This document shows, piece after piece, positions 1 to 64,000 of a DNA stretch of 64,000 nt. Numbering within the stretch: position 1 is the first letter of the stretch; each line of letters opens with the position of its first letter. The stretch is taken from the NCBI GenBank assembly GCA_945897465.1, contig CAMDFK010000016.1, positions 1 to 64,000 of the forward strand. The letters are read 5' to 3'. A model generated the notes under the pieces. The model was given only the letters and a program-made list of their open reading frames with translations. It searched no databases and had not been told where the DNA came from. This stretch comes from Limnohabitans sp. Rim8 (lineage in GTDB: Bacteria > Pseudomonadota > Gammaproteobacteria > Burkholderiales > Burkholderiaceae_C). The translations under genes were made by a program, and so were the position numbers.

Positions 1-537
1 CAACAGGCCTTGGCCCACGCGCTGCTCGTAGCCTGCATAGCGGCGCAGGTACAAGAGCGGTGCAGGGGCCGTGCCGCCCAGCACCAGCGGCTGGCCTTGG
101 TCTGGTGCATCGCTCAGACGCGAACAGGCTCGGGATGTGCTGCTTTGCAAAGCGTCTTGCCAGCTGGCCAGCGTGGCGGGCAAATGCGCCCAAAGCCCAC
201 GCAAGCCTTGCGGCCCGTCCACCGCCACGGTGGGCCAAGCCAGCAGCGCCACAGGCGGTGTACACAGGTCGGCCAAGGGCAGGCAGGTGTGGCCACGACC
301 TTCCATTTGTGCGAGCATGGCCGCCGCTACCAGCAGCGCAGGGCTGGCTTGGCCATCGAGCCGCAGCAGTTGCGCTGCAAGGGCACTGTCGATGTGGCGC
401 AGCAGACCTTGCTCGGTCCACAGCTGCAGCCATTGCAGCGTTTGCGCGGCACTCAGGCCTTGGGATGGCAAGTCGTTCAACCAATCCATTTGCGTGGTGG
501 GCTCGCCTGTGAGGCGGGATGTCTTGCGCAAGCTCAT
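1..537 (-). CDS. recD: RecBCD exonuclease subunit RecD, N-terminal part (runs off left edge)
   Basis: The frame opens with ATG at 537 and stays open to the window edge, giving 179 residues (MSLRKTSRLTGEPTTQMDWL...). RecD is the 5'-3' helicase subunit of the RecBCD double-strand-break repair nuclease. The visible part matches the RecD N-terminal domain, which binds RecB/RecC (QWLQLWTEQGLLRHIDSALA, then a LRYLRRYAGYEQRV-like block, seen here as LYLRRYAGYEQRV). The Walker A helicase core would lie beyond the edge. The start overlaps the recB stop in an ATGA arrangement, so the two are translationally coupled. Identity rests mainly on position after recC-recB, the usual betaproteobacterial order. 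Confidence 0.85.
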   Translation of the reverse strand, partial: MSLRKTSRLTGEPTTQMDWLNDLPSQGLSAAQTLQWLQLWTEQGLLRHIDSALAAQLLRLDGQASPALLVAAAMLAQMEGRGHTCLPLADLCTPPVALLAWPTVAVDGPQGLRGLWAHLPATLASWQDALQSSTSRACSRLSDAPDQGQPLVLGGTAPAPLLYLRRYAGYEQRVGQGLL

Positions 538-3500
538 GACACCACCTCGGCATGGAGCATGGCGTCCAGGCCATCGAGCAATTCGATCGGCGCAGGCAAG
601 GTGCAGCAGCCGCCCGAAGGCCCATCGATGCCGCGCAAGAACAGGTACACCGCGCCGCCCAGTTGCCGCGCCGAGTTGTAGGCCTCACCCAGTCGGCTGC
701 GCAGCAAGCGGTGCAGCGCCAGCATGTAGAGCGCGGCCTGCACCTCGTAGCGGTGATGGGCCATGGCGGCATCGAGCGCCTGCGCGGTGTAGGCCGCTTC
801 ATCGGCACCCAGGTGATTCGATTTGTAGTCGAGCACCCAGTAACGCCCTTCGTGCTCGAACACCAAGTCGGCAAAGCCCATCAGCATGCCGTGCAGCTGC
901 GCGTCGGGCAGTTGCGGGCGGATCACGCCGGGCAGCAGGTGCTGCTGGCATAGGGCGTCCACCTCGCGGGCGTGCAGCCGCTCGGCAGGCAGCCAAAACT
1001 CCATCTCGGGCAGCAAGGTGCCCAGCGCGTTCAGCGGGCTACCTGGCCCACGCAGGGGTTGCGCCATCACACGGGTGAGCCACTGCACCACCACATCGGC
1101 TTGAGCTTTGTAGCCCGCGTTTTCGCAGCGCATTTTCAGGCGTTCGGCCTTGGGGGCGTCGAGCACAAAACCATCGGCCGCCAACCACTCGAGCTGGTCG
1201 TGCAAGAAGTTGCCTGCCGTCGGGCCTTTGGCAAAGCTGTGCCAGGGGGCCAAAGTGCCCGTAGCAACTGCGGCTGCGGGCAGGACCTGTGCGTCTTCGG
1301 GCGGTTCGTCATCGGCTGGTCGCGGCGTGGCCATGTGCAGGCTCATGTGCGCCAAAGGCTGCGAAGACAGGTCACGCGTCAGGCGCGAGAAGCTCGCAAT
1401 CGTCCACGACTTGTCGATGCGGGCGGTGCAGACCAGCGCGTCGCGCAGTTCGGTGGTGCGGGCGGGCCGCTGCCACACAGTGAGCGGCACGTTTTCACTC
1501 GCGGGCACCAACTGCACCGACAAGCGCTGCGCATGCGCATCGGTTTCCAGTGCTTGCAGCTTGGGCCACCAGCCAGATTCATCGATCGCGTCACCACCGC
1601 CCAACAAATGGCCTGCAGCGCTGTTGTGGTTCACGCAGCTTTTGCCCGAACCCCGCGTGACCGGGCTCCAGCCCACCCACAGTGCATGCCGCGCACGCGT
1701 GAGCGCCACATACCAAAGGCGCAGGTCTTCACGCAGGCGGTCGTGATCGGCCAGCTTCGTGTCGTCCTTGTCAAAGTCCAAGGTCCAATGCCGCTCACCC
1801 TCGCCGTCATAGCGCTGCAACACCGGGGTTTTGTGGGCTTCCATCATGCGGTGGCTGTGCGCAAAGGGCAGGCACACCACCGGGTACTCCAAGCCTTTGC
1901 TGGCGTGGATGGTGATGACCTTGACCAGGTCTTCGTCGCTCTCCAGCCGCACGGTCTGTTCTTCGCTGTCGCCTGCGCCCCCCGCCTTAACCTCCTCGAT
2001 CTGCTGGGCCAGCCAGCGGATCAGGGCCTGCTCGCCATCGAGCTGGCTGCTGGCGGTTTGCAGCAGTTCAGCCAGGTGCAACACATTGGTCAGGCGGCGC
2101 TCGCCGTCGCTCTGGCCACGCCAGCGCCCGGCCAGTTGCAAGACATGCAGCGACTGGCGCAGCATGGCCAACACGCCCTGCCCTTGCCAGACCAAACGCA
2201 GGTCGCGCATCTGCTCGGCACGCTGGTCCAGCAACTCATCTTGCGTGGCCAACTCGTACAACTCGGCCAGCGACAGGCCCACGGTGCGCGTGCCCAAAGC
2301 AGCTCGCACGCGGCGCATGTTTTGGGGCTCGGCCACGCCGCGCAGCCACAGGCACAGGTCCTGCGCTTCATCGCTGGCAAACACCGAGTCGCGGTCCGAC
2401 AGGTAGACCGAGGCCACGCCCCGCACACGCAGCGCGTCGCGCACGGCAGCGGCCTCTTTGCCCGTGCGCACCAGCACGGCGATGTCTTTGGGTTGCAGCG
2501 GCTTGTCGCCCTTTTCTTCATCCACAAAACGCGCTTGCGGGTCACCTAGCCATGCCACGATCTGCTCGGCACACAGGGCCGACAGGTGTGTCAGCGCATC
2601 GCGCTGGCTGCGCAGTGTGGCGTCGTGCACCAGGGTCATGGCTTTCACACCACCGTCGCGGGTCGTGAACACTTCACTGCGGCCCTTGGCTTGAACAGCC
2701 TGGAAAGGCAGCGGATCTTCATCGCCGCGTTGGTAGCCAAAGGCATCGTCAGAGATTTGGAACCAGCGGTTCACCACATCCACCACGGCTTGGGTGGAGC
2801 GGAAGTTGGTGCGCAACACATGGTGACGGCCTTCGGTGGCGCGGCGTGCGGCCAAGTAGCCGTGGATGTCGGCACCGCGAAAACCATAGATCGATTGCTT
2901 GGGGTCCCCGATCAGCAGCAGCGCAGCGTCTTGACGGTTCTCGGCCGTGCGGTAGATGCGGTCAAAAATGCGGAACTGCAGCGGCGAGGTGTCCTGGAAC
3001 TCATCGATGAGTGCCACCGGAAAATGCTCGCGCAAGCGCTGCGCCAGACGCTCACCCGACTCGGGGTCGGCCAGCGCCACATCGAGGCGCTGCAGCATGT
3101 CGGCAAAACCGAACAGGCCGCTGCGTTTTTTCAGCTCGGCCATGCGCTGCAGCACATGGGTGCGGGCGTGCAGGCGGGCGGCTTGTGCGGGCTCGGGCAA
3201 GGCCAACAAAGCGGCTTGCAGATCAGCGAAGGCCTGAGACTCGGGCGGCAGCTCAACGGCATCGCCTTCTTTGCGACACTCCAGCAAGCCATTGGGTATC
3301 AGACGATCCCAGCCTGTAACCATTGCATCTTTCAATGCATTCGCATCCCCACTGCTTTGCGACCAGCCTTTGAGTGCATCCATCCACTTTTTGGAGCGCC
3401 CCACCTGCAGAATTGAACCATTCCATCCATGCTTCTTGACGGCCAGCTGCCCCTCAATCCAGCACAGCAAGTTGTCGGCTTTTTCCACCCAGCCCTGCTT

Positions 3501-4205
3501 GAGCGCCACCAGTTGCGCATCGCGCTCGGCCATCGCCTCACCAAAAACATGTGCCAGCGTGCCGGGGGCGGGGTCGGCCAGCGGCACTGCCATCAGGGCA
3601 CGCATGTCCTTGTCGAGTGCGGGTACGTCACGCCAGACACGTTGCAGCTGCGCCACCAACGGTGTGGCCATAGGGTAGAGCTGCTGACGCCAGTAGTCCT
3701 GCACAGCCTCCAGCCGCAGCGCAGCTTCGTCGCCGACCAGGTTTTCTTCAAACAGGCTGCCGCTGTCAAAGGCGTGCTCACGCAGCATGCGCTGGCACCA
3801 AGCGTCGATGGTGTAAACGGCCGCGTCGTCCATGGCCTGCGCGGCCAGCGCGAGCCGATACGCCGCTTGTTCGCGGGGCTCACCTTCGGGGTATTCGCTT
3901 TGGAGTTGACTCAGGAAGGCGTCGTCCGTTGGGGCGATGCCCCGGAACACCTGCGCCGCCTCGGTCAGGCGGGCGCGGATGCGGTCTGACAGCTCGCGGG
4001 TGGCGGCGCGGGTGAAGGTCATGACCAACACGTCTTGCGGCAACATGGGGCGCACGGGTGCGGTGCCCGCATCGCCATGGCCCAGCACCAAGCGTACGTA
4101 CAGCGCGGCAATCGTCCATGTCTTGCCCGTGCCTGCGCTCGCCTCGATCAGGTGGCTGCCGCGCAGCGGAAAGCTGTGGGCGTTGAGGGCGTGTGCGGTG
4201 CTCAT
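534..4205 (-). CDS. recB: RecBCD exonuclease subunit RecB (helicase-nuclease)
   Basis: A 1223-residue UvrD-family SF1A helicase with a C-terminal nuclease domain, the 3'-5' motor and only nuclease of RecBCD. Walker A is EASAGTGKTWT with Lys28. Motif II reads DEFQDTSP in the middle of the helicase core, and LLIGDPKQSIYGFRG and VLRTNFRS are motifs III/IV. ITIHASKGLEYPVV is the motif V region. Near the C-terminus YWVLDYKSNHLG carries the D-x-K nuclease motif. Length is close to E. coli RecB (1180). It overlaps recC by 4 bases upstream and recD by 4 bases downstream, so the three form one operon. Confidence 0.97.
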   Translation of the reverse strand: MSTAHALNAHSFPLRGSHLIEASAGTGKTWTIAALYVRLVLGHGDAGTAPVRPMLPQDVLVMTFTRAATRELSDRIRARLTEAAQVFRGIAPTDDAFLSQLQSEYPEGEPREQAAYRLALAAQAMDDAAVYTIDAWCQRMLREHAFDSGSLFEENLVGDEAALRLEAVQDYWRQQLYPMATPLVAQLQRVWRDVPALDKDMRALMAVPLADPAPGTLAHVFGEAMAERDAQLVALKQGWVEKADNLLCWIEGQLAVKKHGWNGSILQVGRSKKWMDALKGWSQSSGDANALKDAMVTGWDRLIPNGLLECRKEGDAVELPPESQAFADLQAALLALPEPAQAARLHARTHVLQRMAELKKRSGLFGFADMLQRLDVALADPESGERLAQRLREHFPVALIDEFQDTSPLQFRIFDRIYRTAENRQDAALLLIGDPKQSIYGFRGADIHGYLAARRATEGRHHVLRTNFRSTQAVVDVVNRWFQISDDAFGYQRGDEDPLPFQAVQAKGRSEVFTTRDGGVKAMTLVHDATLRSQRDALTHLSALCAEQIVAWLGDPQARFVDEEKGDKPLQPKDIAVLVRTGKEAAAVRDALRVRGVASVYLSDRDSVFASDEAQDLCLWLRGVAEPQNMRRVRAALGTRTVGLSLAELYELATQDELLDQRAEQMRDLRLVWQGQGVLAMLRQSLHVLQLAGRWRGQSDGERRLTNVLHLAELLQTASSQLDGEQALIRWLAQQIEEVKAGGAGDSEEQTVRLESDEDLVKVITIHASKGLEYPVVCLPFAHSHRMMEAHKTPVLQRYDGEGERHWTLDFDKDDTKLADHDRLREDLRLWYVALTRARHALWVGWSPVTRGSGKSCVNHNSAAGHLLGGGDAIDESGWWPKLQALETDAHAQRLSVQLVPASENVPLTVWQRPARTTELRDALVCTARIDKSWTIASFSRLTRDLSSQPLAHMSLHMATPRPADDEPPEDAQVLPAAAVATGTLAPWHSFAKGPTAGNFLHDQLEWLAADGFVLDAPKAERLKMRCENAGYKAQADVVVQWLTRVMAQPLRGPGSPLNALGTLLPEMEFWLPAERLHAREVDALCQQHLLPGVIRPQLPDAQLHGMLMGFADLVFEHEGRYWVLDYKSNHLGADEAAYTAQALDAAMAHHRYEVQAALYMLALHRLLRSRLGEAYNSARQLGGAVYLFLRGIDGPSGGCCTLPAPIELLDGLDAMLHAEVVS

Positions 4206-7200
4206 GCCTCGTCCCCCTCATCGTCTGCAGGCGCATCGGTCAAGGCCTCGACTTCGGCCTCTGCCGCCCAAGCTTTGAGCGGCTCATACACCGCCTGCGC
4301 CAGCCGATCCAGTGCGCCCGTGGCCAGCAAGTCTTGCACCATGGGGTAGGTGCGGGCCAGCGCCTGGTCTTTGTCTTTTTCTGCGCTCTTGAAGTCGCTG
4401 CCTTCGTAGGCATCGGCCAGTGCGTTGGTGTTTTCTTTGTCCTTGAGCCACTGCAAGGCCACGCCGGGCGGCAAGGGCAGCGGCCAGCGCATGCCCTCAG
4501 CCCAGGTGGCCAGCAAGGTCTGCAACTGGGTGCGGGCGGCCTCAGGGTCTTGCGGGGGCACACGCACCACGGCGTTGCGGCCCACCACCACACAGTGCAC
4601 TGAATGCCCCATGGCGGCCGCGGCCAGCGACTGCAGCCACATGTCGATGAGTTTTTCAGGCAATGCGGTGGCCGTGCCCGCTTTGGAAATGCTCACCAGC
4701 TTGTTGGCACGCAAACTCAAGAGCATTTGCCCGCCCTCACCCGCGAGCACACCGTCCAAAGCGTCTTGCAAACTCACTTGCGGGTGCATCTGCGGGTACG
4801 CTTGTTCGACCAGCACGCGCTCGGCCGCTTCGGGGTAAGCCCCGCGCTCGCGCAACGCAGCGGCCAGCTGGGTCTGCAGGATGTGGGTGAGCTTTTGGGC
4901 CTCGAGCGTGCCCACCCCCGCCAGCGGCAAGGCCCCAGCCTCACGCAAGTGCTGCACCACACGCGCTGCATGGCGGGGCAACTCGTCTGCGCTCAAATCC
5001 GCAGGCACATGCTGCAGTTCGTGGTCAAGCAACTGGTACAAGTCCAGCCCGCCCAAGCCAAACAGTTCTTCGTCATGCAGCTCGCTGCGCTCGTCTTCCA
5101 AATGCACCTGCAGCCGCTCACTGAAAAACGCACCCACAGGTTTGCGCAGGAAGCGGGCCAGTTGAGACAGGGTGATCACGGGCGGCTGGTCATTGGCGGA
5201 TTGCAGTGGAGGCAGCAGGCATGGATCGCCACGTCGCTGCGCTCCTCGCGATGACGACTCCCAAAAACCATCGTCGCATGACGCTTCAAACCTCTGCGCT
5301 CCCCGCGATGACGGTTTCAAAAAGCCATCGTCACATGGTTCTTGAAACTGCTGCGCGCCCCGCGATGACAAATTCAAAGGGCTATCGTTGCATTGGACGC
5401 GACTTCGCTGCTCGACTCGAGATAGCGCTTCAAACGTTCCGTCATCGCGAGCGCAGCGTGGCGATCCATCTTGAGCGGCTCGCCACTCTTTGGCATAGGT
5501 CATCAAACCACTGCCCGCCTCAAAGTAAGCACGGCTGAAGGGTTGGAGCGGATGCACCGTGGTCAGTACTTTGGCCGTGTCTTTGCCCCAGAGCAGGTCG
5601 ATCTCATCGCGCAGCTGCGACACCAGCACCGAGGGCGGTTGTTCGCTGTTGTCGCGCACGCTGCGGCCGCTCCAGCTCACGTAGAGCACCTGCCGCGCCG
5701 ACAAGAGCGCTTCGAGCATGAGCTGGCGGTCGTCGTCGCGGCGCGAGCGGTCGCCGGGGCGCGTCATGCCGGGCAGGCCCATCAGGTCAAAGTCGGCACG
5801 CGGGCTGCGGCGCGGGTAGTCGCCGTCGTTCATGCCCAGAAGGCACACCGCCTTGAACGGGATCGCCCGCATCGGCATGAGCGTGCAAAACGTCACACCC
5901 CCGGCCCGAAAGCGCTGCTCCAGCCGGGGTGCCTTCAAAGCTTCGAGCCAAGCCGATCGGGCCACGGCCAAGGGCACGTGCTCGGCAAAACCCGCTTCGC
6001 CGCAAGAGCGCACCCAGTCGTTCAGCGCTTGGTCGAGCGCTGCCAGGGCATTGCGGTCGTTGTCGTCACGCGGCTTGAACAGCGCCGCGAGCATGGCACG
6101 GCAACGCTCGGCCCACTGTGCGGGCGTGGCGCTTTGCGTGCAGGTCTGCCACCAGTCGATCAGGGCCTGCAGCAGGTGCGCGAGCGACCCGGCCAGCTCG
6201 GCGTCCAGCCCCCCCACTTCCGGGTAAGGCGACACGCCCAACGACACGCCATCGCCCACCGGGTCGGCACCGCAGGCATAACCCATGAGCATGCGCTGCA
6301 CGCCAAACAGCGCCGAGTTGTCTTCGCCGCACACGCCCAGCCCCAAGCCCGCACGGTGCTCGGCCGACAGGCCCCAGCGGATGCCCGAGCCCGCCATCCA
6401 ACGCGTGAGCGTGGGCAGGTGTTCGTCTTTCAAGCCAAAGCGGGCCGCGAGCGCGGGCACTTCGAGCAGCTCGACCAACTCGCTCATGCGGCTGCGCTGC
6501 TGCGGCAGGGCCAGCAACCACTCGACCGCATGGATCAACGGGCTGATGGCCTGTGCACCCAGGTCGGCAATGTCATACGGGATGAACCGCGCATCGCTGC
6601 GCTTGTATTGGCCAAACACGGCGCGGATCGCCGGGGCCATGACTTCGATGTCGGGCACCATGACCACCACGTCGCGCGGCGACAACGGCTCACCGGGCGG
6701 CGAGTGGAACCACTGCAGCAACTGGTCGTGCAGCACCTCGAGTTCGCGCACCGGGCTGTGCGCCACGCTGAACGTGACCGAGTGGTCGTCCTTGCGCAAA
6801 GGCTGGGCTGGGGTGCCACCGCTCGATGGCTCCAGGTCGCGGATGCGCCGCTGCAGCTGCGCGAGCAAACGCGTGCCGTCTTCGCCGGGCACATCGTCAA
6901 AAAAGTCCAGGCGCGGCCACTGCGTGACTTGCTGGGCCGCTTGCAGGTTGTCAAAGGCGTCGAGCTGGCGAATGAAGTCGCGCCCCTGCCGCCCCCAAGC
7001 GGCCAAGAGCGTGGGCGCATGCAAGTGCATCTGCGCCAGCGGCAAAGCGGCCAGCGACTCGCCCCGATAGTCGTGTCGACGCCGCTCGGCCTGCAGCCAT
7101 TCACGCCCATCGATGATGTCGCCCCAGTGGTACTGACAAGGGTTGGGCACGGCCAGCAACACCTGGCTGTGCGCGGCCAGTGCCGCCAGCATCTCCAGCA

Positions 7201-7930
7201 ACTGCCCCGGCATGTGGCTCATGCCAAACACCGACACGCGCCGCGCCACGGGGCTGGCCAGCGGCTGACCCGACTGCAGGTGCGCCATCGCCCGCGCATG
7301 CAGCGCCGGTCGGGTAGCCTGGCGTTGGCTGTCATCCAAAGTGGCGAGCACACGGCGCCAGAGTTCGGCCTGCCAAAGCTGGTCTTCGCCCAGCTCATCA
7401 TGCCCAGCGGCCTTGCGCAACACGTTCCGTCCGGCGGCCCAGTCTTGCAACCAGTCGGGTCGGTAAATTTGGTACTGGTCAAACAGGTCGGCCAGGCGGC
7501 TGGCCAATTGCAGCAGGCGGTCCGGCTCGTCGCCTCTCAAGAAACCCGCCACGGGTTGGAACACCGGGTCTGCCAAACACCCTGGCAGCAAGGCCATCAG
7601 CCGCCAGGTCATGGGCAGTTTGTCGAGCGGTGAGTCGGACGGCACATTGGCCGCACCCAGCACCTGCCGGTAGGTGCGCCACAAAAAGCGCGAAGGCAGC
7701 TCCACCCGCGTGGCGGCGCACACACCACCTTGGCGGGCCAGTTCGATCTTGATCCACTCGGCCATGCCGTTGCTCTGCACCAGCACCACTTCGCTCTCGA
7801 GCGGCAGCAAAGGGTGCGCTCGCAGCCAAGCCGTGAGGGTGTCCGCCAGCACCTCAGAGCGGTGGCTGTGCAGGGCGATGAAGCCGGGCGAAATGGAGGA
7901 TGCAGGCATGCGGTGAACAAGTGCGGACAT
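4202..7930 (-). CDS. recC: RecBCD exonuclease subunit RecC, with in-frame repeat insertion
   Basis: A 1242-residue RecC, the Chi-recognition scaffold of RecBCD. It begins MSALVHRMPASSISPGFIAL and has typical RecC blocks such as VVLVQSNGMAEWIK, RVSVFGMSHMPG and VCLLGMNDGDYPR. It is about 120 residues longer than E. coli RecC (1122). Most of the excess is residues 821-904, a low-complexity stretch of four degenerate 19-residue repeats rich in SSRGAQR and CDDG, encoded by a palindromic DNA repeat (5221-5469). The insert sits between the helicase-like part (ending MTYAKEWRAAQ) and the C-terminal nuclease-like part (resuming LPPLQSANDQPPVITLSQL). The frame is kept, so the gene is probably functional, but the protein consequence is untested. 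First gene of recC-recB-recD. Confidence 0.95.
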   Translation of the reverse strand: MSALVHRMPASSISPGFIALHSHRSEVLADTLTAWLRAHPLLPLESEVVLVQSNGMAEWIKIELARQGGVCAATRVELPSRFLWRTYRQVLGAANVPSDSPLDKLPMTWRLMALLPGCLADPVFQPVAGFLRGDEPDRLLQLASRLADLFDQYQIYRPDWLQDWAAGRNVLRKAAGHDELGEDQLWQAELWRRVLATLDDSQRQATRPALHARAMAHLQSGQPLASPVARRVSVFGMSHMPGQLLEMLAALAAHSQVLLAVPNPCQYHWGDIIDGREWLQAERRRHDYRGESLAALPLAQMHLHAPTLLAAWGRQGRDFIRQLDAFDNLQAAQQVTQWPRLDFFDDVPGEDGTRLLAQLQRRIRDLEPSSGGTPAQPLRKDDHSVTFSVAHSPVRELEVLHDQLLQWFHSPPGEPLSPRDVVVMVPDIEVMAPAIRAVFGQYKRSDARFIPYDIADLGAQAISPLIHAVEWLLALPQQRSRMSELVELLEVPALAARFGLKDEHLPTLTRWMAGSGIRWGLSAEHRAGLGLGVCGEDNSALFGVQRMLMGYACGADPVGDGVSLGVSPYPEVGGLDAELAGSLAHLLQALIDWWQTCTQSATPAQWAERCRAMLAALFKPRDDNDRNALAALDQALNDWVRSCGEAGFAEHVPLAVARSAWLEALKAPRLEQRFRAGGVTFCTLMPMRAIPFKAVCLLGMNDGDYPRRSPRADFDLMGLPGMTRPGDRSRRDDDRQLMLEALLSARQVLYVSWSGRSVRDNSEQPPSVLVSQLRDEIDLLWGKDTAKVLTTVHPLQPFSRAYFEAGSGLMTYAKEWRAAQDGSPRCARDDGTFEALSRVEQRSRVQCNDSPLNLSSRGAQQFQEPCDDGFLKPSSRGAQRFEASCDDGFWESSSRGAQRRGDPCLLPPLQSANDQPPVITLSQLARFLRKPVGAFFSERLQVHLEDERSELHDEELFGLGGLDLYQLLDHELQHVPADLSADELPRHAARVVQHLREAGALPLAGVGTLEAQKLTHILQTQLAAALRERGAYPEAAERVLVEQAYPQMHPQVSLQDALDGVLAGEGGQMLLSLRANKLVSISKAGTATALPEKLIDMWLQSLAAAAMGHSVHCVVVGRNAVVRVPPQDPEAARTQLQTLLATWAEGMRWPLPLPPGVALQWLKDKENTNALADAYEGSDFKSAEKDKDQALARTYPMVQDLLATGALDRLAQAVYEPLKAWAAEAEVEALTDAPADDEGDEA
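5221..5469. repeat. Palindromic repeat element with 57-bp tandem units inside recC
   Basis: The 249-bp block starts ATGGATCGCCACG and ends CGTGGCGATCCAT, inverted copies of one half-site that also contain GCGATGAC / GTCATCGC. Between them GCGATGAC recurs at 5248, 5305 and 5362, a 57-bp period, with a degenerate fourth unit around 5419. Because 57 and 249 are multiples of three and no stop occurs, the element is read through in recC as four 19-residue repeats. Similar half-sites occur at three intergenic places in this window (38001, 54573, 57692). Repeats of this general type (GTCATTGCGAGCGCAGCG) are known between genes in many bacteria; finding one inside a core repair gene is unusual. Confidence 0.9.
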
Positions 7931-8228
7931 GGAAGCGATGGGTCAAGAATAGCCGCAATCGTGACCGCCACCAGGCTCATGGCAAGAGCCCTGCACTGCC
8001 CAATTTTTAAGCACCAGCCGCCACACCAGACAAGATGCGGCTTGGCGCAGTTGTTCAAGGACTTATCCACATCTTTGAGCACGGGGTTTGGGGATACCCG
8101 CAAGCAACCCGGACCGGAGTCAAAAGTTTATCTGACCTAAAGCTAAGCAGCGGGTTGCGAGGACGTTGAGCGGGTTTATGCCGTCAACCGGCTTTGTACA
8201 AAGGAGTTTTTGGGATAAAAAGCCAAAA
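7931..8228. other. Intergenic region upstream of recC and vapBC; no gene seen
   Basis: This stretch lies upstream of recC (minus strand) and before the toxin-antitoxin pair (plus strand). No open frame with a recognisable product covers it. It should hold the recC promoter. One consensus DnaA box, TTATCCACA, is at 8063-8071, but it is solitary. TTTATCTGACCT at 8127-8138 resembles TTTAACCTGACCT at 9008-9020 on the far side of the vapBC pair. Confidence 0.5.
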
Positions 8229-8250
8229 CACATATACTCCCACATATACT
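8229..8250 (+). promoter_or_regulatory. Direct-repeat operator candidate for the vapBC pair
   Basis: CACATATACT occurs twice, at 8229-8238 and 8241-8250, with a 12-base period (about one helical turn), 20 bases before the antitoxin start. Ribbon-helix-helix antitoxins commonly bind such tandem sites and repress their own operon. The A/T-rich TATACT cores could also serve as a -10 element. The repeat is seen directly; its role is inferred. Confidence 0.45.
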
Positions 8251-8270
8251 TTTCCATGAGGGAGTCGAAC

Positions 8271-8501
8271 ATGGCACAAATCACGCTGTATTTGGACGAT
8301 GCCACGCAAGCTTTGGTCGATGAAGCCGCCAAAGCCAATGGGGTGTCCAAGAGCCGATGGGTGGCGGACATCATCCGCACGTATGCGGCCCACGATTGGC
8401 CGCAAGACTGCCTGGCGCTTGCGGGACGTTTCTCAGATTTTCCCTTGCAGGAATCTGCTCCCCACACCCAGCCTGGCGATGTGCCGCGCCTGATTTTTTG
8501 A
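8271..8501 (+). CDS. CopG/RHH-type antitoxin of a VapBC pair
   Basis: A 76-residue protein, MAQITLYLDDATQALVDEAA..., with the short beta strand (QITLYLD) and two helices typical of ribbon-helix-helix DNA-binding antitoxins. The acidic/proline-rich tail (about residues 50-76) would neutralise the toxin. ATG 8271 is chosen because GAGGGAG at 8258-8264 is well spaced before it; longer upstream starts lack support. The PIN toxin gene follows after 9 bases. The antitoxin would be labile and autoregulatory by family behaviour. Confidence 0.85.
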   Translation: MAQITLYLDDATQALVDEAAKANGVSKSRWVADIIRTYAAHDWPQDCLALAGRFSDFPLQESAPHTQPGDVPRLIF

Positions 8502-8510
8502 TGGCTGACC

Positions 8511-8933
8511 ATGTTGATCCTTGACAGCAACACCATCAGCTACTACTTCAGAGGCGACCCGCAGGTGGTGCCTCGCCTGCAAGCGGTAAGGCCAGGCTCT
8601 CTGGGCGTTCCGGCCATTGTGGTTTACGAATTGCGCTACGGACTCATGCGTTTACCCCAAGAAGCGGCTGAACCTCGCTTGGCCGCCTTGGCCCAATTTC
8701 TTCGCCCCCTGCAAATGCTCCCCTTTGATGAGGAGTGCGCCTTGCAGGCCGCCAAAATTCGCATCGCTTTGGAGGCGGCCGGTACACCTATCGGCCCACA
8801 CGACACTTTGATCGCGGCCACCGCCATGCGCCATCAGGCCACACTCATCACGCGCAATGTGCGCGAGTTTTCTCGGGTACCTGGCCTGCAGTGGATCAAT
8901 TGGCATGACGACGCTCCAGCGCCAGCCCCTTGA
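8511..8933 (+). CDS. vapC: PIN-domain toxin VapC (first copy)
   Basis: A 140-residue PIN-domain ribonuclease. The acidic metal-binding residues are visible: Asp5 in MLILDSNTISYYF, Glu40 in VVYELRYG and Asp98 in IGPHDTLIAA. The fourth position is Asn116 in TRNVREF, as in many VapC proteins. VapC toxins cleave tRNA or rRNA when freed from the antitoxin. It closely follows the RHH antitoxin gene, and the two form a complete module. Sequence is only distantly like the second VapC at 38720. Confidence 0.93.
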   Translation: MLILDSNTISYYFRGDPQVVPRLQAVRPGSLGVPAIVVYELRYGLMRLPQEAAEPRLAALAQFLRPLQMLPFDEECALQAAKIRIALEAAGTPIGPHDTLIAATAMRHQATLITRNVREFSRVPGLQWINWHDDAPAPAP

Positions 8934-9037
8934 CCGAGCACCTGGGCCCAAAGCCAGCGCTACCCACGCCACAGGTTTACGGCCGCTTTGTCATGCACAT
9001 GACTGTATTTAACCTGACCTCACTTTAAAGTCAACAC

Positions 9038-9673
9038 ATGACGCATTTTTACGAACCCCACCTGGGCCACGGCCTCAAGCACGATCCCTTCAACGCCATC
9101 GTGGGTCCACGTCCCATTGGCTGGGTGTCGAGCCGAAGCGACAGCGGCGTCCTCAATTTGGCCCCTTACAGTTTTTTCAATGCCTTCAACTACGTGCCCC
9201 CGCTGATTGGTTTTTCCAGCATCGGGCGCAAGGACTCGCTCAACAACATCGAGGCCAACGGCGAGTTTGTCTGGAACCTGGTCACACGCCCTTTGGCCGA
9301 AGCCATGAACCAGACCTGCGAGGGTGTGCCCCCCGAAGTGGACGAATTTGCCCTGGCTGGACTGACCCCCACCCCCTCGCGGCTGGTGGGTGTGCCCCGG
9401 GTGTTGGAGAGCCCCGTCAGCTTCGAATGCCGCTGCACCCAGATTTTGCAAATGCAAAACCTGCAGGGTGACAAGGTCGACACTTGGATGGTCTTTGGCC
9501 AGGTGGTGGGCGTGCACATCGACGAGCGCCTGATCTCCAACGGGGTGTACGACACCGCCAACGCCGGGCACATCTTGCGCGGCGGTGGTCCAGCCGATTA
9601 CTTCACCATCGGGCCTGAACAACTGTTCAAGATGCACCGGCCCGCAAGCGGTGCCCGCGATTTGCCCAAGTGA
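9038..9673 (+). CDS. Flavin reductase-like (FMN-binding split barrel) protein
   Basis: A 211-residue member of the flavin reductase-like/DIM6-NTAB family. The FMN-binding core is recognisable in NAIVGPRPIGWVSSRSDSG, followed by NLAPYSFFNAFNYVPPLIGF and NNIEANGEFVWNLVTRPLAE. Such proteins reduce free flavin with NAD(P)H or bind FMN as a small oxidoreductase; the substrate here cannot be told from sequence. No signal peptide is seen, so it is cytoplasmic. It is monocistronic or precedes the acyl-CoA synthetase by about 115 bases on the same strand. Confidence 0.85.
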   Translation: MTHFYEPHLGHGLKHDPFNAIVGPRPIGWVSSRSDSGVLNLAPYSFFNAFNYVPPLIGFSSIGRKDSLNNIEANGEFVWNLVTRPLAEAMNQTCEGVPPEVDEFALAGLTPTPSRLVGVPRVLESPVSFECRCTQILQMQNLQGDKVDTWMVFGQVVGVHIDERLISNGVYDTANAGHILRGGGPADYFTIGPEQLFKMHRPASGARDLPK

Positions 9674-9787
9674 CTTGAACCCCGTGAGTTACCCCGTTGA
9701 ACGAGCGCATGCGACACGGGCCTTGGGTTTTCCCTAGCCTGCGCTGTGTGCGGTGGGCCGCATGATTTGGGCAGACCAGCTCAAACC

Positions 9788-11458
9788 ATGCTCTTCATGA
9801 CAACACCTACTACAGCATCCACCGCCCAGCCCCCCATCTGCAGCACCATGATGCAGATGCCCTTGTCGCTGAACCACTTGCTCGAACGCGCGGGCACTTT
9901 GTTTGCCAGCAACGAGATCGTCTCGCGCCTGCCCGACAAGTCGCTCGTGCGGCACAGCTACGGCGCGTTTTACCAACGCACCCGCCAGCTGGCCCAAGCA
10001 CTGCAAAACATGGGGCTGCAAAAGGGCGAACGGGTGGCCACCCTGTGCTGGAACCACCACGCGCACCTGGAGTGCTATTTCGGCATCCCGGCCGCGGGCG
10101 GCGTCATGCACACCCTCAACCTTCGCCTGTCGCCCGAAGAGATCGGCTGGATCGCCAACGACGCACAAGACAAGGTGCTGATCATCGACGACGTCTTGTT
10201 GCCGCTGTACCAGCAGTTTGCGCACCTTTACCGCTTCGAGCGCGTGATCGTGTTCCCTTTTTCCGGGGCGGCGGTGCCCACGCCCTTCACTGACTACGAA
10301 CAGCTGCTGGCGGGCACCGACACACAGGTCTTTCAATTCGCCCCACACGCCGAAGACGACGCGGTGTCCATGTGCTACACCTCAGGCACCACGGGTCGAC
10401 CCAAAGGCGTGGTGTACTCGCACCGCTCCACCATCTTGCACACGCTGGTGGGCTGCCTGGGTGACTTTTGGGGCCTCAAAGGCAGCGACGTGATCTTGCC
10501 TGTCACGCCCATGTTCCATGCCAACAGCTGGGGCATTCCTTATGGCGCGGTGATGATGGGCGTGAAGCTCGTGTTTCCCGGCCCGCACCTGCACGCGGAA
10601 GACCTGCTGGACCTGATGACGGCCGAGCCCCCCACACTCTCGCTGGGTGTGCCCACCATCTGGATGGGCCTGATCCAAGCTTATGAAGCCGCACAAACCA
10701 CCCAACCCGGTCGCTGGAAGTTGCCCACGGGCATGCGCTCGCTGGTGGGTGGCGCGGCCCTGCCCGAGGCGCTGATCCGCGCTTTTGACCGGCATGGCAT
10801 TTGGCTTTTGCAAGGCTGGGGCATGACCGAGACCTCGCCCTTGTGCACGGTGTCGTACCCCAAGTCGGAGCTGAAAGACGCGTCCATGGATGAGCGCTAC
10901 CGACGCGCCGCCATGGCAGGCGTGCCCGTGCCACTGACCGAACTGCGCATCCGAGGTGATGACGGACTCGATGCCCCTTGGGACGGCCAGCAGGTGGGCG
11001 AGATCCAGGTGCGCGGCCCCTTCATCACCGGCAGCTACCACCAGGTGCCGGTGAGCGAAGACAAATTCAGCGCCGACGGCTGGCTGCGCACGGGCGATGT
11101 GGCCAGTGTGGACGCATTGGGTTTTGTGCGCATCACCGACCGCACCAAGGACCTGATCAAATCCGGCGGCGAATGGATCAGCTCGGTCGACCTGGAAAAC
11201 GCGCTGATGGCCCACCCCGACGTGGCCGAAGCGGCCGTGATCGCCATCCCCGACCCCAAGTGGAGCGAGCGGCCCCTAGCCTGCGTCGTGCTCAAACCCG
11301 GCAAAGTACCGCAACCCGAAGCTTTTGCCGCACATTTGCTGCAGAACGGCTTTGCCAAGTGGCAGGTGCCCGACCGCTACGAGTTCATCGACGCCTTGCC
11401 CCGCACCTCCACCGGCAAGTTCTACAAGCTCAAACTGCGCGAGCGTTTTCCCGTCTGA
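9788..11458 (+). CDS. Acyl-CoA synthetase, AMP-forming (AlkK/DmdB-like)
   Basis: A 556-residue member of the ANL adenylating family. The P-loop-like motif is YTSGTTGRPKGVVYSHR, the acyl-binding/hinge motifs are QGWGMTETSP and GWLRTGD, and the catalytic C-terminal Lys lies in STGKFYKLKLRE. It activates a carboxylic acid to an acyl-CoA through an acyl-AMP. Overall it most resembles medium-chain AlkK-type or methylmercaptopropionate-CoA ligase (DmdB)-type enzymes, so the substrate is uncertain. ATG 9788 is used; ATG 9797 (MTTPTTAST) is an equal alternative since neither has a clear ribosome site. Confidence 0.9.
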   Translation: MLFMTTPTTASTAQPPICSTMMQMPLSLNHLLERAGTLFASNEIVSRLPDKSLVRHSYGAFYQRTRQLAQALQNMGLQKGERVATLCWNHHAHLECYFGIPAAGGVMHTLNLRLSPEEIGWIANDAQDKVLIIDDVLLPLYQQFAHLYRFERVIVFPFSGAAVPTPFTDYEQLLAGTDTQVFQFAPHAEDDAVSMCYTSGTTGRPKGVVYSHRSTILHTLVGCLGDFWGLKGSDVILPVTPMFHANSWGIPYGAVMMGVKLVFPGPHLHAEDLLDLMTAEPPTLSLGVPTIWMGLIQAYEAAQTTQPGRWKLPTGMRSLVGGAALPEALIRAFDRHGIWLLQGWGMTETSPLCTVSYPKSELKDASMDERYRRAAMAGVPVPLTELRIRGDDGLDAPWDGQQVGEIQVRGPFITGSYHQVPVSEDKFSADGWLRTGDVASVDALGFVRITDRTKDLIKSGGEWISSVDLENALMAHPDVAEAAVIAIPDPKWSERPLACVVLKPGKVPQPEAFAAHLLQNGFAKWQVPDRYEFIDALPRTSTGKFYKLKLRERFPV

Positions 11459-11564
11459 GGTCGTGGCAAGCCACAGGCTCAGTAGGCTCCCCGGGCACAG
11501 GGTTAAGAGGCAGCGACCACAATGATATTTGCGCTGATGCGGCGTTTTTTTCTAAGGTATGACC

Positions 11565-12596
11565 ATGCGCCACCCGTTTGTCATGGCTTTGTGTGCCAGT
11601 CTTTTGTCTTGCAGCCTGGCGTGGGCACAAGTGACTGGGCAGCCTAACACCCCAGACCAAGACCCAGCCCAAGCCTTGCCGCCCGAGCCACTGCAGCGGC
11701 TGCTGCAATCGGTGGTGGCGGTGCAAAGCCGCAGCGACGCGCAAGCCAGCACCAGCCGCACCCTGGGCCAGCGCCGCGAGGGCTCGGGCGTGGTGATTGG
11801 CCCCGACCTGGTGCTGACCATCGGCTACCTGCTGCTCGAAGCTGAAAGCGTGGACCTGATCGACCACCAAGGCCGACGCATTCCGGGGCAAGTGCGCGCC
11901 GTGGACAACCTCAGTGGCTTGGGCCTGATCCGCGCCCTCGTGCCGCTGCGCCTGGAGGCTGTGCCGCTGGGCGACTCCGACACCCTGCCCACGCCCGGCA
12001 AGCTATGGACGCTGGGGCAAAACGAGAGTGCGCCCACCGCGCTGGAGCTGGTCTCCAGAAAAGTCTTTGCAGGCAGCTGGGAATACCTGCTGGAAGCGCC
12101 CTTGATGACGCTGCCTGCCGTGAACAACTGGAGCGGCTCGGGGCTGTTTGATGATCAGGGCCGACTGGTGGGCATCGGTTCGTTGTTGGTTCAAGACGTG
12201 TACGGCGACCAAGTGCCGCTGCCGGGAAATTTGTTTGTGCCGGTGAACCTTCTCAAAGACCCCCTGCCCGACTTGGTGCGCAGCGGCAAACGCGCCGGCC
12301 CGGCCACGCCCTGGCTGGGCATCACCAGCCAGCGCCTGCCCAGCGGTGGCTTGGCCGTGTTGCGTGTGTCGCCGGGCAGCCCCGCAGCGCAGGCGGGCAT
12401 CGCCGTGGGTGACACTTTGTTGGCTTTACAAGGTCAAACGCTGCAAGACCTGCCCGACTTTTACCGCCGCCTGCGGGCCATGGGGCCAGCCGGCAGCCGC
12501 TTGACCCTCACGGTGCGCAGCGAGGGCCAAAGCCGCGAGGTGGAGTTGCTCAGCACCGACCGGGCAGCCGCATTGAAAAGGCCCAGTGGGATTTGA
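11565..12596 (+). CDS. HtrA/Deg-like exported PDZ protein, probably protease-dead
   Basis: A 343-residue protein with a signal peptide (MRHPFVMALCASLLSCSLAWA), a trypsin-like barrel and a C-terminal PDZ domain (PWLGITSQRLPSG through the GSPAAQAGIAVGDTLL block). The catalytic His position in the family (LTNxHVV) reads LTIGYLL, so Tyr88 replaces His. The Asp position (TDLALL) reads SGLGLI, giving Gly118. The Ser region reads NWSGSGLFD and keeps Ser190. Two of three triad residues are therefore missing, which suggests a chaperone or binding role in the periplasm. ATG 11565 fits AAGG at 11554-11557 better than the ATG at 11559. The phosphodiesterase gene follows at once. Confidence 0.8.
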   Translation: MRHPFVMALCASLLSCSLAWAQVTGQPNTPDQDPAQALPPEPLQRLLQSVVAVQSRSDAQASTSRTLGQRREGSGVVIGPDLVLTIGYLLLEAESVDLIDHQGRRIPGQVRAVDNLSGLGLIRALVPLRLEAVPLGDSDTLPTPGKLWTLGQNESAPTALELVSRKVFAGSWEYLLEAPLMTLPAVNNWSGSGLFDDQGRLVGIGSLLVQDVYGDQVPLPGNLFVPVNLLKDPLPDLVRSGKRAGPATPWLGITSQRLPSGGLAVLRVSPGSPAAQAGIAVGDTLLALQGQTLQDLPDFYRRLRAMGPAGSRLTLTVRSEGQSREVELLSTDRAAALKRPSGI

Positions 12597-12597
12597 A

Positions 12598-13578
12598 ATG
12601 GTTTCAAAAAAGCGTAATTTGACAGCCCTGTTGGGCACTGCCCTGCTCTGTTTCAGTCTGGCAGCCAGTGCCCAGAAAACCATCGACTTGCAAGGCCATC
12701 GGGGAGCTCGCGGCCTGCTGGCCGAAAACACCCTGCCCTCATTCGCCCTCGCGCTGGAAGCGGGCGTGAGCACACTGGAGCTGGATGTGGTGGTCACGCG
12801 GGACGATGTGCTGGTCATCAGCCACGACCCGGCCTTGAACCCCGACATCACCCGTGACGCGCAAGGTCGCTTTCTGACCAGCAAAGGCCCCGACATCCGG
12901 CAGCTCACGTTTGAACAACTGCAAAGCTACGATGTCGGGCGCATCAACCCCAGCTCGCGCTACGCCCAGACTTTTTCAGCGCAAAAAGGCCAAGACGGTG
13001 TGCGCATTCCCCGGCTCAAGGACCTGTTTGAGCTTGTCAAAGCCAAAGGCTCCATGCAAGTCCAGTTCGCCATCGAAACCAAAATCACCCCGCAGCGCCC
13101 GGACCAAACACCCGACCCCGAGCGCTTTGTGCAGTTGCTGCTCCAAGAGGTGCGTGAGCACGGCCTGCATGGCCGTGTGCAAATCCTGTCGTTTGACTGG
13201 CGCATCCTCCAAGCGGTTCAAAAACTCGCACCCGGCATGCCCACGGTGTACCTCACCGCGCAGTTGCCTGCGCTGGACAACTTGGGCATCCGATTCGGAC
13301 AAACCTCGACCTGGACTGCAGGCATTCAATATGCCCAGTACGGATCAGTGCCGCGCATGATCCAAGCTGCGGGCGGCTCGCATTGGTCGTCGTTTTGGCG
13401 AGAGCTCAATGCCCAAAATGTGCGCGAAGCGCAAAGCCTGGGCCTCAAAGTGCTGGCCTGGACGGTGAACGACCGTCATGCCATGGGCCAGATGTTGGAC
13501 TTGGGGGTGGACGGCCTGGTGACAGACCGCCCGGACATTGCCGCTGAGCTGCTCAAGGAACGCGGTATCCGTTACTGA
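12598..13578 (+). CDS. glpQ: Periplasmic glycerophosphodiester phosphodiesterase
   Basis: A 326-residue GDPD-family enzyme. It hydrolyses glycerophosphodiesters to sn-glycerol-3-phosphate and an alcohol. The signal peptide is MVSKKRNLTALLG... ending SLAASA. Catalytic and metal residues are in QGHRGARGLLAENT (His, Arg, Glu), LELDVVVTRDD (Glu, Asp) and VISHDPAL (His). A second metal/substrate region is FAIETKI. The start is 2 bases after the HtrA-like gene stop, so the two are likely co-transcribed; a GTG at 12586 is an alternative start. The symbol is by analogy to E. coli periplasmic GlpQ. Confidence 0.88.
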   Translation: MVSKKRNLTALLGTALLCFSLAASAQKTIDLQGHRGARGLLAENTLPSFALALEAGVSTLELDVVVTRDDVLVISHDPALNPDITRDAQGRFLTSKGPDIRQLTFEQLQSYDVGRINPSSRYAQTFSAQKGQDGVRIPRLKDLFELVKAKGSMQVQFAIETKITPQRPDQTPDPERFVQLLLQEVREHGLHGRVQILSFDWRILQAVQKLAPGMPTVYLTAQLPALDNLGIRFGQTSTWTAGIQYAQYGSVPRMIQAAGGSHWSSFWRELNAQNVREAQSLGLKVLAWTVNDRHAMGQMLDLGVDGLVTDRPDIAAELLKERGIRY

Positions 13579-13736
13579 ACTGATCTGATCTGAAGTTGAT
13601 AATCAAGTGATCACGTCTGATTGGCAGGTGAAAAACTGAGCATCTAGGGTTACAACTTCCTGACGCTGCCATTCATTGCCCCCGGTGATAACCCCTAGTA
13701 GACCTTCGCTTTGGATACTTGCGGGATCCCCTTGAA

Positions 13737-13748
13737 AACGTTAACGTT
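13737..13748. promoter_or_regulatory. Perfect palindrome AACGTTAACGTT, putative operator
   Basis: A 12-base perfect palindrome 3 bases upstream of the first ATG of the B12-binding protein gene. Its symmetry and position at the transcription/translation start suggest an operator. No known regulator could be matched. Confidence 0.3.
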
Positions 13749-13750
13749 GA

Positions 13751-14698
13751 ATGACAACTCTGGACTTTGTCATGTACCTCTATCTTCCGGGCCTGCACTT
13801 CAACCCGTTGAAGGCACATGCAAGCGCCTTGATCACACTCATGTCTTCCCTGGGGCAACGCCTGATCGGCGCGGCGTCCAAGCCGTATCGCTCCGACCAT
13901 TTCAACGCTCAGGACGAGTGCAAAAAGTCCCTGACCGAGGTCATTGAGACACAAATCATCGCCCGCCTGGTCCAGGCACATCGGGTGTCGCAGGCCGAAG
14001 TGGACGATGCCATGCAGGGCCCTGGCATCTCGCCCAAACAACTGGCCACGTTTGTGGCCCTGAGCAGATCCAGTCAGGCCTCTGAGACCACCCAATTCAT
14101 CGACGAATTGCTGCACCAAGGCGTCACTACCGACCGGATTTTTCTGGACCTGATCGCCCCCGCAGCCCGGCAACTGGGCCTGATGTGGGAGCAAGACCTG
14201 TGCGACTTCACCGAAGTCACCTGTGGCCTGGTCCGCATGCACGAGATCACGCACCGCCTGGGCTTCGAATACCAGAACGGCCCCCAACTGGGCGGTGATG
14301 TGCAGCGCATCATGCTGGCCTCAGCCCCTGGTTCGCAACATTTTTTGGGCATGACCATCGTGTCCGACTTCTTTCGCAAGGCTGGATGGGACGTCGTCAT
14401 CGAAATCTCTGTGTCAGAAAAAGAGCTGGTACATGCCGTCAGCAACGAATGGTTTGACGTGATCGGCATCTCGTGCGCCACCGAAGCCCAGCTCAAGAGC
14501 CTGCCGGAGCTGATCCGTGCCCTCAAGGCCGCATCGGGCAACCCTGAGCCCGGCGTGCTGTTGGGCGGCCCCATCTTCACCGTGCAAGGCCACGACGCCC
14601 GAAGCCTGGGTGCCGACGGCATTTGCGTGGACGTGAAAGAAGCCGTCGCTTTGGCTGCATCCTTTCGCTCGGGCAACAGCCCCGTCGCGCGGGCCTGA
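13751..14698 (+). CDS. B12-binding sensor protein of AerR/PpaA type
   Basis: A 315-residue cytoplasmic protein. The C-terminal half (about 180-310) is a cobalamin-binding Rossmann domain: IMLASAPGSQHFLGMTIVSD supplies the His of AerR/PpaA-type proteins (family pattern P-G-x-Q-H), followed by FFRKAGWDV, DVIGISCATE and PGVLLGGPIF. The middle (105-170) is the helical cap domain (LLHQGVTTDRIFLDLIAPAA, LGLMWEQDLCDFTEV). AerR/PpaA proteins act as B12-dependent light or redox modulators of the photosynthesis repressor PpsR. No photosynthesis or ppsR gene is in this window. The start may instead be ATG 13772, because a 7-base inverted repeat (ATGACAA...TTGTCAT, 13751-13773) spans the first ATG. Confidence 0.75.
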   Translation: MTTLDFVMYLYLPGLHFNPLKAHASALITLMSSLGQRLIGAASKPYRSDHFNAQDECKKSLTEVIETQIIARLVQAHRVSQAEVDDAMQGPGISPKQLATFVALSRSSQASETTQFIDELLHQGVTTDRIFLDLIAPAARQLGLMWEQDLCDFTEVTCGLVRMHEITHRLGFEYQNGPQLGGDVQRIMLASAPGSQHFLGMTIVSDFFRKAGWDVVIEISVSEKELVHAVSNEWFDVIGISCATEAQLKSLPELIRALKAASGNPEPGVLLGGPIFTVQGHDARSLGADGICVDVKEAVALAASFRSGNSPVARA

Positions 14699-14810
14699 GG
14701 CCGGTCCAGCCCGACTGGCAAACAGCCCACAAGTGGCATTCAGCGAGCCATGCCCTTGGGCCCTGCCCATGTCGGGCTTGACGGCCTGCTCTTTGCTTTG
14801 AAGCCAACCC

Positions 14811-16019
14811 TCAAGCTCTGCGGCGCGTCCCCGATACCGTCCTTTGGTGCGACGCAGGCGCTTGCGCACCCTGGTGAATCTCGGCGGCATGTGCAGTTGG
14901 CTTTTCATTCTGCGCCAATGCTTCGCTGCCCGACTGCTCAAAACCCGAGGCCAGCGGCAGCATGGCCTGCAGCACCGTCTGTACCTGTTGCAAACGCGGG
15001 TCCTCGGCGAGCGCGTCATCGGTGGTGTCGTTGATGCAAAAAAAATCGAGCGACCCGAACTCGGCCTTCAAACTCTGCAGCTGCACCCGCTGATTGGCAT
15101 CTCCCGTGGACACGTGGCGATGTCGGTAGTTGCGCATTTGCGCCAAGCCATGCGCCAACGCCCAGCGAAGCACAAAGTCCGACACGATGGTCGGCTTGTC
15201 CCAGCTGCGAAACACGGTCGAGCGCACCCCCGCAAACAACTCGGGCGCCGTCAGCTCCAGTTCGCGCATCAGCGAACGCCGCATGGGCCGGGGCGAGTGG
15301 GCAAAGGTGCGGAAGGTGCTTTGGTACAGCGGGTCTTGCCTTCGGCTGGGCCGCCTGGCTTGGCCCACCAGCGCAGCGCTCGCTTGTGCACGCAGCCACT
15401 CGATGGACAAGCGGCAAGCGTTCTCCAGCGAAGTCGCATCCATGCGCATGGCCTCGTCGGTGACCGTCGGCTCATCCGACCAGGTGAGGTAAAAACCCTC
15501 GGGCGTGAACCAGTCGGCCGGGTTCAGCGGTGCACCCAAAAACACATCGTCGTTGAAATAAAAGTAACGCTCCGACAAACCCGGAATGTGGTGAATCCAC
15601 GATTCAATGTGCCCCGAATCAAAGGTGGGCAAAGAGGCCTCAGGCATCAGCTCGCGGTGGTCGACCAGCGTGAGCTGGTCCGAGGGGCGCAGCCAGTCCG
15701 GGGCCTGCGCATCGGTGACGATGTACACATGGCCGTGCTCTGGGAAAAACTGCTCAAGTGCCCGCAGGCTGTAGCGCAACTCGTGGTTGTCCCGAAAGCG
15801 GCCCTCCACATTGCTGAACCGCGCCATGGCAGCGCCAGTGTCACGGGGCAACTGCGCCAAAGCCGCCTTGCGCTTGGCACGCCAGCTCGAATCATTGCCG
15901 TCCACCCACAAATAAACCACATCGATCGGGTTGTCACACAGGTACTGCGAGCTCGCGGGCGTGGGGTCTGCCGACACCTGAGGGGCTGTGCGGGCGCTGG
16001 AGGAGCTGAGATTTTTCAA
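14811..16019 (-). CDS. Stealth-family capsular polysaccharide phosphotransferase
   Basis: A 402-residue Stealth protein, a family that transfers hexose-1-phosphate during capsule or exopolysaccharide assembly and is related to the eukaryotic GlcNAc-1-phosphotransferase. All four conserved regions can be followed: CR1 IDVVYLWVDGNDSSW (about 32-46), CR2 FRDNHELRYSLRALEQFF through FYFNDDVFLG (80-165), CR3 around the block RSTVFRSWDKPTIVSD, and CR4 with FFCINDTTDD. The start is uncertain: TTG 16019 keeps CR1 in frame, and a GTG 14 codons in is also possible. It lies downstream of the AEC transporter and near the exopolysaccharide operon. Confidence 0.85.
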   Translation of the reverse strand: MKNLSSSSARTAPQVSADPTPASSQYLCDNPIDVVYLWVDGNDSSWRAKRKAALAQLPRDTGAAMARFSNVEGRFRDNHELRYSLRALEQFFPEHGHVYIVTDAQAPDWLRPSDQLTLVDHRELMPEASLPTFDSGHIESWIHHIPGLSERYFYFNDDVFLGAPLNPADWFTPEGFYLTWSDEPTVTDEAMRMDATSLENACRLSIEWLRAQASAALVGQARRPSRRQDPLYQSTFRTFAHSPRPMRRSLMRELELTAPELFAGVRSTVFRSWDKPTIVSDFVLRWALAHGLAQMRNYRHRHVSTGDANQRVQLQSLKAEFGSLDFFCINDTTDDALAEDPRLQQVQTVLQAMLPLASGFEQSGSEALAQNEKPTAHAAEIHQGAQAPASHQRTVSGTRRRA

Positions 16020-16119
16020 GGTGCGAGTCTATCAGCGGCGCCTGACCAATTTTTCATTACCCACCCCCGTGTCGGGGACACTGCGCTTTGGGCCTGCACC
16101 ACACGCCTCACCACACCCA

Positions 16120-17070
16120 TCACACCGGGTGCAGCTGCAACAGCCACAGCAAGCCACTAAGGGAGAAGAACGACAACACCGTGGTCACCAACAAGGCCGC
16201 AGCGCTCACCGTGGCATGCCCGTGGCGCTGGTTCAAGATGGTGAAAATGCCCAGCATGGGCATGGCCCCAGTCAGCAAAGCGGCGGCCCGCAAAGCCGGG
16301 TCCTCGATGGGCACCCACCACACCAACACTGCCCACATGGCCAGCGGGTGCAACACCAGCTTGCCCAGCGCAATCGGCAGCACGGTGGCCTGCAGCCCCC
16401 GCGCCTGCAAGCCCACCAAGGAGCCGCCAATCACAAACAGCGCCAGCACCGCACTGGACTGGGCCAACAAATCGATGGTGCGACCCACAGGCGCAGGCAT
16501 ATGCAGGCCCGACCAAGAAAACAGGAAGCCCAGCACCACGCCCCAAATCATGGGGTTGCGCATTACGTTTTTGGCCGTCTGCAGCAACACGCTTTTCCAC
16601 TGCCCGGGTCGGCCCTGCGCATCGGCAATGGCCAAGAGCAAGGGCAACAACAAGAAGTTTTCGACCACCATGTTCAGCGCCAACGCCACCCCAGCCACCG
16701 GACCAAAGGACAACAAAATGATCGGGTAACCCACAAAGCCACTGTTCGGGCACGACATGCCCATGGCCATCATGCTGCTGTAACTCAGGCTCTGGCCCAG
16801 CACACGCCGCGCCCACCACAGGCCCAGGCCCAACACCATCAAAGACCCCAAGGCATACGCCAGCAAATAGTTCAGGTTCAGAGTCTCCACCACGCTGCGC
16901 TGGGACAGCGCGTTGAACAACAAGGCCGGCAAAGCCAACTGCAGCGTGAAACGGCCAAACACCTGCATCTCGGCCTTGGCAAACAGCCCCATGCGTGTGC
17001 ACACATAGCCCAGGGCAATGGTCAGGTAAATGGGGACTGTGATGCCCAGAATCTTGAGCATGGTGTTCAT
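16120..17070 (-). CDS. AEC-family (auxin efflux carrier-like) transporter
   Basis: A 316-residue integral membrane protein with about ten hydrophobic segments, starting MNTMLKILGITVPIYLTIALGYV. The family signatures FTLQLALPALLFNALSQR in the N-half and NSGFVGYPIILLSFGPV (an AEC hallmark loop) are present, as is the C-terminal ALLTGAMPMLGIFTIL. Bacterial AEC proteins move small organic acids such as malate or malonate; the substrate is unknown here. ATG 17070 is preferred over an ATG at 17085. It is on the same strand as the flanking polysaccharide genes but has no evident functional link. Confidence 0.88.
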   Translation of the reverse strand: MNTMLKILGITVPIYLTIALGYVCTRMGLFAKAEMQVFGRFTLQLALPALLFNALSQRSVVETLNLNYLLAYALGSLMVLGLGLWWARRVLGQSLSYSSMMAMGMSCPNSGFVGYPIILLSFGPVAGVALALNMVVENFLLLPLLLAIADAQGRPGQWKSVLLQTAKNVMRNPMIWGVVLGFLFSWSGLHMPAPVGRTIDLLAQSSAVLALFVIGGSLVGLQARGLQATVLPIALGKLVLHPLAMWAVLVWWVPIEDPALRAAALLTGAMPMLGIFTILNQRHGHATVSAAALLVTTVLSFFSLSGLLWLLQLHPV

Positions 17071-17104
17071 AGGTCCATCATCCAAATTGATGTGCTCATC
17101 GCAG

Positions 17105-18352
17105 TCACCGCTTGGCCAGCCACAGCGTCAAACCCGTCAAACTCAGCAGCATGTAGGCCGACAGCCAGGCCATGTGCGTGCTGGCACTCAAAGTGATTGC
17201 CCAAGGCAGGACCACGCACAGGGCCATGAAACCCAGGTTCATGCCCACGCAAAGCCACGCGTGTGAGATCGCCACGCCTTTTTGGAAGGGCAGGTGCGCA
17301 TGCGCGGCCACAAAGCAGGCGGCCATTTGCCACAACACCAGCGGCCACACATAAGCCGATAAGCCTTGCCAACGCGCATCGAGCCAGCCCCCTGCCAGCG
17401 CCAAATGGACCAAGGCCCCTAAGCCCAGCACCAGCGCCGATGCGGCCCAGGCCACCTGCAGCGGGCGCAGCCGGACTGCAGTGTCGCTGCTGAGCACCAC
17501 TTGCGCCCAAGCTGTGTGCACCAGCGCTGGGATGAAGCTCAAGACGCGCAGCAGCGCCAGCAGCCAGCCGGCCTCTTGTGCGCCATAGTGCGCTGGCCAG
17601 CTGAGCGCCAAGGCCGTGGCAGCCAGGCCGTCGCTCAAGGTGTGCAGCATCTTGAGCCGGGCGCTGCGCGGGTCGGATGATGGTGGGGCTTCTTCCACAG
17701 CACGGGGCCTATCGCTGCTTGCTTGGGCGGCGACCGCCGGGTCGGCTTCGGTAGCGCTTAGAAAAGCCAGCCGCATCCACACGGCACCGGCCACATAGCC
17801 TATGCAGGCCGACACCAAGAGCACGGGCAGCGCAAGGCCCTCACCACGTTCGGGGAAAAGCACGGCCCCCAGCACCGCCGCTGCGGCGGCCAGCACGGGC
17901 GGCACCATGCGCACCAGGCCCATAGACCAAGGGCTGCCCACCCGCAAAGTCAGGCTTTGCGCGAGCAGCCAGCTCAGCTGCGCAAGGCCCAAAGCCGCGG
18001 CCCAAGCCCATACCTGCGCCGCGTTCCCCAAGCCCGACCAGATGGCCCCCAGCCCCGCCACCGGCGCCAACCACAGCAGGCGCCAGACGCTTTGCCGCCA
18101 AGCACGGCGGGCGGCAGCGCGGGGTTCTTGGTGGCGCTCGGCCAGCAGGCTCAAGGGACTTTGCGCCAGCGCCAGGCTGGCCCAGAAAAAAGCCAGTTGG
18201 CTGGTGGCCGAAAACACCCCCACCTCCTCGGGGCTGAAGAGGCGAAACAGCACCAGCGCCAAAAAGCCCTGCGCTGCCAGCGACACCAAGCTGCCCAGGG
18301 CAGCGGGCGCGGTGGCGCGGGGCAAGGCTTGCCAAAGTTGCCACACCCTCAC
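17105..18352 (-). CDS. Oligosaccharide flippase-like membrane protein (Wzx/MVF type)
   Basis: A 415-residue polytopic protein with about 12 hydrophobic helices, beginning VRVWQLWQALPRATAPAALG. The first helix pair (LVSLAAQGFLALVLFRLFSPEEVG followed by FSATSQLAFFWASLALAQSP in the protein) resembles the N-terminus of Wzx-type flippases, which move lipid-linked sugars across the inner membrane. GTG 18352 is taken as start because it overlaps the stop of the upstream glycosyltransferase (GTGA), like the other junctions of this operon. Distal gene of the four-gene operon. Assignment rests on topology and context. Confidence 0.7.
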   Translation of the reverse strand: MRVWQLWQALPRATAPAALGSLVSLAAQGFLALVLFRLFSPEEVGVFSATSQLAFFWASLALAQSPLSLLAERHQEPRAAARRAWRQSVWRLLWLAPVAGLGAIWSGLGNAAQVWAWAAALGLAQLSWLLAQSLTLRVGSPWSMGLVRMVPPVLAAAAAVLGAVLFPERGEGLALPVLLVSACIGYVAGAVWMRLAFLSATEADPAVAAQASSDRPRAVEEAPPSSDPRSARLKMLHTLSDGLAATALALSWPAHYGAQEAGWLLALLRVLSFIPALVHTAWAQVVLSSDTAVRLRPLQVAWAASALVLGLGALVHLALAGGWLDARWQGLSAYVWPLVLWQMAACFVAAHAHLPFQKGVAISHAWLCVGMNLGFMALCVVLPWAITLSASTHMAWLSAYMLLSLTGLTLWLAKR

Positions 18353-19269
18353 AGGCCGTCCCCCAACAAAGCCGCCCAAACCGGCAAGGCTTGGAGTTGG
18401 TGAGACCAACTCAAGGACACGAGGTGTTGCCGATCGGTCTGGCGCAGAGGCAGCGCCTGCATGGCCGCTTGCCATTGGGCGGCTGAAGCCTGCACCGCCA
18501 GCAATTGCACCCGCCCCGCATGGGCCCGCGCGGTGCGCTGTGCCCAGGCATAGGGGTTGCTGACCACCGGCAAGCCCAGCGCCAGGTACTCCAGCATCTT
18601 GGTGGAGGTTTGCTCATTCAGCGGCAACACATCGGGCATCAGATTCAGGCCGGCGCGGGCCCGAAGCAGTTGCGCAGGCACCTGATCTTGTGGCACACGC
18701 CCGGTGCTCTGGATGTGGCCCAGCCTGGCCAGGTGCGCTTGCAAAGCCGGGGGCACATCGCCCACCAACAAGAGCTTCAGCCCCGCTTGCCCCAGGGTCT
18801 GCAACAAGGGCACAAAGTGCAGCAAGCGGCGCATCTCGCCCAAATAGACCAGATCAAACTCGGGCGGCTGCAGCGCTTGCGCCGCCAAAAAAGATTCAGG
18901 AACAGCCATGTCGCGCAGGACGTAGGGCACCGTATCTTCCCAACCCATGCGCTGGCGCACCCACTCGCTTTGGAATACCCGAAAATCAGGCACCGGGTGC
19001 TGCCACTGCTTGACGCGGTCCTTGAGCCAAGCCAGTGGGCCCACGCTGGCCGAGGCGTATTCGTGCACCTGCACAGCCCCTTTGAAGCGCCGCGCTTGGT
19101 CTGCGGGCACACGGCCACAAATCCACCACACAGCCTGGGCATCTCCCGGCACGGTGTGGGCCTGGGTGTGCATCTGCACCGCATGGCCCAAGCTTTGGAT
19201 GTGCGCCTGGTAGGCGGCCAGCTCGGGCAAATAAGAACGTGCGCCATGCACAAAGTGGACGGTGATCAC
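18349..19269 (-). CDS. Glycosyltransferase, GT4-like (second in operon from the 3' side)
   Basis: A 306-residue glycosyltransferase-like protein. The C-terminal nucleotide-sugar domain shows FDLVYLGEMRR, LKLLLVGDVP and the E-x7-E type motif NEQTSTKMLEYLALGLPVV with SNPYAW after it. The N-terminal acceptor domain is short (MITVHFVHGARSYLPELAAY), so this is a compact member. It would add a sugar to the lipid-linked oligosaccharide. It overlaps its neighbours by 4 bases on both sides. Donor and acceptor are unknown. Confidence 0.8.
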   Translation of the reverse strand: MITVHFVHGARSYLPELAAYQAHIQSLGHAVQMHTQAHTVPGDAQAVWWICGRVPADQARRFKGAVQVHEYASASVGPLAWLKDRVKQWQHPVPDFRVFQSEWVRQRMGWEDTVPYVLRDMAVPESFLAAQALQPPEFDLVYLGEMRRLLHFVPLLQTLGQAGLKLLLVGDVPPALQAHLARLGHIQSTGRVPQDQVPAQLLRARAGLNLMPDVLPLNEQTSTKMLEYLALGLPVVSNPYAWAQRTARAHAGRVQLLAVQASAAQWQAAMQALPLRQTDRQHLVSLSWSHQLQALPVWAALLGDGL

Positions 19270-20333
19270 AGCCGCCCTCCTGCGAGCAATTGATCCCAGG
19301 CTTGAACAAAGCTCTCCAGACGGTGCTGGGCCTGCAAGTGGTCAATGGCCGCTTGCCGATCTTTCGTCGGTTGTGCCAGGCAGCGCTGCACCGCTTGGGC
19401 CAAGGCGGCGGGGCTGTCATCGTGCGCGAGCCAGAGCGGCGCTGGCGTACCCAGCATTTCCTGCATCGCGGGGATGGGCGTGCTCACGCAGGGCACGCCG
19501 CAGGCCAGCGACTCCAACGCCGTCATGGGGTAGCCCTCGTAGCGCGAGCACAGCAGCGTGGCCTGCCAGGCGCGATAGGTCTGTGCGGTCACGGTTTGTT
19601 GGCCATGCAGGTGCAAGCGGCCTTGGGCCATCAGGTCTTGCCCGGCGCTGCGCATGGCGGCCATCAACTCGCCATCACCCACCACGTGCAGTTGATGCGT
19701 GTCGGGCAACAGGCGCAGCATGGGCAGCAACTGCAGAGGTTGTTTTTCGGGGGACAAACGGCCTACAAAACCGAGCGACACCCCCTCAGAAGCGAGCGAG
19801 GGCATGGGCCCATCCATCTGAGCCGCACCGGGCAGGACCGCCGGGTTGCGGATCACGCGCATGCGGTTCTGAATGGCATGCCCGGCTTGGACCCCGGCAT
19901 CGGTCATCACGCGCATCAGGCTGTCGCCAGAGGTCTGTGAGGCGCACACCAAATGGCTGGCCCTTTGATAAATGGCACGCAGCCAAGCGGTTTTGAGGCG
20001 CGAGGCACCGGCTTGCTGCAGCACCTCGTGCAAAGGGCCGTGCACCCAGACCACGCTGGGCCTGCGGGTCAGCCCAGCCAGGGCCACCGCCACATAGGCC
20101 GGCCAGAAGTTGTTGGAGGCCACCAGCACCTGCGCCCGCCGCGCCGCCTGCCAGCAGGCCCACAGCGAGGGACGCCCGCGCCGCACCGACAGCCGCGTGA
20201 CTTGCCAGCCGCGCTCGGCAAGGCCCGATTCAAGCCAATGCAGCGTGGTCTGCACCCCGCCCACACCGGACTCTTCGGTCAACAACAACATGTGGCGAGG
20301 GCTGTGCATGGACATGGATAGGGGAACGCTCAA
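19266..20333 (-). CDS. Glycosyltransferase, GT4 family
   Basis: A 355-residue GT-B enzyme. The acceptor-side GGVQTTLHWLESGLAERGW and the donor-side LGFVGRLSPEKQPLQLL are classic GT4 features. SRYEGYPMTALESLACGVP holds the E-x7-E motif that binds the nucleotide sugar, and STPIPAMQEML follows. It is expected to act at the cytoplasmic face on a lipid-linked sugar. The start could be internal (MHSPRHMLLL at Met9). It overlaps the fused glycosyltransferase gene by 4 bases upstream. Confidence 0.88.
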   Translation of the reverse strand: MSVPLSMSMHSPRHMLLLTEESGVGGVQTTLHWLESGLAERGWQVTRLSVRRGRPSLWACWQAARRAQVLVASNNFWPAYVAVALAGLTRRPSVVWVHGPLHEVLQQAGASRLKTAWLRAIYQRASHLVCASQTSGDSLMRVMTDAGVQAGHAIQNRMRVIRNPAVLPGAAQMDGPMPSLASEGVSLGFVGRLSPEKQPLQLLPMLRLLPDTHQLHVVGDGELMAAMRSAGQDLMAQGRLHLHGQQTVTAQTYRAWQATLLCSRYEGYPMTALESLACGVPCVSTPIPAMQEMLGTPAPLWLAHDDSPAALAQAVQRCLAQPTKDRQAAIDHLQAQHRLESFVQAWDQLLAGGRL

Positions 20334-22819
20334 CGGGCACCGCGCCCGGTCAGCACGGTCTGGATGGTTTTGAACACGATCAGCAAGTCCATGGCCAGAC
20401 TGTAGTGCGTGATGTAGTAGAGGTCGTAGCTGAGCTTGATGGCGGTTTCATCGGCGCTGGCGGCATAGCCTTGCTGCACCTGGGCCCAGCCGGTGAGGCC
20501 TGGGCGCACCAGGTGGCGGTAGGGGTAGCTGGGTATTTGCTCGGCAAACTGCTGCACAAAACCGTCTTGCTCGGGGCGGGGGCCGATCAGGCTCATGTGC
20601 CCCATCAGCACGTTGAACAACTGCGGAATTTCATCGAGCCGGGTGCGGCGAATCCAGTGCCCAAAGCGGGTGATGCGCGGGTCGTTGGCCTGGGCGAACT
20701 GCGGAGTGTCTTGCGCTTCATGTCGCATGCTGCGGAACTTCCAGATCCGGAAACTTTGCCCGTGCATGCCGGTGCGCCGCTGGCTGAACAGGGCCGGGCC
20801 GGGTGAGTCGATCTTCACACCACAAGCCACCAACAGCGCCAGCGGCAACCACATCGGCAGCAGGGCCAGCACCACACCCACATCGATGAGGCGCTTGGCC
20901 AGGTCGTAAGCGGGGTTGCCATCGGTTTGCCATAGCTCGTTTTGCAGGGTCTCGGCCGCCATTCGCCCGGTCAGACTTTGCTGCAAAGATTCGGGGCTGT
21001 AGAGGCGTATGTGCTGCAGCTTGAGCGCGGTCAAAAAGCGCTGACGCTCGGCGCTGGAAGGCGCAGAGGTGGCAGTGGCAGACGATGCATCAAAGGTGGC
21101 CTCAGCAGGCAGCACCACGGCGCCATCACACGCCAGCGCGGCGCCGGGCGGCATGCCTTGCGCGGGCCAGGGCAGCAGGCGGATGCGCGGCAGGCCTTGG
21201 CCCTGGGGCACGGGCAGCCAAGGCGCCAGCAGGTCCGGCACACGCGGGTCTTGGTACACCAAACGCCAAGGCCGGTGCCGCAAAAACCACTGGTCGGCCA
21301 GCCAGAACCAGAAGGTGCACAGCACATAGGTCAAGAGCAAAGCGCCGCGCGAATACGGCTGCTGCAGCAGGGCAAAGGCCAAGGGCGTGAGCCAAAACGG
21401 CAAGCCGGTGGTGACCAGCAACAAAGGGCCCCGCTCGGCCGCGGGCATGTGCGCACCCCGGTACAAGAGGTGCGCCGCCAGTGCGTAAGGCACCAGGCTG
21501 GCCAGCACGGTGCGGCCAAAGTCCACCGTGGCTAGGCCACGGGCCATCAGGGCCTGGCTGATGGCATAGGCCAGGCCGATCATCGCCAAGCCCAAGAGGC
21601 TCCAGACCAGGTGCGCACTTTGGCGGTTCGCTTGCTGCGAGGCCAGTTGCTGGGTTTGGCGGCGCGGGCGTGTCATGGGCCAGCGGGCGGTGTGCATCAA
21701 GGGCGCTTGTTGGTAAATGGCCAGCACCGACTCGGCCATGGCCTCGGGCTGAAAATGCGCCTCGTAGCGCTCGCGTGCCGCTTGGCCCAAACGCTGGCGC
21801 AAGGGAGCATCGGCCAGCAGGGTCTGCAGCGCTTGGGCCACGGCTTGGGGGGTGTTGGGCACCAGCCAAGCGCTTTGCTCGTGCGTGAGCATTTCTTCAA
21901 TACCGGGCAAGCGCGTGGCCACAATCGCCATGCCCGAGCGCATGGCTTCCAAGATGGAGATGGGCAAGCCCTCGTGGTCAGACAAGAGCACAAAAATCTG
22001 GTGCTGCGCCAAGCGCTCGGCCACATCGTTCACGTCGCCCACCAGCCGAACGTGCGGCATGGGGGCCGCGGCCGCTTGGTGGCGGGCCAGGTCCGGCCCG
22101 CCACCCAGTATGTGGGTTTCGGGCTGCAGGCCAAGTGGTGCCAACAGGGCCAGGGCCTCGATCAAGACATCGGGCCGCTTGGGCGCGGCCATGCGGGCCA
22201 CCATCACCAGACGCGGCGCTTGGGTGGCCATATCGCTGCGCCAGGGCACATCGGCCAGCGCGTTGTGCACCACGCTCACCCGATCGGGCGGCATGGGCAA
22301 ACGCGCGGCCAGTTCTTTTTCGTAGGCCGACACACAGACCATGCGCGTGGTCCAAGCGGCCAGCACAGCCTCGGCCAACCAGGCGTTGGTGCGGATCAGC
22401 CAGGGCGCTTGCGGCTTGAAGCCAAAGCCATGCACCGTGTAGACCACCGGGATTTGCCTCAGCTTGCCTGCCAAGCGTGAGATCACCCCGGCCACCGCGC
22501 TGTGGGCGTGGATGACATCGGGCTGCAACACCCGCAAATGGGCCAGCAAGGCCCGCACCGAGGCCAGCACCTTGAGTGGGTTGAGAGAGTTTTGCAAAGT
22601 GGGCAGCACCAGCACCGTGATGCCCAATGGGTTCAGGGCCTGGCCCAGCACGCTGCGCGTGTCGTCGCCCCCGATCAGCACCGTGAAGCGCACCCGGCAC
22701 TGCAGGGCGCGGCACAGCTCCAGCACATGGGTCTGCGCCCCACCGGCTTCGCCTTTGGTGATGACCAGCACCACATGGGGCTCGGGCGGTGTAACAGGGG
22801 TGTGGGCAGGAGCAGACAT
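20330..22819 (-). CDS. Fusion of GT4 glycosyltransferase and polyprenyl-phosphate sugar-phosphate transferase
   Basis: An 829-residue two-part protein. Residues about 15-375 form a GT4 enzyme: ITKGEAGGAQTHVLELCRAL, ARMAAPKRPDVLIEAL, and SDHEGLPISILEAMRSG with the E-x7-E motif. Residues 400-500 contain four hydrophobic helices. From 638 on is a bacterial sugar transferase (WcaJ/WbaP/EpsE type): YDLAKRLIDVGVVLALLP, KIDSPGPALFSQRRTG, FRIWKFRSMR, RRTRLDEIPQLFNVL, GHMSLIGPRPE and RPGLTGWAQV. This domain starts glycan synthesis by moving sugar-1-phosphate onto undecaprenyl phosphate. Usually the two are separate genes. It is the first gene of the exopolysaccharide operon, and the fusion may let one protein do the first two steps. 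Confidence 0.92.
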   Translation of the reverse strand: MSAPAHTPVTPPEPHVVLVITKGEAGGAQTHVLELCRALQCRVRFTVLIGGDDTRSVLGQALNPLGITVLVLPTLQNSLNPLKVLASVRALLAHLRVLQPDVIHAHSAVAGVISRLAGKLRQIPVVYTVHGFGFKPQAPWLIRTNAWLAEAVLAAWTTRMVCVSAYEKELAARLPMPPDRVSVVHNALADVPWRSDMATQAPRLVMVARMAAPKRPDVLIEALALLAPLGLQPETHILGGGPDLARHQAAAAPMPHVRLVGDVNDVAERLAQHQIFVLLSDHEGLPISILEAMRSGMAIVATRLPGIEEMLTHEQSAWLVPNTPQAVAQALQTLLADAPLRQRLGQAARERYEAHFQPEAMAESVLAIYQQAPLMHTARWPMTRPRRQTQQLASQQANRQSAHLVWSLLGLAMIGLAYAISQALMARGLATVDFGRTVLASLVPYALAAHLLYRGAHMPAAERGPLLLVTTGLPFWLTPLAFALLQQPYSRGALLLTYVLCTFWFWLADQWFLRHRPWRLVYQDPRVPDLLAPWLPVPQGQGLPRIRLLPWPAQGMPPGAALACDGAVVLPAEATFDASSATATSAPSSAERQRFLTALKLQHIRLYSPESLQQSLTGRMAAETLQNELWQTDGNPAYDLAKRLIDVGVVLALLPMWLPLALLVACGVKIDSPGPALFSQRRTGMHGQSFRIWKFRSMRHEAQDTPQFAQANDPRITRFGHWIRRTRLDEIPQLFNVLMGHMSLIGPRPEQDGFVQQFAEQIPSYPYRHLVRPGLTGWAQVQQGYAASADETAIKLSYDLYYITHYSLAMDLLIVFKTIQTVLTGRGAR

Positions 22820-22993
22820 GCAGGGGCATCAAGAAGTGCGGGTATTGTCCCCCTGAACGACCGATGACCGACTTGACCCTTGAACGTGGTCAAGCCCCAC
22901 CACCACGGCCGTCTTGTCGGCACGTCCGGCCTTCCGGGTTTTCCCTGTCTGGGCCTTGGACGAACGCCCATGCAGCAGGGCAGTCAGGAACTG

Positions 22994-23497
22994 TTAGGCA
23001 GACCGGACCGGTCGAGACCGGAGGATCACCCACAAACCCACGAGAACAAACAACACAAAACAAACAAATGACCAGTTGGCAATCGAGCCACCCAGAAAGG
23101 TCCAGTCCACCTTGCTGCAGTCACCGCTGCCTTTGAAGATCATGGGGATGGCGCGGTTCAGGGGAAAGTTTTCGACCATGCCGTAAAAATCACGCCCGCA
23201 GTTGACCACCTCGGGTGGGTACCACTGCAACCAGCTTTGGCGGGCCGCCGTGAAAGCGCCAAAACCGGCCGAAAGCGTCAACAGCGAACCCGACGCAATC
23301 AAGGCCCAGCCTCGCAAGCGCCAGCCGACCAAGGCCAGCACGACCACGCCAATCAGGGCATAGCGCTGCACGATGCACATGGGGCAAGGGTTCAGGCCCA
23401 CAACATGCTGCAAATACAGGCCAAACACCAGCATGCCGATGCCCGACAGGGCAATCAGCAACATCCATCGCTGGGGGGAAACAGGAGTCAGGTTCAT
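22994..23497 (-). CDS. dsbB: Disulfide bond formation protein DsbB
   Basis: A 167-residue inner-membrane quinone reductase that re-oxidises DsbA. Four transmembrane helices are visible. The first periplasmic loop has Cys38-Pro-Met-Cys41 (LNPCPMCIVQRYA) and the second has Cys100 and Cys127 (VVNCGRDFYG and GSGDCSKVD), the two redox pairs. ATG 23497 gives the usual family N-terminus; an ATG at 23521 would add 8 residues. It lies about 80 bases downstream of fpr on the same strand. Its partner dsbA is not in the window. Confidence 0.95.
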   Translation of the reverse strand: MNLTPVSPQRWMLLIALSGIGMLVFGLYLQHVVGLNPCPMCIVQRYALIGVVVLALVGWRLRGWALIASGSLLTLSAGFGAFTAARQSWLQWYPPEVVNCGRDFYGMVENFPLNRAIPMIFKGSGDCSKVDWTFLGGSIANWSFVCFVLFVLVGLWVILRSRPVRSA

Positions 23498-23575
23498 GGA
23501 GGTCCGTGGAAGTGGGGGCATTGTGCCCCCGTGTACAGAGTTGGTGGGTGCGCTGGGTACAAAGCCCCAACGACT

Positions 23576-24352
23576 TCAGGATTCGGCGAACGCCCGTTCG
23601 ATGACAAAAGCACCCGGTGTGCTGGTATTGCCTTCATTGAGGCCGCGCTCCTCGCAAATGCGCTTGAGGTCTTTGAGCATTTCGGGCGAGCCGCAAATCA
23701 TGACGCGGTCGGTCTCGGGGTTGAGCGGGGGCAGGCCCAAGTCTGCAAACAACTTGAAGTTCTCGATGAGGTCGGTCACGCGGCCCTGGTTTTTGTAGGG
23801 CTCGCGGGTCACGGTGGGGTAGTACAGCAATTGCTGGCTGACCATTTCGCCTAGAAATTCATGGGCGGGCAGCTCTTGGGTGATGTAATCGTGGTAGGCC
23901 AACTCGTTGACCTGGCGAACACCGTGGACCAAGATCACTTTTTCAAAGCGCTCGTAGGTTTCGGGGTCGCGGATGATGCTCATGAAGGGGGCCAAACCTG
24001 TGCCTGTGCCCATGAGGTAGAGGTTTTTGCCCGGCAACAAATAGTCGATCAGCAGCGTGCCTGTGGGCTTGCGGCCCACGATGATGGTGTCGCCCACCTG
24101 AATGTGCTGAAGTTTGGAGGTCAGTGGGCCGTCGGGCACCTTGATGCTCAGAAACTCCAGGTGCTCTTCGTAGTTGGCGCTGGCAATGGAGTAAGCACGC
24201 AAGAGCGGTTTGCCGTTCTCGCCGAGCAGACCGATCATGGTGAAGTGGCCGTTCGAAAAACGCAGAGCCTGGTCGCGGGTGGTGGTGAAGCTGAACAGGC
24301 GGTCGGTCCAGTGGTGAACGTTCAAAACGCGTTCTTCAAGAAATGCACTCAT
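23576..24352 (-). CDS. fpr: Ferredoxin/flavodoxin-NADP+ reductase, plant-type fold
   Basis: A 258-residue FAD enzyme, the usual Fpr length. FAD-binding RAYSIASANYEE (R-x-Y-S), NADP-binding LMGTGTGLAPFMSIIRDP and RVMICGSPEMLKDL are present, and the protein ends in FVIERAFAES. It moves electrons between NADPH and ferredoxin or flavodoxin, for Fe-S assembly and redox stress. The start at ATG 24352 (MSAFLEERVL) matches the family; an upstream start is possible. It is transcribed away from yggX, with a 7-base inverted repeat in the shared intergenic region. Confidence 0.95.
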   Translation of the reverse strand: MSAFLEERVLNVHHWTDRLFSFTTTRDQALRFSNGHFTMIGLLGENGKPLLRAYSIASANYEEHLEFLSIKVPDGPLTSKLQHIQVGDTIIVGRKPTGTLLIDYLLPGKNLYLMGTGTGLAPFMSIIRDPETYERFEKVILVHGVRQVNELAYHDYITQELPAHEFLGEMVSQQLLYYPTVTREPYKNQGRVTDLIENFKLFADLGLPPLNPETDRVMICGSPEMLKDLKRICEERGLNEGNTSTPGAFVIERAFAES

Positions 24353-24488
24353 TTGGTATTGCTGTGTGTTGGGAGACAAGAGACCCAAAGCCCTGGGGGG
24401 ATGCTGAAAGCTTGCTACAGTTACGGCCTGTCAGGCCACACGAAAAAGGGTCAACCCGCATTGTCGTGTGAACCGCTCCCAACTGGAA

Positions 24489-24511
24489 ATACGGAAATTC
24501 TATATCCGTAT
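24489..24511. promoter_or_regulatory. Inverted repeat ATACGGA-N9-TCCGTAT between fpr and yggX
   Basis: Perfect 7-base arms lie at 24489-24495 and 24505-24511, in the 199-base region between the divergent fpr and yggX genes and 41 bases before yggX. The size and symmetry fit a dimeric repressor or activator site. In enterobacteria fpr and yggX both belong to the superoxide-stress regulon, so a shared redox regulator is a reasonable guess. It does not look like the canonical SoxR box. Confidence 0.45.
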
Positions 24512-24551
24512 AACCAGCGCTTCTTAAGATACATCAAGGCAAGACAACACC

Positions 24552-24827
24552 ATGGCACGCACCGTTCAATGCATCAAACTCGGCAAAGAAGCAGAGGGTC
24601 TGGATTTTCCGCCCTACCCCGGCGAGCTGGGCAAGCGCATTTGGGAAGGCGTGAGCAAGCAGGCCTGGGCCGACTGGCTCAAGCACCAGACCATGCTGGT
24701 CAATGAAAACCGCCTCAACTTGGCCGATCTGCGGGCCCGCCAATACCTGGCCCGCCAGATGGAAAACCATTTCTTCGGCGACGGCGCTGACGCCGCCCAG
24801 GGCTACGTGCCGCCAGCAGCGGGCTGA
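24552..24827 (+). CDS. yggX: Fe(II)-trafficking / oxidative damage protection protein YggX
   Basis: A 91-residue protein typical of the family in length. It starts [20 protein letters not shown] with the conserved Cys7, continues [18 protein letters not shown], and has [18 protein letters not shown] near the end. YggX protects Fe-S enzymes and helps supply iron. It is divergent from fpr across a dyad. A small cytoplasmic protein with high confidence by full-length match to the family pattern. Confidence 0.97.
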
Positions 24828-24863
24828 TGCGCTGCGGCGCTGGCCCCTTAGCTGTTTGAACCC

Positions 24864-26015
24864 TTGATCTCGCCACCCGACAAGCGCCAGGCACTGGTCA
24901 TCGGTGCCGGCCTGTCAGGCTCGGCCGTGGCGCACAGCCTGGCCATGCGGGGCTGGTCGGTCACGGTGCTGGACCAGGCCTCTGGGGTGGGGGCTGGCGC
25001 GTCGGGCCTGCCCGCAGGTTTGGCCGCCCCCCATGTGTCACCCGACGACAACGTGCTCTCGCGCATCACCCGTGCGGGCGTGCAAGCCACGCTGCAACGC
25101 GCACAAGCCTTGCTGCACAGCGGCACCGATTGGGCGCTGACGGGCGTTTTGGAACACAACCTGGCGGGCAAGCGCCGCCTGCCTGCCAACGCAAGCGATC
25201 ACCACAGCGCCCCGGCCACTGCGGCGCAATTGGCCGCTGCAGGCCTGCCCCCTGACTCACCCGCCCTCTGGCACGCCCAGGCGGGCTGGATTCGGCCCCG
25301 GCAACTGGTGGCTGCGCAGCTGCAAACGCCGGGCGTGCAGGTGCAATGGGGCCAACAGGTGCAGGGCATTGAGCAGCGCGGGGAGCATTGGGCCGTGACC
25401 GATGCGAAAGGCCAAACCCTGGGCGAGGGCCCCCTGTTGGTGGTGGCCAGCGCCTTTGACAGCTTGGCTTTGCTGAGGCCATTGCCCAATTTTGCCGTGC
25501 CACTGAACCCTTTGCGCGGTCAGGTCAGTTTTGGCCACCTGACCGACTTGAGCGAGGACCAGCGCCAGCTGCTGCCGCCTTTTCCGGTCAATGGCCACGG
25601 CAGTTTCATCAGCGGCGTGCCCACGCCCGAGGGGCTGCCGGGCTGGTTCATCGGCGCCACCTTTGAGCGCAACTGTGAGCAAGCTCCGGTGCGCGCAGAG
25701 GACCACACCGCCAACCAAGTGCGCCTGGCCACCCTGCTGCCCGCTCTGGGCGAAACCATGGCTGGGCAGTTTGACCCGGAGAGGGTGCAAGGCTGGGCCG
25801 GTTTGCGCTGCACCTTGCCCAACCGCCTGCCTGCGGTCGGGCCCATTGACCCTGAGCGCCTGCCAGGCTTGTGGCTGAGCGCGGGCATGGGCGCTCGCGG
25901 CATCACTTTGGCGGTGTTGTGCGGCGAATTGCTGGCAGCCTGGCTGAGCCAAGAGCCACTGCCTTTGCCTGACGTCTTGGCCAAGCACTTGGCCGCCGAA
26001 CGCTTTGCCAGCTGA
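24864..26015 (+). CDS. FAD-dependent oxidoreductase, MnmC C-terminal domain type (stand-alone)
   Basis: A 383-residue FAD/NAD(P)-binding protein of the DAO family. The dinucleotide motif is VIGAGLSGSAVAHSLAMRG (residues 12-30). SGLPAGLAAPHVSPDDN is characteristic of the MnmC oxidoreductase half, and the C-terminal GMGARGITLAVLCGELLAAW is the second FAD-binding motif. In E. coli this domain is fused behind a methyltransferase and converts cmnm5s2U34 to nm5s2U34 in tRNA. Here the methyltransferase half is absent. No ATG fits; TTG 24864 is used, since a stop lies just upstream. It follows yggX by 36 bases. Confidence 0.78.
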   Translation: MISPPDKRQALVIGAGLSGSAVAHSLAMRGWSVTVLDQASGVGAGASGLPAGLAAPHVSPDDNVLSRITRAGVQATLQRAQALLHSGTDWALTGVLEHNLAGKRRLPANASDHHSAPATAAQLAAAGLPPDSPALWHAQAGWIRPRQLVAAQLQTPGVQVQWGQQVQGIEQRGEHWAVTDAKGQTLGEGPLLVVASAFDSLALLRPLPNFAVPLNPLRGQVSFGHLTDLSEDQRQLLPPFPVNGHGSFISGVPTPEGLPGWFIGATFERNCEQAPVRAEDHTANQVRLATLLPALGETMAGQFDPERVQGWAGLRCTLPNRLPAVGPIDPERLPGLWLSAGMGARGITLAVLCGELLAAWLSQEPLPLPDVLAKHLAAERFAS

Positions 26016-26100
26016 TTGTTTTTAAAAAGTCATCAACATCATCTAGGATGGGAGTCATTTCCGCACATGTCGGCCTTTGTCTTTTTTTGGAAAACAGCCC

Positions 26101-27723
26101 ATGGCCCATCGATCCTTCTCGCGTTACCTGCCTTGGTTGATCACGGCACCCGCAGCCCTTTTGACCTGGCCCGTGTCGACTTGGGCCAGTGCAGGCTTTG
26201 GTGTGCTGTTTCTGATGGGCTGGCTGGACTTCCATCAAACCAAGCAAGCCGTTCGGCGCAACTACCCCTTGACGGGTCGTTTGCGTTATGGCTTGGAGTA
26301 CATCCGGCCTGAAATTCGTCAGTATTTCCTGGAAGACGACGAGGAAAAACTGCCTTTTTCGCGCAACCAGCGTGCCATGGTCTACGCACGCTCTAAAGTA
26401 CAAAACGACAAGCGCGGCTTTGGCAGCATCAAGGACATGTACCACCCGAAAGCCGAGTGGATCACGCATTCTTTGCAGCCCACCGAGCTGGACCCAGCGG
26501 ATTTCAGAATCACCGTGGGCGCACACCAATGCCATCAGCCATATGCCTTGTCACTGCTCAATATCTCGGGCATGAGTTTCGGGGCCTTGTCGCCCAACGC
26601 CATCAAAGCCCTCAACAAAGGTGCGGCTCTGGGGCAGTTTGCGCACGACACGGGTGAAGGCAGCATTTCACGTTACCACCGCGAGCCGGGTGGTGATTTG
26701 ATCTGGCAAATTGCCTCGGGGTATTTCGGCTGCCGCACAGCCGATGGCCAGTTTGACCCTGTGCGCTTTGCCGAGCAGGCCCGATCGCCGCAGGTCAAGA
26801 TGATCGAGGTGAAGCTGTCGCAAGGCGCCAAACCCGGCCACGGCGGTGTGTTGCCCAAAGCCAAAGTGAGCCCCGAAATTGCCGAAGCGCGGGGTGTGCC
26901 CATGGGCCAAGACTGTGTGTCCCCGGCCCGTCATTCCGCGTTCAGTAACCCACTGGGGCTGGTGGATTTTGTGGGGCAGTTGCGTGAACTCTCGGGCGGC
27001 AAGCCCGTGGGCATCAAACTGTGTGTGGGGCATCCGGCCGAATGGTTTTCACTGGTCAAGGCCATGGTGCAGACCGGGCAGACACCGGACTTCATCGTGG
27101 TGGATGGCTCGGAAGGCGGCACGGGCGCAGCGCCCATAGAGTTTGCCGACCATGTGGGCATGCCCTTGCGTGACGGATTGCGTTTGGTGCACAACACCTT
27201 GGTGGGCGCAGGCCTGCGCGATCGCATCAAAATCGGGGCGTCGGGCAAGGTGATCTCGGCTTTCGACATGGCACGCTGCCTTGCGCTGGGGGCCGACTGG
27301 TGTAACTCGGCGCGGGGCTTCATGTTTGCGCTGGGCTGCATCCAGTCGCGCAGCTGCCACACCGACCACTGCCCCACAGGCGTGGCCACACAGGACCCGA
27401 TTCGCCAACGCGCCGTCGTGGTTACAGACAAGGCCGAGCGCGTGTATTACTTTCATGCCAACACCTTGCATGCCTTGGCCGACCTCTTGGGTGCCGCTGG
27501 TTTACAAAAACCGGGCGACATCACCCCCCAGCACCTCATGGTGCGCAATGCCCAAGGTCAGGCCCGCACCCTGGCTTCAAGCCTTGACACGCTGGCGCCC
27601 GGTGAGCTCATGCGCGAGGCGGCGGTGCCACAGACGCTGCCCAGCCCCTTTGACGGGTTCTGGCATGCCAGCCAAGCGCAGCATTGGGGCGTACCTGCAG
27701 CCTCGCCGAAGCAGCCCGCCTGA
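26101..27723 (+). CDS. FMN-binding glutamate synthase-like membrane-anchored protein
   Basis: A 540-residue member of the GltB-like central/FMN domain family, lacking the glutaminase domain of true GOGAT. Two N-terminal hydrophobic helices (YLPWLITAPAALLTW and AGFGVLFLMGWLDF) suggest membrane anchoring. The FMN site region is FIVVDGSEGGTGAAP, and CIQSRSCHTDHCPTG gives the three cysteines of a 3Fe-4S cluster. ISGMSFGALSPNAI is another family block. Its physiological reaction is not established. ATG 26101 is the natural start. Stands alone upstream of the SPOR gene. Confidence 0.88.
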   Translation: MAHRSFSRYLPWLITAPAALLTWPVSTWASAGFGVLFLMGWLDFHQTKQAVRRNYPLTGRLRYGLEYIRPEIRQYFLEDDEEKLPFSRNQRAMVYARSKVQNDKRGFGSIKDMYHPKAEWITHSLQPTELDPADFRITVGAHQCHQPYALSLLNISGMSFGALSPNAIKALNKGAALGQFAHDTGEGSISRYHREPGGDLIWQIASGYFGCRTADGQFDPVRFAEQARSPQVKMIEVKLSQGAKPGHGGVLPKAKVSPEIAEARGVPMGQDCVSPARHSAFSNPLGLVDFVGQLRELSGGKPVGIKLCVGHPAEWFSLVKAMVQTGQTPDFIVVDGSEGGTGAAPIEFADHVGMPLRDGLRLVHNTLVGAGLRDRIKIGASGKVISAFDMARCLALGADWCNSARGFMFALGCIQSRSCHTDHCPTGVATQDPIRQRAVVVTDKAERVYYFHANTLHALADLLGAAGLQKPGDITPQHLMVRNAQGQARTLASSLDTLAPGELMREAAVPQTLPSPFDGFWHASQAQHWGVPAASPKQPA

Positions 27724-27842
27724 GTGGTCGCCCCAGCACAGGCTGTGCGCCACTCTGAGCTCCAAGCGAATGGATCGGGCGGCAAAGTTGTCCGCTTGCT
27801 TGGTGTTTAATTGAGGGTTCATTACGCAACATTCAGTATCCA

Positions 27843-29114
27843 ATGCACCTTGGCCTGTCGCACCCTGGACCATCTGAGCCCATATGGCCAACAGAACCAG
27901 CAGTTTCTCTGGAAGAACTGGACCGGATCGCATCAAAGCTTGATCAAAATCTGATCATCTGGCGCGAGGACAGCGAGGCCATTGCGCGTGCAGCGCAGTA
28001 CTTGAAGGCGTTTTGGCGTTCACGGCACCCTGATGTTGCGGTGAAACGGTTCAGAGGTGATCAACGCCTGGCTTTGCTCACCCACATCAACCAAGGCATT
28101 GCCGAAATCGGGCTGAACCGGGCGCTGCAAACACCTTCTCCCCCCCGCTCGCCAAGCCAGATGGTCCTCATCACCCACGCCGAACAACTGCTCAGCGCCG
28201 ATGTGCAGATGTTGCAAGACCTCGCTGTGCAGCTTCCCGGCTTGCGTTGGCGCTTCGTTCTGCTTTGCATAGAGCGGTCAGGCGAACCCACGCATGCGGC
28301 CCTCACCAGCCTGACGCTCTTGAATGCACAGCCCCGATGGACTGCAGTGCCCGCCGCGCATCAACCTGATGCAAGGGCACTCACGGCTTCTCTGGGTCAA
28401 GCCCCCATCATGGCTTCCGCCTCTGCGTCGCCTCAGGCGCTCACCCGCTCCTCATCAGGTGGCGCGGCCAAGCGCTTGGCCTGGTCTGGCCTGGTTGCCA
28501 TCCTGGCCCTGGCCGCTTGGGGCATTTGGCAACATTTTGAAACGGCCAACCTGATGCCCTCAGCCCAGGTGCAGCAGCCTGAAACTGAAACCGCACCCTC
28601 GTCCGATGTTTCAGAGGCTGTGGTGGCGGCGCTGCAATCACCGCCCCAGCCGTCGGCATCTGCACCTCAACCGCCGGACACAGCACTCGCTGATACAGCG
28701 CCCAGCCAGACAGAAACAAACCAGGCATCGCCCACAGCGGCAGAACCCGCCAACCCAACACCCGTTTCTGCCCCACAAAGCAGCCAAGCCGACATCCCTG
28801 ACGTGGCCTTGCGGGGCGTTCGTTGGCTGGGCCAGCTGTCACCAGATTCCTACGTTCTGGTGCATGGTGCGTTTCAAACCACGGCTCAAGCCCAAAGCCT
28901 GATCCGGTCGCGGGCCGAGCTGGCCAATGCGCGCATGATCATGCGCAAGAACAGCACCCCGGGTGGCCAGTTTTTGGTGATCACCGGCCCATTTCGGTCA
29001 CAGGAGCGGGCACAAAACTACAAAGTCCGGGAAAAGCTTTCACCCCAGATCCAGGTGCGCAGAGTCTCCGATGTGCTTCTGGAAAGCGCCAGGGTCGCGC
29101 CATCACGCCCCTGA
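27843..29114 (+). CDS. SPOR-domain protein, DamX-like architecture
   Basis: A 423-residue protein with three parts. Residues 20-165 are a soluble domain with a Walker B-like strand (QMVLITHAEQLL) and no Walker A, reminiscent of the degenerate ATPase-like N-terminus of DamX/GspA-type proteins. Residues 211-229 are one transmembrane helix. Then comes a Pro/Gln/Ala-rich linker (235-320), and from about 335 a SPOR domain (YVLVHGAFQTTAQAQSLI ... GPFRSQERAQNY). SPOR domains bind denuded peptidoglycan at division sites, so a division-related role is likely. The orientation, cytoplasmic N-terminus and periplasmic SPOR, is inferred. Confidence 0.75.
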   Translation: MHLGLSHPGPSEPIWPTEPAVSLEELDRIASKLDQNLIIWREDSEAIARAAQYLKAFWRSRHPDVAVKRFRGDQRLALLTHINQGIAEIGLNRALQTPSPPRSPSQMVLITHAEQLLSADVQMLQDLAVQLPGLRWRFVLLCIERSGEPTHAALTSLTLLNAQPRWTAVPAAHQPDARALTASLGQAPIMASASASPQALTRSSSGGAAKRLAWSGLVAILALAAWGIWQHFETANLMPSAQVQQPETETAPSSDVSEAVVAALQSPPQPSASAPQPPDTALADTAPSQTETNQASPTAAEPANPTPVSAPQSSQADIPDVALRGVRWLGQLSPDSYVLVHGAFQTTAQAQSLIRSRAELANARMIMRKNSTPGGQFLVITGPFRSQERAQNYKVREKLSPQIQVRRVSDVLLESARVAPSRP

Positions 29115-29184
29115 TGGATCAAAAAGGTCCCTCAGACCACCACCCCAAGTCAAAAGCCATCCGATTGGCGGGCCCCAAGAGGCC

Positions 29185-30387
29185 TCACTTCATGGCGTCT
29201 GCCGGACGCCGCGCTTTGACATAGGCGTCGGTGGGCAAATGATTTTTGCCATCGGCATAACGCCACTGCACCATGGTGCCCTTGCCGCCGCGCTGATCGA
29301 GCTTGCCCACATAGGCCCCCATGGTGGACTGCTGGTCAATCGCGCGGTACTCCGCTGGGCCAAAGGGCGTGCTGAACTTCAAGCCACGCATGGCCAACAC
29401 CAGTTTTTCGTTGTCCACACTGCCGGCCTTTTTGATGCCCGCAAAAATCGACTGCATGGTGGCGTAGCCCACCACCGAGCCGAGCTTGGGGTTTTCGTTG
29501 AACTTCTTGTGGTAGTTGGCGGCAAAGCTGGCGTGCTCGGGCGTGTCGATCTGGTCCCAGGGGTAGCCGGTCACGATCCAACCCTTGGGCGTTTCGTCTT
29601 TCAGGACTTCCAGATACTCGGGCTCGCCCGACAACATGGACACCACCGGCGTTTTGGGGAACACGTTGCGTTGGTTGCCCTCGCGCACCAGGCGGGCCAA
29701 GTCGGCCCCGAAGGTCACGTTGAAGATCGCATCGGGCTTGGCCGCCATGGTGGCCGTGAGCGTGCTGCCAGCATCGATCTTGCCCTGGGCGGGCCACTGC
29801 TCGCTCACAAACTCCACATCTGGGCGTTTGGCCTGCAACAAGGCCTTGAAGTTGGCCACCGCGCTTTGGCCGTATTCGTAGTTGGGTGCGATGGTGGCCC
29901 ATCGCTTGGCGGGCATCTTGGCCGCTTCTTCGACCAGCATGGCCGCTTGCATGTAGGTGCTGGCACGCAGGCGGAAGGTGTAGCGGTTGCCTTTTTCCCA
30001 GACGATGGCATCGGTCAAGGGCTCGCTGGCGATGAACAAGCGCTTGTTTTTGGCGGCATGGTCGGCCAGTGCCAGGCCCACATTGGACAAAAAGCCCCCG
30101 GCCAGGATGTCCACTTTTTCTTTCGAACTGAGCTCGATCGCGTGTCGCAAGGCCTCGTCGGGCTTGCCGGCATCGTCGCGGTCAATGACCACGACCTGGC
30201 GGCCCAACAGGCCGCCCTTGGCGTTGATCTCTTCAACCGCCAGCTGCCAGCCCCTTTTGTACGGCAGGGTGAACTGCGGGATGGCCGAATAGCTGTTGAT
30301 CTCTCCGATCTTGATCGGGGTCAGGGTCTGGGCCAAAGCACTGGTGAATGCTGCGCTCAGCAAACCGGTGGCAATCAAGCGTTTCAT
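29185..30387 (-). CDS. ABC transporter substrate-binding protein, LivK-like (orphan)
   Basis: A 400-residue periplasmic binding protein of the branched-chain amino acid/amide type. The signal peptide is MKRLIATGLLSAAFTSALAQ, and mature blocks include IKIGEINSYSAIPQ, VVVIDRDDAGKPDEAL and ILAGGFLSNVGLALAD. ATG 30387 has an AGGA 8 bases upstream. No permease (LivHM) or ATPase (LivFG) gene lies nearby, so the partner transporter is elsewhere. Such orphan receptors are common in Comamonadaceae. The ligand is unknown; related proteins bind amino acids, urea, amides or aromatic acids. Confidence 0.9.
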   Translation of the reverse strand: MKRLIATGLLSAAFTSALAQTLTPIKIGEINSYSAIPQFTLPYKRGWQLAVEEINAKGGLLGRQVVVIDRDDAGKPDEALRHAIELSSKEKVDILAGGFLSNVGLALADHAAKNKRLFIASEPLTDAIVWEKGNRYTFRLRASTYMQAAMLVEEAAKMPAKRWATIAPNYEYGQSAVANFKALLQAKRPDVEFVSEQWPAQGKIDAGSTLTATMAAKPDAIFNVTFGADLARLVREGNQRNVFPKTPVVSMLSGEPEYLEVLKDETPKGWIVTGYPWDQIDTPEHASFAANYHKKFNENPKLGSVVGYATMQSIFAGIKKAGSVDNEKLVLAMRGLKFSTPFGPAEYRAIDQQSTMGAYVGKLDQRGGKGTMVQWRYADGKNHLPTDAYVKARRPADAMK

Positions 30388-30889
30388 TGGCAAATCCTAA
30401 GGTCATCAAGAAAAAGAAATGGACTTTAACAGCCACACACAAGCTTGTCGCTTTCGGGACAATTCACAACCCTGCCCAAGGACCTGAATCCTCACCCCTC
30501 ACACGCCGCACACCCCCCGCCTGCCTTGCCGATGCGCGACATCCCAGCCTGCGATGCCACTTCTTCGGCATTTGGGGTCTCGTTTTCGACAGGAACCGGG
30601 CCGCTCTGTTGTTGGCAAGCCGCTGACGGCAAATTTGCTGTCCGGGCTTGTGCTCATTTTCTTGGTCGCTGCCTTGTGACCGGCTTCAACCCAGTTCGGG
30701 CCTGAGTGCGCAGCAGCCGATGAATGTTGAGCCTGCGCCGGTGAACTGCCACCTCACCGACCTGACGGACCAAAGCCCTGTTGGCCTCATAGACACCGCC
30801 AGCCGGGCACCCGGGCGCCACGCAATCCCCCTTAAAATGTGAATACTCTGTTGTTTGGCAACGCAAAACTTTTTCACTCCAAGTCCATC
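30388..30889. other. About 500-base region without a convincing gene
   Basis: The region lies between the divergent LivK-type gene and fdxA and must contain both promoters. Short open frames on both strands (for example 30445-30705) have no ribosome site and look like chance. No terminator, repeat or known RNA motif was recognised. It is long for this compact window, so an unannotated small RNA is possible but not supported. Confidence 0.4.
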
Positions 30890-31219
30890 ATGACCCACGT
30901 TGTTTCCGAATCCTGTATCCAGTGCAAATACACCGACTGTGTGGACGTTTGCCCGGTGGATTGCTTTCGCGAAGGCCCCAACTTTCTGACCATCGACCCC
31001 GATGAGTGCATCGACTGCGCCGTGTGCATCCCCGAATGCCCCGTCAACGCCATCTTTGCCGAAGAAGACCTGCCCGCCGACCAGCAGCACATGATCAAAT
31101 TGAATGCGGAATTGGCCCAGTTGCCCGGCTGGAAAAGCATCACCAAGCGCAAAACCCCCATGCCCAACGCCGACGACTGGAAAGACAAGACCGGCAAGCT
31201 GTCTGAGTTGATCCGCTGA
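30890..31219 (+). CDS. fdxA: Seven-iron ferredoxin FdxA (3Fe-4S, 4Fe-4S)
   Basis: A 109-residue ferredoxin. Cysteines fall at 9, 12, 17, 21, 25, 40, 43, 46 and 50 ([18 protein letters not shown] and [14 protein letters not shown]), the Azotobacter FdI-type pattern for one 3Fe-4S and one 4Fe-4S cluster. The C-terminal tail ([14 protein letters not shown]) is typical of the FdxA family. It carries electrons in the cytoplasm. ATG 30890 starts at the family N-terminus (MTHVVSESC). A TrxR-type reductase gene follows after 64 bases containing a hairpin. Confidence 0.97.
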
Positions 31220-31230
31220 GCGCCCTGAAA

Positions 31231-31267
31231 GGCCGAGCCATTCGGCCTGGATGTTCGGCCCTTTTTT
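31231..31267 (+). terminator. Hairpin with T-run between fdxA and its reductase gene
   Basis: GGCCGA at 31231-31236 can pair with TCGGCC at 31242-31247 or with TCGGCC at 31255-31260, and the second arm runs into CTTTTTT. The short hairpin gives no T-run, the long one looks like an intrinsic terminator. The arrangement would partly stop transcription after fdxA and leave lower expression of the reductase. Alternative pairing could make it an attenuator. Confidence 0.5.
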
Positions 31268-31283
31268 CTCGCCAACCGCCCCC

Positions 31284-32321
31284 ATGACCACCCCCATCGA
31301 CACCGAAGCGCTGGTCATTGGCGCAGGCCCCGTGGGCCTGTTTCAGGTCTTCCAGCTGGGCCTGCAAGGCATCGCCTGCCACCTGGTCGACGCCCTGCCT
31401 CATGTGGGCGGCCAATGCGCCGAGCTGTATGGCCAAAAACCCATCTACGACATCCCAGCCATCCCGTTTTGTACCGGCCTCGAACTGATCGAGCGCCTGC
31501 AGCAACAAATCACCCCCTTCAAACCTACCCTGCATCTGAGCCAGCAAGTGGACAGCGTCGAGCGCCTGCCCGACCAGCGCCTGCTGGTCAGCACCAGCGC
31601 GGGCCAGGCCTTTCGCACCCTCACCCTTTTCATCGCTGCGGGTGTGGGCGCTTTCGTGCCGCGCCGCATGGCGCTGGAGGGCCTGACGGCTTTTGAGGGC
31701 ACACAAGTCTTTGCCGAGTACCCCGCCCCCGAGCGCTGGGCGGGCCAGCACTTGGTGGTCGCGGGCGACGGCGACAGCGCTTTGCAAACCTGCTTGGATG
31801 CGTGCCAAGGCCCGCAAGCGGCGGCCAGCGTCACGCTGCTGCACCGCCGCGATGCCTTCAATGCCGACCCGGCTTTGACCGCACAAATGCGCCAAGCCTG
31901 CACCGACGGCCGCATGCGCTTTGTGGCGGGTCAGCCCACCGGATTCACACTGGCGCAAGGCCGCCTGCAAGCGCTGGAGCTGCTCAACCCGCAAGGTGAG
32001 ACCGAGTGGCTGAGCCTGGATGTGCTGCAAACCTGTCTGGGCCTGTCACCCAAACTGGGGCCTGTGGCGCAATGGGGTCTGGCCATGGAACGCAAACAAC
32101 TGTTGGTCAACACCGAAAACTTCGGAACTTCGGAGCCCGGCATCTTTGCGGTGGGCGACATCAACACCTACCCCGGCAAAAAGAAGCTCATCCTCTGCGG
32201 CTTCCACGAGGCCACGCTGGCCGCCTTCGGTGCCGTGGCCCTGTTGCGCCCCGAAGAAAAAACCCTGCTGCAGTACACAACAACATCCACGCTGCTGCAC
32301 CAGCGTTTGGGGATCAACTAA
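31284..32321 (+). CDS. Ferredoxin-NADP+ reductase, thioredoxin reductase-like type
   Basis: A 345-residue flavoprotein of the FNR type 2 (YumC-like) family. FAD-binding LVIGAGPVGLFQVFQLGL lies at residues 10-27 and the NADP-binding motif is VVAGDGDSALQTCLD, where the usual GGGDSA is AGDGDSA. There is no CxxC active-site pair, unlike thioredoxin reductase. LSPKLGPVAQWGL and the C-terminal GIFAVGDINTYPGKKKLILC complete the family pattern. The position directly after fdxA suggests it reduces that ferredoxin with NADPH. This fold is unrelated to the fpr enzyme at 23576. Confidence 0.9.
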   Translation: MTTPIDTEALVIGAGPVGLFQVFQLGLQGIACHLVDALPHVGGQCAELYGQKPIYDIPAIPFCTGLELIERLQQQITPFKPTLHLSQQVDSVERLPDQRLLVSTSAGQAFRTLTLFIAAGVGAFVPRRMALEGLTAFEGTQVFAEYPAPERWAGQHLVVAGDGDSALQTCLDACQGPQAAASVTLLHRRDAFNADPALTAQMRQACTDGRMRFVAGQPTGFTLAQGRLQALELLNPQGETEWLSLDVLQTCLGLSPKLGPVAQWGLAMERKQLLVNTENFGTSEPGIFAVGDINTYPGKKKLILCGFHEATLAAFGAVALLRPEEKTLLQYTTTSTLLHQRLGIN

Positions 32322-32355
32322 AATAAAGCCGTGCCGCTGTTTGAGCGGCACATTC

Positions 32356-32437
32356 GCTAGGGGTGTTGGTGGCTGCGAAGCCACCGACTGAGAAAGTCCC
32401 TTTGAACCTGATTGAGGTAATCCTCGCGCAGGGAAGC
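32356..32437 (+). promoter_or_regulatory. TPP riboswitch (THI element)
   Basis: Conserved THI-element parts occur in order: AGGGGTG at 32360, CTGAGA, then TTTGAACCTGAT and GTAATCC, ending GCGCAGGGAA. It binds thiamine pyrophosphate and would lower expression of the thi operon when TPP is plentiful. An 8-base-pair hairpin (32331-32352) precedes it. Another long hairpin downstream (32448-32484, GAGCGT with ACGCTC, one bulge) is the likely expression platform. No T-run follows it, so the off mechanism is not obvious. Confidence 0.93.
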
Positions 32438-32519
32438 TTGTTCAAAAGAGCGTTGCACTCTGTCCCTTTTGAGGGTGCACGCTCCCGGCCAGCCGACCTG
32501 CCATCACGAAAGAAACGTC

Positions 32520-33359
32520 ATGGCACTCTCCATTGAATCCCGCTTAACCCCAGACGAACTGTGGTCTGACATCCAGGCCGTTCGTCACGGCAGTCCTTTG
32601 GTGCACAGCATCACCAACTGGGTGGTCATGAACCTGAACGCCAATGTGCTGCTGGCCGCAGGCGCATCGCCCGTGATGGCGCATGCCCACGAGGAGGTTC
32701 AAGACATGGTTGGCATCGCCCAAGCCTTGGTGTTGAACATCGGCACACTCGAGCCCTATTGGGTTCAAAGCATGACACTGGCCATGGTGGCCGCGAAAGC
32801 CCGCGGCATCCCTGTTGTGCTCGACCCCGTGGGCGCAGGTGCCACGCCCTACCGCAACCAAACTTTAGAAGCCTTGCTGGCCGCTGGCCACCCCACCGTG
32901 ATCCGTGGCAACGGCTCTGAAATCATGAGCACGGCCAATGCAGCCATCAAAACCCGTGGTGTGGACAGCAGCGCCAACGCCAACGATGCCTTGGGGGCTG
33001 CCCAAGCCCTGGCCATGCGCACGCAAGGCACCGTCAGCGTCAGTGGTGAAACCGACCACATTCTGGACGCTCAGGGTCGCGTCGCGCGATTGAACAATGG
33101 GCATGTCTGGATGACCCGCATCACCGGCGTGGGGTGCTCACTGACAGCACTGATCGGTGCCTTTTGCGCTGTCCAACCCGACGCTTGGCGTGCCACGACT
33201 GCCGCCATGGCGCTGATGAGCATCGCTGGCGAGCGGGCCGCTGAACAAGCACAGGCCCAAGGCCATGGGGTGGGCACCATGGCCGCGCTGTTGCTCGACA
33301 ATCTGCAAGGTCTGCCCCAATCAGAATTCCTGTCTCGCCTCAAACTTGACTTGGGCTGA
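32520..33359 (+). CDS. thiM: Hydroxyethylthiazole kinase ThiM
   Basis: A 279-residue ribokinase-like kinase that phosphorylates 4-methyl-5-(2-hydroxyethyl)thiazole for thiamine salvage. Family blocks are [26 protein letters not shown], seen here as [14 protein letters not shown] and [11 protein letters not shown], then [14 protein letters not shown], and the catalytic [16 protein letters not shown] (G-x-G-C). ATG 32520 follows GAAAGA. First gene of the TPP-riboswitch operon; the next gene starts 8 bases after its stop. Confidence 0.96.
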
Positions 33360-33366
33360 CGAGCAG

Positions 33367-34035
33367 ATGAACACACTGGTTCGGATAAGGCGCGAACAAT
33401 TGCGCCTTTACTTGGTGACCGACTCGACACTGTGCAGAGGACGCACGCTCCAAGATGTCGTCGCTGCAGCGGTGCGTGGCGGTGTCACCTGCGTTCAGTT
33501 GAGAGAGAAAGAACTGGGGACACGCGAGTTTGTGGCCCGAGCACTGGCACTGAAATCTTTGTTATCGCCCTTGCACATCCCGCTGGTGATCAATGATCGG
33601 ATTGACGTGGCGCTGGCCTGTCAAGCCGATGGCGTGCATTTGGGTCAAAGCGACATGCCTGTTGATTTGGTGCGCAAGATCCTGCAGCCCGAAGTGTTCA
33701 TCGGTTTGTCGGTCGAAAACGATCAGGACATTGCACAGGCCATCGGCATGGATGTGGACTACCTGGGCATCAGTCCGGTGTTCGCCACGCCCACCAAAAC
33801 GGACACCCAAACCCCTTGGGGGCTGGCGGGGCTGCAACGTGCCCGTGCGATGACCGATTTACCTCTGGTGGCCATCGGCGGCATCAATGTCGGCAATGCC
33901 GTCCAAGTCAGCCGTAGCGGGGCTGACGGCTTGGCCTTTGTCAGCGCCATATGTGCCGCCGATGACCCTGCCTCAGCTGCCCGTGAATTGCGCCTCTTGG
34001 CCACAACGCCAAACCCCAACCAGCCTTTGCCATGA
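33367..34035 (+). CDS. thiE: Thiamine-phosphate synthase ThiE
   Basis: A 222-residue TIM-barrel enzyme that joins HMP-PP and thiazole phosphate to make thiamine phosphate. Motifs: LYLVTDSTLCRGRTL at the N-terminus, TCVQLREKELGTREF, PLVINDRIDVALACQADG followed by VHLGQSDM, and the phosphate-binding VAIGGINVGNA. ATG 33367 gives the family start. The stop overlaps the thiD start by 4 bases, so translation is coupled. Confidence 0.96.
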   Translation: MNTLVRIRREQLRLYLVTDSTLCRGRTLQDVVAAAVRGGVTCVQLREKELGTREFVARALALKSLLSPLHIPLVINDRIDVALACQADGVHLGQSDMPVDLVRKILQPEVFIGLSVENDQDIAQAIGMDVDYLGISPVFATPTKTDTQTPWGLAGLQRARAMTDLPLVAIGGINVGNAVQVSRSGADGLAFVSAICAADDPASAARELRLLATTPNPNQPLP

Positions 34036-34871
34036 TTCCAAAGACCTCTCGCTACCCACGACTGCTGACCATTGCAGGCTCCGACAGCGGCGGTGGTGCT
34101 GGCATTCAGGCTGACCTCAAGACATTCAGCGCCCTTGGGTGCTACGGCATGAGTGCGATCACCGCCTTGACCGCACAAAACACCACGGGCGTAAGGGCCA
34201 TCCACGCCATCCCAGCGCAGATGCTTCGAGACCAAATTGACGCGGTGATCGAAGACATTGGCGTAGACGCGGTCAAAATTGGGATGCTGCATGCTCCCGA
34301 TATTGTTCATGTGGTGGCCGAAGCCATCGACAGGCACCAACTGGGTCGGGTGGTCCTGGACCCCGTCATGATCGCCACCAGCGGTGCGGTGCTCATCGAA
34401 AATGAAGCCGTGCAGGCCTTGGTGCAGCAACTCTTTCACCGCGTCCAGCTCATCACACCCAACCTGGACGAAGCGGGTTTCCTGGTCGGCCGCACCCTGA
34501 AAAATGAAGACGACATGGAAGCCGCCGCCGACCAACTGCTAGGCCTGGGCGCTCTCGCTGTGCTGCTCAAAGGTGGCCACCTCAGTGGCAACACGGTGGC
34601 CGACCTGTTTGTCAATCACCAAGGCCAAAAATGGTGGATTCGCGGCCCCCGCATCCATAGCCAAAACACACACGGCACGGGATGCACCCTGTCATCGGCC
34701 ATCGCCGTTCACCTGGCGCTGGGTGAATCCATTGAATTGGCCATTGAAAAAAGCCACGCTTACATCCGCCAAGCCCTCTTGGCCGGTGCGCATGTGTGCA
34801 CAGGGGCCGGCAGCGGCCCACTGAATCACCAATTTGCCCCTGTGCCGATGCGCATCTTCGACACCCGATAA
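34032..34871 (+). CDS. thiD: Hydroxymethylpyrimidine/phosphomethylpyrimidine kinase ThiD
   Basis: A 279-residue ribokinase-fold enzyme that phosphorylates HMP and HMP-P. TIAGSDSGGGAGIQADLKTF is the substrate-binding start, VVLDPVMIATSGA and ITPNLDEAGFLVG are internal blocks, and HGTGCTLSSAIAVHLALG has the G-T-G-C anion hole. With ThiM and ThiE it forms a full salvage branch from HMP and thiazole to thiamine phosphate. Followed 39 bases later by a symporter gene. Confidence 0.97.
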   Translation: MIPKTSRYPRLLTIAGSDSGGGAGIQADLKTFSALGCYGMSAITALTAQNTTGVRAIHAIPAQMLRDQIDAVIEDIGVDAVKIGMLHAPDIVHVVAEAIDRHQLGRVVLDPVMIATSGAVLIENEAVQALVQQLFHRVQLITPNLDEAGFLVGRTLKNEDDMEAAADQLLGLGALAVLLKGGHLSGNTVADLFVNHQGQKWWIRGPRIHSQNTHGTGCTLSSAIAVHLALGESIELAIEKSHAYIRQALLAGAHVCTGAGSGPLNHQFAPVPMRIFDTR

Positions 34872-34909
34872 GGGCATCCTCCCCCCGAAAAAAGCGAAAG
34901 AACTTCTAA

Positions 34910-36301
34910 ATGGATTTGACACTCGTGGCCTTGCTGGCCTTCACGCTGCTGAGTTTTGTTTGGATCGGGCTTCGAGCAGGTGCAGAAAAGGGCAGCTTTG
35001 ACGATTACATCACTGCACGCAATTCACAATCGGCTTTCACCCTGACCTTGTCCTTTGTGGCGTCTGGGCTGGGCGCGTGGATTTTGTTTGTGCCACCAGA
35101 AATTGGCGCCTTTGTAGGCCCCATTGGCTTGGCAGGTTATGCGGTGGCCGCTGCGCTTCCTTTCTTGATTTTGGTCTGGTTTGGCCCCGCCATCCGTCAG
35201 CGCATGCCGCAAGGCCGAAGCTTGGCAGAATATGCCGAGCTGCGATTTGGTCCCCTGATGCGCTACTGGCTGACCGGCTTGTCGTTGTTGTACATGCTGT
35301 GCTTTATCACTGCAGAGCTCACGGCCCTGTCCGCCATTGCCGGGTTAACAGGCCAACTACCCGGGCACTGGGTCATGGCCGCTGTCGTGCTCACCACACT
35401 GCTCTACACCAGCTTGGGCGGCTTGAGGGCCAGCATGGCCACCGACCGCCTTCAGGGCTGGCTGGTTTTGGGGCTGGTTCTGACCGTCTGTGCCAGCATT
35501 GCCCTGTACACCTTCGAATCGCCAACCCCACTCTCCGCCCCTCCCGCCATTCCACTGGCACCCGGCTTGGGTGTTGCCTTGACTTTGGTCATCGCCGTGG
35601 CAGCGGCCAACTTGTTCCATCAGGGCTATTGGCAACGCATCTGGTCAGCCCAAGACGACCGCGCCCTGAAAACCGGTTCACTCTGGGCCGCCCTCATCAC
35701 CATGGTTGTGATTGCGATGGTCGGTGGCTTGGGCATGCTCACCATGATGCTGGGCCAAAACCCTGGGCAACCACCCGCGCCGTTCTTTGTCCTGATTGGT
35801 CACACCAGCCCCTGGCTGGCCGCCACCGTCATGGTCTTGGCCACCGCGCTGGTGGCCTCCTCTGTCGACTCTTTGCAAAATGCCCTCGCATCGCTGCTGG
35901 TCACCTTTCGCCATCAAAATGGCAGCACCTCCATTTTGCAAGCCCGATGGCTGACCGTTTTGCTGATGCTTCCCGTCTTTGGGGTCGCACTTCAGGGCGT
36001 ATCGGTTTTGCGCATTTTTTTGGTGGCCGATTTGCTGTGTGCCACGGCTGTTGTTCCTGTTCTTTTGGGCTTTTGGAAACGCATGACACCGTTGAGCGCC
36101 ATCACAGGGTGTGTTGCCGGACTCGTCGGTGCCGTCGTGCCGGGCTGGATCGAAACCGGTGACTGGATGGCCGGACTGCTCCTGGCCAGCTTTCCAAACA
36201 ACACACCCACACTGGGTCCCTTCGCCGGTGCTCTTTTGGCATCCACCATGGCAACCCTTATGGTAGCTTTTGGACCTGGCACCACAAAGAGAACAGCCTA
36301 A
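34910..36301 (+). CDS. Sodium:solute symporter family transporter, candidate thiamine-precursor importer
   Basis: A 463-residue protein with about 13 transmembrane helices. SSS features are FDDYITARNSQSAFTLTLSF, FVASGLGAWILFVPPEIGAF and ALVASSVDSLQNALASLL, whose Ser-Ser-Val-Asp resembles the Na2-site segment. It lies 39 bases after thiD on the same strand, in the only operon with a TPP riboswitch here. By context it likely imports thiamine, HMP or the thiazole. SSS-type transporters in TPP-regulated operons (called ThiV) have been proposed as HMP carriers. Family is confident, substrate is inference. Confidence 0.85.
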   Translation: MDLTLVALLAFTLLSFVWIGLRAGAEKGSFDDYITARNSQSAFTLTLSFVASGLGAWILFVPPEIGAFVGPIGLAGYAVAAALPFLILVWFGPAIRQRMPQGRSLAEYAELRFGPLMRYWLTGLSLLYMLCFITAELTALSAIAGLTGQLPGHWVMAAVVLTTLLYTSLGGLRASMATDRLQGWLVLGLVLTVCASIALYTFESPTPLSAPPAIPLAPGLGVALTLVIAVAAANLFHQGYWQRIWSAQDDRALKTGSLWAALITMVVIAMVGGLGMLTMMLGQNPGQPPAPFFVLIGHTSPWLAATVMVLATALVASSVDSLQNALASLLVTFRHQNGSTSILQARWLTVLLMLPVFGVALQGVSVLRIFLVADLLCATAVVPVLLGFWKRMTPLSAITGCVAGLVGAVVPGWIETGDWMAGLLLASFPNNTPTLGPFAGALLASTMATLMVAFGPGTTKRTA

Positions 36302-36399
36302 GCACCGAGCAGAAACTGCCTCGCGCCACACCTTCAAAACAGTGCGCATGAAAATTCAAAAAACTTGCGCCCCCTCTCAAAACAGCCCAAAAAGCACTC

Positions 36400-36405
36400 T
36401 ATAAT
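36400..36405 (+). promoter_or_regulatory. -10 element TATAAT of tRNA-Asn
   Basis: A perfect sigma-70 -10 hexamer 10 bases before the 5' end of tRNA-Asn. No good -35 hexamer is seen at the usual 17-base spacing. Confidence 0.55.
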
Positions 36406-36415
36406 CAGACTCCGT

Positions 36416-36491
36416 TCCTCAATAGCTCAGTCGGTAGAGCGCCGGACTGTTAATCCGTAGGTCCCTGGTTCGAGCCCAGGTTGAGGAGCCA
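36416..36491 (+). tRNA. tRNA-Asn (anticodon GTT)
   Basis: A 76-base cloverleaf. The acceptor arms TCCTCAA and TTGAGGA pair fully. The anticodon stem CCGGA/TCCGT-type arm encloses loop CTGTTAA with anticodon GTT at 36449-36451. The T-arm has TTCGAGC flanked by CCTGG and CCAGG. The CCA end is encoded (36489-36491). Confidence 0.98.
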
Positions 36492-36513
36492 AATTTTTTT
36501 TGGTTCAGTCATC

Positions 36514-36540
36514 AAAAAAGGCCCTGTTAGGGCCTTTTTT
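36514..36540. terminator. Bidirectional intrinsic terminator for tRNA-Asn and scoB
   Basis: AAAAAAGGCCCT, loop GTT, AGGGCCTTTTTT: a 6-base GC stem flanked by A and T runs on both sides. It can end transcription of the tRNA from the left and of scoB from the right, which converge here. Confidence 0.9.
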
Positions 36541-36557
36541 GATGTACGAAAACGCGA

Positions 36558-37199
36558 TCAAAAGATCAGTTTCACGCCCGTCTTGCTTTGCAGCTGTTCA
36601 GGGCTCACGCCCGGGGCCAGCTCGACGACTTTGAGGCCAGCGTCCGTCACATCCATCACGGCCAGATCGGTGATGATGCGGTCGACCACGCCCTTGCCGG
36701 TCAGGGGCAAGGTGCACTCGGGCAGGATCTTCATGTCTTCGGTGCCGTCTTTCTTCTTGGCGACGTGCTCCATCAGGATGATCACGCGCTTGACGCCCGC
36801 CACCAGATCCATCGCGCCGCCCATGCCCTTGACCATCTTGCCGGGGATCATCCAGTTGGCCAGATCGCCCTTGTCGGTCACCTGCATCGCGCCCAGGATG
36901 GACAGGTTGATCTTGCCGCCGCGGATCATGGCAAACGACTGCTCGCTGCCAAAGATCGACGAGCCTTTGATGGTCGTCACCGTCTGCTTGCCTGCGTTGA
37001 TCAGGTCGGCGTCAACTTCATCTTCGGTCGGAAACGGGCCAATGCCCAGCATGCCGTTTTCGCTTTGCAGCCAGACTTCCTTGTCGGCGGGCACAAAGTT
37101 GGCCACCAGCGTGGGGATGCCGATGCCCAGGTTCACGTAGAAACCGTCTTCCAGTTCGTGGGCCGCACGGGCGGCCATTTGGTCTTGACTCCAGCTCAT
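36558..37199 (-). CDS. scoB: 3-oxoacid CoA-transferase subunit B
   Basis: A 213-residue beta subunit of succinyl-CoA:3-ketoacid CoA transferase. [18 protein letters not shown] is the CoA-binding N-terminus and [12 protein letters not shown] has the catalytic Glu that forms the CoA thioester. [19 protein letters not shown] is a family block. It moves CoA from succinyl-CoA to acetoacetate for ketone-body or PHB-derived acetoacetate use. ATG 37199 starts just after the scoA stop. It ends at a bidirectional terminator. Confidence 0.95.
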
Positions 37200-37200
37200 A

Positions 37201-37908
37201 TCAAACTCCCGCCTTTTCAGTGATGGTGCGTTTCTCGATGCGCTTTTCCGGCTTCGTGTTGAGCACGATGCGGTGCACATAAATGCCAGGCAAGTGCACG
37301 CTGTCGGGGTGCATGTCGCCGGTTTCCACAATCTCTTCGACCTCGACCACACAAATCTTGCCGGCCATTGCGACTGCGGGGTTGAAGTTGCGCGAGGTGT
37401 AACGGAACTGCAGGTTGCCGGACTTGTCGGCGCGGTGCGCTTTGACCAGCGACACATCAGGCACCAAAGAGCGCTCCATCACATAGGTCTCGCCATCGAA
37501 CTCGCGCAGCTCTTTGCCTTCGGCCACCAGCGTCCCCACACCGGTCTTGGTGAAGAACGCCGGGATGCCTGCACCGCCCGCACGCAGCTTCTCGGCCAGT
37601 GTGCCTTGCGGCGTGAATTCCAGGGCCAGCTCACCTGCCAAATACTGGCGCTCAAACTCTTTGTTTTCGCCCACGTAGGACGAAATCATCTTCTTGATCT
37701 GGCGGGTCTGCAGCAGCAAGCCCAGACCAAAGTCGTCCACGCCCGCGTTGTTGGAAATCGCGGTCAGGTTTTGCACACCGCTGTCGCGCAATGCCGCAAT
37801 CAAAGCTTCGGGGATGCCGCACAGGCCAAAGCCGCCCACGCCAATGAGTTGACCATCAGCCACGATGCCCTTCAAGGCCTCGGCTGCGGAGGGATAAATC
37901 TTGTTCAC
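37201..37908 (-). CDS. scoA: 3-oxoacid CoA-transferase subunit A
   Basis: A 235-residue alpha subunit, starting [19 protein letters not shown]. The glycine-rich block [20 protein letters not shown] and [21 protein letters not shown]-type region ([19 protein letters not shown]) are typical. GTG 37908 is chosen because GGAG lies 6 bases before it and the family begins at NKIYPSA; an ATG at 37920 would add four residues. It forms the heterodimer with ScoB, whose gene starts 2 bases on. Confidence 0.94.
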
Positions 37909-38000
37909 GACAAACTCCATTCAGGAAAGAGAACGCTACGATACTACGTATTCAAATACGTAGTTTTTCGTAATGGTCAGCCCTCAGTCAACCGAAACAC

Positions 38001-38125
38001 TGGATCGCCTCGCTTCGCTCGCGATGACGGCGAGTCAACATCGCCCGACCATCGTCACTGCGAGCGAGGCATGGCAGTCCAAGAGGGCCAGCGATGGAGA
38101 TCAGCTTTTCCCTCGCGATGACCCC
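38001..38125. repeat. Palindromic repeat element upstream of the PAS-LuxR gene
   Basis: TGGATCGCCTCGC...GCGATGAC (38001-38028) is matched by an inverted copy GTCACTGCGAGC...GGCAGTCCA (38054-38081). A third half-site ending CTCGCGATGAC is at 38111-38121. The half-sites match those of the elements in recC and around gcvP. Unlike those, there is no internal tandem expansion. It ends 17 bases before the PAS-LuxR start. Confidence 0.85.
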
Positions 38126-38141
38126 TTTTTGACAGGTCCCC

Positions 38142-38702
38142 ATGACCAACGACATCGATTACCGCCTCGCCTTTGACTTGGCCCCCATCGGCATGGTGCT
38201 CTCGCGCAACCGCACCATGGTCGACTGCAACCAGCGCGTGTGCGAAATGTTTGGTGTCCCCCGCGAACAACTCATCGGTCAGACCTTCCAGCTGCTCTAC
38301 CCCAGCGCCGACGAATACGAGCGCACAGGCCAGCGCATCAGTCCCATCCTGAATGCAAAGGGTGTGTACTCAGACGACCGCGTGATGAAGCGCGTGGATG
38401 GCCGCTTCAAAGGAGAGACTTTTTGGTGCCATGTGACAGGCCGCGCTCTCAACCGCGAAGCCCCGCACGAAGCGGGCATTTGGACCTTTGAAGACCTGTC
38501 GGCCCGCAAACCCGTGAAAGCCGAACTCACCGCCCGCGAACGCGAGGTCGCCGCGCACCTGATGGACGGCCAAACCAGCAAAGAAATTGGCCGCGCCTTG
38601 GGCATCAGCCACCGCACCGTAGAGATCTACCGGGTGAAGCTCATGCGCAAATACCAAGCCTCTGGGGCGGCGGATCTGATTCAGAAGTTGATGCGGGGAT
38701 GA
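38142..38702 (+). CDS. PAS-LuxR transcriptional regulator without receiver domain
   Basis: A 186-residue regulator. Residues 6-115 form a PAS fold (YRLAFDLAPIGMVLSRNRTM, CNQRVCEMFGVPREQLIGQT). A LuxR-type helix-turn-helix follows from about 122: LTAREREVAAHLMDGQTSKE, then the recognition helix region GISHRTVEIYRVKLMRKY. There is no phosphoacceptor domain or kinase, so the ligand or redox signal is presumably sensed by the PAS part. It is transcribed away from scoAB and may regulate them, which is inferred only from position. Confidence 0.88.
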   Translation: MTNDIDYRLAFDLAPIGMVLSRNRTMVDCNQRVCEMFGVPREQLIGQTFQLLYPSADEYERTGQRISPILNAKGVYSDDRVMKRVDGRFKGETFWCHVTGRALNREAPHEAGIWTFEDLSARKPVKAELTAREREVAAHLMDGQTSKEIGRALGISHRTVEIYRVKLMRKYQASGAADLIQKLMRG

Positions 38703-38719
38703 GCCCACATCGGGTGAAG

Positions 38720-39142
38720 TCAATCTGCAAGCACCCAATTTTCGACCCGCAAACCTGGCACACGATCGAACTCCCGGGTGTTGTTGGTAACCAAGGTCCA
38801 GTCCTCGGCCAAGGCGTGGGCGGCCAGCCACAAATCGTTGTTGCCAATCGGCAAGCCTTGCCGCTGCAAGCTTGCGCGGACATGGCCATAGTGCTCTGCG
38901 GCGGCCATGGGCAAAGCACTGGGGCGAATCATCTGAACCAACTGGTCCAAGGTCGCCAAAGCACGTTCACGGAATTGACTTTTTTCTGCGCCAAAACGCA
39001 GCTCACCCACCGTGATGGTCGACATGGCCAGCGCCTGAAGCGGGTGCTTTTCAAAATGTTGTCGCACGGTCAGTGGCTGGCCTTTGGCAATGTAAATGCA
39101 AATGTTGGTGTCCAACAAATAGCGTTGGGCTCTGTTGGCCAT
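38720..39142 (-). CDS. vapC: PIN-domain toxin VapC (second copy)
   Basis: A 140-residue PIN ribonuclease. YLLDTNICIYIAKG gives the first Asp, TITVGELRFGAEKS the Glu, IGNNDLWLAAHAL the third acidic residue (Asp) and LVTNNTREFDRVPGL the C-terminal motif. VapC of this MvpT/FitB-like type often cuts initiator tRNA. ATG 39142 is preferred over a TTG at 39148; GAGGG precedes it inside vapB. The gene ends 17 bases from the convergent PAS-LuxR gene. Confidence 0.94.
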   Translation of the reverse strand: MANRAQRYLLDTNICIYIAKGQPLTVRQHFEKHPLQALAMSTITVGELRFGAEKSQFRERALATLDQLVQMIRPSALPMAAAEHYGHVRASLQRQGLPIGNNDLWLAAHALAEDWTLVTNNTREFDRVPGLRVENWVLAD

Positions 39143-39144
39143 GG

Positions 39145-39375
39145 TCAAAAGCCCTCGCGCTCTTGCGGCGGAGTGTCTTGCCTGCCTTCTGCCATGAAAT
39201 CAGCAGGCAAACTGCTCAACAAGTCAAACACGGCGGCGGCATGGGTAGGTACTTGCCGCAAAACGATGTCATTGCCTTGCCGAAAAATCTCGACTTGGTC
39301 AGAGTCAAATCGAAATTCTTTGGGCAAACGCACGGCTTGGCTGTTGCCTGATTGAAAAATACGAGCAAAGGTCAT
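39145..39375 (-). CDS. vapB: AbrB-type antitoxin VapB
   Basis: A 76-residue antitoxin with a swapped-hairpin AbrB/SpoVT DNA-binding start, MTFARIFQSGNSQAVRLPKE followed by FRFDSDQVEIFRQGNDIVLR. The C-terminal part (45-76) would wrap the toxin. ATG 39375 has AGGAGG 6 bases upstream. The stop lies two bases before the vapC start, the usual coupled layout. GTAGATAC (39395-39402) and GTATATAC (39408-39415) upstream are candidate autoregulatory sites. Confidence 0.93.
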   Translation of the reverse strand: MTFARIFQSGNSQAVRLPKEFRFDSDQVEIFRQGNDIVLRQVPTHAAAVFDLLSSLPADFMAEGRQDTPPQEREGF

Positions 39376-39431
39376 TGGGGCCTCCTGGTTTGATGTAGAT
39401 ACATTAAGTATATACACACCACAAAATGCGT

Positions 39432-41759
39432 CTAATCATTTGAATGGGCCATGAATGCCGCCACCCGCCGCAAATGCAGCGCCACCCCGCCAAACTGCTG
39501 CTCGATCACTGTCAGCCGTTTGAAGCCATGGCCCACGGCCAGCTCGTCGGTCATGCCCATGCCGCCGTGCAATTGCACCGCGCCCTGCCCCACCAAACGC
39601 GCCGCACGCAGCACGGTCACATGGGCCGATGACACCCGCTCGGCGCGGCGCTCGGGGCTGTTGCCCAGCACGTCGGCACATGCGCCCACCGCAGCAGCGG
39701 CTTGCACCAAGGCCAGGTACATGTCGGCCATGCGGTGTTGCAAAGCCTGAAAGGCCGCCAGGGGCTGACCAAACTGTTTGCGCTGGCGGGTGTAGTTGAG
39801 CGTGTCGCGCATCAAGGCCTGCATGACGCCCACGGCCTCGGCACCTGCGGCCAGCGTGGCGGTATCCCAAGCTTGCGTGAGCACGGGCAGGGCATCGCCT
39901 TGACCGATGAGGGCACTCACTGGCGTTTGGTCAAACGCCAGTTCAGCCGCCCAAGCGCCGTCGATCAAGCGCACATCACGGTGCTGCACCCCGCTGGCTG
40001 CGGGGTCGAGCAAACAGATGCGCAGCTGGCCTGCATCGTCTCGTGCGCTCACCAGCCAGTGCGTGGCTCCGGGTGCGCCACGCACCAGGGATTTGCGCCC
40101 GCTGATGTGCACCTGGCCGTTCGACTTGTTCAAACGGGTCTGCACCCAACTCAAATCCGTGCGCCCGGCTGGCTCCAAGGCCGCCACGGCCAAACGCACT
40201 TGGCCCTCGGCCAGGCCTTGCAGCAGCGCATCGGCCGCAGGGTCATCCAGCGCCTGCAGCAAGTTGGCACCCAGCACGGCAGAGCTGCTGTAAGGCTCGG
40301 CCACCAAAGCCGCTCCCAGGGCTTGGCAGATCAGCAGCTGCTCGGGCAAACCGCCACCCATGCCCCCCAGGTGTTCTGGCAATGCCGCACCCAAAAGGCC
40401 CAGCTCGTGCGCCAAACCATGCCACAGCGGAGCCATCGCCTCAGGCGTGGCGATCATTGGCGCCCGCTTGTCAAACGGCCATTTGTCTTGCAGCCAGCCT
40501 TGCAGACTGGCCACGAGCATGGCCTGTGTCTCGTCCAGTGGCAGCACAGGCTCCAACACCTCGGCCCCCAGAACATGGCGTGCGATCAGGTTGCGCTGCA
40601 CTTCGTTGGTGCCGCCATAAATCGAGGCGGCGCGGTCGTTCAAGTAAGCCCGGGTGGCAAACACCGACTCTTCAGGCACAGGCAAAGCGTGGGCAGATGC
40701 CTCCTCGATGGTCAGGCTGCTGGCGCCATAGGGTCCTGCAATGTCCAGGCCCAGTTCGGTCAGGTGCTGTTTGAGCTCGGTGGCCAGAACCTTGCCCATG
40801 GACGGCGCAGCGGGCATCCAAGCGGGCTGCGTGCCGCCGCCAATGCGGGCGGTCAGCACCTCTTGTTCCCAAGCGTGCAAGGCGTCGATGCGGCACTGCG
40901 CATTGGCCAAGCTCAGGGCGATGTCTTCGTGCTCGGTTTCCGACGCGCCTTGCGCAAAGGCTTCTTGCAAGGACTCGCGTAAGCGGGCCAGGCGGCCCCG
41001 CAAGAACGGCGCAGATGAGCCACCCCGCTCGTGCTCCAGCAAAAATTTGGCGATCGTCCAGCCTTGGTTTTCTTCGCCGATCAGCGCATCAGCGGGCACG
41101 CGGGCCTCGTCAAAAAAGACCTGGTTGAATTCGTGGTCGCCCGAGATGCTGACGATCGGGCGGATCTGGATGCCCGGGTTGTTCAGCTCGAACATCAAAA
41201 AGCTGATGCCTTGCTGCGGTTTGCCACTGTTGTCGGTGCGCACCAAGCAAAACATGTGCGTGGCGCGGTGGGCGTGGGTGGTCCAGATTTTAGAGCCGTT
41301 GATGACCCACTCGTTGCCCTCGCGGCGGGCGCGGCATTGCAGCGATGCGAGGTCGGAACCCGAACCCGGCTCGCTGTAGCCCTGGCACCAGTAACTCACA
41401 CCGTTGCGGATGTCCGCGAGCCAGCGCTCTTTTTGGGCCTGCGTGCCAAACGCCACCAGCACCGGCGCGGCCATCACCAACCCTAGGGGTGAAACTTTGG
41501 GGGCGTCGGCTGCCGCCATCTCACTGGCAAAAATGTCGTGCTGCCTGGGCGTCCAGGCGCAGCCACCCCATTCCACCGGCCAGTGCGGCGCAGCCCAGCC
41601 GCGCTTGGCCAGCACCCGCTGCCAAGGAATGCCAACCTCGTAGTCCGAAAAAATGCCCGAGGTGCGGCGCCCGCCAAGGCGAATCTCATCGGTCAACTCG
41701 GCCGCCAAAAAGGCGCGTACTTCGTCACGAAAAGCCAGTTCGTCTTTGCTCAAGTTCAT
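39432..41759 (-). CDS. Acyl-CoA dehydrogenase with two fused ACAD domains
   Basis: A 775-residue protein containing two acyl-CoA dehydrogenase units. The first (1-400) has QGYSEPGSGSDLASLQCRA, the flavin-binding SKIWTTHAHRATHMFCLVRT region and IYGGTNEVQRNLIARHVLG. The second (about 405-775) is more diverged and has TLNYTRQRKQFGQPLAAFQA and VQLHGGMGMTDELAVGH. Some actinobacterial enzymes need two unlike ACAD subunits (for example FadE28-FadE29); here both are in one chain. It oxidises an acyl-CoA to enoyl-CoA and passes electrons to ETF, consistent with ETF-QO at 46042. Substrate unknown. Confidence 0.92.
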   Translation of the reverse strand: MNLSKDELAFRDEVRAFLAAELTDEIRLGGRRTSGIFSDYEVGIPWQRVLAKRGWAAPHWPVEWGGCAWTPRQHDIFASEMAAADAPKVSPLGLVMAAPVLVAFGTQAQKERWLADIRNGVSYWCQGYSEPGSGSDLASLQCRARREGNEWVINGSKIWTTHAHRATHMFCLVRTDNSGKPQQGISFLMFELNNPGIQIRPIVSISGDHEFNQVFFDEARVPADALIGEENQGWTIAKFLLEHERGGSSAPFLRGRLARLRESLQEAFAQGASETEHEDIALSLANAQCRIDALHAWEQEVLTARIGGGTQPAWMPAAPSMGKVLATELKQHLTELGLDIAGPYGASSLTIEEASAHALPVPEESVFATRAYLNDRAASIYGGTNEVQRNLIARHVLGAEVLEPVLPLDETQAMLVASLQGWLQDKWPFDKRAPMIATPEAMAPLWHGLAHELGLLGAALPEHLGGMGGGLPEQLLICQALGAALVAEPYSSSAVLGANLLQALDDPAADALLQGLAEGQVRLAVAALEPAGRTDLSWVQTRLNKSNGQVHISGRKSLVRGAPGATHWLVSARDDAGQLRICLLDPAASGVQHRDVRLIDGAWAAELAFDQTPVSALIGQGDALPVLTQAWDTATLAAGAEAVGVMQALMRDTLNYTRQRKQFGQPLAAFQALQHRMADMYLALVQAAAAVGACADVLGNSPERRAERVSSAHVTVLRAARLVGQGAVQLHGGMGMTDELAVGHGFKRLTVIEQQFGGVALHLRRVAAFMAHSND

Positions 41760-41917
41760 GGGGTCTTCGCTCCAAGAGTCAGTTTCAGTTGCCCAATGGC
41801 AGCTGGAAAAATGTGGGAATCAGCAGACAAGGTCACGCATCAACACGGCCAAATCACGGTGCCCTGCCCGTTGATGGAACGGTCCAGTGCACGTTCCTCA
41901 ACCAGCACCGAGTTCAA

Positions 41918-42331
41918 TCAGCCCAAAGACTCGACCACCTCGGTGACGCTGCGAAAGGCATCGATGGCGGTGGGAAAGCCGCAATAAACGGTGGCGTGCA
42001 GCATCACTTCACGCAGCTCTTCGGGCGTCGCCCCGTTGTTGATGGCACCGCGCACATGGGCTTTGAGTTCTTGCTGCTTTCCTTGTGCAGCGAGCATGGC
42101 CACAGTGATGAGGCTGCGGGTTTTCAAGTCCAGGCCAGGGCGTTGCCAGACGTTGCCCCAGGCATTGGCCGTGATGAACGCCTGCATGGGCATGGTGAAG
42201 TCGGTGGCGGCGCCCAGGGCGCGGTCCACGTATTCGGCGCCCATGACCTGGCTGCGGGTGTTCAGTCCGGCCTGAAAGGCTGCGTCATCGGCATGGGCGG
42301 CGCGGGCATTTTCAATCGGTGTTTGAGACAT
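41918..42331 (-). CDS. Carboxymuconolactone decarboxylase-family protein (PcaC-like)
   Basis: A 137-residue AhpD-fold protein of the CMD group. LKTRSLITVAMLAAQGKQQE and HVRGAINNGATPEELREVML are typical of 4-carboxymuconolactone decarboxylases, followed by HATVYCGFPTAIDAF. It lacks the CxxC of AhpD peroxidases. True PcaC acts in the protocatechuate branch of the beta-ketoadipate pathway, but no other pca gene is here, so the exact reaction is uncertain. It lies 158 bases upstream of the fused dehydrogenase on the same strand. Confidence 0.85.
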   Translation of the reverse strand: MSQTPIENARAAHADDAAFQAGLNTRSQVMGAEYVDRALGAATDFTMPMQAFITANAWGNVWQRPGLDLKTRSLITVAMLAAQGKQQELKAHVRGAINNGATPEELREVMLHATVYCGFPTAIDAFRSVTEVVESLG

Positions 42332-42388
42332 GACAGCTTCCTTTAAGAGCCATGAGCATAATCAAAACCTTGGCCACCAGGAGACACC

Positions 42389-42997
42389 ATGAGCACACCC
42401 ACTTCAACACGCTACCCCGCCCCCGAAATCAAGGACTTGCCCGACGACATCCAAGCCAAGGTGCTCGAAGTTCAAGAAAAAGCCGGTTTTGTACCGAATG
42501 TGTTCTTGGCCTTTGCCCGACGCCCGGCCGAATGGCGTGCCTTCTTCGCCTACCACGATGCGCTGATGGTGCCGGAGTCCGTGGGGCGCGAGAGTGGCCT
42601 GAGCAAAGGCGATCGGGAGATGATCGTGACCACCACCAGCGCGGCCAACCACTGCCTGTATTGCGTCGTGGCGCACGGCGCGATCTTGCGCATTTACGAA
42701 AAGAAGCCGCTGGTGGCCGATCAAGTCGCCATCAACCACCGCAAAGCCGACATCAGCCCACGCCAACGCGCCATGCTCGACTTTGCCCTCAAGGTCTGCA
42801 ACCAGTCGCATGAAGTGGAAGAAGCCGACTTTGCCGCCCTGCATGCCCACGGCTTCAACGACGAAGACATCTGGGACATCGCCGCCATCACCGCTTTCTT
42901 TGGCCTGTCTAACCGCATGGCCAGTTTCAGCGGCATGATGCCCAACCCCGAGTTTTATTTGATGGGCCGCGCACCCAAGGCCAAACCCGCCGCCTGA
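42389..42997 (+). CDS. Peroxidase-related AhpD-like protein
   Basis: A 202-residue alkylhydroperoxidase-like protein. The redox motif is Cys89-Leu-Tyr-Cys92 with His96 (NHCLYCVVAHGA), matching the AhpD core CxxC-x3-H. Family blocks VFLAFARRPAEWRAFFAYHD and ITAFFGLSNRMASF are also present. Proteins of this type reduce peroxides, though the physiological role is rarely known. Divergent from the CMD gene; its 3' end overlaps the convergent TetR gene by 43 bases. Confidence 0.88.
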   Translation: MSTPTSTRYPAPEIKDLPDDIQAKVLEVQEKAGFVPNVFLAFARRPAEWRAFFAYHDALMVPESVGRESGLSKGDREMIVTTTSAANHCLYCVVAHGAILRIYEKKPLVADQVAINHRKADISPRQRAMLDFALKVCNQSHEVEEADFAALHAHGFNDEDIWDIAAITAFFGLSNRMASFSGMMPNPEFYLMGRAPKAKPAA

Positions 42998-43671
42998 TGG
43001 GCCTCAGGCCTGGCCAGCAAAGCCCAAGCCATTTGGGTCAGCGCCTGCTCAAACGCGGGACTGCCCAAGAGGGGTGACTTTTCCAGGCTGGCACTGCGCA
43101 AGGTGCCAATCACCGATCGCGTCAGCACAAACATTTGGGCCGTGCTGGGCGTTTGCAGGGCCGGGTGGTCTATGCGTTCAAAAAACACGGCCAGTCGGTC
43201 GGCCACCTGTCGCACAGCGCTGGCCGTTTCTTCGGGCTTTTCCAGAGTCCAGCACAGGTGAATCAGGCTTTGGCTCAAACCCTTACCTGTGGCAAAACCC
43301 CGCACCAAGATGCGAATGGCCTTGCCCAGCAACTCGCGGCCGTCCAGCGCTCGCACATCGGGCAGGTTTTCCAGCTCACTCAGGTAGCGGCCCAACTCTT
43401 GCAATACCATGCCCTGCCCTTTAGCCGCCATGGCCTGCACCAGCACCTCTTTGCTTGGGAAGTATTGGTAGAGCGTGCCAATCGAAAAACCGGCGGCAGC
43501 GGCCACTTTGTTGGTGGTCAAACCGGCCTCGCCTTCTTTGTCCAAAATCTGAGCAGCGGCCTTGAACAAGGTTTGCATGGTCTGCTGCGCCCGCGCCTGC
43601 GAGGGCTGGCGACGCAGGCTGGCTGGGGCTTGCGGCAGAGAAGATGCCTTGTTGGGTTTGGCTGCGGCCAT
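42955..43671 (-). CDS. TetR-family transcriptional regulator
   Basis: A 238-residue regulator. The N-terminal helix-turn-helix (about 28-75) reads TMQTLFKAAAQILDKEGEAG, then TTNKVAAAAGFSIGTLYQYF with PSKEVLVQAM after it. The C-terminal half is a variable ligand domain. It starts at ATG 43671, divergent from the metal-dependent hydrolase gene with a 100-base spacer holding an inverted repeat. In this context of acyl-CoA genes it may sense an acyl-CoA. The 3' end overlaps the AhpD-like gene by 43 bases. Confidence 0.92.
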   Translation of the reverse strand: MAAAKPNKASSLPQAPASLRRQPSQARAQQTMQTLFKAAAQILDKEGEAGLTTNKVAAAAGFSIGTLYQYFPSKEVLVQAMAAKGQGMVLQELGRYLSELENLPDVRALDGRELLGKAIRILVRGFATGKGLSQSLIHLCWTLEKPEETASAVRQVADRLAVFFERIDHPALQTPSTAQMFVLTRSVIGTLRSASLEKSPLLGSPAFEQALTQMAWALLARPEAHQAAGLALGARPIK

Positions 43672-43727
43672 GAAAACGCCCCTGAAAAAATGTGAGCAAA
43701 TTGCGAGTTGCAAGGTCTTTGCAAAAC

Positions 43728-43745
43728 ATGAAAAATATTCATATT
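43728..43745. promoter_or_regulatory. Overlapping inverted repeats, candidate TetR operator
   Basis: ATGAA-N5-TTCAT (43728-43742) and AATAT-TC-ATATT (43734-43745) overlap in the 100-base region between the divergent TetR and hydrolase genes. TetR regulators usually bind such short palindromes between themselves and the divergent target. Confidence 0.4.
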
Positions 43746-43771
43746 CTGACCGATTTACCCCTAAAGCCACC

Positions 43772-44668
43772 ATGAACACCCATCCCGCCGCCCCGACCGA
43801 GTTGACTGTGCGCCGTTTGAGCGTCGACCTGAGCCAAGGTTTTTCGCGCCACTGGAACGGCGGTGATGCCTTTTTATCGGCCTATGCCAACGCTTTGTCC
43901 ATGAGCTTTCCGGTGGGAGAACAGTCTTTCATTGACGCGGTCAAAAATGGCGCCAAAAACCTGCCCGACACCCCCGAAAACGCCGAGCTCAAGCAGATTG
44001 CCAAAGGCTTTGTGGGCCAGGAAGCCACCCACCGCCACCTGCATGCGCTCTACAACGCGCACTTGGAAAAGCAAGGCTTCGTCAACCACTGGGGTCCTCG
44101 CGCCGAGCAGCGCCTGAAAAAAGGACGCGAAGAGTTTTTCAGCAAAAGCGACAAAGGCTATTTGCACGAGTTGGCCATCACCGCCGCTTTTGAGCACTAC
44201 ACCTCGATCTTTGGCGACCTGACGCTGGAGCGCATCGACCAGCCGGGCGACTGGTTTGCCGGAGCGGAAGACCCCCTCAAAACCCTATGGCGTTGGCACG
44301 CAGCCGAAGAGTCCGAGCACAAATGCGTGGCCTTTGACCTTTACCAACGCTTGGGCGGCAACCACCGCTGGCGCATGCGCTGGTTCTGGTATGTGACCAT
44401 CCAGTTCAGCACCGACGTGTTCCGCCAGACTGTGAACAACCTCTGGCACGACAAAACCCTGTTCAAGCCGTCCACCTGGTGGTCAGCAGGCAAGTTCTTG
44501 TTCGGTCGTCACGGCATGGTTTGGCGAGTGGCCAAGCCCATCTGGGCCTACACCCGCAAAGACTTTCACCCCATGCAGGTGGGCAGCGCCACGCTCTCGC
44601 AAGACTGGCTGCAAAGCCACGCCGACCAGTGGCGTGCGGTGGGCGCACCCGCCCAATCCGCGGCCTGA
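43772..44668 (+). CDS. Predicted metal-dependent hydrolase (PF10118/COG3687 type)
   Basis: A 298-residue protein of an ill-characterised all-helical family. Conserved metal-ligand candidates are in GFVGQEATHRHLHALYN (E, H, H) and RWHAAEESEHKCVAFDLYQ (H, E, E, H), a ferritin/diiron-like arrangement. Family name says hydrolase, but no activity is firmly known. ATG 43772 (MNTHPAAPTEL) gives the family start. It is divergent from the TetR gene and probably controlled by it. Confidence 0.85.
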   Translation: MNTHPAAPTELTVRRLSVDLSQGFSRHWNGGDAFLSAYANALSMSFPVGEQSFIDAVKNGAKNLPDTPENAELKQIAKGFVGQEATHRHLHALYNAHLEKQGFVNHWGPRAEQRLKKGREEFFSKSDKGYLHELAITAAFEHYTSIFGDLTLERIDQPGDWFAGAEDPLKTLWRWHAAEESEHKCVAFDLYQRLGGNHRWRMRWFWYVTIQFSTDVFRQTVNNLWHDKTLFKPSTWWSAGKFLFGRHGMVWRVAKPIWAYTRKDFHPMQVGSATLSQDWLQSHADQWRAVGAPAQSAA

Positions 44669-44673
44669 AGGTT

Positions 44674-45096
44674 TCAGTCGCTGACCAACGCCCGCACCCA
44701 GTCGGGCAAAGTCACGGCTTTTTGCTTGGGAAAATCCACCCAAATCATGGTCGCGCCACCTGCAGCAAAAATCATCCCGGGCTGGTCGGTGCGCTCCAGC
44801 GTGCACCAGCTCTCAAACGTGGTGCGGCCCGGATCGCTCACATACATCTTGGCCAGGATGTTGCCCGGGTATTCAAACTGTTTGTAGAAATTGCAAAACG
44901 CGTTGACGATCACTGGGCCTTCGCCCTGAGGGTTCGGGGTGAAACCGATCTTGTCAAACCAGTCAATGCGGGTGCTCTCCAGGTAGCGGAAATACACCGT
45001 GTTGTTGACGTGGCCCATGGCGTCCATGTCACCCCAGCGAATGGGAATGGCCAATTCATTCACCAATCTCTTGCGTTCAGGCAATTCCAGCTTCAT
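44674..45096 (-). CDS. Acyl-CoA thioesterase, hot-dog fold (YbgC/FadM-like)
   Basis: A 140-residue 4-hydroxybenzoyl-CoA thioesterase-type protein. IPIRWGDMDAMGHVNNTVYF carries the catalytic Asp (GDMDAMGHVNN) typical of the family, followed by YLESTRIDWFDKIG. It hydrolyses acyl-CoAs to free acids; the chain specificity is not evident. ATG 45096 (MKLELPERK) is the likely start. It follows the SDR gene by 10 bases on the same strand, so the two form an operon. Confidence 0.9.
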   Translation of the reverse strand: MKLELPERKRLVNELAIPIRWGDMDAMGHVNNTVYFRYLESTRIDWFDKIGFTPNPQGEGPVIVNAFCNFYKQFEYPGNILAKMYVSDPGRTTFESWCTLERTDQPGMIFAAGGATMIWVDFPKQKAVTLPDWVRALVSD

Positions 45097-45106
45097 GGCA
45101 CAGCCC

Positions 45107-45889
45107 TTACACCGCAAAACCGTCGTCGGCTGACACCACCGCACCATTGATGAAGTGGCTCTGGTCGCTGGCCAGCAACATCAACAAAGCATCGAGGTCT
45201 TGCGGCTGGCCCACGCGCTTGCGAGGCAGCATGCTGATGAGCTTTTGGCCTTGCTCGGTCTGCCAGTGGTGGTGGTTGATTTCGGTGTCGATGTAGCCAG
45301 GGCAAATCGCGTTCACGTTGATGCCAAATTTGCCCCACTCCACCGCAAAAGCCTTGGTCATCTGGATCACGGCCGCCTTGCTCATGCAGTACACGCCTAT
45401 TTGCGGCAGCACCTTCAGGCCCGCCATCGAGGCGATGTTGATGATGCGCCCACCGGTGAAGCTGCCTGGTGCTGCACCCTTGGCACGGCCCAGCATGCGC
45501 TTGCCCACCTCTTGCGCAACAAAAAATGCACCCCGCACATTGGTGCTCATGATGAAGTCGTAGTCTGCCTCCGTCACATCCTGAATGCGCTGCGTGGTGC
45601 TCACCCCCGAGTTGTTCACCAAAATGTCGATGCTGCCCATCTCGGTTTCGGCGTGCGCCACGGCGGCCGCAATGCTGTGGCGGTCGGTCACGTCCATTTC
45701 GACCACATGCGCGTCGCCGCCAGCGGCTTCGATCTCGGCACGCAGGTCTTTGAGTTTTTCAATGCGGCGGCTGGCCAGCACCACGCCCGCGCCAGCGGCA
45801 GCCAGGGTTTTGGCAAATTGCGCACCCAAGCCGCCCGAGGCGCCTGTCACCAAGGCCACGCGGCCCGACAAATCGATTTCATAAGCCAT
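45107..45889 (-). CDS. Short-chain dehydrogenase/reductase
   Basis: A 260-residue SDR. The NAD(P)-binding motif is ALVTGASGGLGAQFAKTLA (T-G-x3-G-x-G), the NNAG-type motif reads LVNNSGVST, and the active site is IGVYCMSKAAVIQ with Tyr-x3-Lys. The C-terminal ICPGYIDTEIN is the PG motif. ATG 45889 has GGAAGGA a few bases upstream. Probably acts on a 3-hydroxyacyl-CoA or related substrate given the thioesterase next door; that is inference. Confidence 0.92.
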   Translation of the reverse strand: MAYEIDLSGRVALVTGASGGLGAQFAKTLAAAGAGVVLASRRIEKLKDLRAEIEAAGGDAHVVEMDVTDRHSIAAAVAHAETEMGSIDILVNNSGVSTTQRIQDVTEADYDFIMSTNVRGAFFVAQEVGKRMLGRAKGAAPGSFTGGRIINIASMAGLKVLPQIGVYCMSKAAVIQMTKAFAVEWGKFGINVNAICPGYIDTEINHHHWQTEQGQKLISMLPRKRVGQPQDLDALLMLLASDQSHFINGAVVSADDGFAV

Positions 45890-46041
45890 GTCACATCCTT
45901 CCAGGGGTTTCGCATCCATTACCTCGCAACATCTGACAACATTGTGCGGGGGAAGCCACCGCAAGATGCATAAAATGAGTCACAAGCCCGACACCCCAGG
46001 TGCAGGGCCCCCAATTTCCAACTTGTCCAAAAGAGTCTGTC

Positions 46042-47733
46042 ATGAGCCCCGAAGAAATCCTCAGCACCTACGGCCCCCGCGAGTCCACGCCCTACGACGT
46101 GGTTGTGGTCGGTGGCGGCCCTGCTGGCCTGTCCACGGCCATCCGACTCAAACAATTGGCCGCTGAAAAAGGCACCGATGTCTCTGTCGTTGTGCTGGAA
46201 AAAGGCGGCGAACCCGGTGCGCACATCTTGAGCGGCGCGATCATGGACCCCAAAGCCCTGACCGAACTCTTGCCCAACTGGAAAGCCTTGGGTGCACCGC
46301 TCAACCAGCCCGTGACCGACGACGCTTGGAGCTTTTTGAGCGAGACCGGCGCCACCCGCACCCCCGGCATCTTTTTGCCCGAGTGCGCACAAAACCACGG
46401 CAACTACATCATCAGCCTGTCCAACTTCACCCGCTGGCTGGCCCAGCAGGCCGAGAATTTGGGCGTGGAAATCTTCCCCGGCTTCACCGCCGCCGAAGTG
46501 CTTTACAACGAGGACGGCTCGGTCAAAGGTGTGGCCACCGGCAATCTGGGCTTTGGCAAAGACGGTGAGCCCACCGAGAACTTCCAGCTGGGCATGGAGC
46601 TGCACGGCAAGTACACCGTGTTCGCCGAGGGCGCACGCGGCCATTTGGGCAAGCAACTGATTGCGAAATACCAACTCGATGAAGGCCGTGACCCGCAGAC
46701 CTACGGCATCGGCATCAAGGAAGTTTGGGAGATTGATCCCTCACGCCACAGCCCCGGCTTTGTGATGCACACCGCCGGCTGGCCCATGAACAACGACACC
46801 TATGGCGGCGCGTTCGTGTACCACATGGAAGACAACAAAATCGCCATCGGTTACGTAGTGGGTCTGGACTACGCCAACCCGTGGCTCAGCCCGTTTGAAG
46901 AATTCCAACGCTGGAAAACCCACAAGAACATCAAGTGGTACTTCACCAACGACCAAGGCGAAGTCAATGCAAAACGCATCGGCTACGGTGCCCGTGCCAT
47001 CACTGCGGGCGGCTTGATGAGCCTGCCCAAAACCGTGTTCCCGGGTGGCGCCTTGGTCGGTTGTGATGCCGGTTACCTGAACGTGAGCCGCATCAAAGGC
47101 AGCCACGCCGCCATCAAGACCGGCATGCTGGCCGCCGAAGCCGCTTATGACGCCATCGTGGCCGGTCGCGAGCACGACGAGCTGAGCGCCTACCCCGAGG
47201 CATTTGAAGCCAGCTGGCTCTACACCGAGCTCAACAAGTCGCGCAACTTCAAGACCTGGTTCAAGAAGGGCCTGGCGGTGGCCACACTCATGAACGGCTT
47301 AGAGCAGTTCGTGTTGCGCGGCCACATCCCCTGGACACTGCGCCGCGACAAGGCCGACCACACGTATTTAAAGCCTGCGGCAGAGTGCGAACAAATCGTC
47401 TACCCAAAGCCCGATGGCAAACTGACATTTGACCGTTTGAGCAGCGTGTTCATCAGCAACACCAACCACGAAGAAAACCAGCCCGCTCACCTGACGCTCA
47501 AGGACGCCTCGGTGCCCGTGGGCATCAACCTGGCCAAGTTTGCCGGGCCAGAGAGCCGCTACTGCCCAGCCGGGGTTTACGAGTACGTGAAGAACGCCGA
47601 CAACTCAGACCGCTTGCAGATCAACGCGCAAAACTGCGTGCATTGCAAGACTTGCGACATCAAGGATCCAACGCAAAACATCGTTTGGGTCACGCCCGAG
47701 GGCGGAGGCGGGCCCAACTACACCGGCATGTGA
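46042..47733 (+). CDS. etfD: Electron transfer flavoprotein-ubiquinone oxidoreductase
   Basis: A 563-residue ETF-QO (ETFDH). FAD-binding YDVVVVGGGPAGLSTAIRLK at residues 18-37, the ubiquinone region near GIKEVWEID, and the 4Fe-4S ligands in ESRYCPAGVYEY and CVHCKTCDIKDPTQN near the C-terminus. It passes electrons from ETF, and thus from acyl-CoA dehydrogenases, to the quinone pool at the inner membrane. ATG 46042 is the natural start. It lies divergent from the SDR gene and ends 15 bases from the convergent aldolase gene. Confidence 0.97.
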   Translation: MSPEEILSTYGPRESTPYDVVVVGGGPAGLSTAIRLKQLAAEKGTDVSVVVLEKGGEPGAHILSGAIMDPKALTELLPNWKALGAPLNQPVTDDAWSFLSETGATRTPGIFLPECAQNHGNYIISLSNFTRWLAQQAENLGVEIFPGFTAAEVLYNEDGSVKGVATGNLGFGKDGEPTENFQLGMELHGKYTVFAEGARGHLGKQLIAKYQLDEGRDPQTYGIGIKEVWEIDPSRHSPGFVMHTAGWPMNNDTYGGAFVYHMEDNKIAIGYVVGLDYANPWLSPFEEFQRWKTHKNIKWYFTNDQGEVNAKRIGYGARAITAGGLMSLPKTVFPGGALVGCDAGYLNVSRIKGSHAAIKTGMLAAEAAYDAIVAGREHDELSAYPEAFEASWLYTELNKSRNFKTWFKKGLAVATLMNGLEQFVLRGHIPWTLRRDKADHTYLKPAAECEQIVYPKPDGKLTFDRLSSVFISNTNHEENQPAHLTLKDASVPVGINLAKFAGPESRYCPAGVYEYVKNADNSDRLQINAQNCVHCKTCDIKDPTQNIVWVTPEGGGGPNYTGM

Positions 47734-47748
47734 TGCCCTGGCGCTGGC

Positions 47749-48525
47749 TCAGGTTGCAGAATGGATGTCTCCAATGAGTTCGCTCAGGGCCTGTTGGAGC
47801 AAAGCTGTATCGGTTCCTGCTGCCAACATGGTGTAGCCCATGGACTTGGCCCGTTCTGTCCAAGCCTTGTCTGTCGCCATGAATCCGGCGATCTTGCCGT
47901 GTTTTTTGGCGACTTGGGCCACATGCTTCATGGCCGCCAAAAAATCAGGATGATCGAATTGCCCAGGGATGCCCATGAAATTGGACAAGTCAAAGTGGCC
48001 CACCCACAACACGTCGACACCGTCAACCGCAGCGATCCCTTCGGCATTTTCTAAACCCCGCTCCGTCTCGATTTGCGCGATCAATACAGTCCGGGCATGG
48101 TAGTCCTGGATCTTGTCAACAACGCTTCCGCCCAAGTAATCGCATTGGGCAAATCCGAAAGCGGCACCGCGTCGGCCCACCGGTGGATAACGGCAAGCGC
48201 GAACCAATTCTTCAGCCTGAGAAGCGCTTTCCACCATGGGCACCATCACGCCCCGCGCGCCCAGATCGAGCGCACGGGCCATCCAGGTGTACCCCCCGGT
48301 TGGGACGCGCACCATGGGCACCATGCTCGAGTCTCTTGATGTGGCGAATAACCACTTCAAAGTTTCAAAACCCATGCCGGTGTGTTCCATGTCGTAAATG
48401 GCAAAACGAGCGCCTGCGTTGGACAGTATTTTGGAAATTCCGGGCGTGAAAAATTCAAAAATCATCGTGCCGGCAACGACTTCGCCAGACATCAACACAG
48501 ATTTCAAATGGACATCATGGCTCAT
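47749..48525 (-). CDS. HpcH/HpaI-family aldolase
   Basis: A 258-residue class II pyruvate aldolase. Catalytic and metal residues by family pattern: His in AIYDMEHTGMGFE, Arg in VPMVRVPTGG, Glu in IAQIETERGLEN and Asp in WVGHFDLSNFMG. Such enzymes split 2-keto-3-deoxy sugar acids or 4-hydroxy-2-oxo acids into pyruvate and an aldehyde. ATG 48525 (MSHDVHLKSVL) is used. It is 31 bases downstream of a 2-hydroxyacid dehydrogenase gene, forming a small catabolic operon divergent from a TRAP transporter. Confidence 0.9.
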   Translation of the reverse strand: MSHDVHLKSVLMSGEVVAGTMIFEFFTPGISKILSNAGARFAIYDMEHTGMGFETLKWLFATSRDSSMVPMVRVPTGGYTWMARALDLGARGVMVPMVESASQAEELVRACRYPPVGRRGAAFGFAQCDYLGGSVVDKIQDYHARTVLIAQIETERGLENAEGIAAVDGVDVLWVGHFDLSNFMGIPGQFDHPDFLAAMKHVAQVAKKHGKIAGFMATDKAWTERAKSMGYTMLAAGTDTALLQQALSELIGDIHSAT

Positions 48526-48556
48526 AGTCAGACCTTGTATGGGGGACGTGAAAAGT

Positions 48557-49549
48557 TCATGCATTAACGACGAAGGGTGGTCTGCGGCCGTTCATCACAT
48601 CAACAACGGCTCTGAAAGCACTGGCTGCCAGCGACTGCATGCACTCATCGGTAAAACAAATACCGTGGGGGGTGACAACCACGTTGTCCAGCTGCAGCAG
48701 CGGATTGTCTGCGGGTGTGGGCTCAACCTCAAATACATCCAGCCCTGCACCCGCAATTTGATGGCTCACCAATGCCGCGTAAAGGGCAGCCTCATCCACA
48801 ATGGGACCGCGCGCCGTGTTGATCAGGTAAGACGTGTTTTTCATCAGAGCCAACAAGCGCCCGTTCACCAACCCTCGGGTCTCGCTGTTCAATGGGCAGT
48901 TGATGGTGAGGAAATCGGAGCGGGCAAACAAAGTTTCCAGATCCACAAGCTCCACCCCCAGCGATGCCATCAAGCCTTTGTCAGCATAAGGATCGTACGC
49001 CATGAAATGCATGTCGAATGGTCTGGCCAACCGAAACATTTCAGCCCCAATGTTGCCGACTCCGATGGAGCCGAGCACTCTGCCGGTAAGACCGGTGCCA
49101 ATGTGATCAGACTTTTCGGCCCACCTGCCCGCTCGGGTCAATCTGTCCTTGATGCCCACCTTGTGCGCCAGCATCAGCATGAAGGTGATGGCCGAAACCG
49201 CCACAGGGCGCCGAACACCATCCGGCGCAATCGTCAGCAAGATGCCCGCCTTTTCACAGCTTGGAACATCAATGGTGTCATAGCCAACGCCAAACCGTGC
49301 AATCAATTTCAAACGCGGATGGGTGGTTTTCAAACTGTCAGGGGTGAATCGGGTCAGCATGGCGCATATGGCGTCGTAACGCTCAACTTGCTCGGGACTT
49401 ATCTCAGGCGTGCTGGTCATGTATTCCCATTCGATGCCAGGCTGGTTGAGGATGTCAAATACCTCATGACCGAAAATAGGTTGCCCATTGGATTGCAAAA
49501 CATCGGGGGTGATGCCGACTCGAAAGGGAGCTGCATTGGTGGTGTTCAT
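48557..49549 (-). CDS. D-isomer-specific 2-hydroxyacid dehydrogenase
   Basis: A 330-residue NAD-dependent dehydrogenase. The cofactor motif is LGSIGVGNIGAEMFRLA. Catalytic residues are Arg in INTARGPIVDEAAL, Glu in LDVFEVEPTP and His in TPHGICFTDEC. LKLIARFGVGYDTIDVPSCE is the substrate-domain hinge. Family members act on glycerate, hydroxypyruvate, lactate or sugar-derived acids. It is the first gene of the two-gene operon with the aldolase. Confidence 0.9.
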   Translation of the reverse strand: MNTTNAAPFRVGITPDVLQSNGQPIFGHEVFDILNQPGIEWEYMTSTPEISPEQVERYDAICAMLTRFTPDSLKTTHPRLKLIARFGVGYDTIDVPSCEKAGILLTIAPDGVRRPVAVSAITFMLMLAHKVGIKDRLTRAGRWAEKSDHIGTGLTGRVLGSIGVGNIGAEMFRLARPFDMHFMAYDPYADKGLMASLGVELVDLETLFARSDFLTINCPLNSETRGLVNGRLLALMKNTSYLINTARGPIVDEAALYAALVSHQIAGAGLDVFEVEPTPADNPLLQLDNVVVTPHGICFTDECMQSLAASAFRAVVDVMNGRRPPFVVNA

Positions 49550-49813
49550 GGTGCGCCATGTAAGGATTGGAGACAGTCTTCGGTCATCTGATCGACGGGT
49601 CGGAGCAACAAAAATTTCAGCTTTGGCATGAAATCATGTTGTCATTTAACGGCAAATCATCCAGAGATTCAACAAAAACCTGACGCAGAAGCCCTGGTCA
49701 ATGAACCGCTCGAAAACCCTTATAGGCGAATCACCCATGATCACCATAATGCAGCTTCATGGCAGGTTGATTGACAGCTTGTTTTTTTGAAACCCACCCG
49801 CGAGGAGAATTCA

Positions 49814-50785
49814 ATGAAAATGACCAAATTGATGATCGGTCTTTGCATGGCCACTGGCTTCATGGCCTTGGCCAATGCGCAGATCGTCATGCGCAACGCG
49901 ATTTCCGTTGCAGAAAACTCACACGCTGGCGAGGCTGTTGTCACCTTGGCCAGAGAAGTTGAAAAGCGCACCAACGGGCGCATCGTCATCAAGAATTTTT
50001 TCTCGGGTTCATTGGGCGGTGAACGCGAAGTCATGGAAGCCGTGCAGTTGGGCACCCAAGAACTGGCCCACAATTCAACCGGCCCCGTACCCAACTTTGT
50101 CCCAGAAACCGCCCTGCTCGATATTCCGTTTTTGTTCCGCGACAAAGCCCATGCCCGCGCTGTGCTCGATGGCCCCATTGGGCAAGAGTTGTTGGCCAAG
50201 TTTGAACCCAAGGGCTTCAAGGCATTGGCCTGGACTGAAAATGGTGTTCGTCACATGACCAACAACAAACGCCCTGTGAACAGTCCCGCTGACTTGAAGG
50301 GCCTGAAATTGCGTACCATGGAAAATCCGGTGCACGTGGCGGCTTACAAAGGTCTGGGCATTGTGACCACACCCATGGCCTTTCCAGAGGTTTTTACCGC
50401 CTTGCAGACCGGAACCATTGATGGCCAAGAAAATCCACTTTCGGTCATCATGGCTGCCAATTTCGATCAGGTGCAAAAACACATCACGCTCACCGGGCAT
50501 GTTTACTCCCCGTCTGTTTTCTTGATGAACAAGGCGGTTTTTGACAAACTCAGCAAAGCCGATCAACAGATTTTCTTGGATGCAGCCAAAGAAGGCGCCA
50601 AAGCCAACCGCGCCCGTGTTGACAAAGACGATGCAATGGGTGTGGCTGAGTTGCGCAAACGTGGCATGACCGTTGTCGAAAATGTGGACAAGTCCAAGTT
50701 CATTTCCATGCTGGGTCCGGTCAACGCAGAATTCGAGAAGAAGTTTGGCAAGGCCAACTTGGACCGTATTCGCAACTACAAGTGA
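49814..50785 (+). CDS. dctP: TRAP transporter substrate-binding protein DctP
   Basis: A 323-residue periplasmic receptor. The signal peptide is MKMTKLMIGLCMATGFMALANA. LKLRTMENPVHVAAYKGLG contains the conserved Arg that binds the substrate carboxylate, and FTALQTGTIDGQENPLSVIM is another hallmark. ATG 49814 has a strong GAGGAGAA ahead. The ligand is a carboxylic acid; the neighbouring dehydrogenase and aldolase suggest a 2-hydroxy or sugar acid. Gene is followed by a terminator hairpin before dctQ. Confidence 0.95.
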   Translation: MKMTKLMIGLCMATGFMALANAQIVMRNAISVAENSHAGEAVVTLAREVEKRTNGRIVIKNFFSGSLGGEREVMEAVQLGTQELAHNSTGPVPNFVPETALLDIPFLFRDKAHARAVLDGPIGQELLAKFEPKGFKALAWTENGVRHMTNNKRPVNSPADLKGLKLRTMENPVHVAAYKGLGIVTTPMAFPEVFTALQTGTIDGQENPLSVIMAANFDQVQKHITLTGHVYSPSVFLMNKAVFDKLSKADQQIFLDAAKEGAKANRARVDKDDAMGVAELRKRGMTVVENVDKSKFISMLGPVNAEFEKKFGKANLDRIRNYK

Positions 50786-50802
50786 TCTGAGCCTGTTTCA
50801 AT

Positions 50803-50836
50803 GCCCGTCCAGCGTATGCTGGCGGGCGTTTTTTTT
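50803..50836 (+). terminator. Hairpin with T-run between dctP and dctQ
   Basis: GCCCGTCCAGC pairs with GCTGGCGGGC (50818-50827), loop GTAT, followed by eight T. It is a strong intrinsic terminator in mid-operon. Partial read-through would make the binding protein more abundant than the permease, a common TRAP arrangement. Confidence 0.85.
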
Positions 50837-50859
50837 ATTGAACGCAATGCGATAGGCCA

Positions 50860-51354
50860 ATGAAACAACTCTTTTTGCGATTCGAGCACTGGATGACCTC
50901 TTTGTCCATGATGGTTGCCTGCGTCATGATGGCCTTGGCTTCTGCTTTCGGCATCCATCAAATTTTCACGCGATTCATCATTGAGTCACCTGCTGAATGG
51001 ACCGAGGTATTGATCCGCTTTTGTCTGATCTGGATGGTTTTTTTAGGCATTCCCATGGCTTTTCGGCAAGGGGCCATGGTGAGCGTGGACATGCTTTACC
51101 GGCTGAGTGGTGATCGCATGCGTCGCTTTCTCGACAGCGTGGTGGCCATCTCGGCCCTGATCTTGTGCTGCATCATTTTGTGGTGGGGTTGGGACTATGC
51201 CAAACGTGGTGGCGTTCAGTCCATGATTGGCCTCGAGGATATCTCCATGTTTTGGGCTTATTTGGCCATGCCCGTGGGCGCGGTCTTCAGCATCATCGGC
51301 ATCATCGGCTTTTGGTTGGACCCACAGCGCATGGAATTGGAGGCCGCACAATGA
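50860..51354 (+). CDS. dctQ: TRAP transporter small permease DctQ
   Basis: A 164-residue membrane protein with four hydrophobic helices, as in the DctQ family. EWTEVLIRFCLIWMVFLGIP is the typical central segment, followed by MAFRQGAMVSVDMLYRLSG. It helps couple the binding protein to the large permease in the inner membrane. The stop overlaps the dctM start in ATGA. Confidence 0.93.
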   Translation: MKQLFLRFEHWMTSLSMMVACVMMALASAFGIHQIFTRFIIESPAEWTEVLIRFCLIWMVFLGIPMAFRQGAMVSVDMLYRLSGDRMRRFLDSVVAISALILCCIILWWGWDYAKRGGVQSMIGLEDISMFWAYLAMPVGAVFSIIGIIGFWLDPQRMELEAAQ

Positions 51355-52628
51355 GCTTTGCCATGCTTTTCACGATGATGCTGTGTTTTACACTGACCGT
51401 GTCGGTGGCCGTTTCCATTGGTCTTTCGGCCATCGTTGGCATCCAAGTGGCCGATGCCCACATGCTCATTTCTGTCAAGGAAATGTTCAACTCCATCAAC
51501 AAATTTCCACTGGCCGCCATTCCGTTTTTCATTTTGGCGGGCAACCTGATGGAGACCGGCGGCATATCTCGCCGTCTGGTGGAATTCGCTAAGAGCATCG
51601 TGGGCGGTGTGCAAGGTGGCCTTCCCATGACCTGCGTGCTGACTTGCATGATTTTCGCAGCTGTCTCGGGCTCATCGGTGGCCACCACCTTTGCCGTGGG
51701 CGCGATCCTGATTCCGGCCTTGATCAAACACGGCTATCCCAAACCTTGGGCCACCGCTTTGCAAGCCACTTCGGCGGAGCTTGGCGTGGTGATCCCGCCG
51801 TCGATACCCATGATTTTGTTTGGCGTGAGTGCAGAAGTGTCGATTGGTGAGCTTTTTGTGGCGGGCGTTGGCCCCGGTTTGCTCATCGCAGGCAGTCTCA
51901 TGTTGTTTGTTTGGCTCTACTCCAAATTCAAAGGTTGGGGCAAGAACGACGGTGAAGGTCGATTGACTTTTGGCAAAGCCACCTGGCAAGCCGGTTGGGC
52001 CTTGCTCATGCCCGTGATCGTGTTGGGCGGAATTTATGGCGGCATCTTCACGCCTACAGAGGCCGCAGCCGTGGCGGTGTTTTATGCCTTCATTGTGGGC
52101 ACGGTGATTTACCGTGAAATCGGTTTCAGAGACCTCTACAACATCCTGCGCAAATCGGTGATTTCGAGCGCAGTGATCATGTTCATCATTGCCAACGCTG
52201 GTCTGTTCGCCTTCATGATCACCCGAGCTGGCGTCCCGGCAGCCATTGGCATGTGGCTGGAACAGGTGCTTCAGTCACCATTGTATTTTTTGTTGGGCAT
52301 CAACCTGGCTTTGTTCATCATTGGCATGTTCATTGAAACCGGTGCGGCCATCCTCGTGCTGGCACCTATCTTGGTGCCTGTGGCCATCCACTTCGGAATT
52401 GATCCGGTTCACTTCGGCATGATCATGGTGGTCAACCTGGCCTTGGGCATGATCACGCCGCCCTTTGGCGTGAACCTTTTTGCCGCCTGTACAGTGGCCA
52501 AAATCTCACTGGATCGAGTCATCAAAGACTTGATTCCCTTCATTGGTGTGATCTTGGCATGCCTGACGCTGATCAGCTACGTGCCCGAAATATCGCTGAC
52601 CTTACGCGACTGGGTTTACAACAAATAA
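51351..52628 (+). CDS. dctM: TRAP transporter large permease DctM
   Basis: A 425-residue permease with about 12 transmembrane helices. AAIPFFILAGNLMETGGISR, FAAVSGSSVATTFAVGAILI and MIMVVNLALGMITPPFGVNL are family blocks, the last being a hallmark. It carries out sodium-driven uptake with DctP and DctQ. ATG 51351 overlaps the dctQ stop by 4 bases. The glycine riboswitch region follows right after the stop. Confidence 0.95.
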   Translation: MSFAMLFTMMLCFTLTVSVAVSIGLSAIVGIQVADAHMLISVKEMFNSINKFPLAAIPFFILAGNLMETGGISRRLVEFAKSIVGGVQGGLPMTCVLTCMIFAAVSGSSVATTFAVGAILIPALIKHGYPKPWATALQATSAELGVVIPPSIPMILFGVSAEVSIGELFVAGVGPGLLIAGSLMLFVWLYSKFKGWGKNDGEGRLTFGKATWQAGWALLMPVIVLGGIYGGIFTPTEAAAVAVFYAFIVGTVIYREIGFRDLYNILRKSVISSAVIMFIIANAGLFAFMITRAGVPAAIGMWLEQVLQSPLYFLLGINLALFIIGMFIETGAAILVLAPILVPVAIHFGIDPVHFGMIMVVNLALGMITPPFGVNLFAACTVAKISLDRVIKDLIPFIGVILACLTLISYVPEISLTLRDWVYNK

Positions 52629-52647
52629 AGCTAGAATCAATTCCTGT

Positions 52648-52890
52648 CAGGAGAGTGCCTGACTTGTCTTCCCGCAAGAAACAAGTCAGGCCGCCGAAGG
52701 CGCAGGCGGTTTGAAAAACTGCTGAACGCTCAGGCAAAAGGACTGACAAAACGCTTTACCAAAGGCGTTACCTCACTGGAGAGAGCTGCCGGGCCATCGC
52801 GTCACGGCATCCACCGAAGGAGCAACCCGCAGAACGTTTGGCTTTTGGGCTGAATGTTCCCGGCGAATCTCTCAGGTAAAGCGGACAGCG
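52648..52890 (+). promoter_or_regulatory. Tandem glycine riboswitch upstream of gcvT
   Basis: Two aptamers in a row. The first has AGGAGAGTGCC, CCGCCGAAGGCGCAGGCGG and CTCAGGCAAAAGGACTGA. The second has CTGGAGAGAGCTGCC, CCACCGAAGGAGCAACC and TCTCAGGTAAAGCGGACAG. This is the classic cooperative glycine riboswitch that turns on glycine cleavage genes when glycine is high. The gcvT GTG start lies 50 bases beyond. Confidence 0.93.
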
Positions 52891-52939
52891 AGGGCAAACC
52901 ACAGCAAGTGCTGTCGTTTTCATTGCCCTTGGAGTTCCC

Positions 52940-54079
52940 GTGTCCGCCTCTGCCCCCTTGCTCACCACCCCTTTGAACGCACTGCATGTCGATCTGGGCG
53001 CCCGAATGGTGCCTTTTGCCGGTTACAGCATGCCGGTTCAATACCCCGCTGGCCTGGTCGCCGAGCACCACCACACCCGCAACGCAGCAGGCCTCTTCGA
53101 CGTCTCGCACATGGGTCAGTTGTGCCTGAGCGGGCCGGATGCCGCAGCCGCTTTTGAAAGCTTGATGCCGGTGGATGTGATGAGCCTCGGCGTGAACAAA
53201 CAGCGCTACGGTCTGCTTCTAAACGACCAAGGCGGCATCATTGACGACCTGATGTTCGTGAACCGCGATGTGGCCAACGGCGGCGATATTTTTGTGATCG
53301 TCAACGGCGCTTGCAAGCACGCTGACCTGGCGCATATCCAGCAGCGCATTGGCAGCCGCTGCACCATTGAGCCGCAATTTGACCTCGCCTTGCTGGCCTT
53401 GCAAGGCCCACAGGCCGTGACCGCTTTGCAACGCCTTTTGCCGGGTGTCGAAAAACTCGTCTTCATGACCGGCGCCGCTTTTGAGGTGGATGGCGCGGAC
53501 CTGTATGTGACGCGCAGCGGCTACACCGGCGAAGACGGTTTTGAAATTTCCCTGTCCGCCCAAGCGGCCGAGGCCTTTACCCGCCGCCTGCTGGCCCAAC
53601 CCGAAGTCAAACCCATCGGCCTGGGTGCCCGCAACTCGCTGCGCCTCGAAGCCGGACTGTGCCTGTATGGCAACGACATCGACACCACCACCACCCCGGT
53701 CGAAGCGGGCTTGAACTGGGCCATGCAAAAGGTGCGCCGCACAGGCGGTGCACGTGCGGGCGGTTTTCCGGGTGCCGACAAGGTGCTCGCGCAACTCGAT
53801 GGCACAGCCCCAGCCCAACGCTTGCGCGTGGGCCTGATCGGCCTGGAACGCGTGCCAGTGCGCGAGCATGTCGAGTTACACAACGATGCAGGCCAAAAAG
53901 TGGGCGAAGTCACCAGCGGCCTGCTCGCCCCCACGGCCGATCAGCCCGTGGCACTGGCCTATGTGCAGGCAGAATATGCGTCAGCAGGCACACGCCTGAA
54001 CGCCATGGTGCGCGGCAAAGCCGTCCCCATGCAAATCAGCGCCCTGCCCTTCGTCCCCAACCGCTATTTCCGCGGTTGA
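52940..54079 (+). CDS. gcvT: Glycine cleavage system T protein (aminomethyltransferase)
   Basis: A 379-residue tetrahydrofolate-dependent enzyme that releases ammonia from the aminomethyl-lipoyl H protein. MVPFAGYSMPVQYPAGLVAE is the typical start and GLFDVSHMGQLCLSGPDA follows. RSGYTGEDGFEISL, GLGARNSLRLEAGLCLYG and VTSGLLAPTADQPVALAYV are further signatures. GTG 52940 has GGAG 5 bases before it. It is controlled by the tandem glycine riboswitch. The H and P genes follow, separated by repeat elements. Confidence 0.97.
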   Translation: MSASAPLLTTPLNALHVDLGARMVPFAGYSMPVQYPAGLVAEHHHTRNAAGLFDVSHMGQLCLSGPDAAAAFESLMPVDVMSLGVNKQRYGLLLNDQGGIIDDLMFVNRDVANGGDIFVIVNGACKHADLAHIQQRIGSRCTIEPQFDLALLALQGPQAVTALQRLLPGVEKLVFMTGAAFEVDGADLYVTRSGYTGEDGFEISLSAQAAEAFTRRLLAQPEVKPIGLGARNSLRLEAGLCLYGNDIDTTTTPVEAGLNWAMQKVRRTGGARAGGFPGADKVLAQLDGTAPAQRLRVGLIGLERVPVREHVELHNDAGQKVGEVTSGLLAPTADQPVALAYVQAEYASAGTRLNAMVRGKAVPMQISALPFVPNRYFRG

Positions 54080-54083
54080 AATT

Positions 54084-54152
54084 AATCGGGGTCAGATCCC
54101 AATTAAATCCACTCACCCTTCCAAGCCAAACAATGGGGATCTGACCCCGATT
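54084..54152. repeat. 17-base inverted repeat pair between gcvT and gcvH
   Basis: AATCGGGGTCAGATCCC (54084-54100) is matched exactly in reverse complement at 54136-54152, with a 35-base spacer. GGGGTCAGATCCC-like sequences are common dispersed repeats in proteobacteria, sometimes near REP-associated transposases. As RNA it would form a long hairpin between gcvT and gcvH. Confidence 0.85.
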
Positions 54153-54184
54153 GAATGAACCGAAAACACACCAGGAGCCCCCAC

Positions 54185-54550
54185 ATGATCAAGTACACCG
54201 AAGACCACGAATGGTTGCAAATTGATGGCGACACCGCCGTCGTTGGCATCACGCACCACGCGCAAGACGCATTGGGCGATGTGGTGTTTGTCGACCTGCC
54301 CGAAGTCGGCAGGTCTTTTGCCGCCAAAGAAGTTGCTGGCGTGGTCGAGTCGGTCAAGGCCGCCGCCGACGTGTACATGCCCGTGGACGGCGAGATCACC
54401 GAGGTGAACGAAGAGCTGCGCGGCGACCCCTCGCTGGCCAACACCGACCCGCTGGGCAAAGGCTGGTTCTTCAAGATCAAGCTGAGCAACACGGCGCAGA
54501 CCGATGCCTTGTTGGACGAAACGGCCTACCAGCAGTTCTCTGCCCAATAA
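54185..54550 (+). CDS. gcvH: Glycine cleavage system H protein
   Basis: A 121-residue lipoyl carrier. The lipoylated Lys58 is in [20 protein letters not shown], the family signature. The start [20 protein letters not shown] and [15 protein letters not shown] complete the pattern. It shuttles the aminomethyl group between P and T proteins and electrons to the L protein. The L protein (lipoamide dehydrogenase) is not in the window. ATG 54185 is the natural start. Confidence 0.98.
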
Positions 54551-54572
54551 ATGACCGTTGTTTAACAGCCTA

Positions 54573-54733
54573 GATTGCCGCGCTGCGCTCGCAATGACTC
54601 AGGCAAACAACAACGGTTACCGCGCTGCGCTCGCAATGATTCTGTCAAACAACAACGGTTACCGCGCTGCGCTCGCAATGACTGTGTCATGTTCATCAAA
54701 TTGAGCGTCATCGCGAGGCACGAAGCGATCCAT
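54573..54733. repeat. Palindromic repeat element with three 42-bp tandem units before gcvP
   Basis: GATTGCCGCGCTGCGCTCGC starts the block, and an inverted half-site GTCATCGCGAGG...CGATCCAT closes it (54707-54733). CCGCGCTGCGCTCGCAATGA repeats at 54578, 54620 and 54662, exactly 42 bases apart, with units nearly identical. The half-sites match those of the elements in recC, at 38001 and at 57692. The block lies inside the gcv operon and ends 23 bases before the gcvP start. Confidence 0.9.
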
Positions 54734-54756
54734 CTTTCAACCCTGAAGGCACTGCC

Positions 54757-57666
54757 ATGCTGATGTCCACCCTCAAGCCACTGAGCGAACTCGAAAACTC
54801 ATCCGAATTCATCGCCCGCCACATTGGCATCAGCGCTGCGGACGAACAGCACATGCTCAGCGTGATCGGCGAGGACTCGCGCCGCGCCCTGATCGAGTCC
54901 ATCGTGCCGCGCAGCATCGCCCGCGCGCAGGCCATGGACTTGCCTGCACCGGTGACCGAGGCCGCCGCATTGGCCGAGCTCAAAAGCATGGCGCAGCAAA
55001 ACCAGTTGCTCAAGAGCTTCATCGGCCAGGGCTATTACGGCACGCACACGCCCGGTGTGATCCTGCGCAACATCCTCGAAAACCCCGCTTGGTACACCGC
55101 TTACACGCCCTACCAGGCCGAAATTTCACAAGGCCGAATGGAAGCGCTGGTCAACTTCCAGACCATGGTGACCGACCTCACGGCCATGGACATCGCCAAC
55201 GCCTCCATGCTCGACGAGGCCACGGCCGCCGCCGAGGCCATGACGCTGGCCATGCGCACGGTCAAAAGCAAAAGCCGGGTTTTCGTGGTCTCACGTGCTT
55301 GCCATCCGCAAACCATCGAAGTGATCCAGACACGTGCCCAACCCCTGGGCATCGAAGTGCTGGTGCCGCAGAGCGCCGACGCCTTCACCGCTGCGCTCAA
55401 TGCTGAGCACTTTGCCGCGCTGGTGCAGTACCCCTGCAGCACCGGGCTGGTGGAAGACCTCAGCGGCTATGCCGCCCAAAGCCACGCACAGTCCGCAGCC
55501 CTCATCGTGGCCGCCGACCTGCTGGCCCTCACCCTGCTCAAGCCCCCTGGCGAGATGGGTGCCGACATCGTGGTGGGAACCACGCAACGCTTGGGCATGC
55601 CCATGGGCGCAGGCGGACCGCATGCCGCCTTCATGGCCTGCCGCGATGCCTACAAACGCTCTCTGCCAGGCCGCTTGGTGGGCGTGAGTGTGGACGTGCA
55701 TGGAAAACCCGCTTACCGCCTGGCGCTGCAGACCCGCGAGCAACACATCCGCCGCGAAAAAGCCACCAGCAACATCTGCACCGCGCAGGTGCTGCCCGCC
55801 GTGGTCGCCAGCATGTACGCCGTGTACCACGGCCCCGAGGGCTTGAAACGCATCGCCCGCCGCGTGGCCACTTACACCGCGATCTTTGCACAAGGCCTGC
55901 AGACCTTGGGCTTCAAGCTGCGCAAAGAAACCGCCTTTGACACCGTGTGGATCGCCATCGGCGAGTCCTCAGCCCCGCTCATCGAACGCGCTCGGCAAGC
56001 GGGCATGAACTTGCGCAAGGCTTGCGACAAAAGCGTATCGATCTCGCTGGACGAAACCACCACACGCGAGGACATCCACACCCTGTGGCAAGTGTTCGCG
56101 GCCGAATCGGCCACTCCAGGACAGGCGCTGCCCAACTTCGATGCATTTGAAAAAGGCGTCGAGCCCCTGATCCCGACCGAGCTGCGCCGCACCAGCGATT
56201 TCCTCACGCACCCGGTGTTCAACCGCTACCACTCCGAGACCGGCATGCTGCGCTACATCCGCCAGCTGTCCGACAAAGACCTGGCGCTGGACCGCAGCAT
56301 GATCCCGCTGGGCAGCTGCACCATGAAGCTCAACGCCACCAGCGAGATGATCCCCATCACCTGGCCCGAGTTTGCAGGCGTCCACCCCTTTGCCCCAGCT
56401 GAGCAACTCAAGGGCTATGCCCAACTGGACCAGCAGCTGCGCGACTGGCTGTGCCAAGCCACCGGCTACAAAGGCATCAGCCTGCAGCCCAATGCCGGAT
56501 CGCAAGGCGAATACGCCGGTCTCTTGGTCATCCAGGCCTACCACCGCGCCCAAGGCCAAGGCCACCGCAACATCTGTTTGATTCCATCCAGTGCCCACGG
56601 CACCAACCCCGCCAGCGCACAAATGGTCGGCATGACCGTGGTGGTCACCCAATGTGACACCAACGGCAACGTGGACATGGCCGACTTGCAGGCCAAGTGC
56701 GAGCAGCACAGCGCGAATCTGGCCGCTGTGATGATCACCTACCCCAGCACGCACGGCGTGTTCGAGACGCAGGTCAAGCAGCTCTGCGAGCTGGTGCACC
56801 AACACGGCGGTCGTGTGTATGTGGACGGTGCCAACATGAACGCCCTGGTGGGCGTGGCTGCCCCCGGCGAGTTTGGCGGCGACGTGAGCCACCTGAACCT
56901 GCACAAGACCTTCTGCATCCCACACGGCGGTGGCGGGCCCGGTGTCGGCCCCGTTTGCGTGGTGGAAGACCTGGTGCCCTATTTGCCGGGCCACGCCACA
57001 GGCGGCGTGCCGGTCAACGGTGTGGGTGCCGTGAGCGCAGCGCCGCTGGGCAATGCCGCTGTGCTGCCGATCAGCTGGATGTACTGCCGCATGATGGGTG
57101 CCGAAGGCCTGAAGCACGCGACCGAGTCGGCGATTTTGGCGGCCAACTACATCAGCAAGCGCCTCAGCTCCCACTACCCCACGCTGTACGCCAGCGCCAG
57201 CGGTCATGTGGCCCACGAGTGCATCCTGGACCTGCGCCACTTCAAAGACAGCTGCGGCGTGATGGCCGAAGACGTGGCCAAGCGCTTGATGGACTACGGC
57301 TTTCACGCGCCCACGCTGAGCTTCCCTGTAGCCAACACGCTGATGGTCGAGCCCACTGAGAGCGAAACGCTCGAGGAGATTGACCGTTTCATCGACGCGA
57401 TGATCGCCATCCGCGAAGAGATTCGCCTAATGGAAAACGGCAGCTGGCCCCAAGACAACAACCCGCTGAAACACGCGCCGCACACCGCCGACAGCCTTCT
57501 GGTCAGCGAATGGACCCGCCCCTACAGCCGCGAGGTCGCCGCCGCCCAAGCCCAGCGCGTGCCTGGCAGCGTGAAGTACTGGCCTCAGGTGGGTCGGGTC
57601 GACAACGTGTATGGCGACCGCAACCTGTTTTGCAGCTGCATCCCGGTGGGCGAGTACGCGGCCTGA
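54757..57666 (+). CDS. gcvP: Glycine dehydrogenase (decarboxylating), P protein
   Basis: A 969-residue PLP enzyme of the homodimeric type, which decarboxylates glycine and passes the aminomethyl group to the H protein. The PLP Lys is Lys717 in [40 protein letters not shown] and [14 protein letters not shown] are flanking motifs, and [19 protein letters not shown] is the usual N-terminus. ATG 54757 is used; an in-frame ATG follows at 54763. Third gene of gcvT-gcvH-gcvP, placed after the 42-bp repeats. Confidence 0.98.
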
Positions 57667-57691
57667 TCGGGTCTAACCGCCACATCGAAGC

Positions 57692-57831
57692 ATGGATCGC
57701 TTCGTGCCTCGCGATGACAAGTGGGTGTCGCGATGACAAGTGGGTGTAGCGATGTACGGTTGGTGCTACGGTGACCGGTTGGTGCTGCAATGACGCAAAC
57801 CCCGTCATTGCGAGCGCAGCGTGGCAATCCA
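57692..57831. repeat. Palindromic repeat element with 19-bp tandem units after gcvP
   Basis: It begins ATGGATCGCTTCGTGCCTCG, with GCGATGAC at its inner edge, and ends GTCATTGCGAGCGCAGCGTG then GCAATCCA. Between them a 19-base unit GCGATGACAAGTGGGTGTC is repeated four times with drift, plus a final GCAATGAC. Half-sites match those of the recC, 38001 and 54573 elements, but the tandem unit differs. Confidence 0.88.
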
Positions 57832-57898
57832 ATCCCTCAACGACAATCCTCCAACGACTTTATCCCAACAAAGAAAAGCACCTACAGTCTAAATTCAA

Positions 57899-58092
57899 CA
57901 TCGGGAGTGACTGTCAAACGCAGACAGCGCCGAAGGAGCAACCACCCCGGAAACTCTCAGGCAAAAGGACCGATGCGAAACGGCGCTCCCAGCGCCACAC
58001 ACTCTGAAGAGCGACCCGAGTTCGTCACCCGGGACCACCGCAGGAGCAAGCCTCACACGAGGTGAATCTCTCAGGTTTCAATCAGAGGGGGT
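57899..58092 (+). promoter_or_regulatory. Second tandem glycine riboswitch, upstream of a pseudogene
   Basis: First aptamer: TCGGGAGTGACTGTC, GCGCCGAAGGAGCAACC and CTCTCAGGCAAAAGGACCG. Second aptamer: ACTCTGAAGAGCGACC, CCGCAGGAGCAAGCC and GAATCTCTCAGGTTTCAATC. The core motifs look intact. In related bacteria glycine riboswitches may precede D-amino-acid dehydrogenase or transporter genes. Here the next gene is broken. Confidence 0.88.
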
Positions 58093-58157
58093 CATGCCAC
58101 GCACATCCGGTGCGCAGCGTGTCCACCTGTTTGAGACGTTGAAACGAGAGAAGCTTC

Positions 58158-58625
58158 ATGAAAAAACACATCATCATCATTGGCGGTGGCATCACAGGCG
58201 TCACCTCCGCCTAGGCCCTGGTTCAACAAGGTTTTGAGGTCACCCTGATCGAGAAAAACCGCTACCCCGGCATGGAAAGGTCCTATGCCAACGGCGGACA
58301 GTTGTCGGCTTCCAACGCCGAAGTCTGGACCCACCCCTCGACCATCGTCAAGGGCCAGAAGTGGATGTTCAAAAGCGATGCTCCTTTGCTGATGAACCCC
58401 ACCCCCACCTGGCACAAGCTCAGCTGGATGGCCGAGTTCATGGCCGCCATGCCCAACATGCTGCCGCGCGTGGGCGCAGGCAAAAAAGCCAACGTATTCT
58501 ACAACACCGGCCACGGGCATCTCGGCTGGACGCTTTCGGTCATCACAGCGCACCAATTGGCAGGCCATGTGATGGCCGCAATGCAGGACAATGTGCGCTC
58601 CTTCATGACCCCCGCCACCGCCTGA
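58158..58625 (+). pseudogene. D-amino-acid dehydrogenase (dadA-like) remnant
   Basis: The frame starts MKKHIIIIGGGITGVTSA (FAD-binding GxGxxG) and hits TAG at 58212-58214, the codon after Ala18, where the family usually has Tyr. After the stop the frame resumes ALVQQGFEVTLIEKNRYPG, SYANGGQLSASNAEVW and WMAEFMAAMPN, then jumps to the family C-terminus, MLPRVGAGKKANVFYNTGHG. Intact DadA has about 410-430 residues, here only 155 codons remain. The middle (about 270 residues) is missing, and the join lies near the PNMLPRVG segment. The protein cannot be functional. The stop is 2 bases before a GNAT gene. Confidence 0.92.
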
Positions 58626-58627
58626 CC

Positions 58628-59131
58628 ATGCCGCTTCACATCCTGCCCGTTGATTACCAAAACCCCACGCACCGCCAAGCCTTGGTGATGCTTTTGGACG
58701 CCTACGCCCAAGACCCAATGGGCGGTAGCGAGCCATTGGCGCAGGATGTGAAAGCCCGGCTGTGTGACGACCTGGCCGCACGCCATGATGCGGCCAGCTT
58801 CATCGCTTGGTTGGACGATGCGCCGGTGGGCTTGGTCAATTGCATCGAGGGCTACTCCACCTTCAAGGCCCAGCCCCTGATGAACATCCACGACATCGCT
58901 GTGCTGCCGGGCCACCGAGGTGCAGGGGTGGGTCAGGCTTTGCTGGCCGCTGCACAGCAGCATGCGCTGGCACGTGGCTGCTGCAAGCTCACGCTGGAGG
59001 TGCTGACCGGCAACACACAGGCCTTAAAAAGTTATCTGGGCTTTGGCTTTGCGCCCTATGCGCTGGACCCGGCAGCAGGCCAGGCCAGCTTCATGCAGAA
59101 GTGGCTTTCGCCAACTGCCACTGCTCTTTGA
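58628..59131 (+). CDS. GNAT-family N-acetyltransferase
   Basis: A 167-residue acetyltransferase. The acetyl-CoA loop is VLPGHRGAGVGQALLAAAQQ (R-x2-G-x-G/A), and the C-terminal NTQALKSYLGFGFAPYALDP is typical. Substrate unknown; small amines or amino acids are possible. It starts 2 bases after the dadA remnant, so it is presumably transcribed from the glycine-riboswitch leader. The 3' end overlaps the convergent gene at 59091 by 41 bases. Confidence 0.9.
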   Translation: MPLHILPVDYQNPTHRQALVMLLDAYAQDPMGGSEPLAQDVKARLCDDLAARHDAASFIAWLDDAPVGLVNCIEGYSTFKAQPLMNIHDIAVLPGHRGAGVGQALLAAAQQHALARGCCKLTLEVLTGNTQALKSYLGFGFAPYALDPAAGQASFMQKWLSPTATAL

Positions 59132-60215
59132 GCCAGCGCTTGAATTCGGCATCGTTTTGAATCCGACGTAAATCGTCCTGCAGGCTGTCGGCGCTGTGGC
59201 GCTGGTCGGCCTGGATGCGTTGCAGGGCTTGCGACATCGACGCCTCATCGGCCTCGGCCCGCACCGTCACGCACAACTCCCGGCTGAGGCGGCTTTGCAA
59301 TTGGTCTAAATCGTCCTCCAAGGCGGCCACTTGTTCCTTCAGCAAAGAAGCCATGGCCATCAGTTGGGCGTCGGCCATGCGGGCGGCACCGCCCGGCTTG
59401 ACCTGGGTGACCTGCAGTTGCAGGCGCAGCAAGGTGCTCAGGTCGTTTTTTTCATAAGCGGCATTCACTTCGCTCATCAGCGCAGTCTTGCGCAGTCGCT
59501 CTTGTTCGTCAGGCTCGCGGTCCGGGTGCAGGGCACTGGCCAGCTGGCGAAACACCGTGCGGATCGCACTTTTGGCATCGGCCTCGCGCAGCATGGCGGG
59601 CGGCAGCTCGCCTTTGTCGGCCGCTGCACTTTTCTTTTGGGCTTGTTTTTGCGCTTTTCGGGCAGCCCGCTTGGCCGCTTTGCGTTGCTCGTCGGCCTCT
59701 TGCTGGCGTTGCCATTGGCGCATGCCCGCTTGCATCATTTCTTCAGGCGTCTGGTATTGGTCCGGCTTTTCAATGGGTTGGCCCAGCGCTTGCTCAATAC
59801 GTTCGCGCAGTCGCTGCGCCGCCTCGGCCTGCTCCTCTGCCGCTTCTTGGGCGTCCTCATCGCTCACATACACATCGGCCAGCGCCTTCACTTGCGGGTC
59901 GGCCATGGGCGCCAAATGGTCGATCAAGCCACGCACCAAGCCCCGTGCCATGCGTTGCTGCCGGTCCGTGAGGTCTGCGGTTTGCAGGCGTTCATGCACT
60001 AAGAGCAGCAGGCTTTTGCGGTGCGTTTGCGCCAGCTGCACCGACTCGCGCAGGGCCTGAATGTGCGCATAGCGGTGCCGGTCTGACCAAGCTTCGAGCC
60101 GCTGGATGAGGCCTGACAACTGCTCGATGCGGACCAGCAAATCGTTGAAGCGCTGCTGAGCGGGCGTCAGCGGCGCCTGCTCGCTGGGCTGAACGATGAG
60201 ATCGAGAAGGCTCAA
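59091..60215 (-). CDS. J-like domain, coiled-coil protein of unknown function
   Basis: A 374-residue charged, helical protein. Residues 125-200 are very rich in Glu, Gln, Lys and Ala (AAEEQAEAAQRLRERIEQAL, KAAKRAARKAQKQAQKKSAA) and should form coiled coil. A J-like stretch follows, IRTVFRQLASALHPDREPDE with an HPD motif, then LMSEVNAAYEKNDLSTLLRL. The HPD motif is the DnaK-contact site in DnaJ proteins. There is no G/F or zinc region. It may be a co-chaperone-like protein, but the function is not established. The start overlaps the higA stop by 4 bases. Confidence 0.75.
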   Translation of the reverse strand: MSLLDLIVQPSEQAPLTPAQQRFNDLLVRIEQLSGLIQRLEAWSDRHRYAHIQALRESVQLAQTHRKSLLLLVHERLQTADLTDRQQRMARGLVRGLIDHLAPMADPQVKALADVYVSDEDAQEAAEEQAEAAQRLRERIEQALGQPIEKPDQYQTPEEMMQAGMRQWQRQQEADEQRKAAKRAARKAQKQAQKKSAAADKGELPPAMLREADAKSAIRTVFRQLASALHPDREPDEQERLRKTALMSEVNAAYEKNDLSTLLRLQLQVTQVKPGGAARMADAQLMAMASLLKEQVAALEDDLDQLQSRLSRELCVTVRAEADEASMSQALQRIQADQRHSADSLQDDLRRIQNDAEFKRWLKEQWQLAKATSA

Positions 60216-60526
60216 GAGATGGCCAATGGCGAGGGCTTGTAGGGCATGACGGTTTGCATGATGGTTTTCATCAAGGACTGTTCAGCCATTTTCAGGTCGT
60301 AAGCCTGTTGCAAATTGAGCCACGACTGCGCGTCGCCCCCAAAGTAACGGGCCAATCGCAGCGCCGTGTCGAGCGTGACACTGCGCCGCTCCAAAACGAT
60401 GTCGTTCATGCGGCTGGGGGTGACATGCAGCGCCTTGGCCAAAGCGTTCACGCTCATGCCCAATGGCTGCAAATAATCTTCACGCAAAATTTCTCCGGGA
60501 TGCACCGGACGCATGCCGTTTTTCAT
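60212..60526 (-). CDS. higA: HigA-type XRE antitoxin
   Basis: A 104-residue helix-turn-helix protein. MKNGMRPVHPGEILREDYLQ is the standard HigA start, and MSVNALAKALHVTPSRMNDI then VLERRSVTLDTALRLARYFG is the DNA-binding part. The last stretch (AQSWLNLQQAYDLKMAEQ) is typical. ATG 60526 preferred over a TTG at 60532. It follows the toxin gene by 15 bases, the usual higB-higA order. Confidence 0.94.
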   Translation of the reverse strand: MKNGMRPVHPGEILREDYLQPLGMSVNALAKALHVTPSRMNDIVLERRSVTLDTALRLARYFGGDAQSWLNLQQAYDLKMAEQSLMKTIMQTVMPYKPSPLAIS

Positions 60527-60541
60527 GGTCAAACCCCTCTT

Positions 60542-60820
60542 TCAGTGGTAATCCAAAATCTCAACACCCACCGGACCGTCGGCCGTCCAGGTGAAACAAA
60601 TACGCCATTGATCATTCACCCGGATGCTGTGCTGACCAGCCCTGTCACCCGACAAGGCTTCCAAGCGGTTGCCAGGCGGTGATCGCAAAAAATCAAGGGT
60701 CGCAGCACTGTCGAGCATCTGTAGTTTCCGTTCAGCCGCTGCCCGAATATTGGTAAAACGCCTGGCTTTTCCCGTCTCAAAGAGTCGGGCCGTATCCGAG
60801 CAGTTGAACGAAACGATCAT
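60542..60820 (-). CDS. higB: HigB-type RelE-fold toxin
   Basis: A 92-residue ribosome-dependent mRNA interferase of the HigB/plasmid maintenance killer type. MIVSFNCSDTARLFETGKAR, RKLQMLDSAATLDFLRSPPG and HSIRVNDQWRICFTW (conserved Arg and Tyr/Trp region) are the family blocks. First gene of the toxin-antitoxin operon. An operator dyad lies just upstream. Confidence 0.94.
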   Translation of the reverse strand: MIVSFNCSDTARLFETGKARRFTNIRAAAERKLQMLDSAATLDFLRSPPGNRLEALSGDRAGQHSIRVNDQWRICFTWTADGPVGVEILDYH

Positions 60821-60833
60821 GCTGCCATTTTAT

Positions 60834-60848
60834 ACCGTCAAACGGTAA
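60834..60848. promoter_or_regulatory. Inverted repeat TACCGT-CAA-ACGGTA, candidate HigA operator
   Basis: Perfect 6-base arms 14 bases upstream of the higB start on the minus strand. TATAAA adjoins on that strand and could be a -10. HigA antitoxins bind such dyads at their own promoter. Confidence 0.55.
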
Positions 60849-60913
60849 AAGCACCTGACTCCCACTTGACCCCGTAGCAAGGATAATCAAACCCTATTCA
60901 GCGAAAACCCCAC

Positions 60914-62842
60914 ATGCCCAGCCCCGCCCCGTTCAAAGTTTTGAGCCTCATCCCGCCGATGACGCAGCTGAACACGCCCTACCCGTCCACGGCCTACCTG
61001 ACGGGTTTTTTGCGTTCGAGGGGTTTTGATGCGGTGCAGGAAGACTTGGCCCTGGCCACCGTGCTGGCCTTGCTGAACAAAAAAGGGCTCACCGATCTGC
61101 GCGACGCGGCGCTGGCTTTGCCGGTCGAAGATCGCTCGGGTCCGGTGAACTTTTTCCTCGACCACTTCAACGACTATGCGGTCAGCATCGATCCGGTCAT
61201 CGCCTTTTTACAGGGCCGCGACAGCACACTGAGCCACCGCATTGCTGGCCGGGGCTTTTTGCCCGAAGGCCCGCGCTTTGCGGCGCTCGACGCCTACGAC
61301 GACGATGGCACAGGCGACCCGATTGGCTGGGCCTTTGGTGCACTGGGCCAGACCGACCGCGCCCGACACCTGGCCACGCTGTACCTGAACGACCTGGCCG
61401 ATGTGCTGCGCGACGCGGTGGATGAAGGCTTTGAATTCGTGCGCTATGCCGAGCGCTTGGCCGCCAGCCAACCCAGCTTTGACGAACTGGCTGAGGCCTT
61501 GGCCGAGCCGCCCAACCTGATCGACACTACATTGGAGCGCTTGGCACTGGCAGCGATTGAGCGGCACCAGCCCACGCTGGTGCTGCTGTCCGTGCCCTTC
61601 CCCGGCTCGGTCTATGCGGCCTTTCGCATCGCCCAGTGCATCAAGCGGGCTCACCCGCACATCCGCATCGGATTGGGCGGCGGCTTTGTGAACACCGAGC
61701 TGCGTGAACTGAAAGACGCCCGCGTGTTTGACCATGTGGATTTCGTCACGCTCGACGGCGGCGAGCGCCCGCTGCACAGCCTGATCGAACACCTGCAAGG
61801 CCAGCGCAGCATGCAGCGCCTGCAGCGCACTTTCATCCGCAACGACGCAGGCCAAGTGCAGTACATCAACATGGCTGAGCCCGACATCCCGTTTGAAGAG
61901 GTGGGCACGGCCACTTGGGACGGACTGCCGCTGCACAAGTACCTGTCGCTGCTGGACATGCTCAACCCCATGAACCGGCTGTGGAGCGACGGGCGTTGGA
62001 ACAAACTCACCGTGGCGCACGGCTGTTACTGGAAGAAGTGCAGCTTTTGTGACGTGAGCCTGGACTACATCAGCCGCTACGAAACCGCGCAGGCCAGCAC
62101 GCTGGTGGACCGCATCGAGCAGATCGTGGCCGAGACGGGCCAGACCGGCTTTCACTTTGTCGACGAAGCCGCGCCGCCCAAAGCCCTGAAAGCCTTGGCC
62201 GAGGAGCTGCTGCGCCGGGGCGTGCAAATCTCTTGGTGGGGCAACATCCGCTTTGAGAAAACCTTCACCCCCGAGCTGTGCGAGCTCTTGGCCCAAAGCG
62301 GCTGCATCGCGATGTCCGGCGGGCTCGAAGTCGCATCCGACCGCTTGCTCAAGCTCATGAAAAAAGGCGTCTCGGTCGAGCAGGTGGCGCAGGTCACCAA
62401 AGGTTTTGCCGATGCGGGCGTGCTGGTGCACGCCTACCTGATGTACGGCTTTCCCACTCAGACCGTTCAGGACACGGTGGACGCGCTGGAATACGTGCGC
62501 CAGCTGTTTGAAAACGGCTGCATCCACAGCGGCTTTTTCCACCGCTTTGTCTGCACCGTGCATTCCCCCGTGGGCCAAAACCCCGATGCTTACGGCGTGA
62601 CCCTTTTGCCGCTGCCCGAAGGCACCTTTGCCAAAAACGATGTGGGCTTTGTGGATCCGACGCCGATGCCCCCGGGCGTGGACCACGACCTTTTGGGCCA
62701 AGGCCTGAAAAAAGCCATCTACAACTTCATGCACGGCGTGGGCCTTGAAAACGACGTGCGCCAGTGGTTTGAGCTGCCCAAGGGGCAGTGCCCCAAAGCC
62801 ACCGTGCCGCGCCACAAAATTGCCAAAGCGCTGGGTGGATGA
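60914..62842 (+). CDS. B12-binding-domain radical SAM protein with CX4CX2C motif
   Basis: A 642-residue protein. The N-terminal half includes a B12-binding-like Rossmann segment (LVLLSVPFPGSVYAAFRIAQ, IRIGLGGGFVNTELRE), although the canonical DxHxxG is not seen. The radical SAM domain begins near 360: GCYWKKCSFCDVSLDYISRY contains Cys371, Cys376 and Cys379. This is CX4CX2C instead of the usual CX3CX2C. VDEAAPPKALKALAEELLRR, ISWWGNIRFEKTF and MSGGLEVASDRLLKLMKKGV are typical barrel blocks. Substrate unknown. Stands alone, divergent from higBA. Confidence 0.85.
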   Translation: MPSPAPFKVLSLIPPMTQLNTPYPSTAYLTGFLRSRGFDAVQEDLALATVLALLNKKGLTDLRDAALALPVEDRSGPVNFFLDHFNDYAVSIDPVIAFLQGRDSTLSHRIAGRGFLPEGPRFAALDAYDDDGTGDPIGWAFGALGQTDRARHLATLYLNDLADVLRDAVDEGFEFVRYAERLAASQPSFDELAEALAEPPNLIDTTLERLALAAIERHQPTLVLLSVPFPGSVYAAFRIAQCIKRAHPHIRIGLGGGFVNTELRELKDARVFDHVDFVTLDGGERPLHSLIEHLQGQRSMQRLQRTFIRNDAGQVQYINMAEPDIPFEEVGTATWDGLPLHKYLSLLDMLNPMNRLWSDGRWNKLTVAHGCYWKKCSFCDVSLDYISRYETAQASTLVDRIEQIVAETGQTGFHFVDEAAPPKALKALAEELLRRGVQISWWGNIRFEKTFTPELCELLAQSGCIAMSGGLEVASDRLLKLMKKGVSVEQVAQVTKGFADAGVLVHAYLMYGFPTQTVQDTVDALEYVRQLFENGCIHSGFFHRFVCTVHSPVGQNPDAYGVTLLPLPEGTFAKNDVGFVDPTPMPPGVDHDLLGQGLKKAIYNFMHGVGLENDVRQWFELPKGQCPKATVPRHKIAKALGG

Positions 62843-62862
62843 ATGGGCTGAGATCTCTCGCA

Positions 62863-63558
62863 TCACCAAGGGATGCTTTGCCCCTGGTGGTCCACGAACT
62901 GCGCCCGACCTGTGGGCTGTAAGGCGTCCAGCACCGCCAGCAAGCGCTGAGCGGATTCTTCGGGGCGCAGCGCATCGTTGCCCACAAAGGGCTGGCTCAG
63001 GGCCGACTGCACCGTGCCGGGCTGCAAAGCCGCCACCAAGGCCATGGGTCTGCGCCGCGCGAGTTCAATGGCGGCGGTTTGCAGCAACATGTTGAGCGCG
63101 GCCTTCGCGGCGCGATAGCCGTACCAACCGCCTTTGTGGTTGTCTTCGATGCTGCCCACTCGCGCCGACAGCTTGCCCCAGATCACCCGCTGACCCGACG
63201 CCAACAAGGGCGCCAAGTGTTTGAGCAACAGGCCAGGCCCCACGGCATTGAGCTGCAAGGCATCCAACAGGTGGGTGGCATCGAGTTCGTCCAGCCGTTT
63301 TTCTGGGCCACGGCCATGGACTGTGAGCGCCCCCGTGGCATCCACCACCAAATGAAAAGGCCCTTGCCCTGCCAGCGCCTGTGCACACGCGGCGATGCTG
63401 GCCTCGCTCAGCAAGTCCAGCCCTGGCGAGCTTTGGCGCGACACCCCGATCACTGCCGCGCAGCGCGGGTCATGCTGCAGCTGGTGTAACAATGCACTGC
63501 CAATCGCGCCGCTCGCACCAATGACCACCGCGCGATAGCCCTCGGGCAGGGAAAGCAT
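62863..63558 (-). CDS. Short-chain dehydrogenase/reductase (C-factor-like)
   Basis: A 231-residue SDR. VVIGASGAIGSALLHQLQHD is the cofactor motif, LVVDATGAL replaces the usual NNAG strand, and GWYGYRAAKAALNMLLQ has the catalytic Tyr-x3-Lys. ALQPGTVQSALSQPF is the PG motif. It resembles CsgA/C-factor-type SDRs. ATG 63558 overlaps the stop of the upstream FGE-domain gene in ATGA, so the two are coupled. Confidence 0.9.
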   Translation of the reverse strand: MLSLPEGYRAVVIGASGAIGSALLHQLQHDPRCAAVIGVSRQSSPGLDLLSEASIAACAQALAGQGPFHLVVDATGALTVHGRGPEKRLDELDATHLLDALQLNAVGPGLLLKHLAPLLASGQRVIWGKLSARVGSIEDNHKGGWYGYRAAKAALNMLLQTAAIELARRRPMALVAALQPGTVQSALSQPFVGNDALRPEESAQRLLAVLDALQPTGRAQFVDHQGQSIPW

Positions 63559-64000
63559 CACGATGGAGCCTTTTGGAGTTGGTTGGATTTTAGGTCGTAC
63601 GCACACCTGAAGCCGATGTAGACCGCGTAAAAATCGGCGGGTTTGTAGGCCTGCACATCGGCTTTCATGTTGTAGGCACCGTACCACCAAGATCCTCCCA
63701 CGGTTCGCCGCTCATTGCCTCGGGCATCGGTGGTCCACTCCCACACATTGGCGCCCATGTCATACAGGCCATTCACACCCTGACGGGTGGCCCCGGCAGG
63801 CGCAGCGCGTGGCCATGGGTCAGGATCGCTGGTATTGGCGCCTTGTGGACTGTCACCCGTGCTCCAAGGGTAGGTGCGGCCTTTGACCCAAGGCGCAGGC
63901 GGTTCATCTCGCATCTCTGTGAAACCCGCCTTTTGCCATTCGGCACCCGTGGGCAGACGCCCCCCTGCCCAGCGGCAAAAGGCCTGAGCCTCGGCAAAGT
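63558..64000 (-). CDS. Formylglycine-generating enzyme/SUMF1-domain protein (C-terminal part, runs off right edge)
   Basis: The frame is open from the right edge to a stop at 63558, about 147 residues. FAEAQAFCRWAGGRLPTGAE and WQKAG open the visible part, GLYDMGANVWEWTTDARGNE and RRTVGGSWWYGAYN follow, and YAVYIGFRCAYD ends the domain. This is the FGE-sulfatase (SUMF1/EgtB-like) fold. Some members make formylglycine in sulfatases, others have unrelated roles (for example in gene clusters or signalling). The missing N-terminus prevents a call. It is translationally coupled to the SDR gene. Confidence 0.85.
   Translation of the reverse strand, partial: FAEAQAFCRWAGGRLPTGAEWQKAGFTEMRDEPPAPWVKGRTYPWSTGDSPQGANTSDPDPWPRAAPAGATRQGVNGLYDMGANVWEWTTDARGNERRTVGGSWWYGAYNMKADVQAYKPADFYAVYIGFRCAYDLKSNQLQKAPS

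Follow-up and report, generated by a model that had tools for sequence, protein, structure and literature searches.

A CGTC-tagged palindromic element translated within recC of Limnohabitans sp. Rim8, and REP-type palindromes at the same linker across the genus

The palindromic element in recC and its place in the protein

The window, that is the whole stretch of 64,000 nucleotides from Limnohabitans sp. Rim8 analysed here, carries recC on its minus strand (4202-7930). The gene encodes a protein of 1242 aa, which matched TIGR01450 with 953 bits (cut-off 583). Within it, also on the minus strand, lies a CGTC-tagged palindromic element (5221-5469), which was recognised by its inverted repeats, its tandem units and the ORF and is read as RecC residues 821-904. 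The first-pass annotation had described a block of 249 bp with inverted ends at this place, and a terminal inverted repeat of 13 bp with 100% complementarity was indeed found (5221-5233/5457-5469), accompanied by an inner inverted pair of 12 bp within the block. The proposed addition to RecC in frame was confirmed as well, since the frame is open over the whole of recC. Two arms, both running from CGTC to CCA, make up the ends: a long arm of 35 nt (5222-5256, minus strand; 0 mismatches to a consensus derived from this same copy) and a short arm of 29 nt (5440-5468, plus strand; its consensus was likewise taken from this copy). Read along the coding strand, the short arm comes first and the long arm last. 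Using a repeat search, three 57-bp tandem units with 100, 77 and 61% identity were located at 5237-5407 (plus strand); four units had been claimed initially, but the fourth (5408-5464) is weak and visible by eye alone. TRF reported a period of 57 with 2.5 copies at 5235-5378. By eye, the units between the arms resemble repeats of the end of the long arm. Folded as RNA, the block reached a z of -5.06, with none of 200 shuffles equally good, and a comparison of window positions 4000-8200 with Rfam yielded no match above the gathering thresholds.

The CGTC tag starts both arms of the window copy and many copies elsewhere in the genome, where GTC, TGTC and CCTC-like variants were also observed. 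This CGTC-tagged type is termed type A throughout. The CCA tail ends both arms of the window copy and is unpaired in the fold of the short arm and partly paired in that of the long arm. The short arm was predicted to fold with 5 plus 3 bp, a bulge and a 3-nt loop (z +0.35), the long arm in a different manner (z +0.33). Neither type A monomer folds better than its shuffles, whereas the described CGTC REP monomer consists of a stem of 8-9 bp and a loop of 4-5 nt. Searching the window with a 19-base half-site and up to 3 mismatches gave six matches versus 0.10 expected. Two more short arms, at 38001-38029 (minus strand) and 57803-57831 (plus strand), lie outside coding-like ORFs according to our coding test. 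Half-sites of the type A family also occur in tandem at 54578-54689 (minus strand), with a 42-bp period and 3 half-site matches in the combined tandem-repeat and half-site search. In addition, 19-bp units with TCGCGATGAC cores are arrayed in tandem at 57709-57831 and adjoin a complete short arm.

In order to place the insert in the protein, E. coli RecC (1w36) was aligned. The alignment breaks off after residue 811 of the E. coli protein and picks up at 829; the gap spans 17 residues there versus 94 here. At 19 more distant RecC loci, mostly from other genera and a few from Burkholderiales or Proteobacteria bins, the linker measures 21-57 aa, and 21-30 aa in 17 of the 19. Modelling of the insert with AlphaFold (RecC 558-1242, 46 aligned sequences), as suggested in the first-pass annotation, gave pLDDT values below 50 and no secondary structure at 822-900, with block means of 31-37 over 828-897, values which a shallow alignment by itself could depress over an insert. 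The C-terminal domain mostly showed a pLDDT above 85. For the whole model the mean pLDDT was 73 and the pTM 0.57, and values below 50 were also found at 668-688, 708-718 and 947-958. When the PDB was searched for folds similar to the model, RecC chains from RecBCD entries came out on top, with TM-scores up to 0.37 (by the model's length); poor domain placement would be our guess for these low scores. Based on the low pLDDT, the lack of predicted secondary structure at 822-900 and the confident C-terminal domain, the insert is most likely a disordered spacer located where two domains join, the assignment of domains on both sides of the linker being presumed. The earlier reading as an in-frame palindromic insertion is supported, and the stretch it occupies is short in more distant RecC and predicted to be disordered.

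REP types at the RecC linker of Limnohabitans

A total of 90 Limnohabitans genomes were searched, and 82 of them matched the C-terminal part of RecC. Linkers were read from part of the matching genomes via protein anchors and tblastn. Rows distinct in local sequence were counted as alleles, with rows lacking anchors or having short flanks omitted, which resulted in 50 alleles. Left out of this count were 11 diverged RecC loci (G021, G030, G015, G008, G006, G012, G001, G109, G034, G073 and G105) and the unreadable G031; about 19 more diverged genomes of the genus also stand outside it. In the 11 diverged, readable loci the linker is 18-34 aa long, and no REP peptide was visible in it. One further type A allele, G079, is likewise not part of the 50.

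A recognisable REP-type palindrome was present at the recC linker in 29 of the 50 distinct alleles. Assigned by peptide patterns, 11 alleles belonged to type A, 11 to type B, 3 to type C, 3 to type D and 1 to type E, while 21 were untyped, among them L068 with a frame-broken type D. Type A is the CGTC-tagged type of the window; types B to E are four GTAG/GTGG-tagged types. A strain-specific insert, as considered at first, is not supported by these data, since the same type occupies the same junction in 11 of 50 alleles and a different REP type is present in a further 18. In the comparison of RecC sequences, the linker is short in more distant RecC, and several REP types occupy this place in Limnohabitans relatives.

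Types A to E were all found in named isolates: type A in MMS-10A-192, Jir72, Rim28 and planktonicus II-D5, type B in Bal53 and 2KL-51, type C in G3-2, Hippo3 and T6-20, type D in radicicola JUR4 and 15K, and type E in DM1. The recC of L125, a record titled Akkermansia muciniphila, groups with Limnohabitans and probably stems from a mislabelled bin.

The linker DNA of types B, D and E combines a GTAG tag with a hairpin (fold computed for B and D) and inverted dimers. The GTAG tag is decayed in several type B copies and reads GTGG in L151 (type D). Compared to shuffles, the monomer consensus folds of type B (z -2.26) and type D (z -2.38) were better than most. Type C has a hairpin (z -3.14) and inverted dimers and behaves like a REP, but its tag is GTGG instead of GTAG, and it is classed as REP-like only. 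When an inverted repeat was required that no more than 1 of 100 mononucleotide shuffles equalled, 9/11 type A, 5/11 type B, 2/3 type C, 2/3 type D and 0/1 type E rows were retained, compared to 1 of 21 untyped rows and 0 of 19 distant loci. The inverted repeats are weak in many typed rows, indicating that many copies are partly decayed.

Copies outside recC and RAYT-like genes

In the window's genome, type A gave at least 50 BLAST matches, and many of 30 scanned loci contained inverted pairs of short and long arms. A census drawn from the best 40 of 89 candidates and their surroundings comprised 42 element groups. An element was called in-gene when no stop occurred across it, at least 30 codons stood on each side and the GC3 pattern agreed. 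Using this test, which may miss genes, 31 of the 42 groups failed and 11 were placed inside 8 conserved genes: recC, a UvrA-like gene (four groups), purL, uvrD, selO, a radical SAM gene, an ATP-grasp/alpha-E gene and a VTT/pyridine-nucleotide oxidoreductase gene. The impression that recC alone carries the element in frame did not survive this census. Similarly, the view that half-sites elsewhere are only intergenic applies to the two other full arms of the window, but not to the genome, where 7 other genes contain a further 10 element groups. Repair genes account for 3 of the 8 hit genes as a raw count, which looks high.

The UvrA-like gene (L179:703-7170, contig C14) encodes 2156 aa and contains four separate in-frame element groups. 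In the ATP-grasp/alpha-E gene the element lies between the two Pfam domains, and the radical SAM gene is a PF08497 member, which we take to be YgiQ-like. Mapped onto solved structures, the insert of purL corresponds to a point between chain positions 600 and 605 of 4r7g, that of uvrD to position 521 of 3lfu. For PurL, which matched in 84 genomes, the type A family was found in 3 of 30 fetched loci, while 23 have 9 residues at this place. For UvrD, which matched in 81 genomes, it was found at the same place in 4 of the 29 readable loci among 30 fetched. A different in-frame repeat of 35-49 residues replaces the 9 residues of the purL loop in L208, L213 and L223 (G067, G069 and G087); it contains QRSAFSVER or similar, and NAQRSTPNAQRPV or similar.

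Among the groups that failed the test, the long ORFs over L180, L185 and L196 appear to run antisense. The element precedes the Pfam domains in L190 (PaaD-like) and L198 (iron ADH) and may for this reason lie upstream of the actual start. No in-gene case emerged from the coding test for six stretches taken from other genomes (L268-L273, 8 groups), and none of 14 pattern matches of the inserted peptide in viral contigs was confirmed.

The other types differ in abundance between genomes. Type C gave at least 58 matches in T6-20 (G070), at least 52 in G072 and 2 in G014. In T6-20, 2 of 54 groups were in-gene (36 fetched stretches; best 40 of 166 candidates), namely those in recC and in a fused aconitase-type gene. 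In the latter (L302:1103-3205) a type C doublet is translated into a twice-repeated peptide between two Pfam domains. Type B was located at 6 places in G080 and solely in recC in G014, and a search of G025 found none. Y1_Tnp matches, 21 in total, were obtained in 12 of 12 genomes searched. In G072 an ORF of 154 aa with the motif PDHLH, RAYT-like by 25.1 bits versus a cut-off of 23, lies between type C copies. None of the tested repeat types was found near the eight other Y1_Tnp loci scanned of the 21, and no transposase linked to type A was found among the Y1_Tnp loci scanned.

Probable survival at a permissive joint, its alternatives and known REP systems

From the element, its open frame, the family elsewhere in the genome, the short linker of distant RecC and the other REP families in sister species, we infer the following course of insertion, purging and survival. 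Several palindromic families would insert widely in Limnohabitans genomes, and insertions in most coding sequence would be purged. In-phase insertions at a long disordered joint would be nearly neutral and would survive, after which they would expand, decay or get replaced. No function of the inserted RecC peptide needs to be assumed. The block in recC is very probably a dimer of CGTC-tagged REP-type palindromes, the inner part of which has grown by tandem duplication, inserted in phase at a tolerant RecC linker and translated as a disordered spacer, its persistence reflecting survival at a permissive joint.

The distribution of the linker types was compared with trees. At least 15 changes are needed on the RecC core tree (41 genus rows). 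Exchange of recC segments between species was rejected as the only explanation for the scattered types, as the flank trees (50 rows, hence a different row set) require 17-18 changes and thus not fewer than the core tree. In single cases, local exchange of recC linkers is likely, because L113/L114 and L120/L145 share near-identical linkers despite more diverged RecC cores. The type A element begins at an identical junction codon in all 11 carriers counted, in G079 one codon before it, and its downstream contexts, judged by eye, track the host clade. A constant junction is unexpected from random insertion, so that probably one insertion was spread by descent or exchange, or insertions were site-specific. 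For type A this means either a single entry followed by frequent loss or replacement, or short exchanges, or repeated use of the site.

A preferred insertion target, with site-specific integration by a mobilising enzyme beyond mere tolerance, would explain the single junction codon of type A as well as the finding that just two in-gene sites, recC being one of them, were seen in the census of 54 type C groups in G070. The UvrD and PurL loops, struck in several species, point in the same direction. We nevertheless regard targeting as unlikely. The type A insert of G079 is displaced by one codon, the offsets of types B to E differ slightly (by eye), type A occurs elsewhere in varied contexts (by eye), and shared ancestry or exchange accounts for a constant junction within a type.

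With respect to selection, the uncorrected, pooled pN/pS was 0.45 for the linker versus 0.14 for the adjacent core, as calculated from 20 pairs which share members and are not independent, with a stretch that includes some conserved flank measured as linker. Single pairs ranged from 0.09 to 1.37 for the linker, one further pair was without synonymous change, and in 2 of the 20 pairs the linker value was no higher than that of the core. The RecC linker is relaxed, not free of constraint. The type B hairpin covaries in recC (9 of 11 type B rows): 5 pairs were changed on both sides, and 0 of 500 shuffles showed as many, although related sequences can exceed shuffles without any structure. Simple decay predicts neither this covariation nor the fact that recC holds the only type B copy found in G014. 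Template switching would homogenise the arms of palindromes and in this way give covariation. The type B covariation may reflect either selection for the hairpin or template-switch correction of quasi-palindromes, the latter being favoured.

A benefit of the insert or hairpin, either by a longer RecC joint that tunes RecBCD or by a hairpin acting on recC mRNA or DNA, appears decidedly improbable to us. It would agree with the presence of such inserts in 29 of the alleles counted, with the covarying type B hairpin and with the share of repair genes among the hit genes, which matches a speculation of Di Nocera et al. (PMC3733652). On the other hand, sequence, length and family of the insert vary widely among species, no recognised element is present in 21 of 50 alleles (one being the frame-broken type D), and purL, the radical SAM gene and selO are hit as well. 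Homogenisation of the arms by template switching would equally yield covariation. Little credence is given to the more far-reaching proposal that at least four REP families were repeatedly captured at the interdomain joint of RecC, a docking site throughout the genus, and kept there since the change in length or hairpin alters RecBCD output. An assembly or frame error at a repeat can practically be dismissed: the recC contig of G022 ends near the linker and the metagenome bin G104 (L068) has a frame break, either genuine or due to faulty assembly, in a linker that is shorter by 49 nt compared to its type D relative, but in-frame inserts are carried by named isolates of types A to E and by genomes of 2 to 3 contigs, namely G033 (A), G080 (B) and G070 (C).

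Palindromic insertions within genes have precedents in other bacteria. Palindromic elements of Rickettsia (RPE) were reportedly described by Ogata and colleagues. Rickettsia are obligate intracellular bacteria, whereas Limnohabitans lives in freshwater. The RPE resemble the recC inserts as palindromic insertions in conserved genes; in contrast, several families share one site in the freshwater genus studied here, the RPE being compared by their description. The first-pass annotation had set the element apart from the RPE, and this contrast turned out to be weak: RPE-4 and RPE-6 are placed in the CGTC-tagged REP superfamily (PMC3733652), and the window element shares the CGTC tag and a CCA tail. 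RPE-1 is a longer palindromic insertion (PMC3733652).

CGTC and GTAG REPs have been defined and were found inside genes, with repair genes such as those of the excinuclease ABC (uvrABCD), UvrD and recBCD prominent (Di Nocera et al., 2013; PMC3733652). In-gene REP clusters encode 43 to 82 residues, and two Xanthomonas recB genes carry different REPs at about one site. Flexible linkers were suggested to tolerate REPs, and chance alone was doubted as explanation for the repair genes (PMC3733652). Since in-frame REPs in repair genes including recBCD were already described there, the recC insert belongs to a known kind; both are short tagged palindromes, often inverted dimers, inside genes that include many repair genes. 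The main text of that paper names recB, while recC and Comamonad- are absent from it; its Figure 7/7B and supplement may list recC. Different from the cases of Di Nocera et al. (PMC3733652), a single recC linker is occupied by several families throughout a genus. Types B, C and D share with REPIN/RAYT systems the tag-plus-hairpin repeats in inverted pairs, and the RAYT-like ORF between type C copies in G072 is reminiscent of a REPtron. Unlike in those systems, eight scanned Y1_Tnp loci were without adjacent tested repeats and none was linked to type A. A literature search, judged by titles and the beginnings of abstracts, gave no earlier account of palindromic Limnohabitans inserts or of REPs in recC. 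What seems to be new is that several REP families have repeatedly invaded a single recC linker throughout the genus, with a series of insert-free and insert-bearing alleles.

About 50 natural Limnohabitans recC alleles with and without inserts of several families at one joint, many of them from cultured strains, are thereby available, and this series makes the question of whether chance alone explains REPs in repair genes testable by allele swaps. If the joint were a genus-wide docking site, REPs would provide DNA repair with variation that is adaptive and turns over quickly. In this freshwater bacterium, repeats repeatedly supply new, probably disordered protein sequence.
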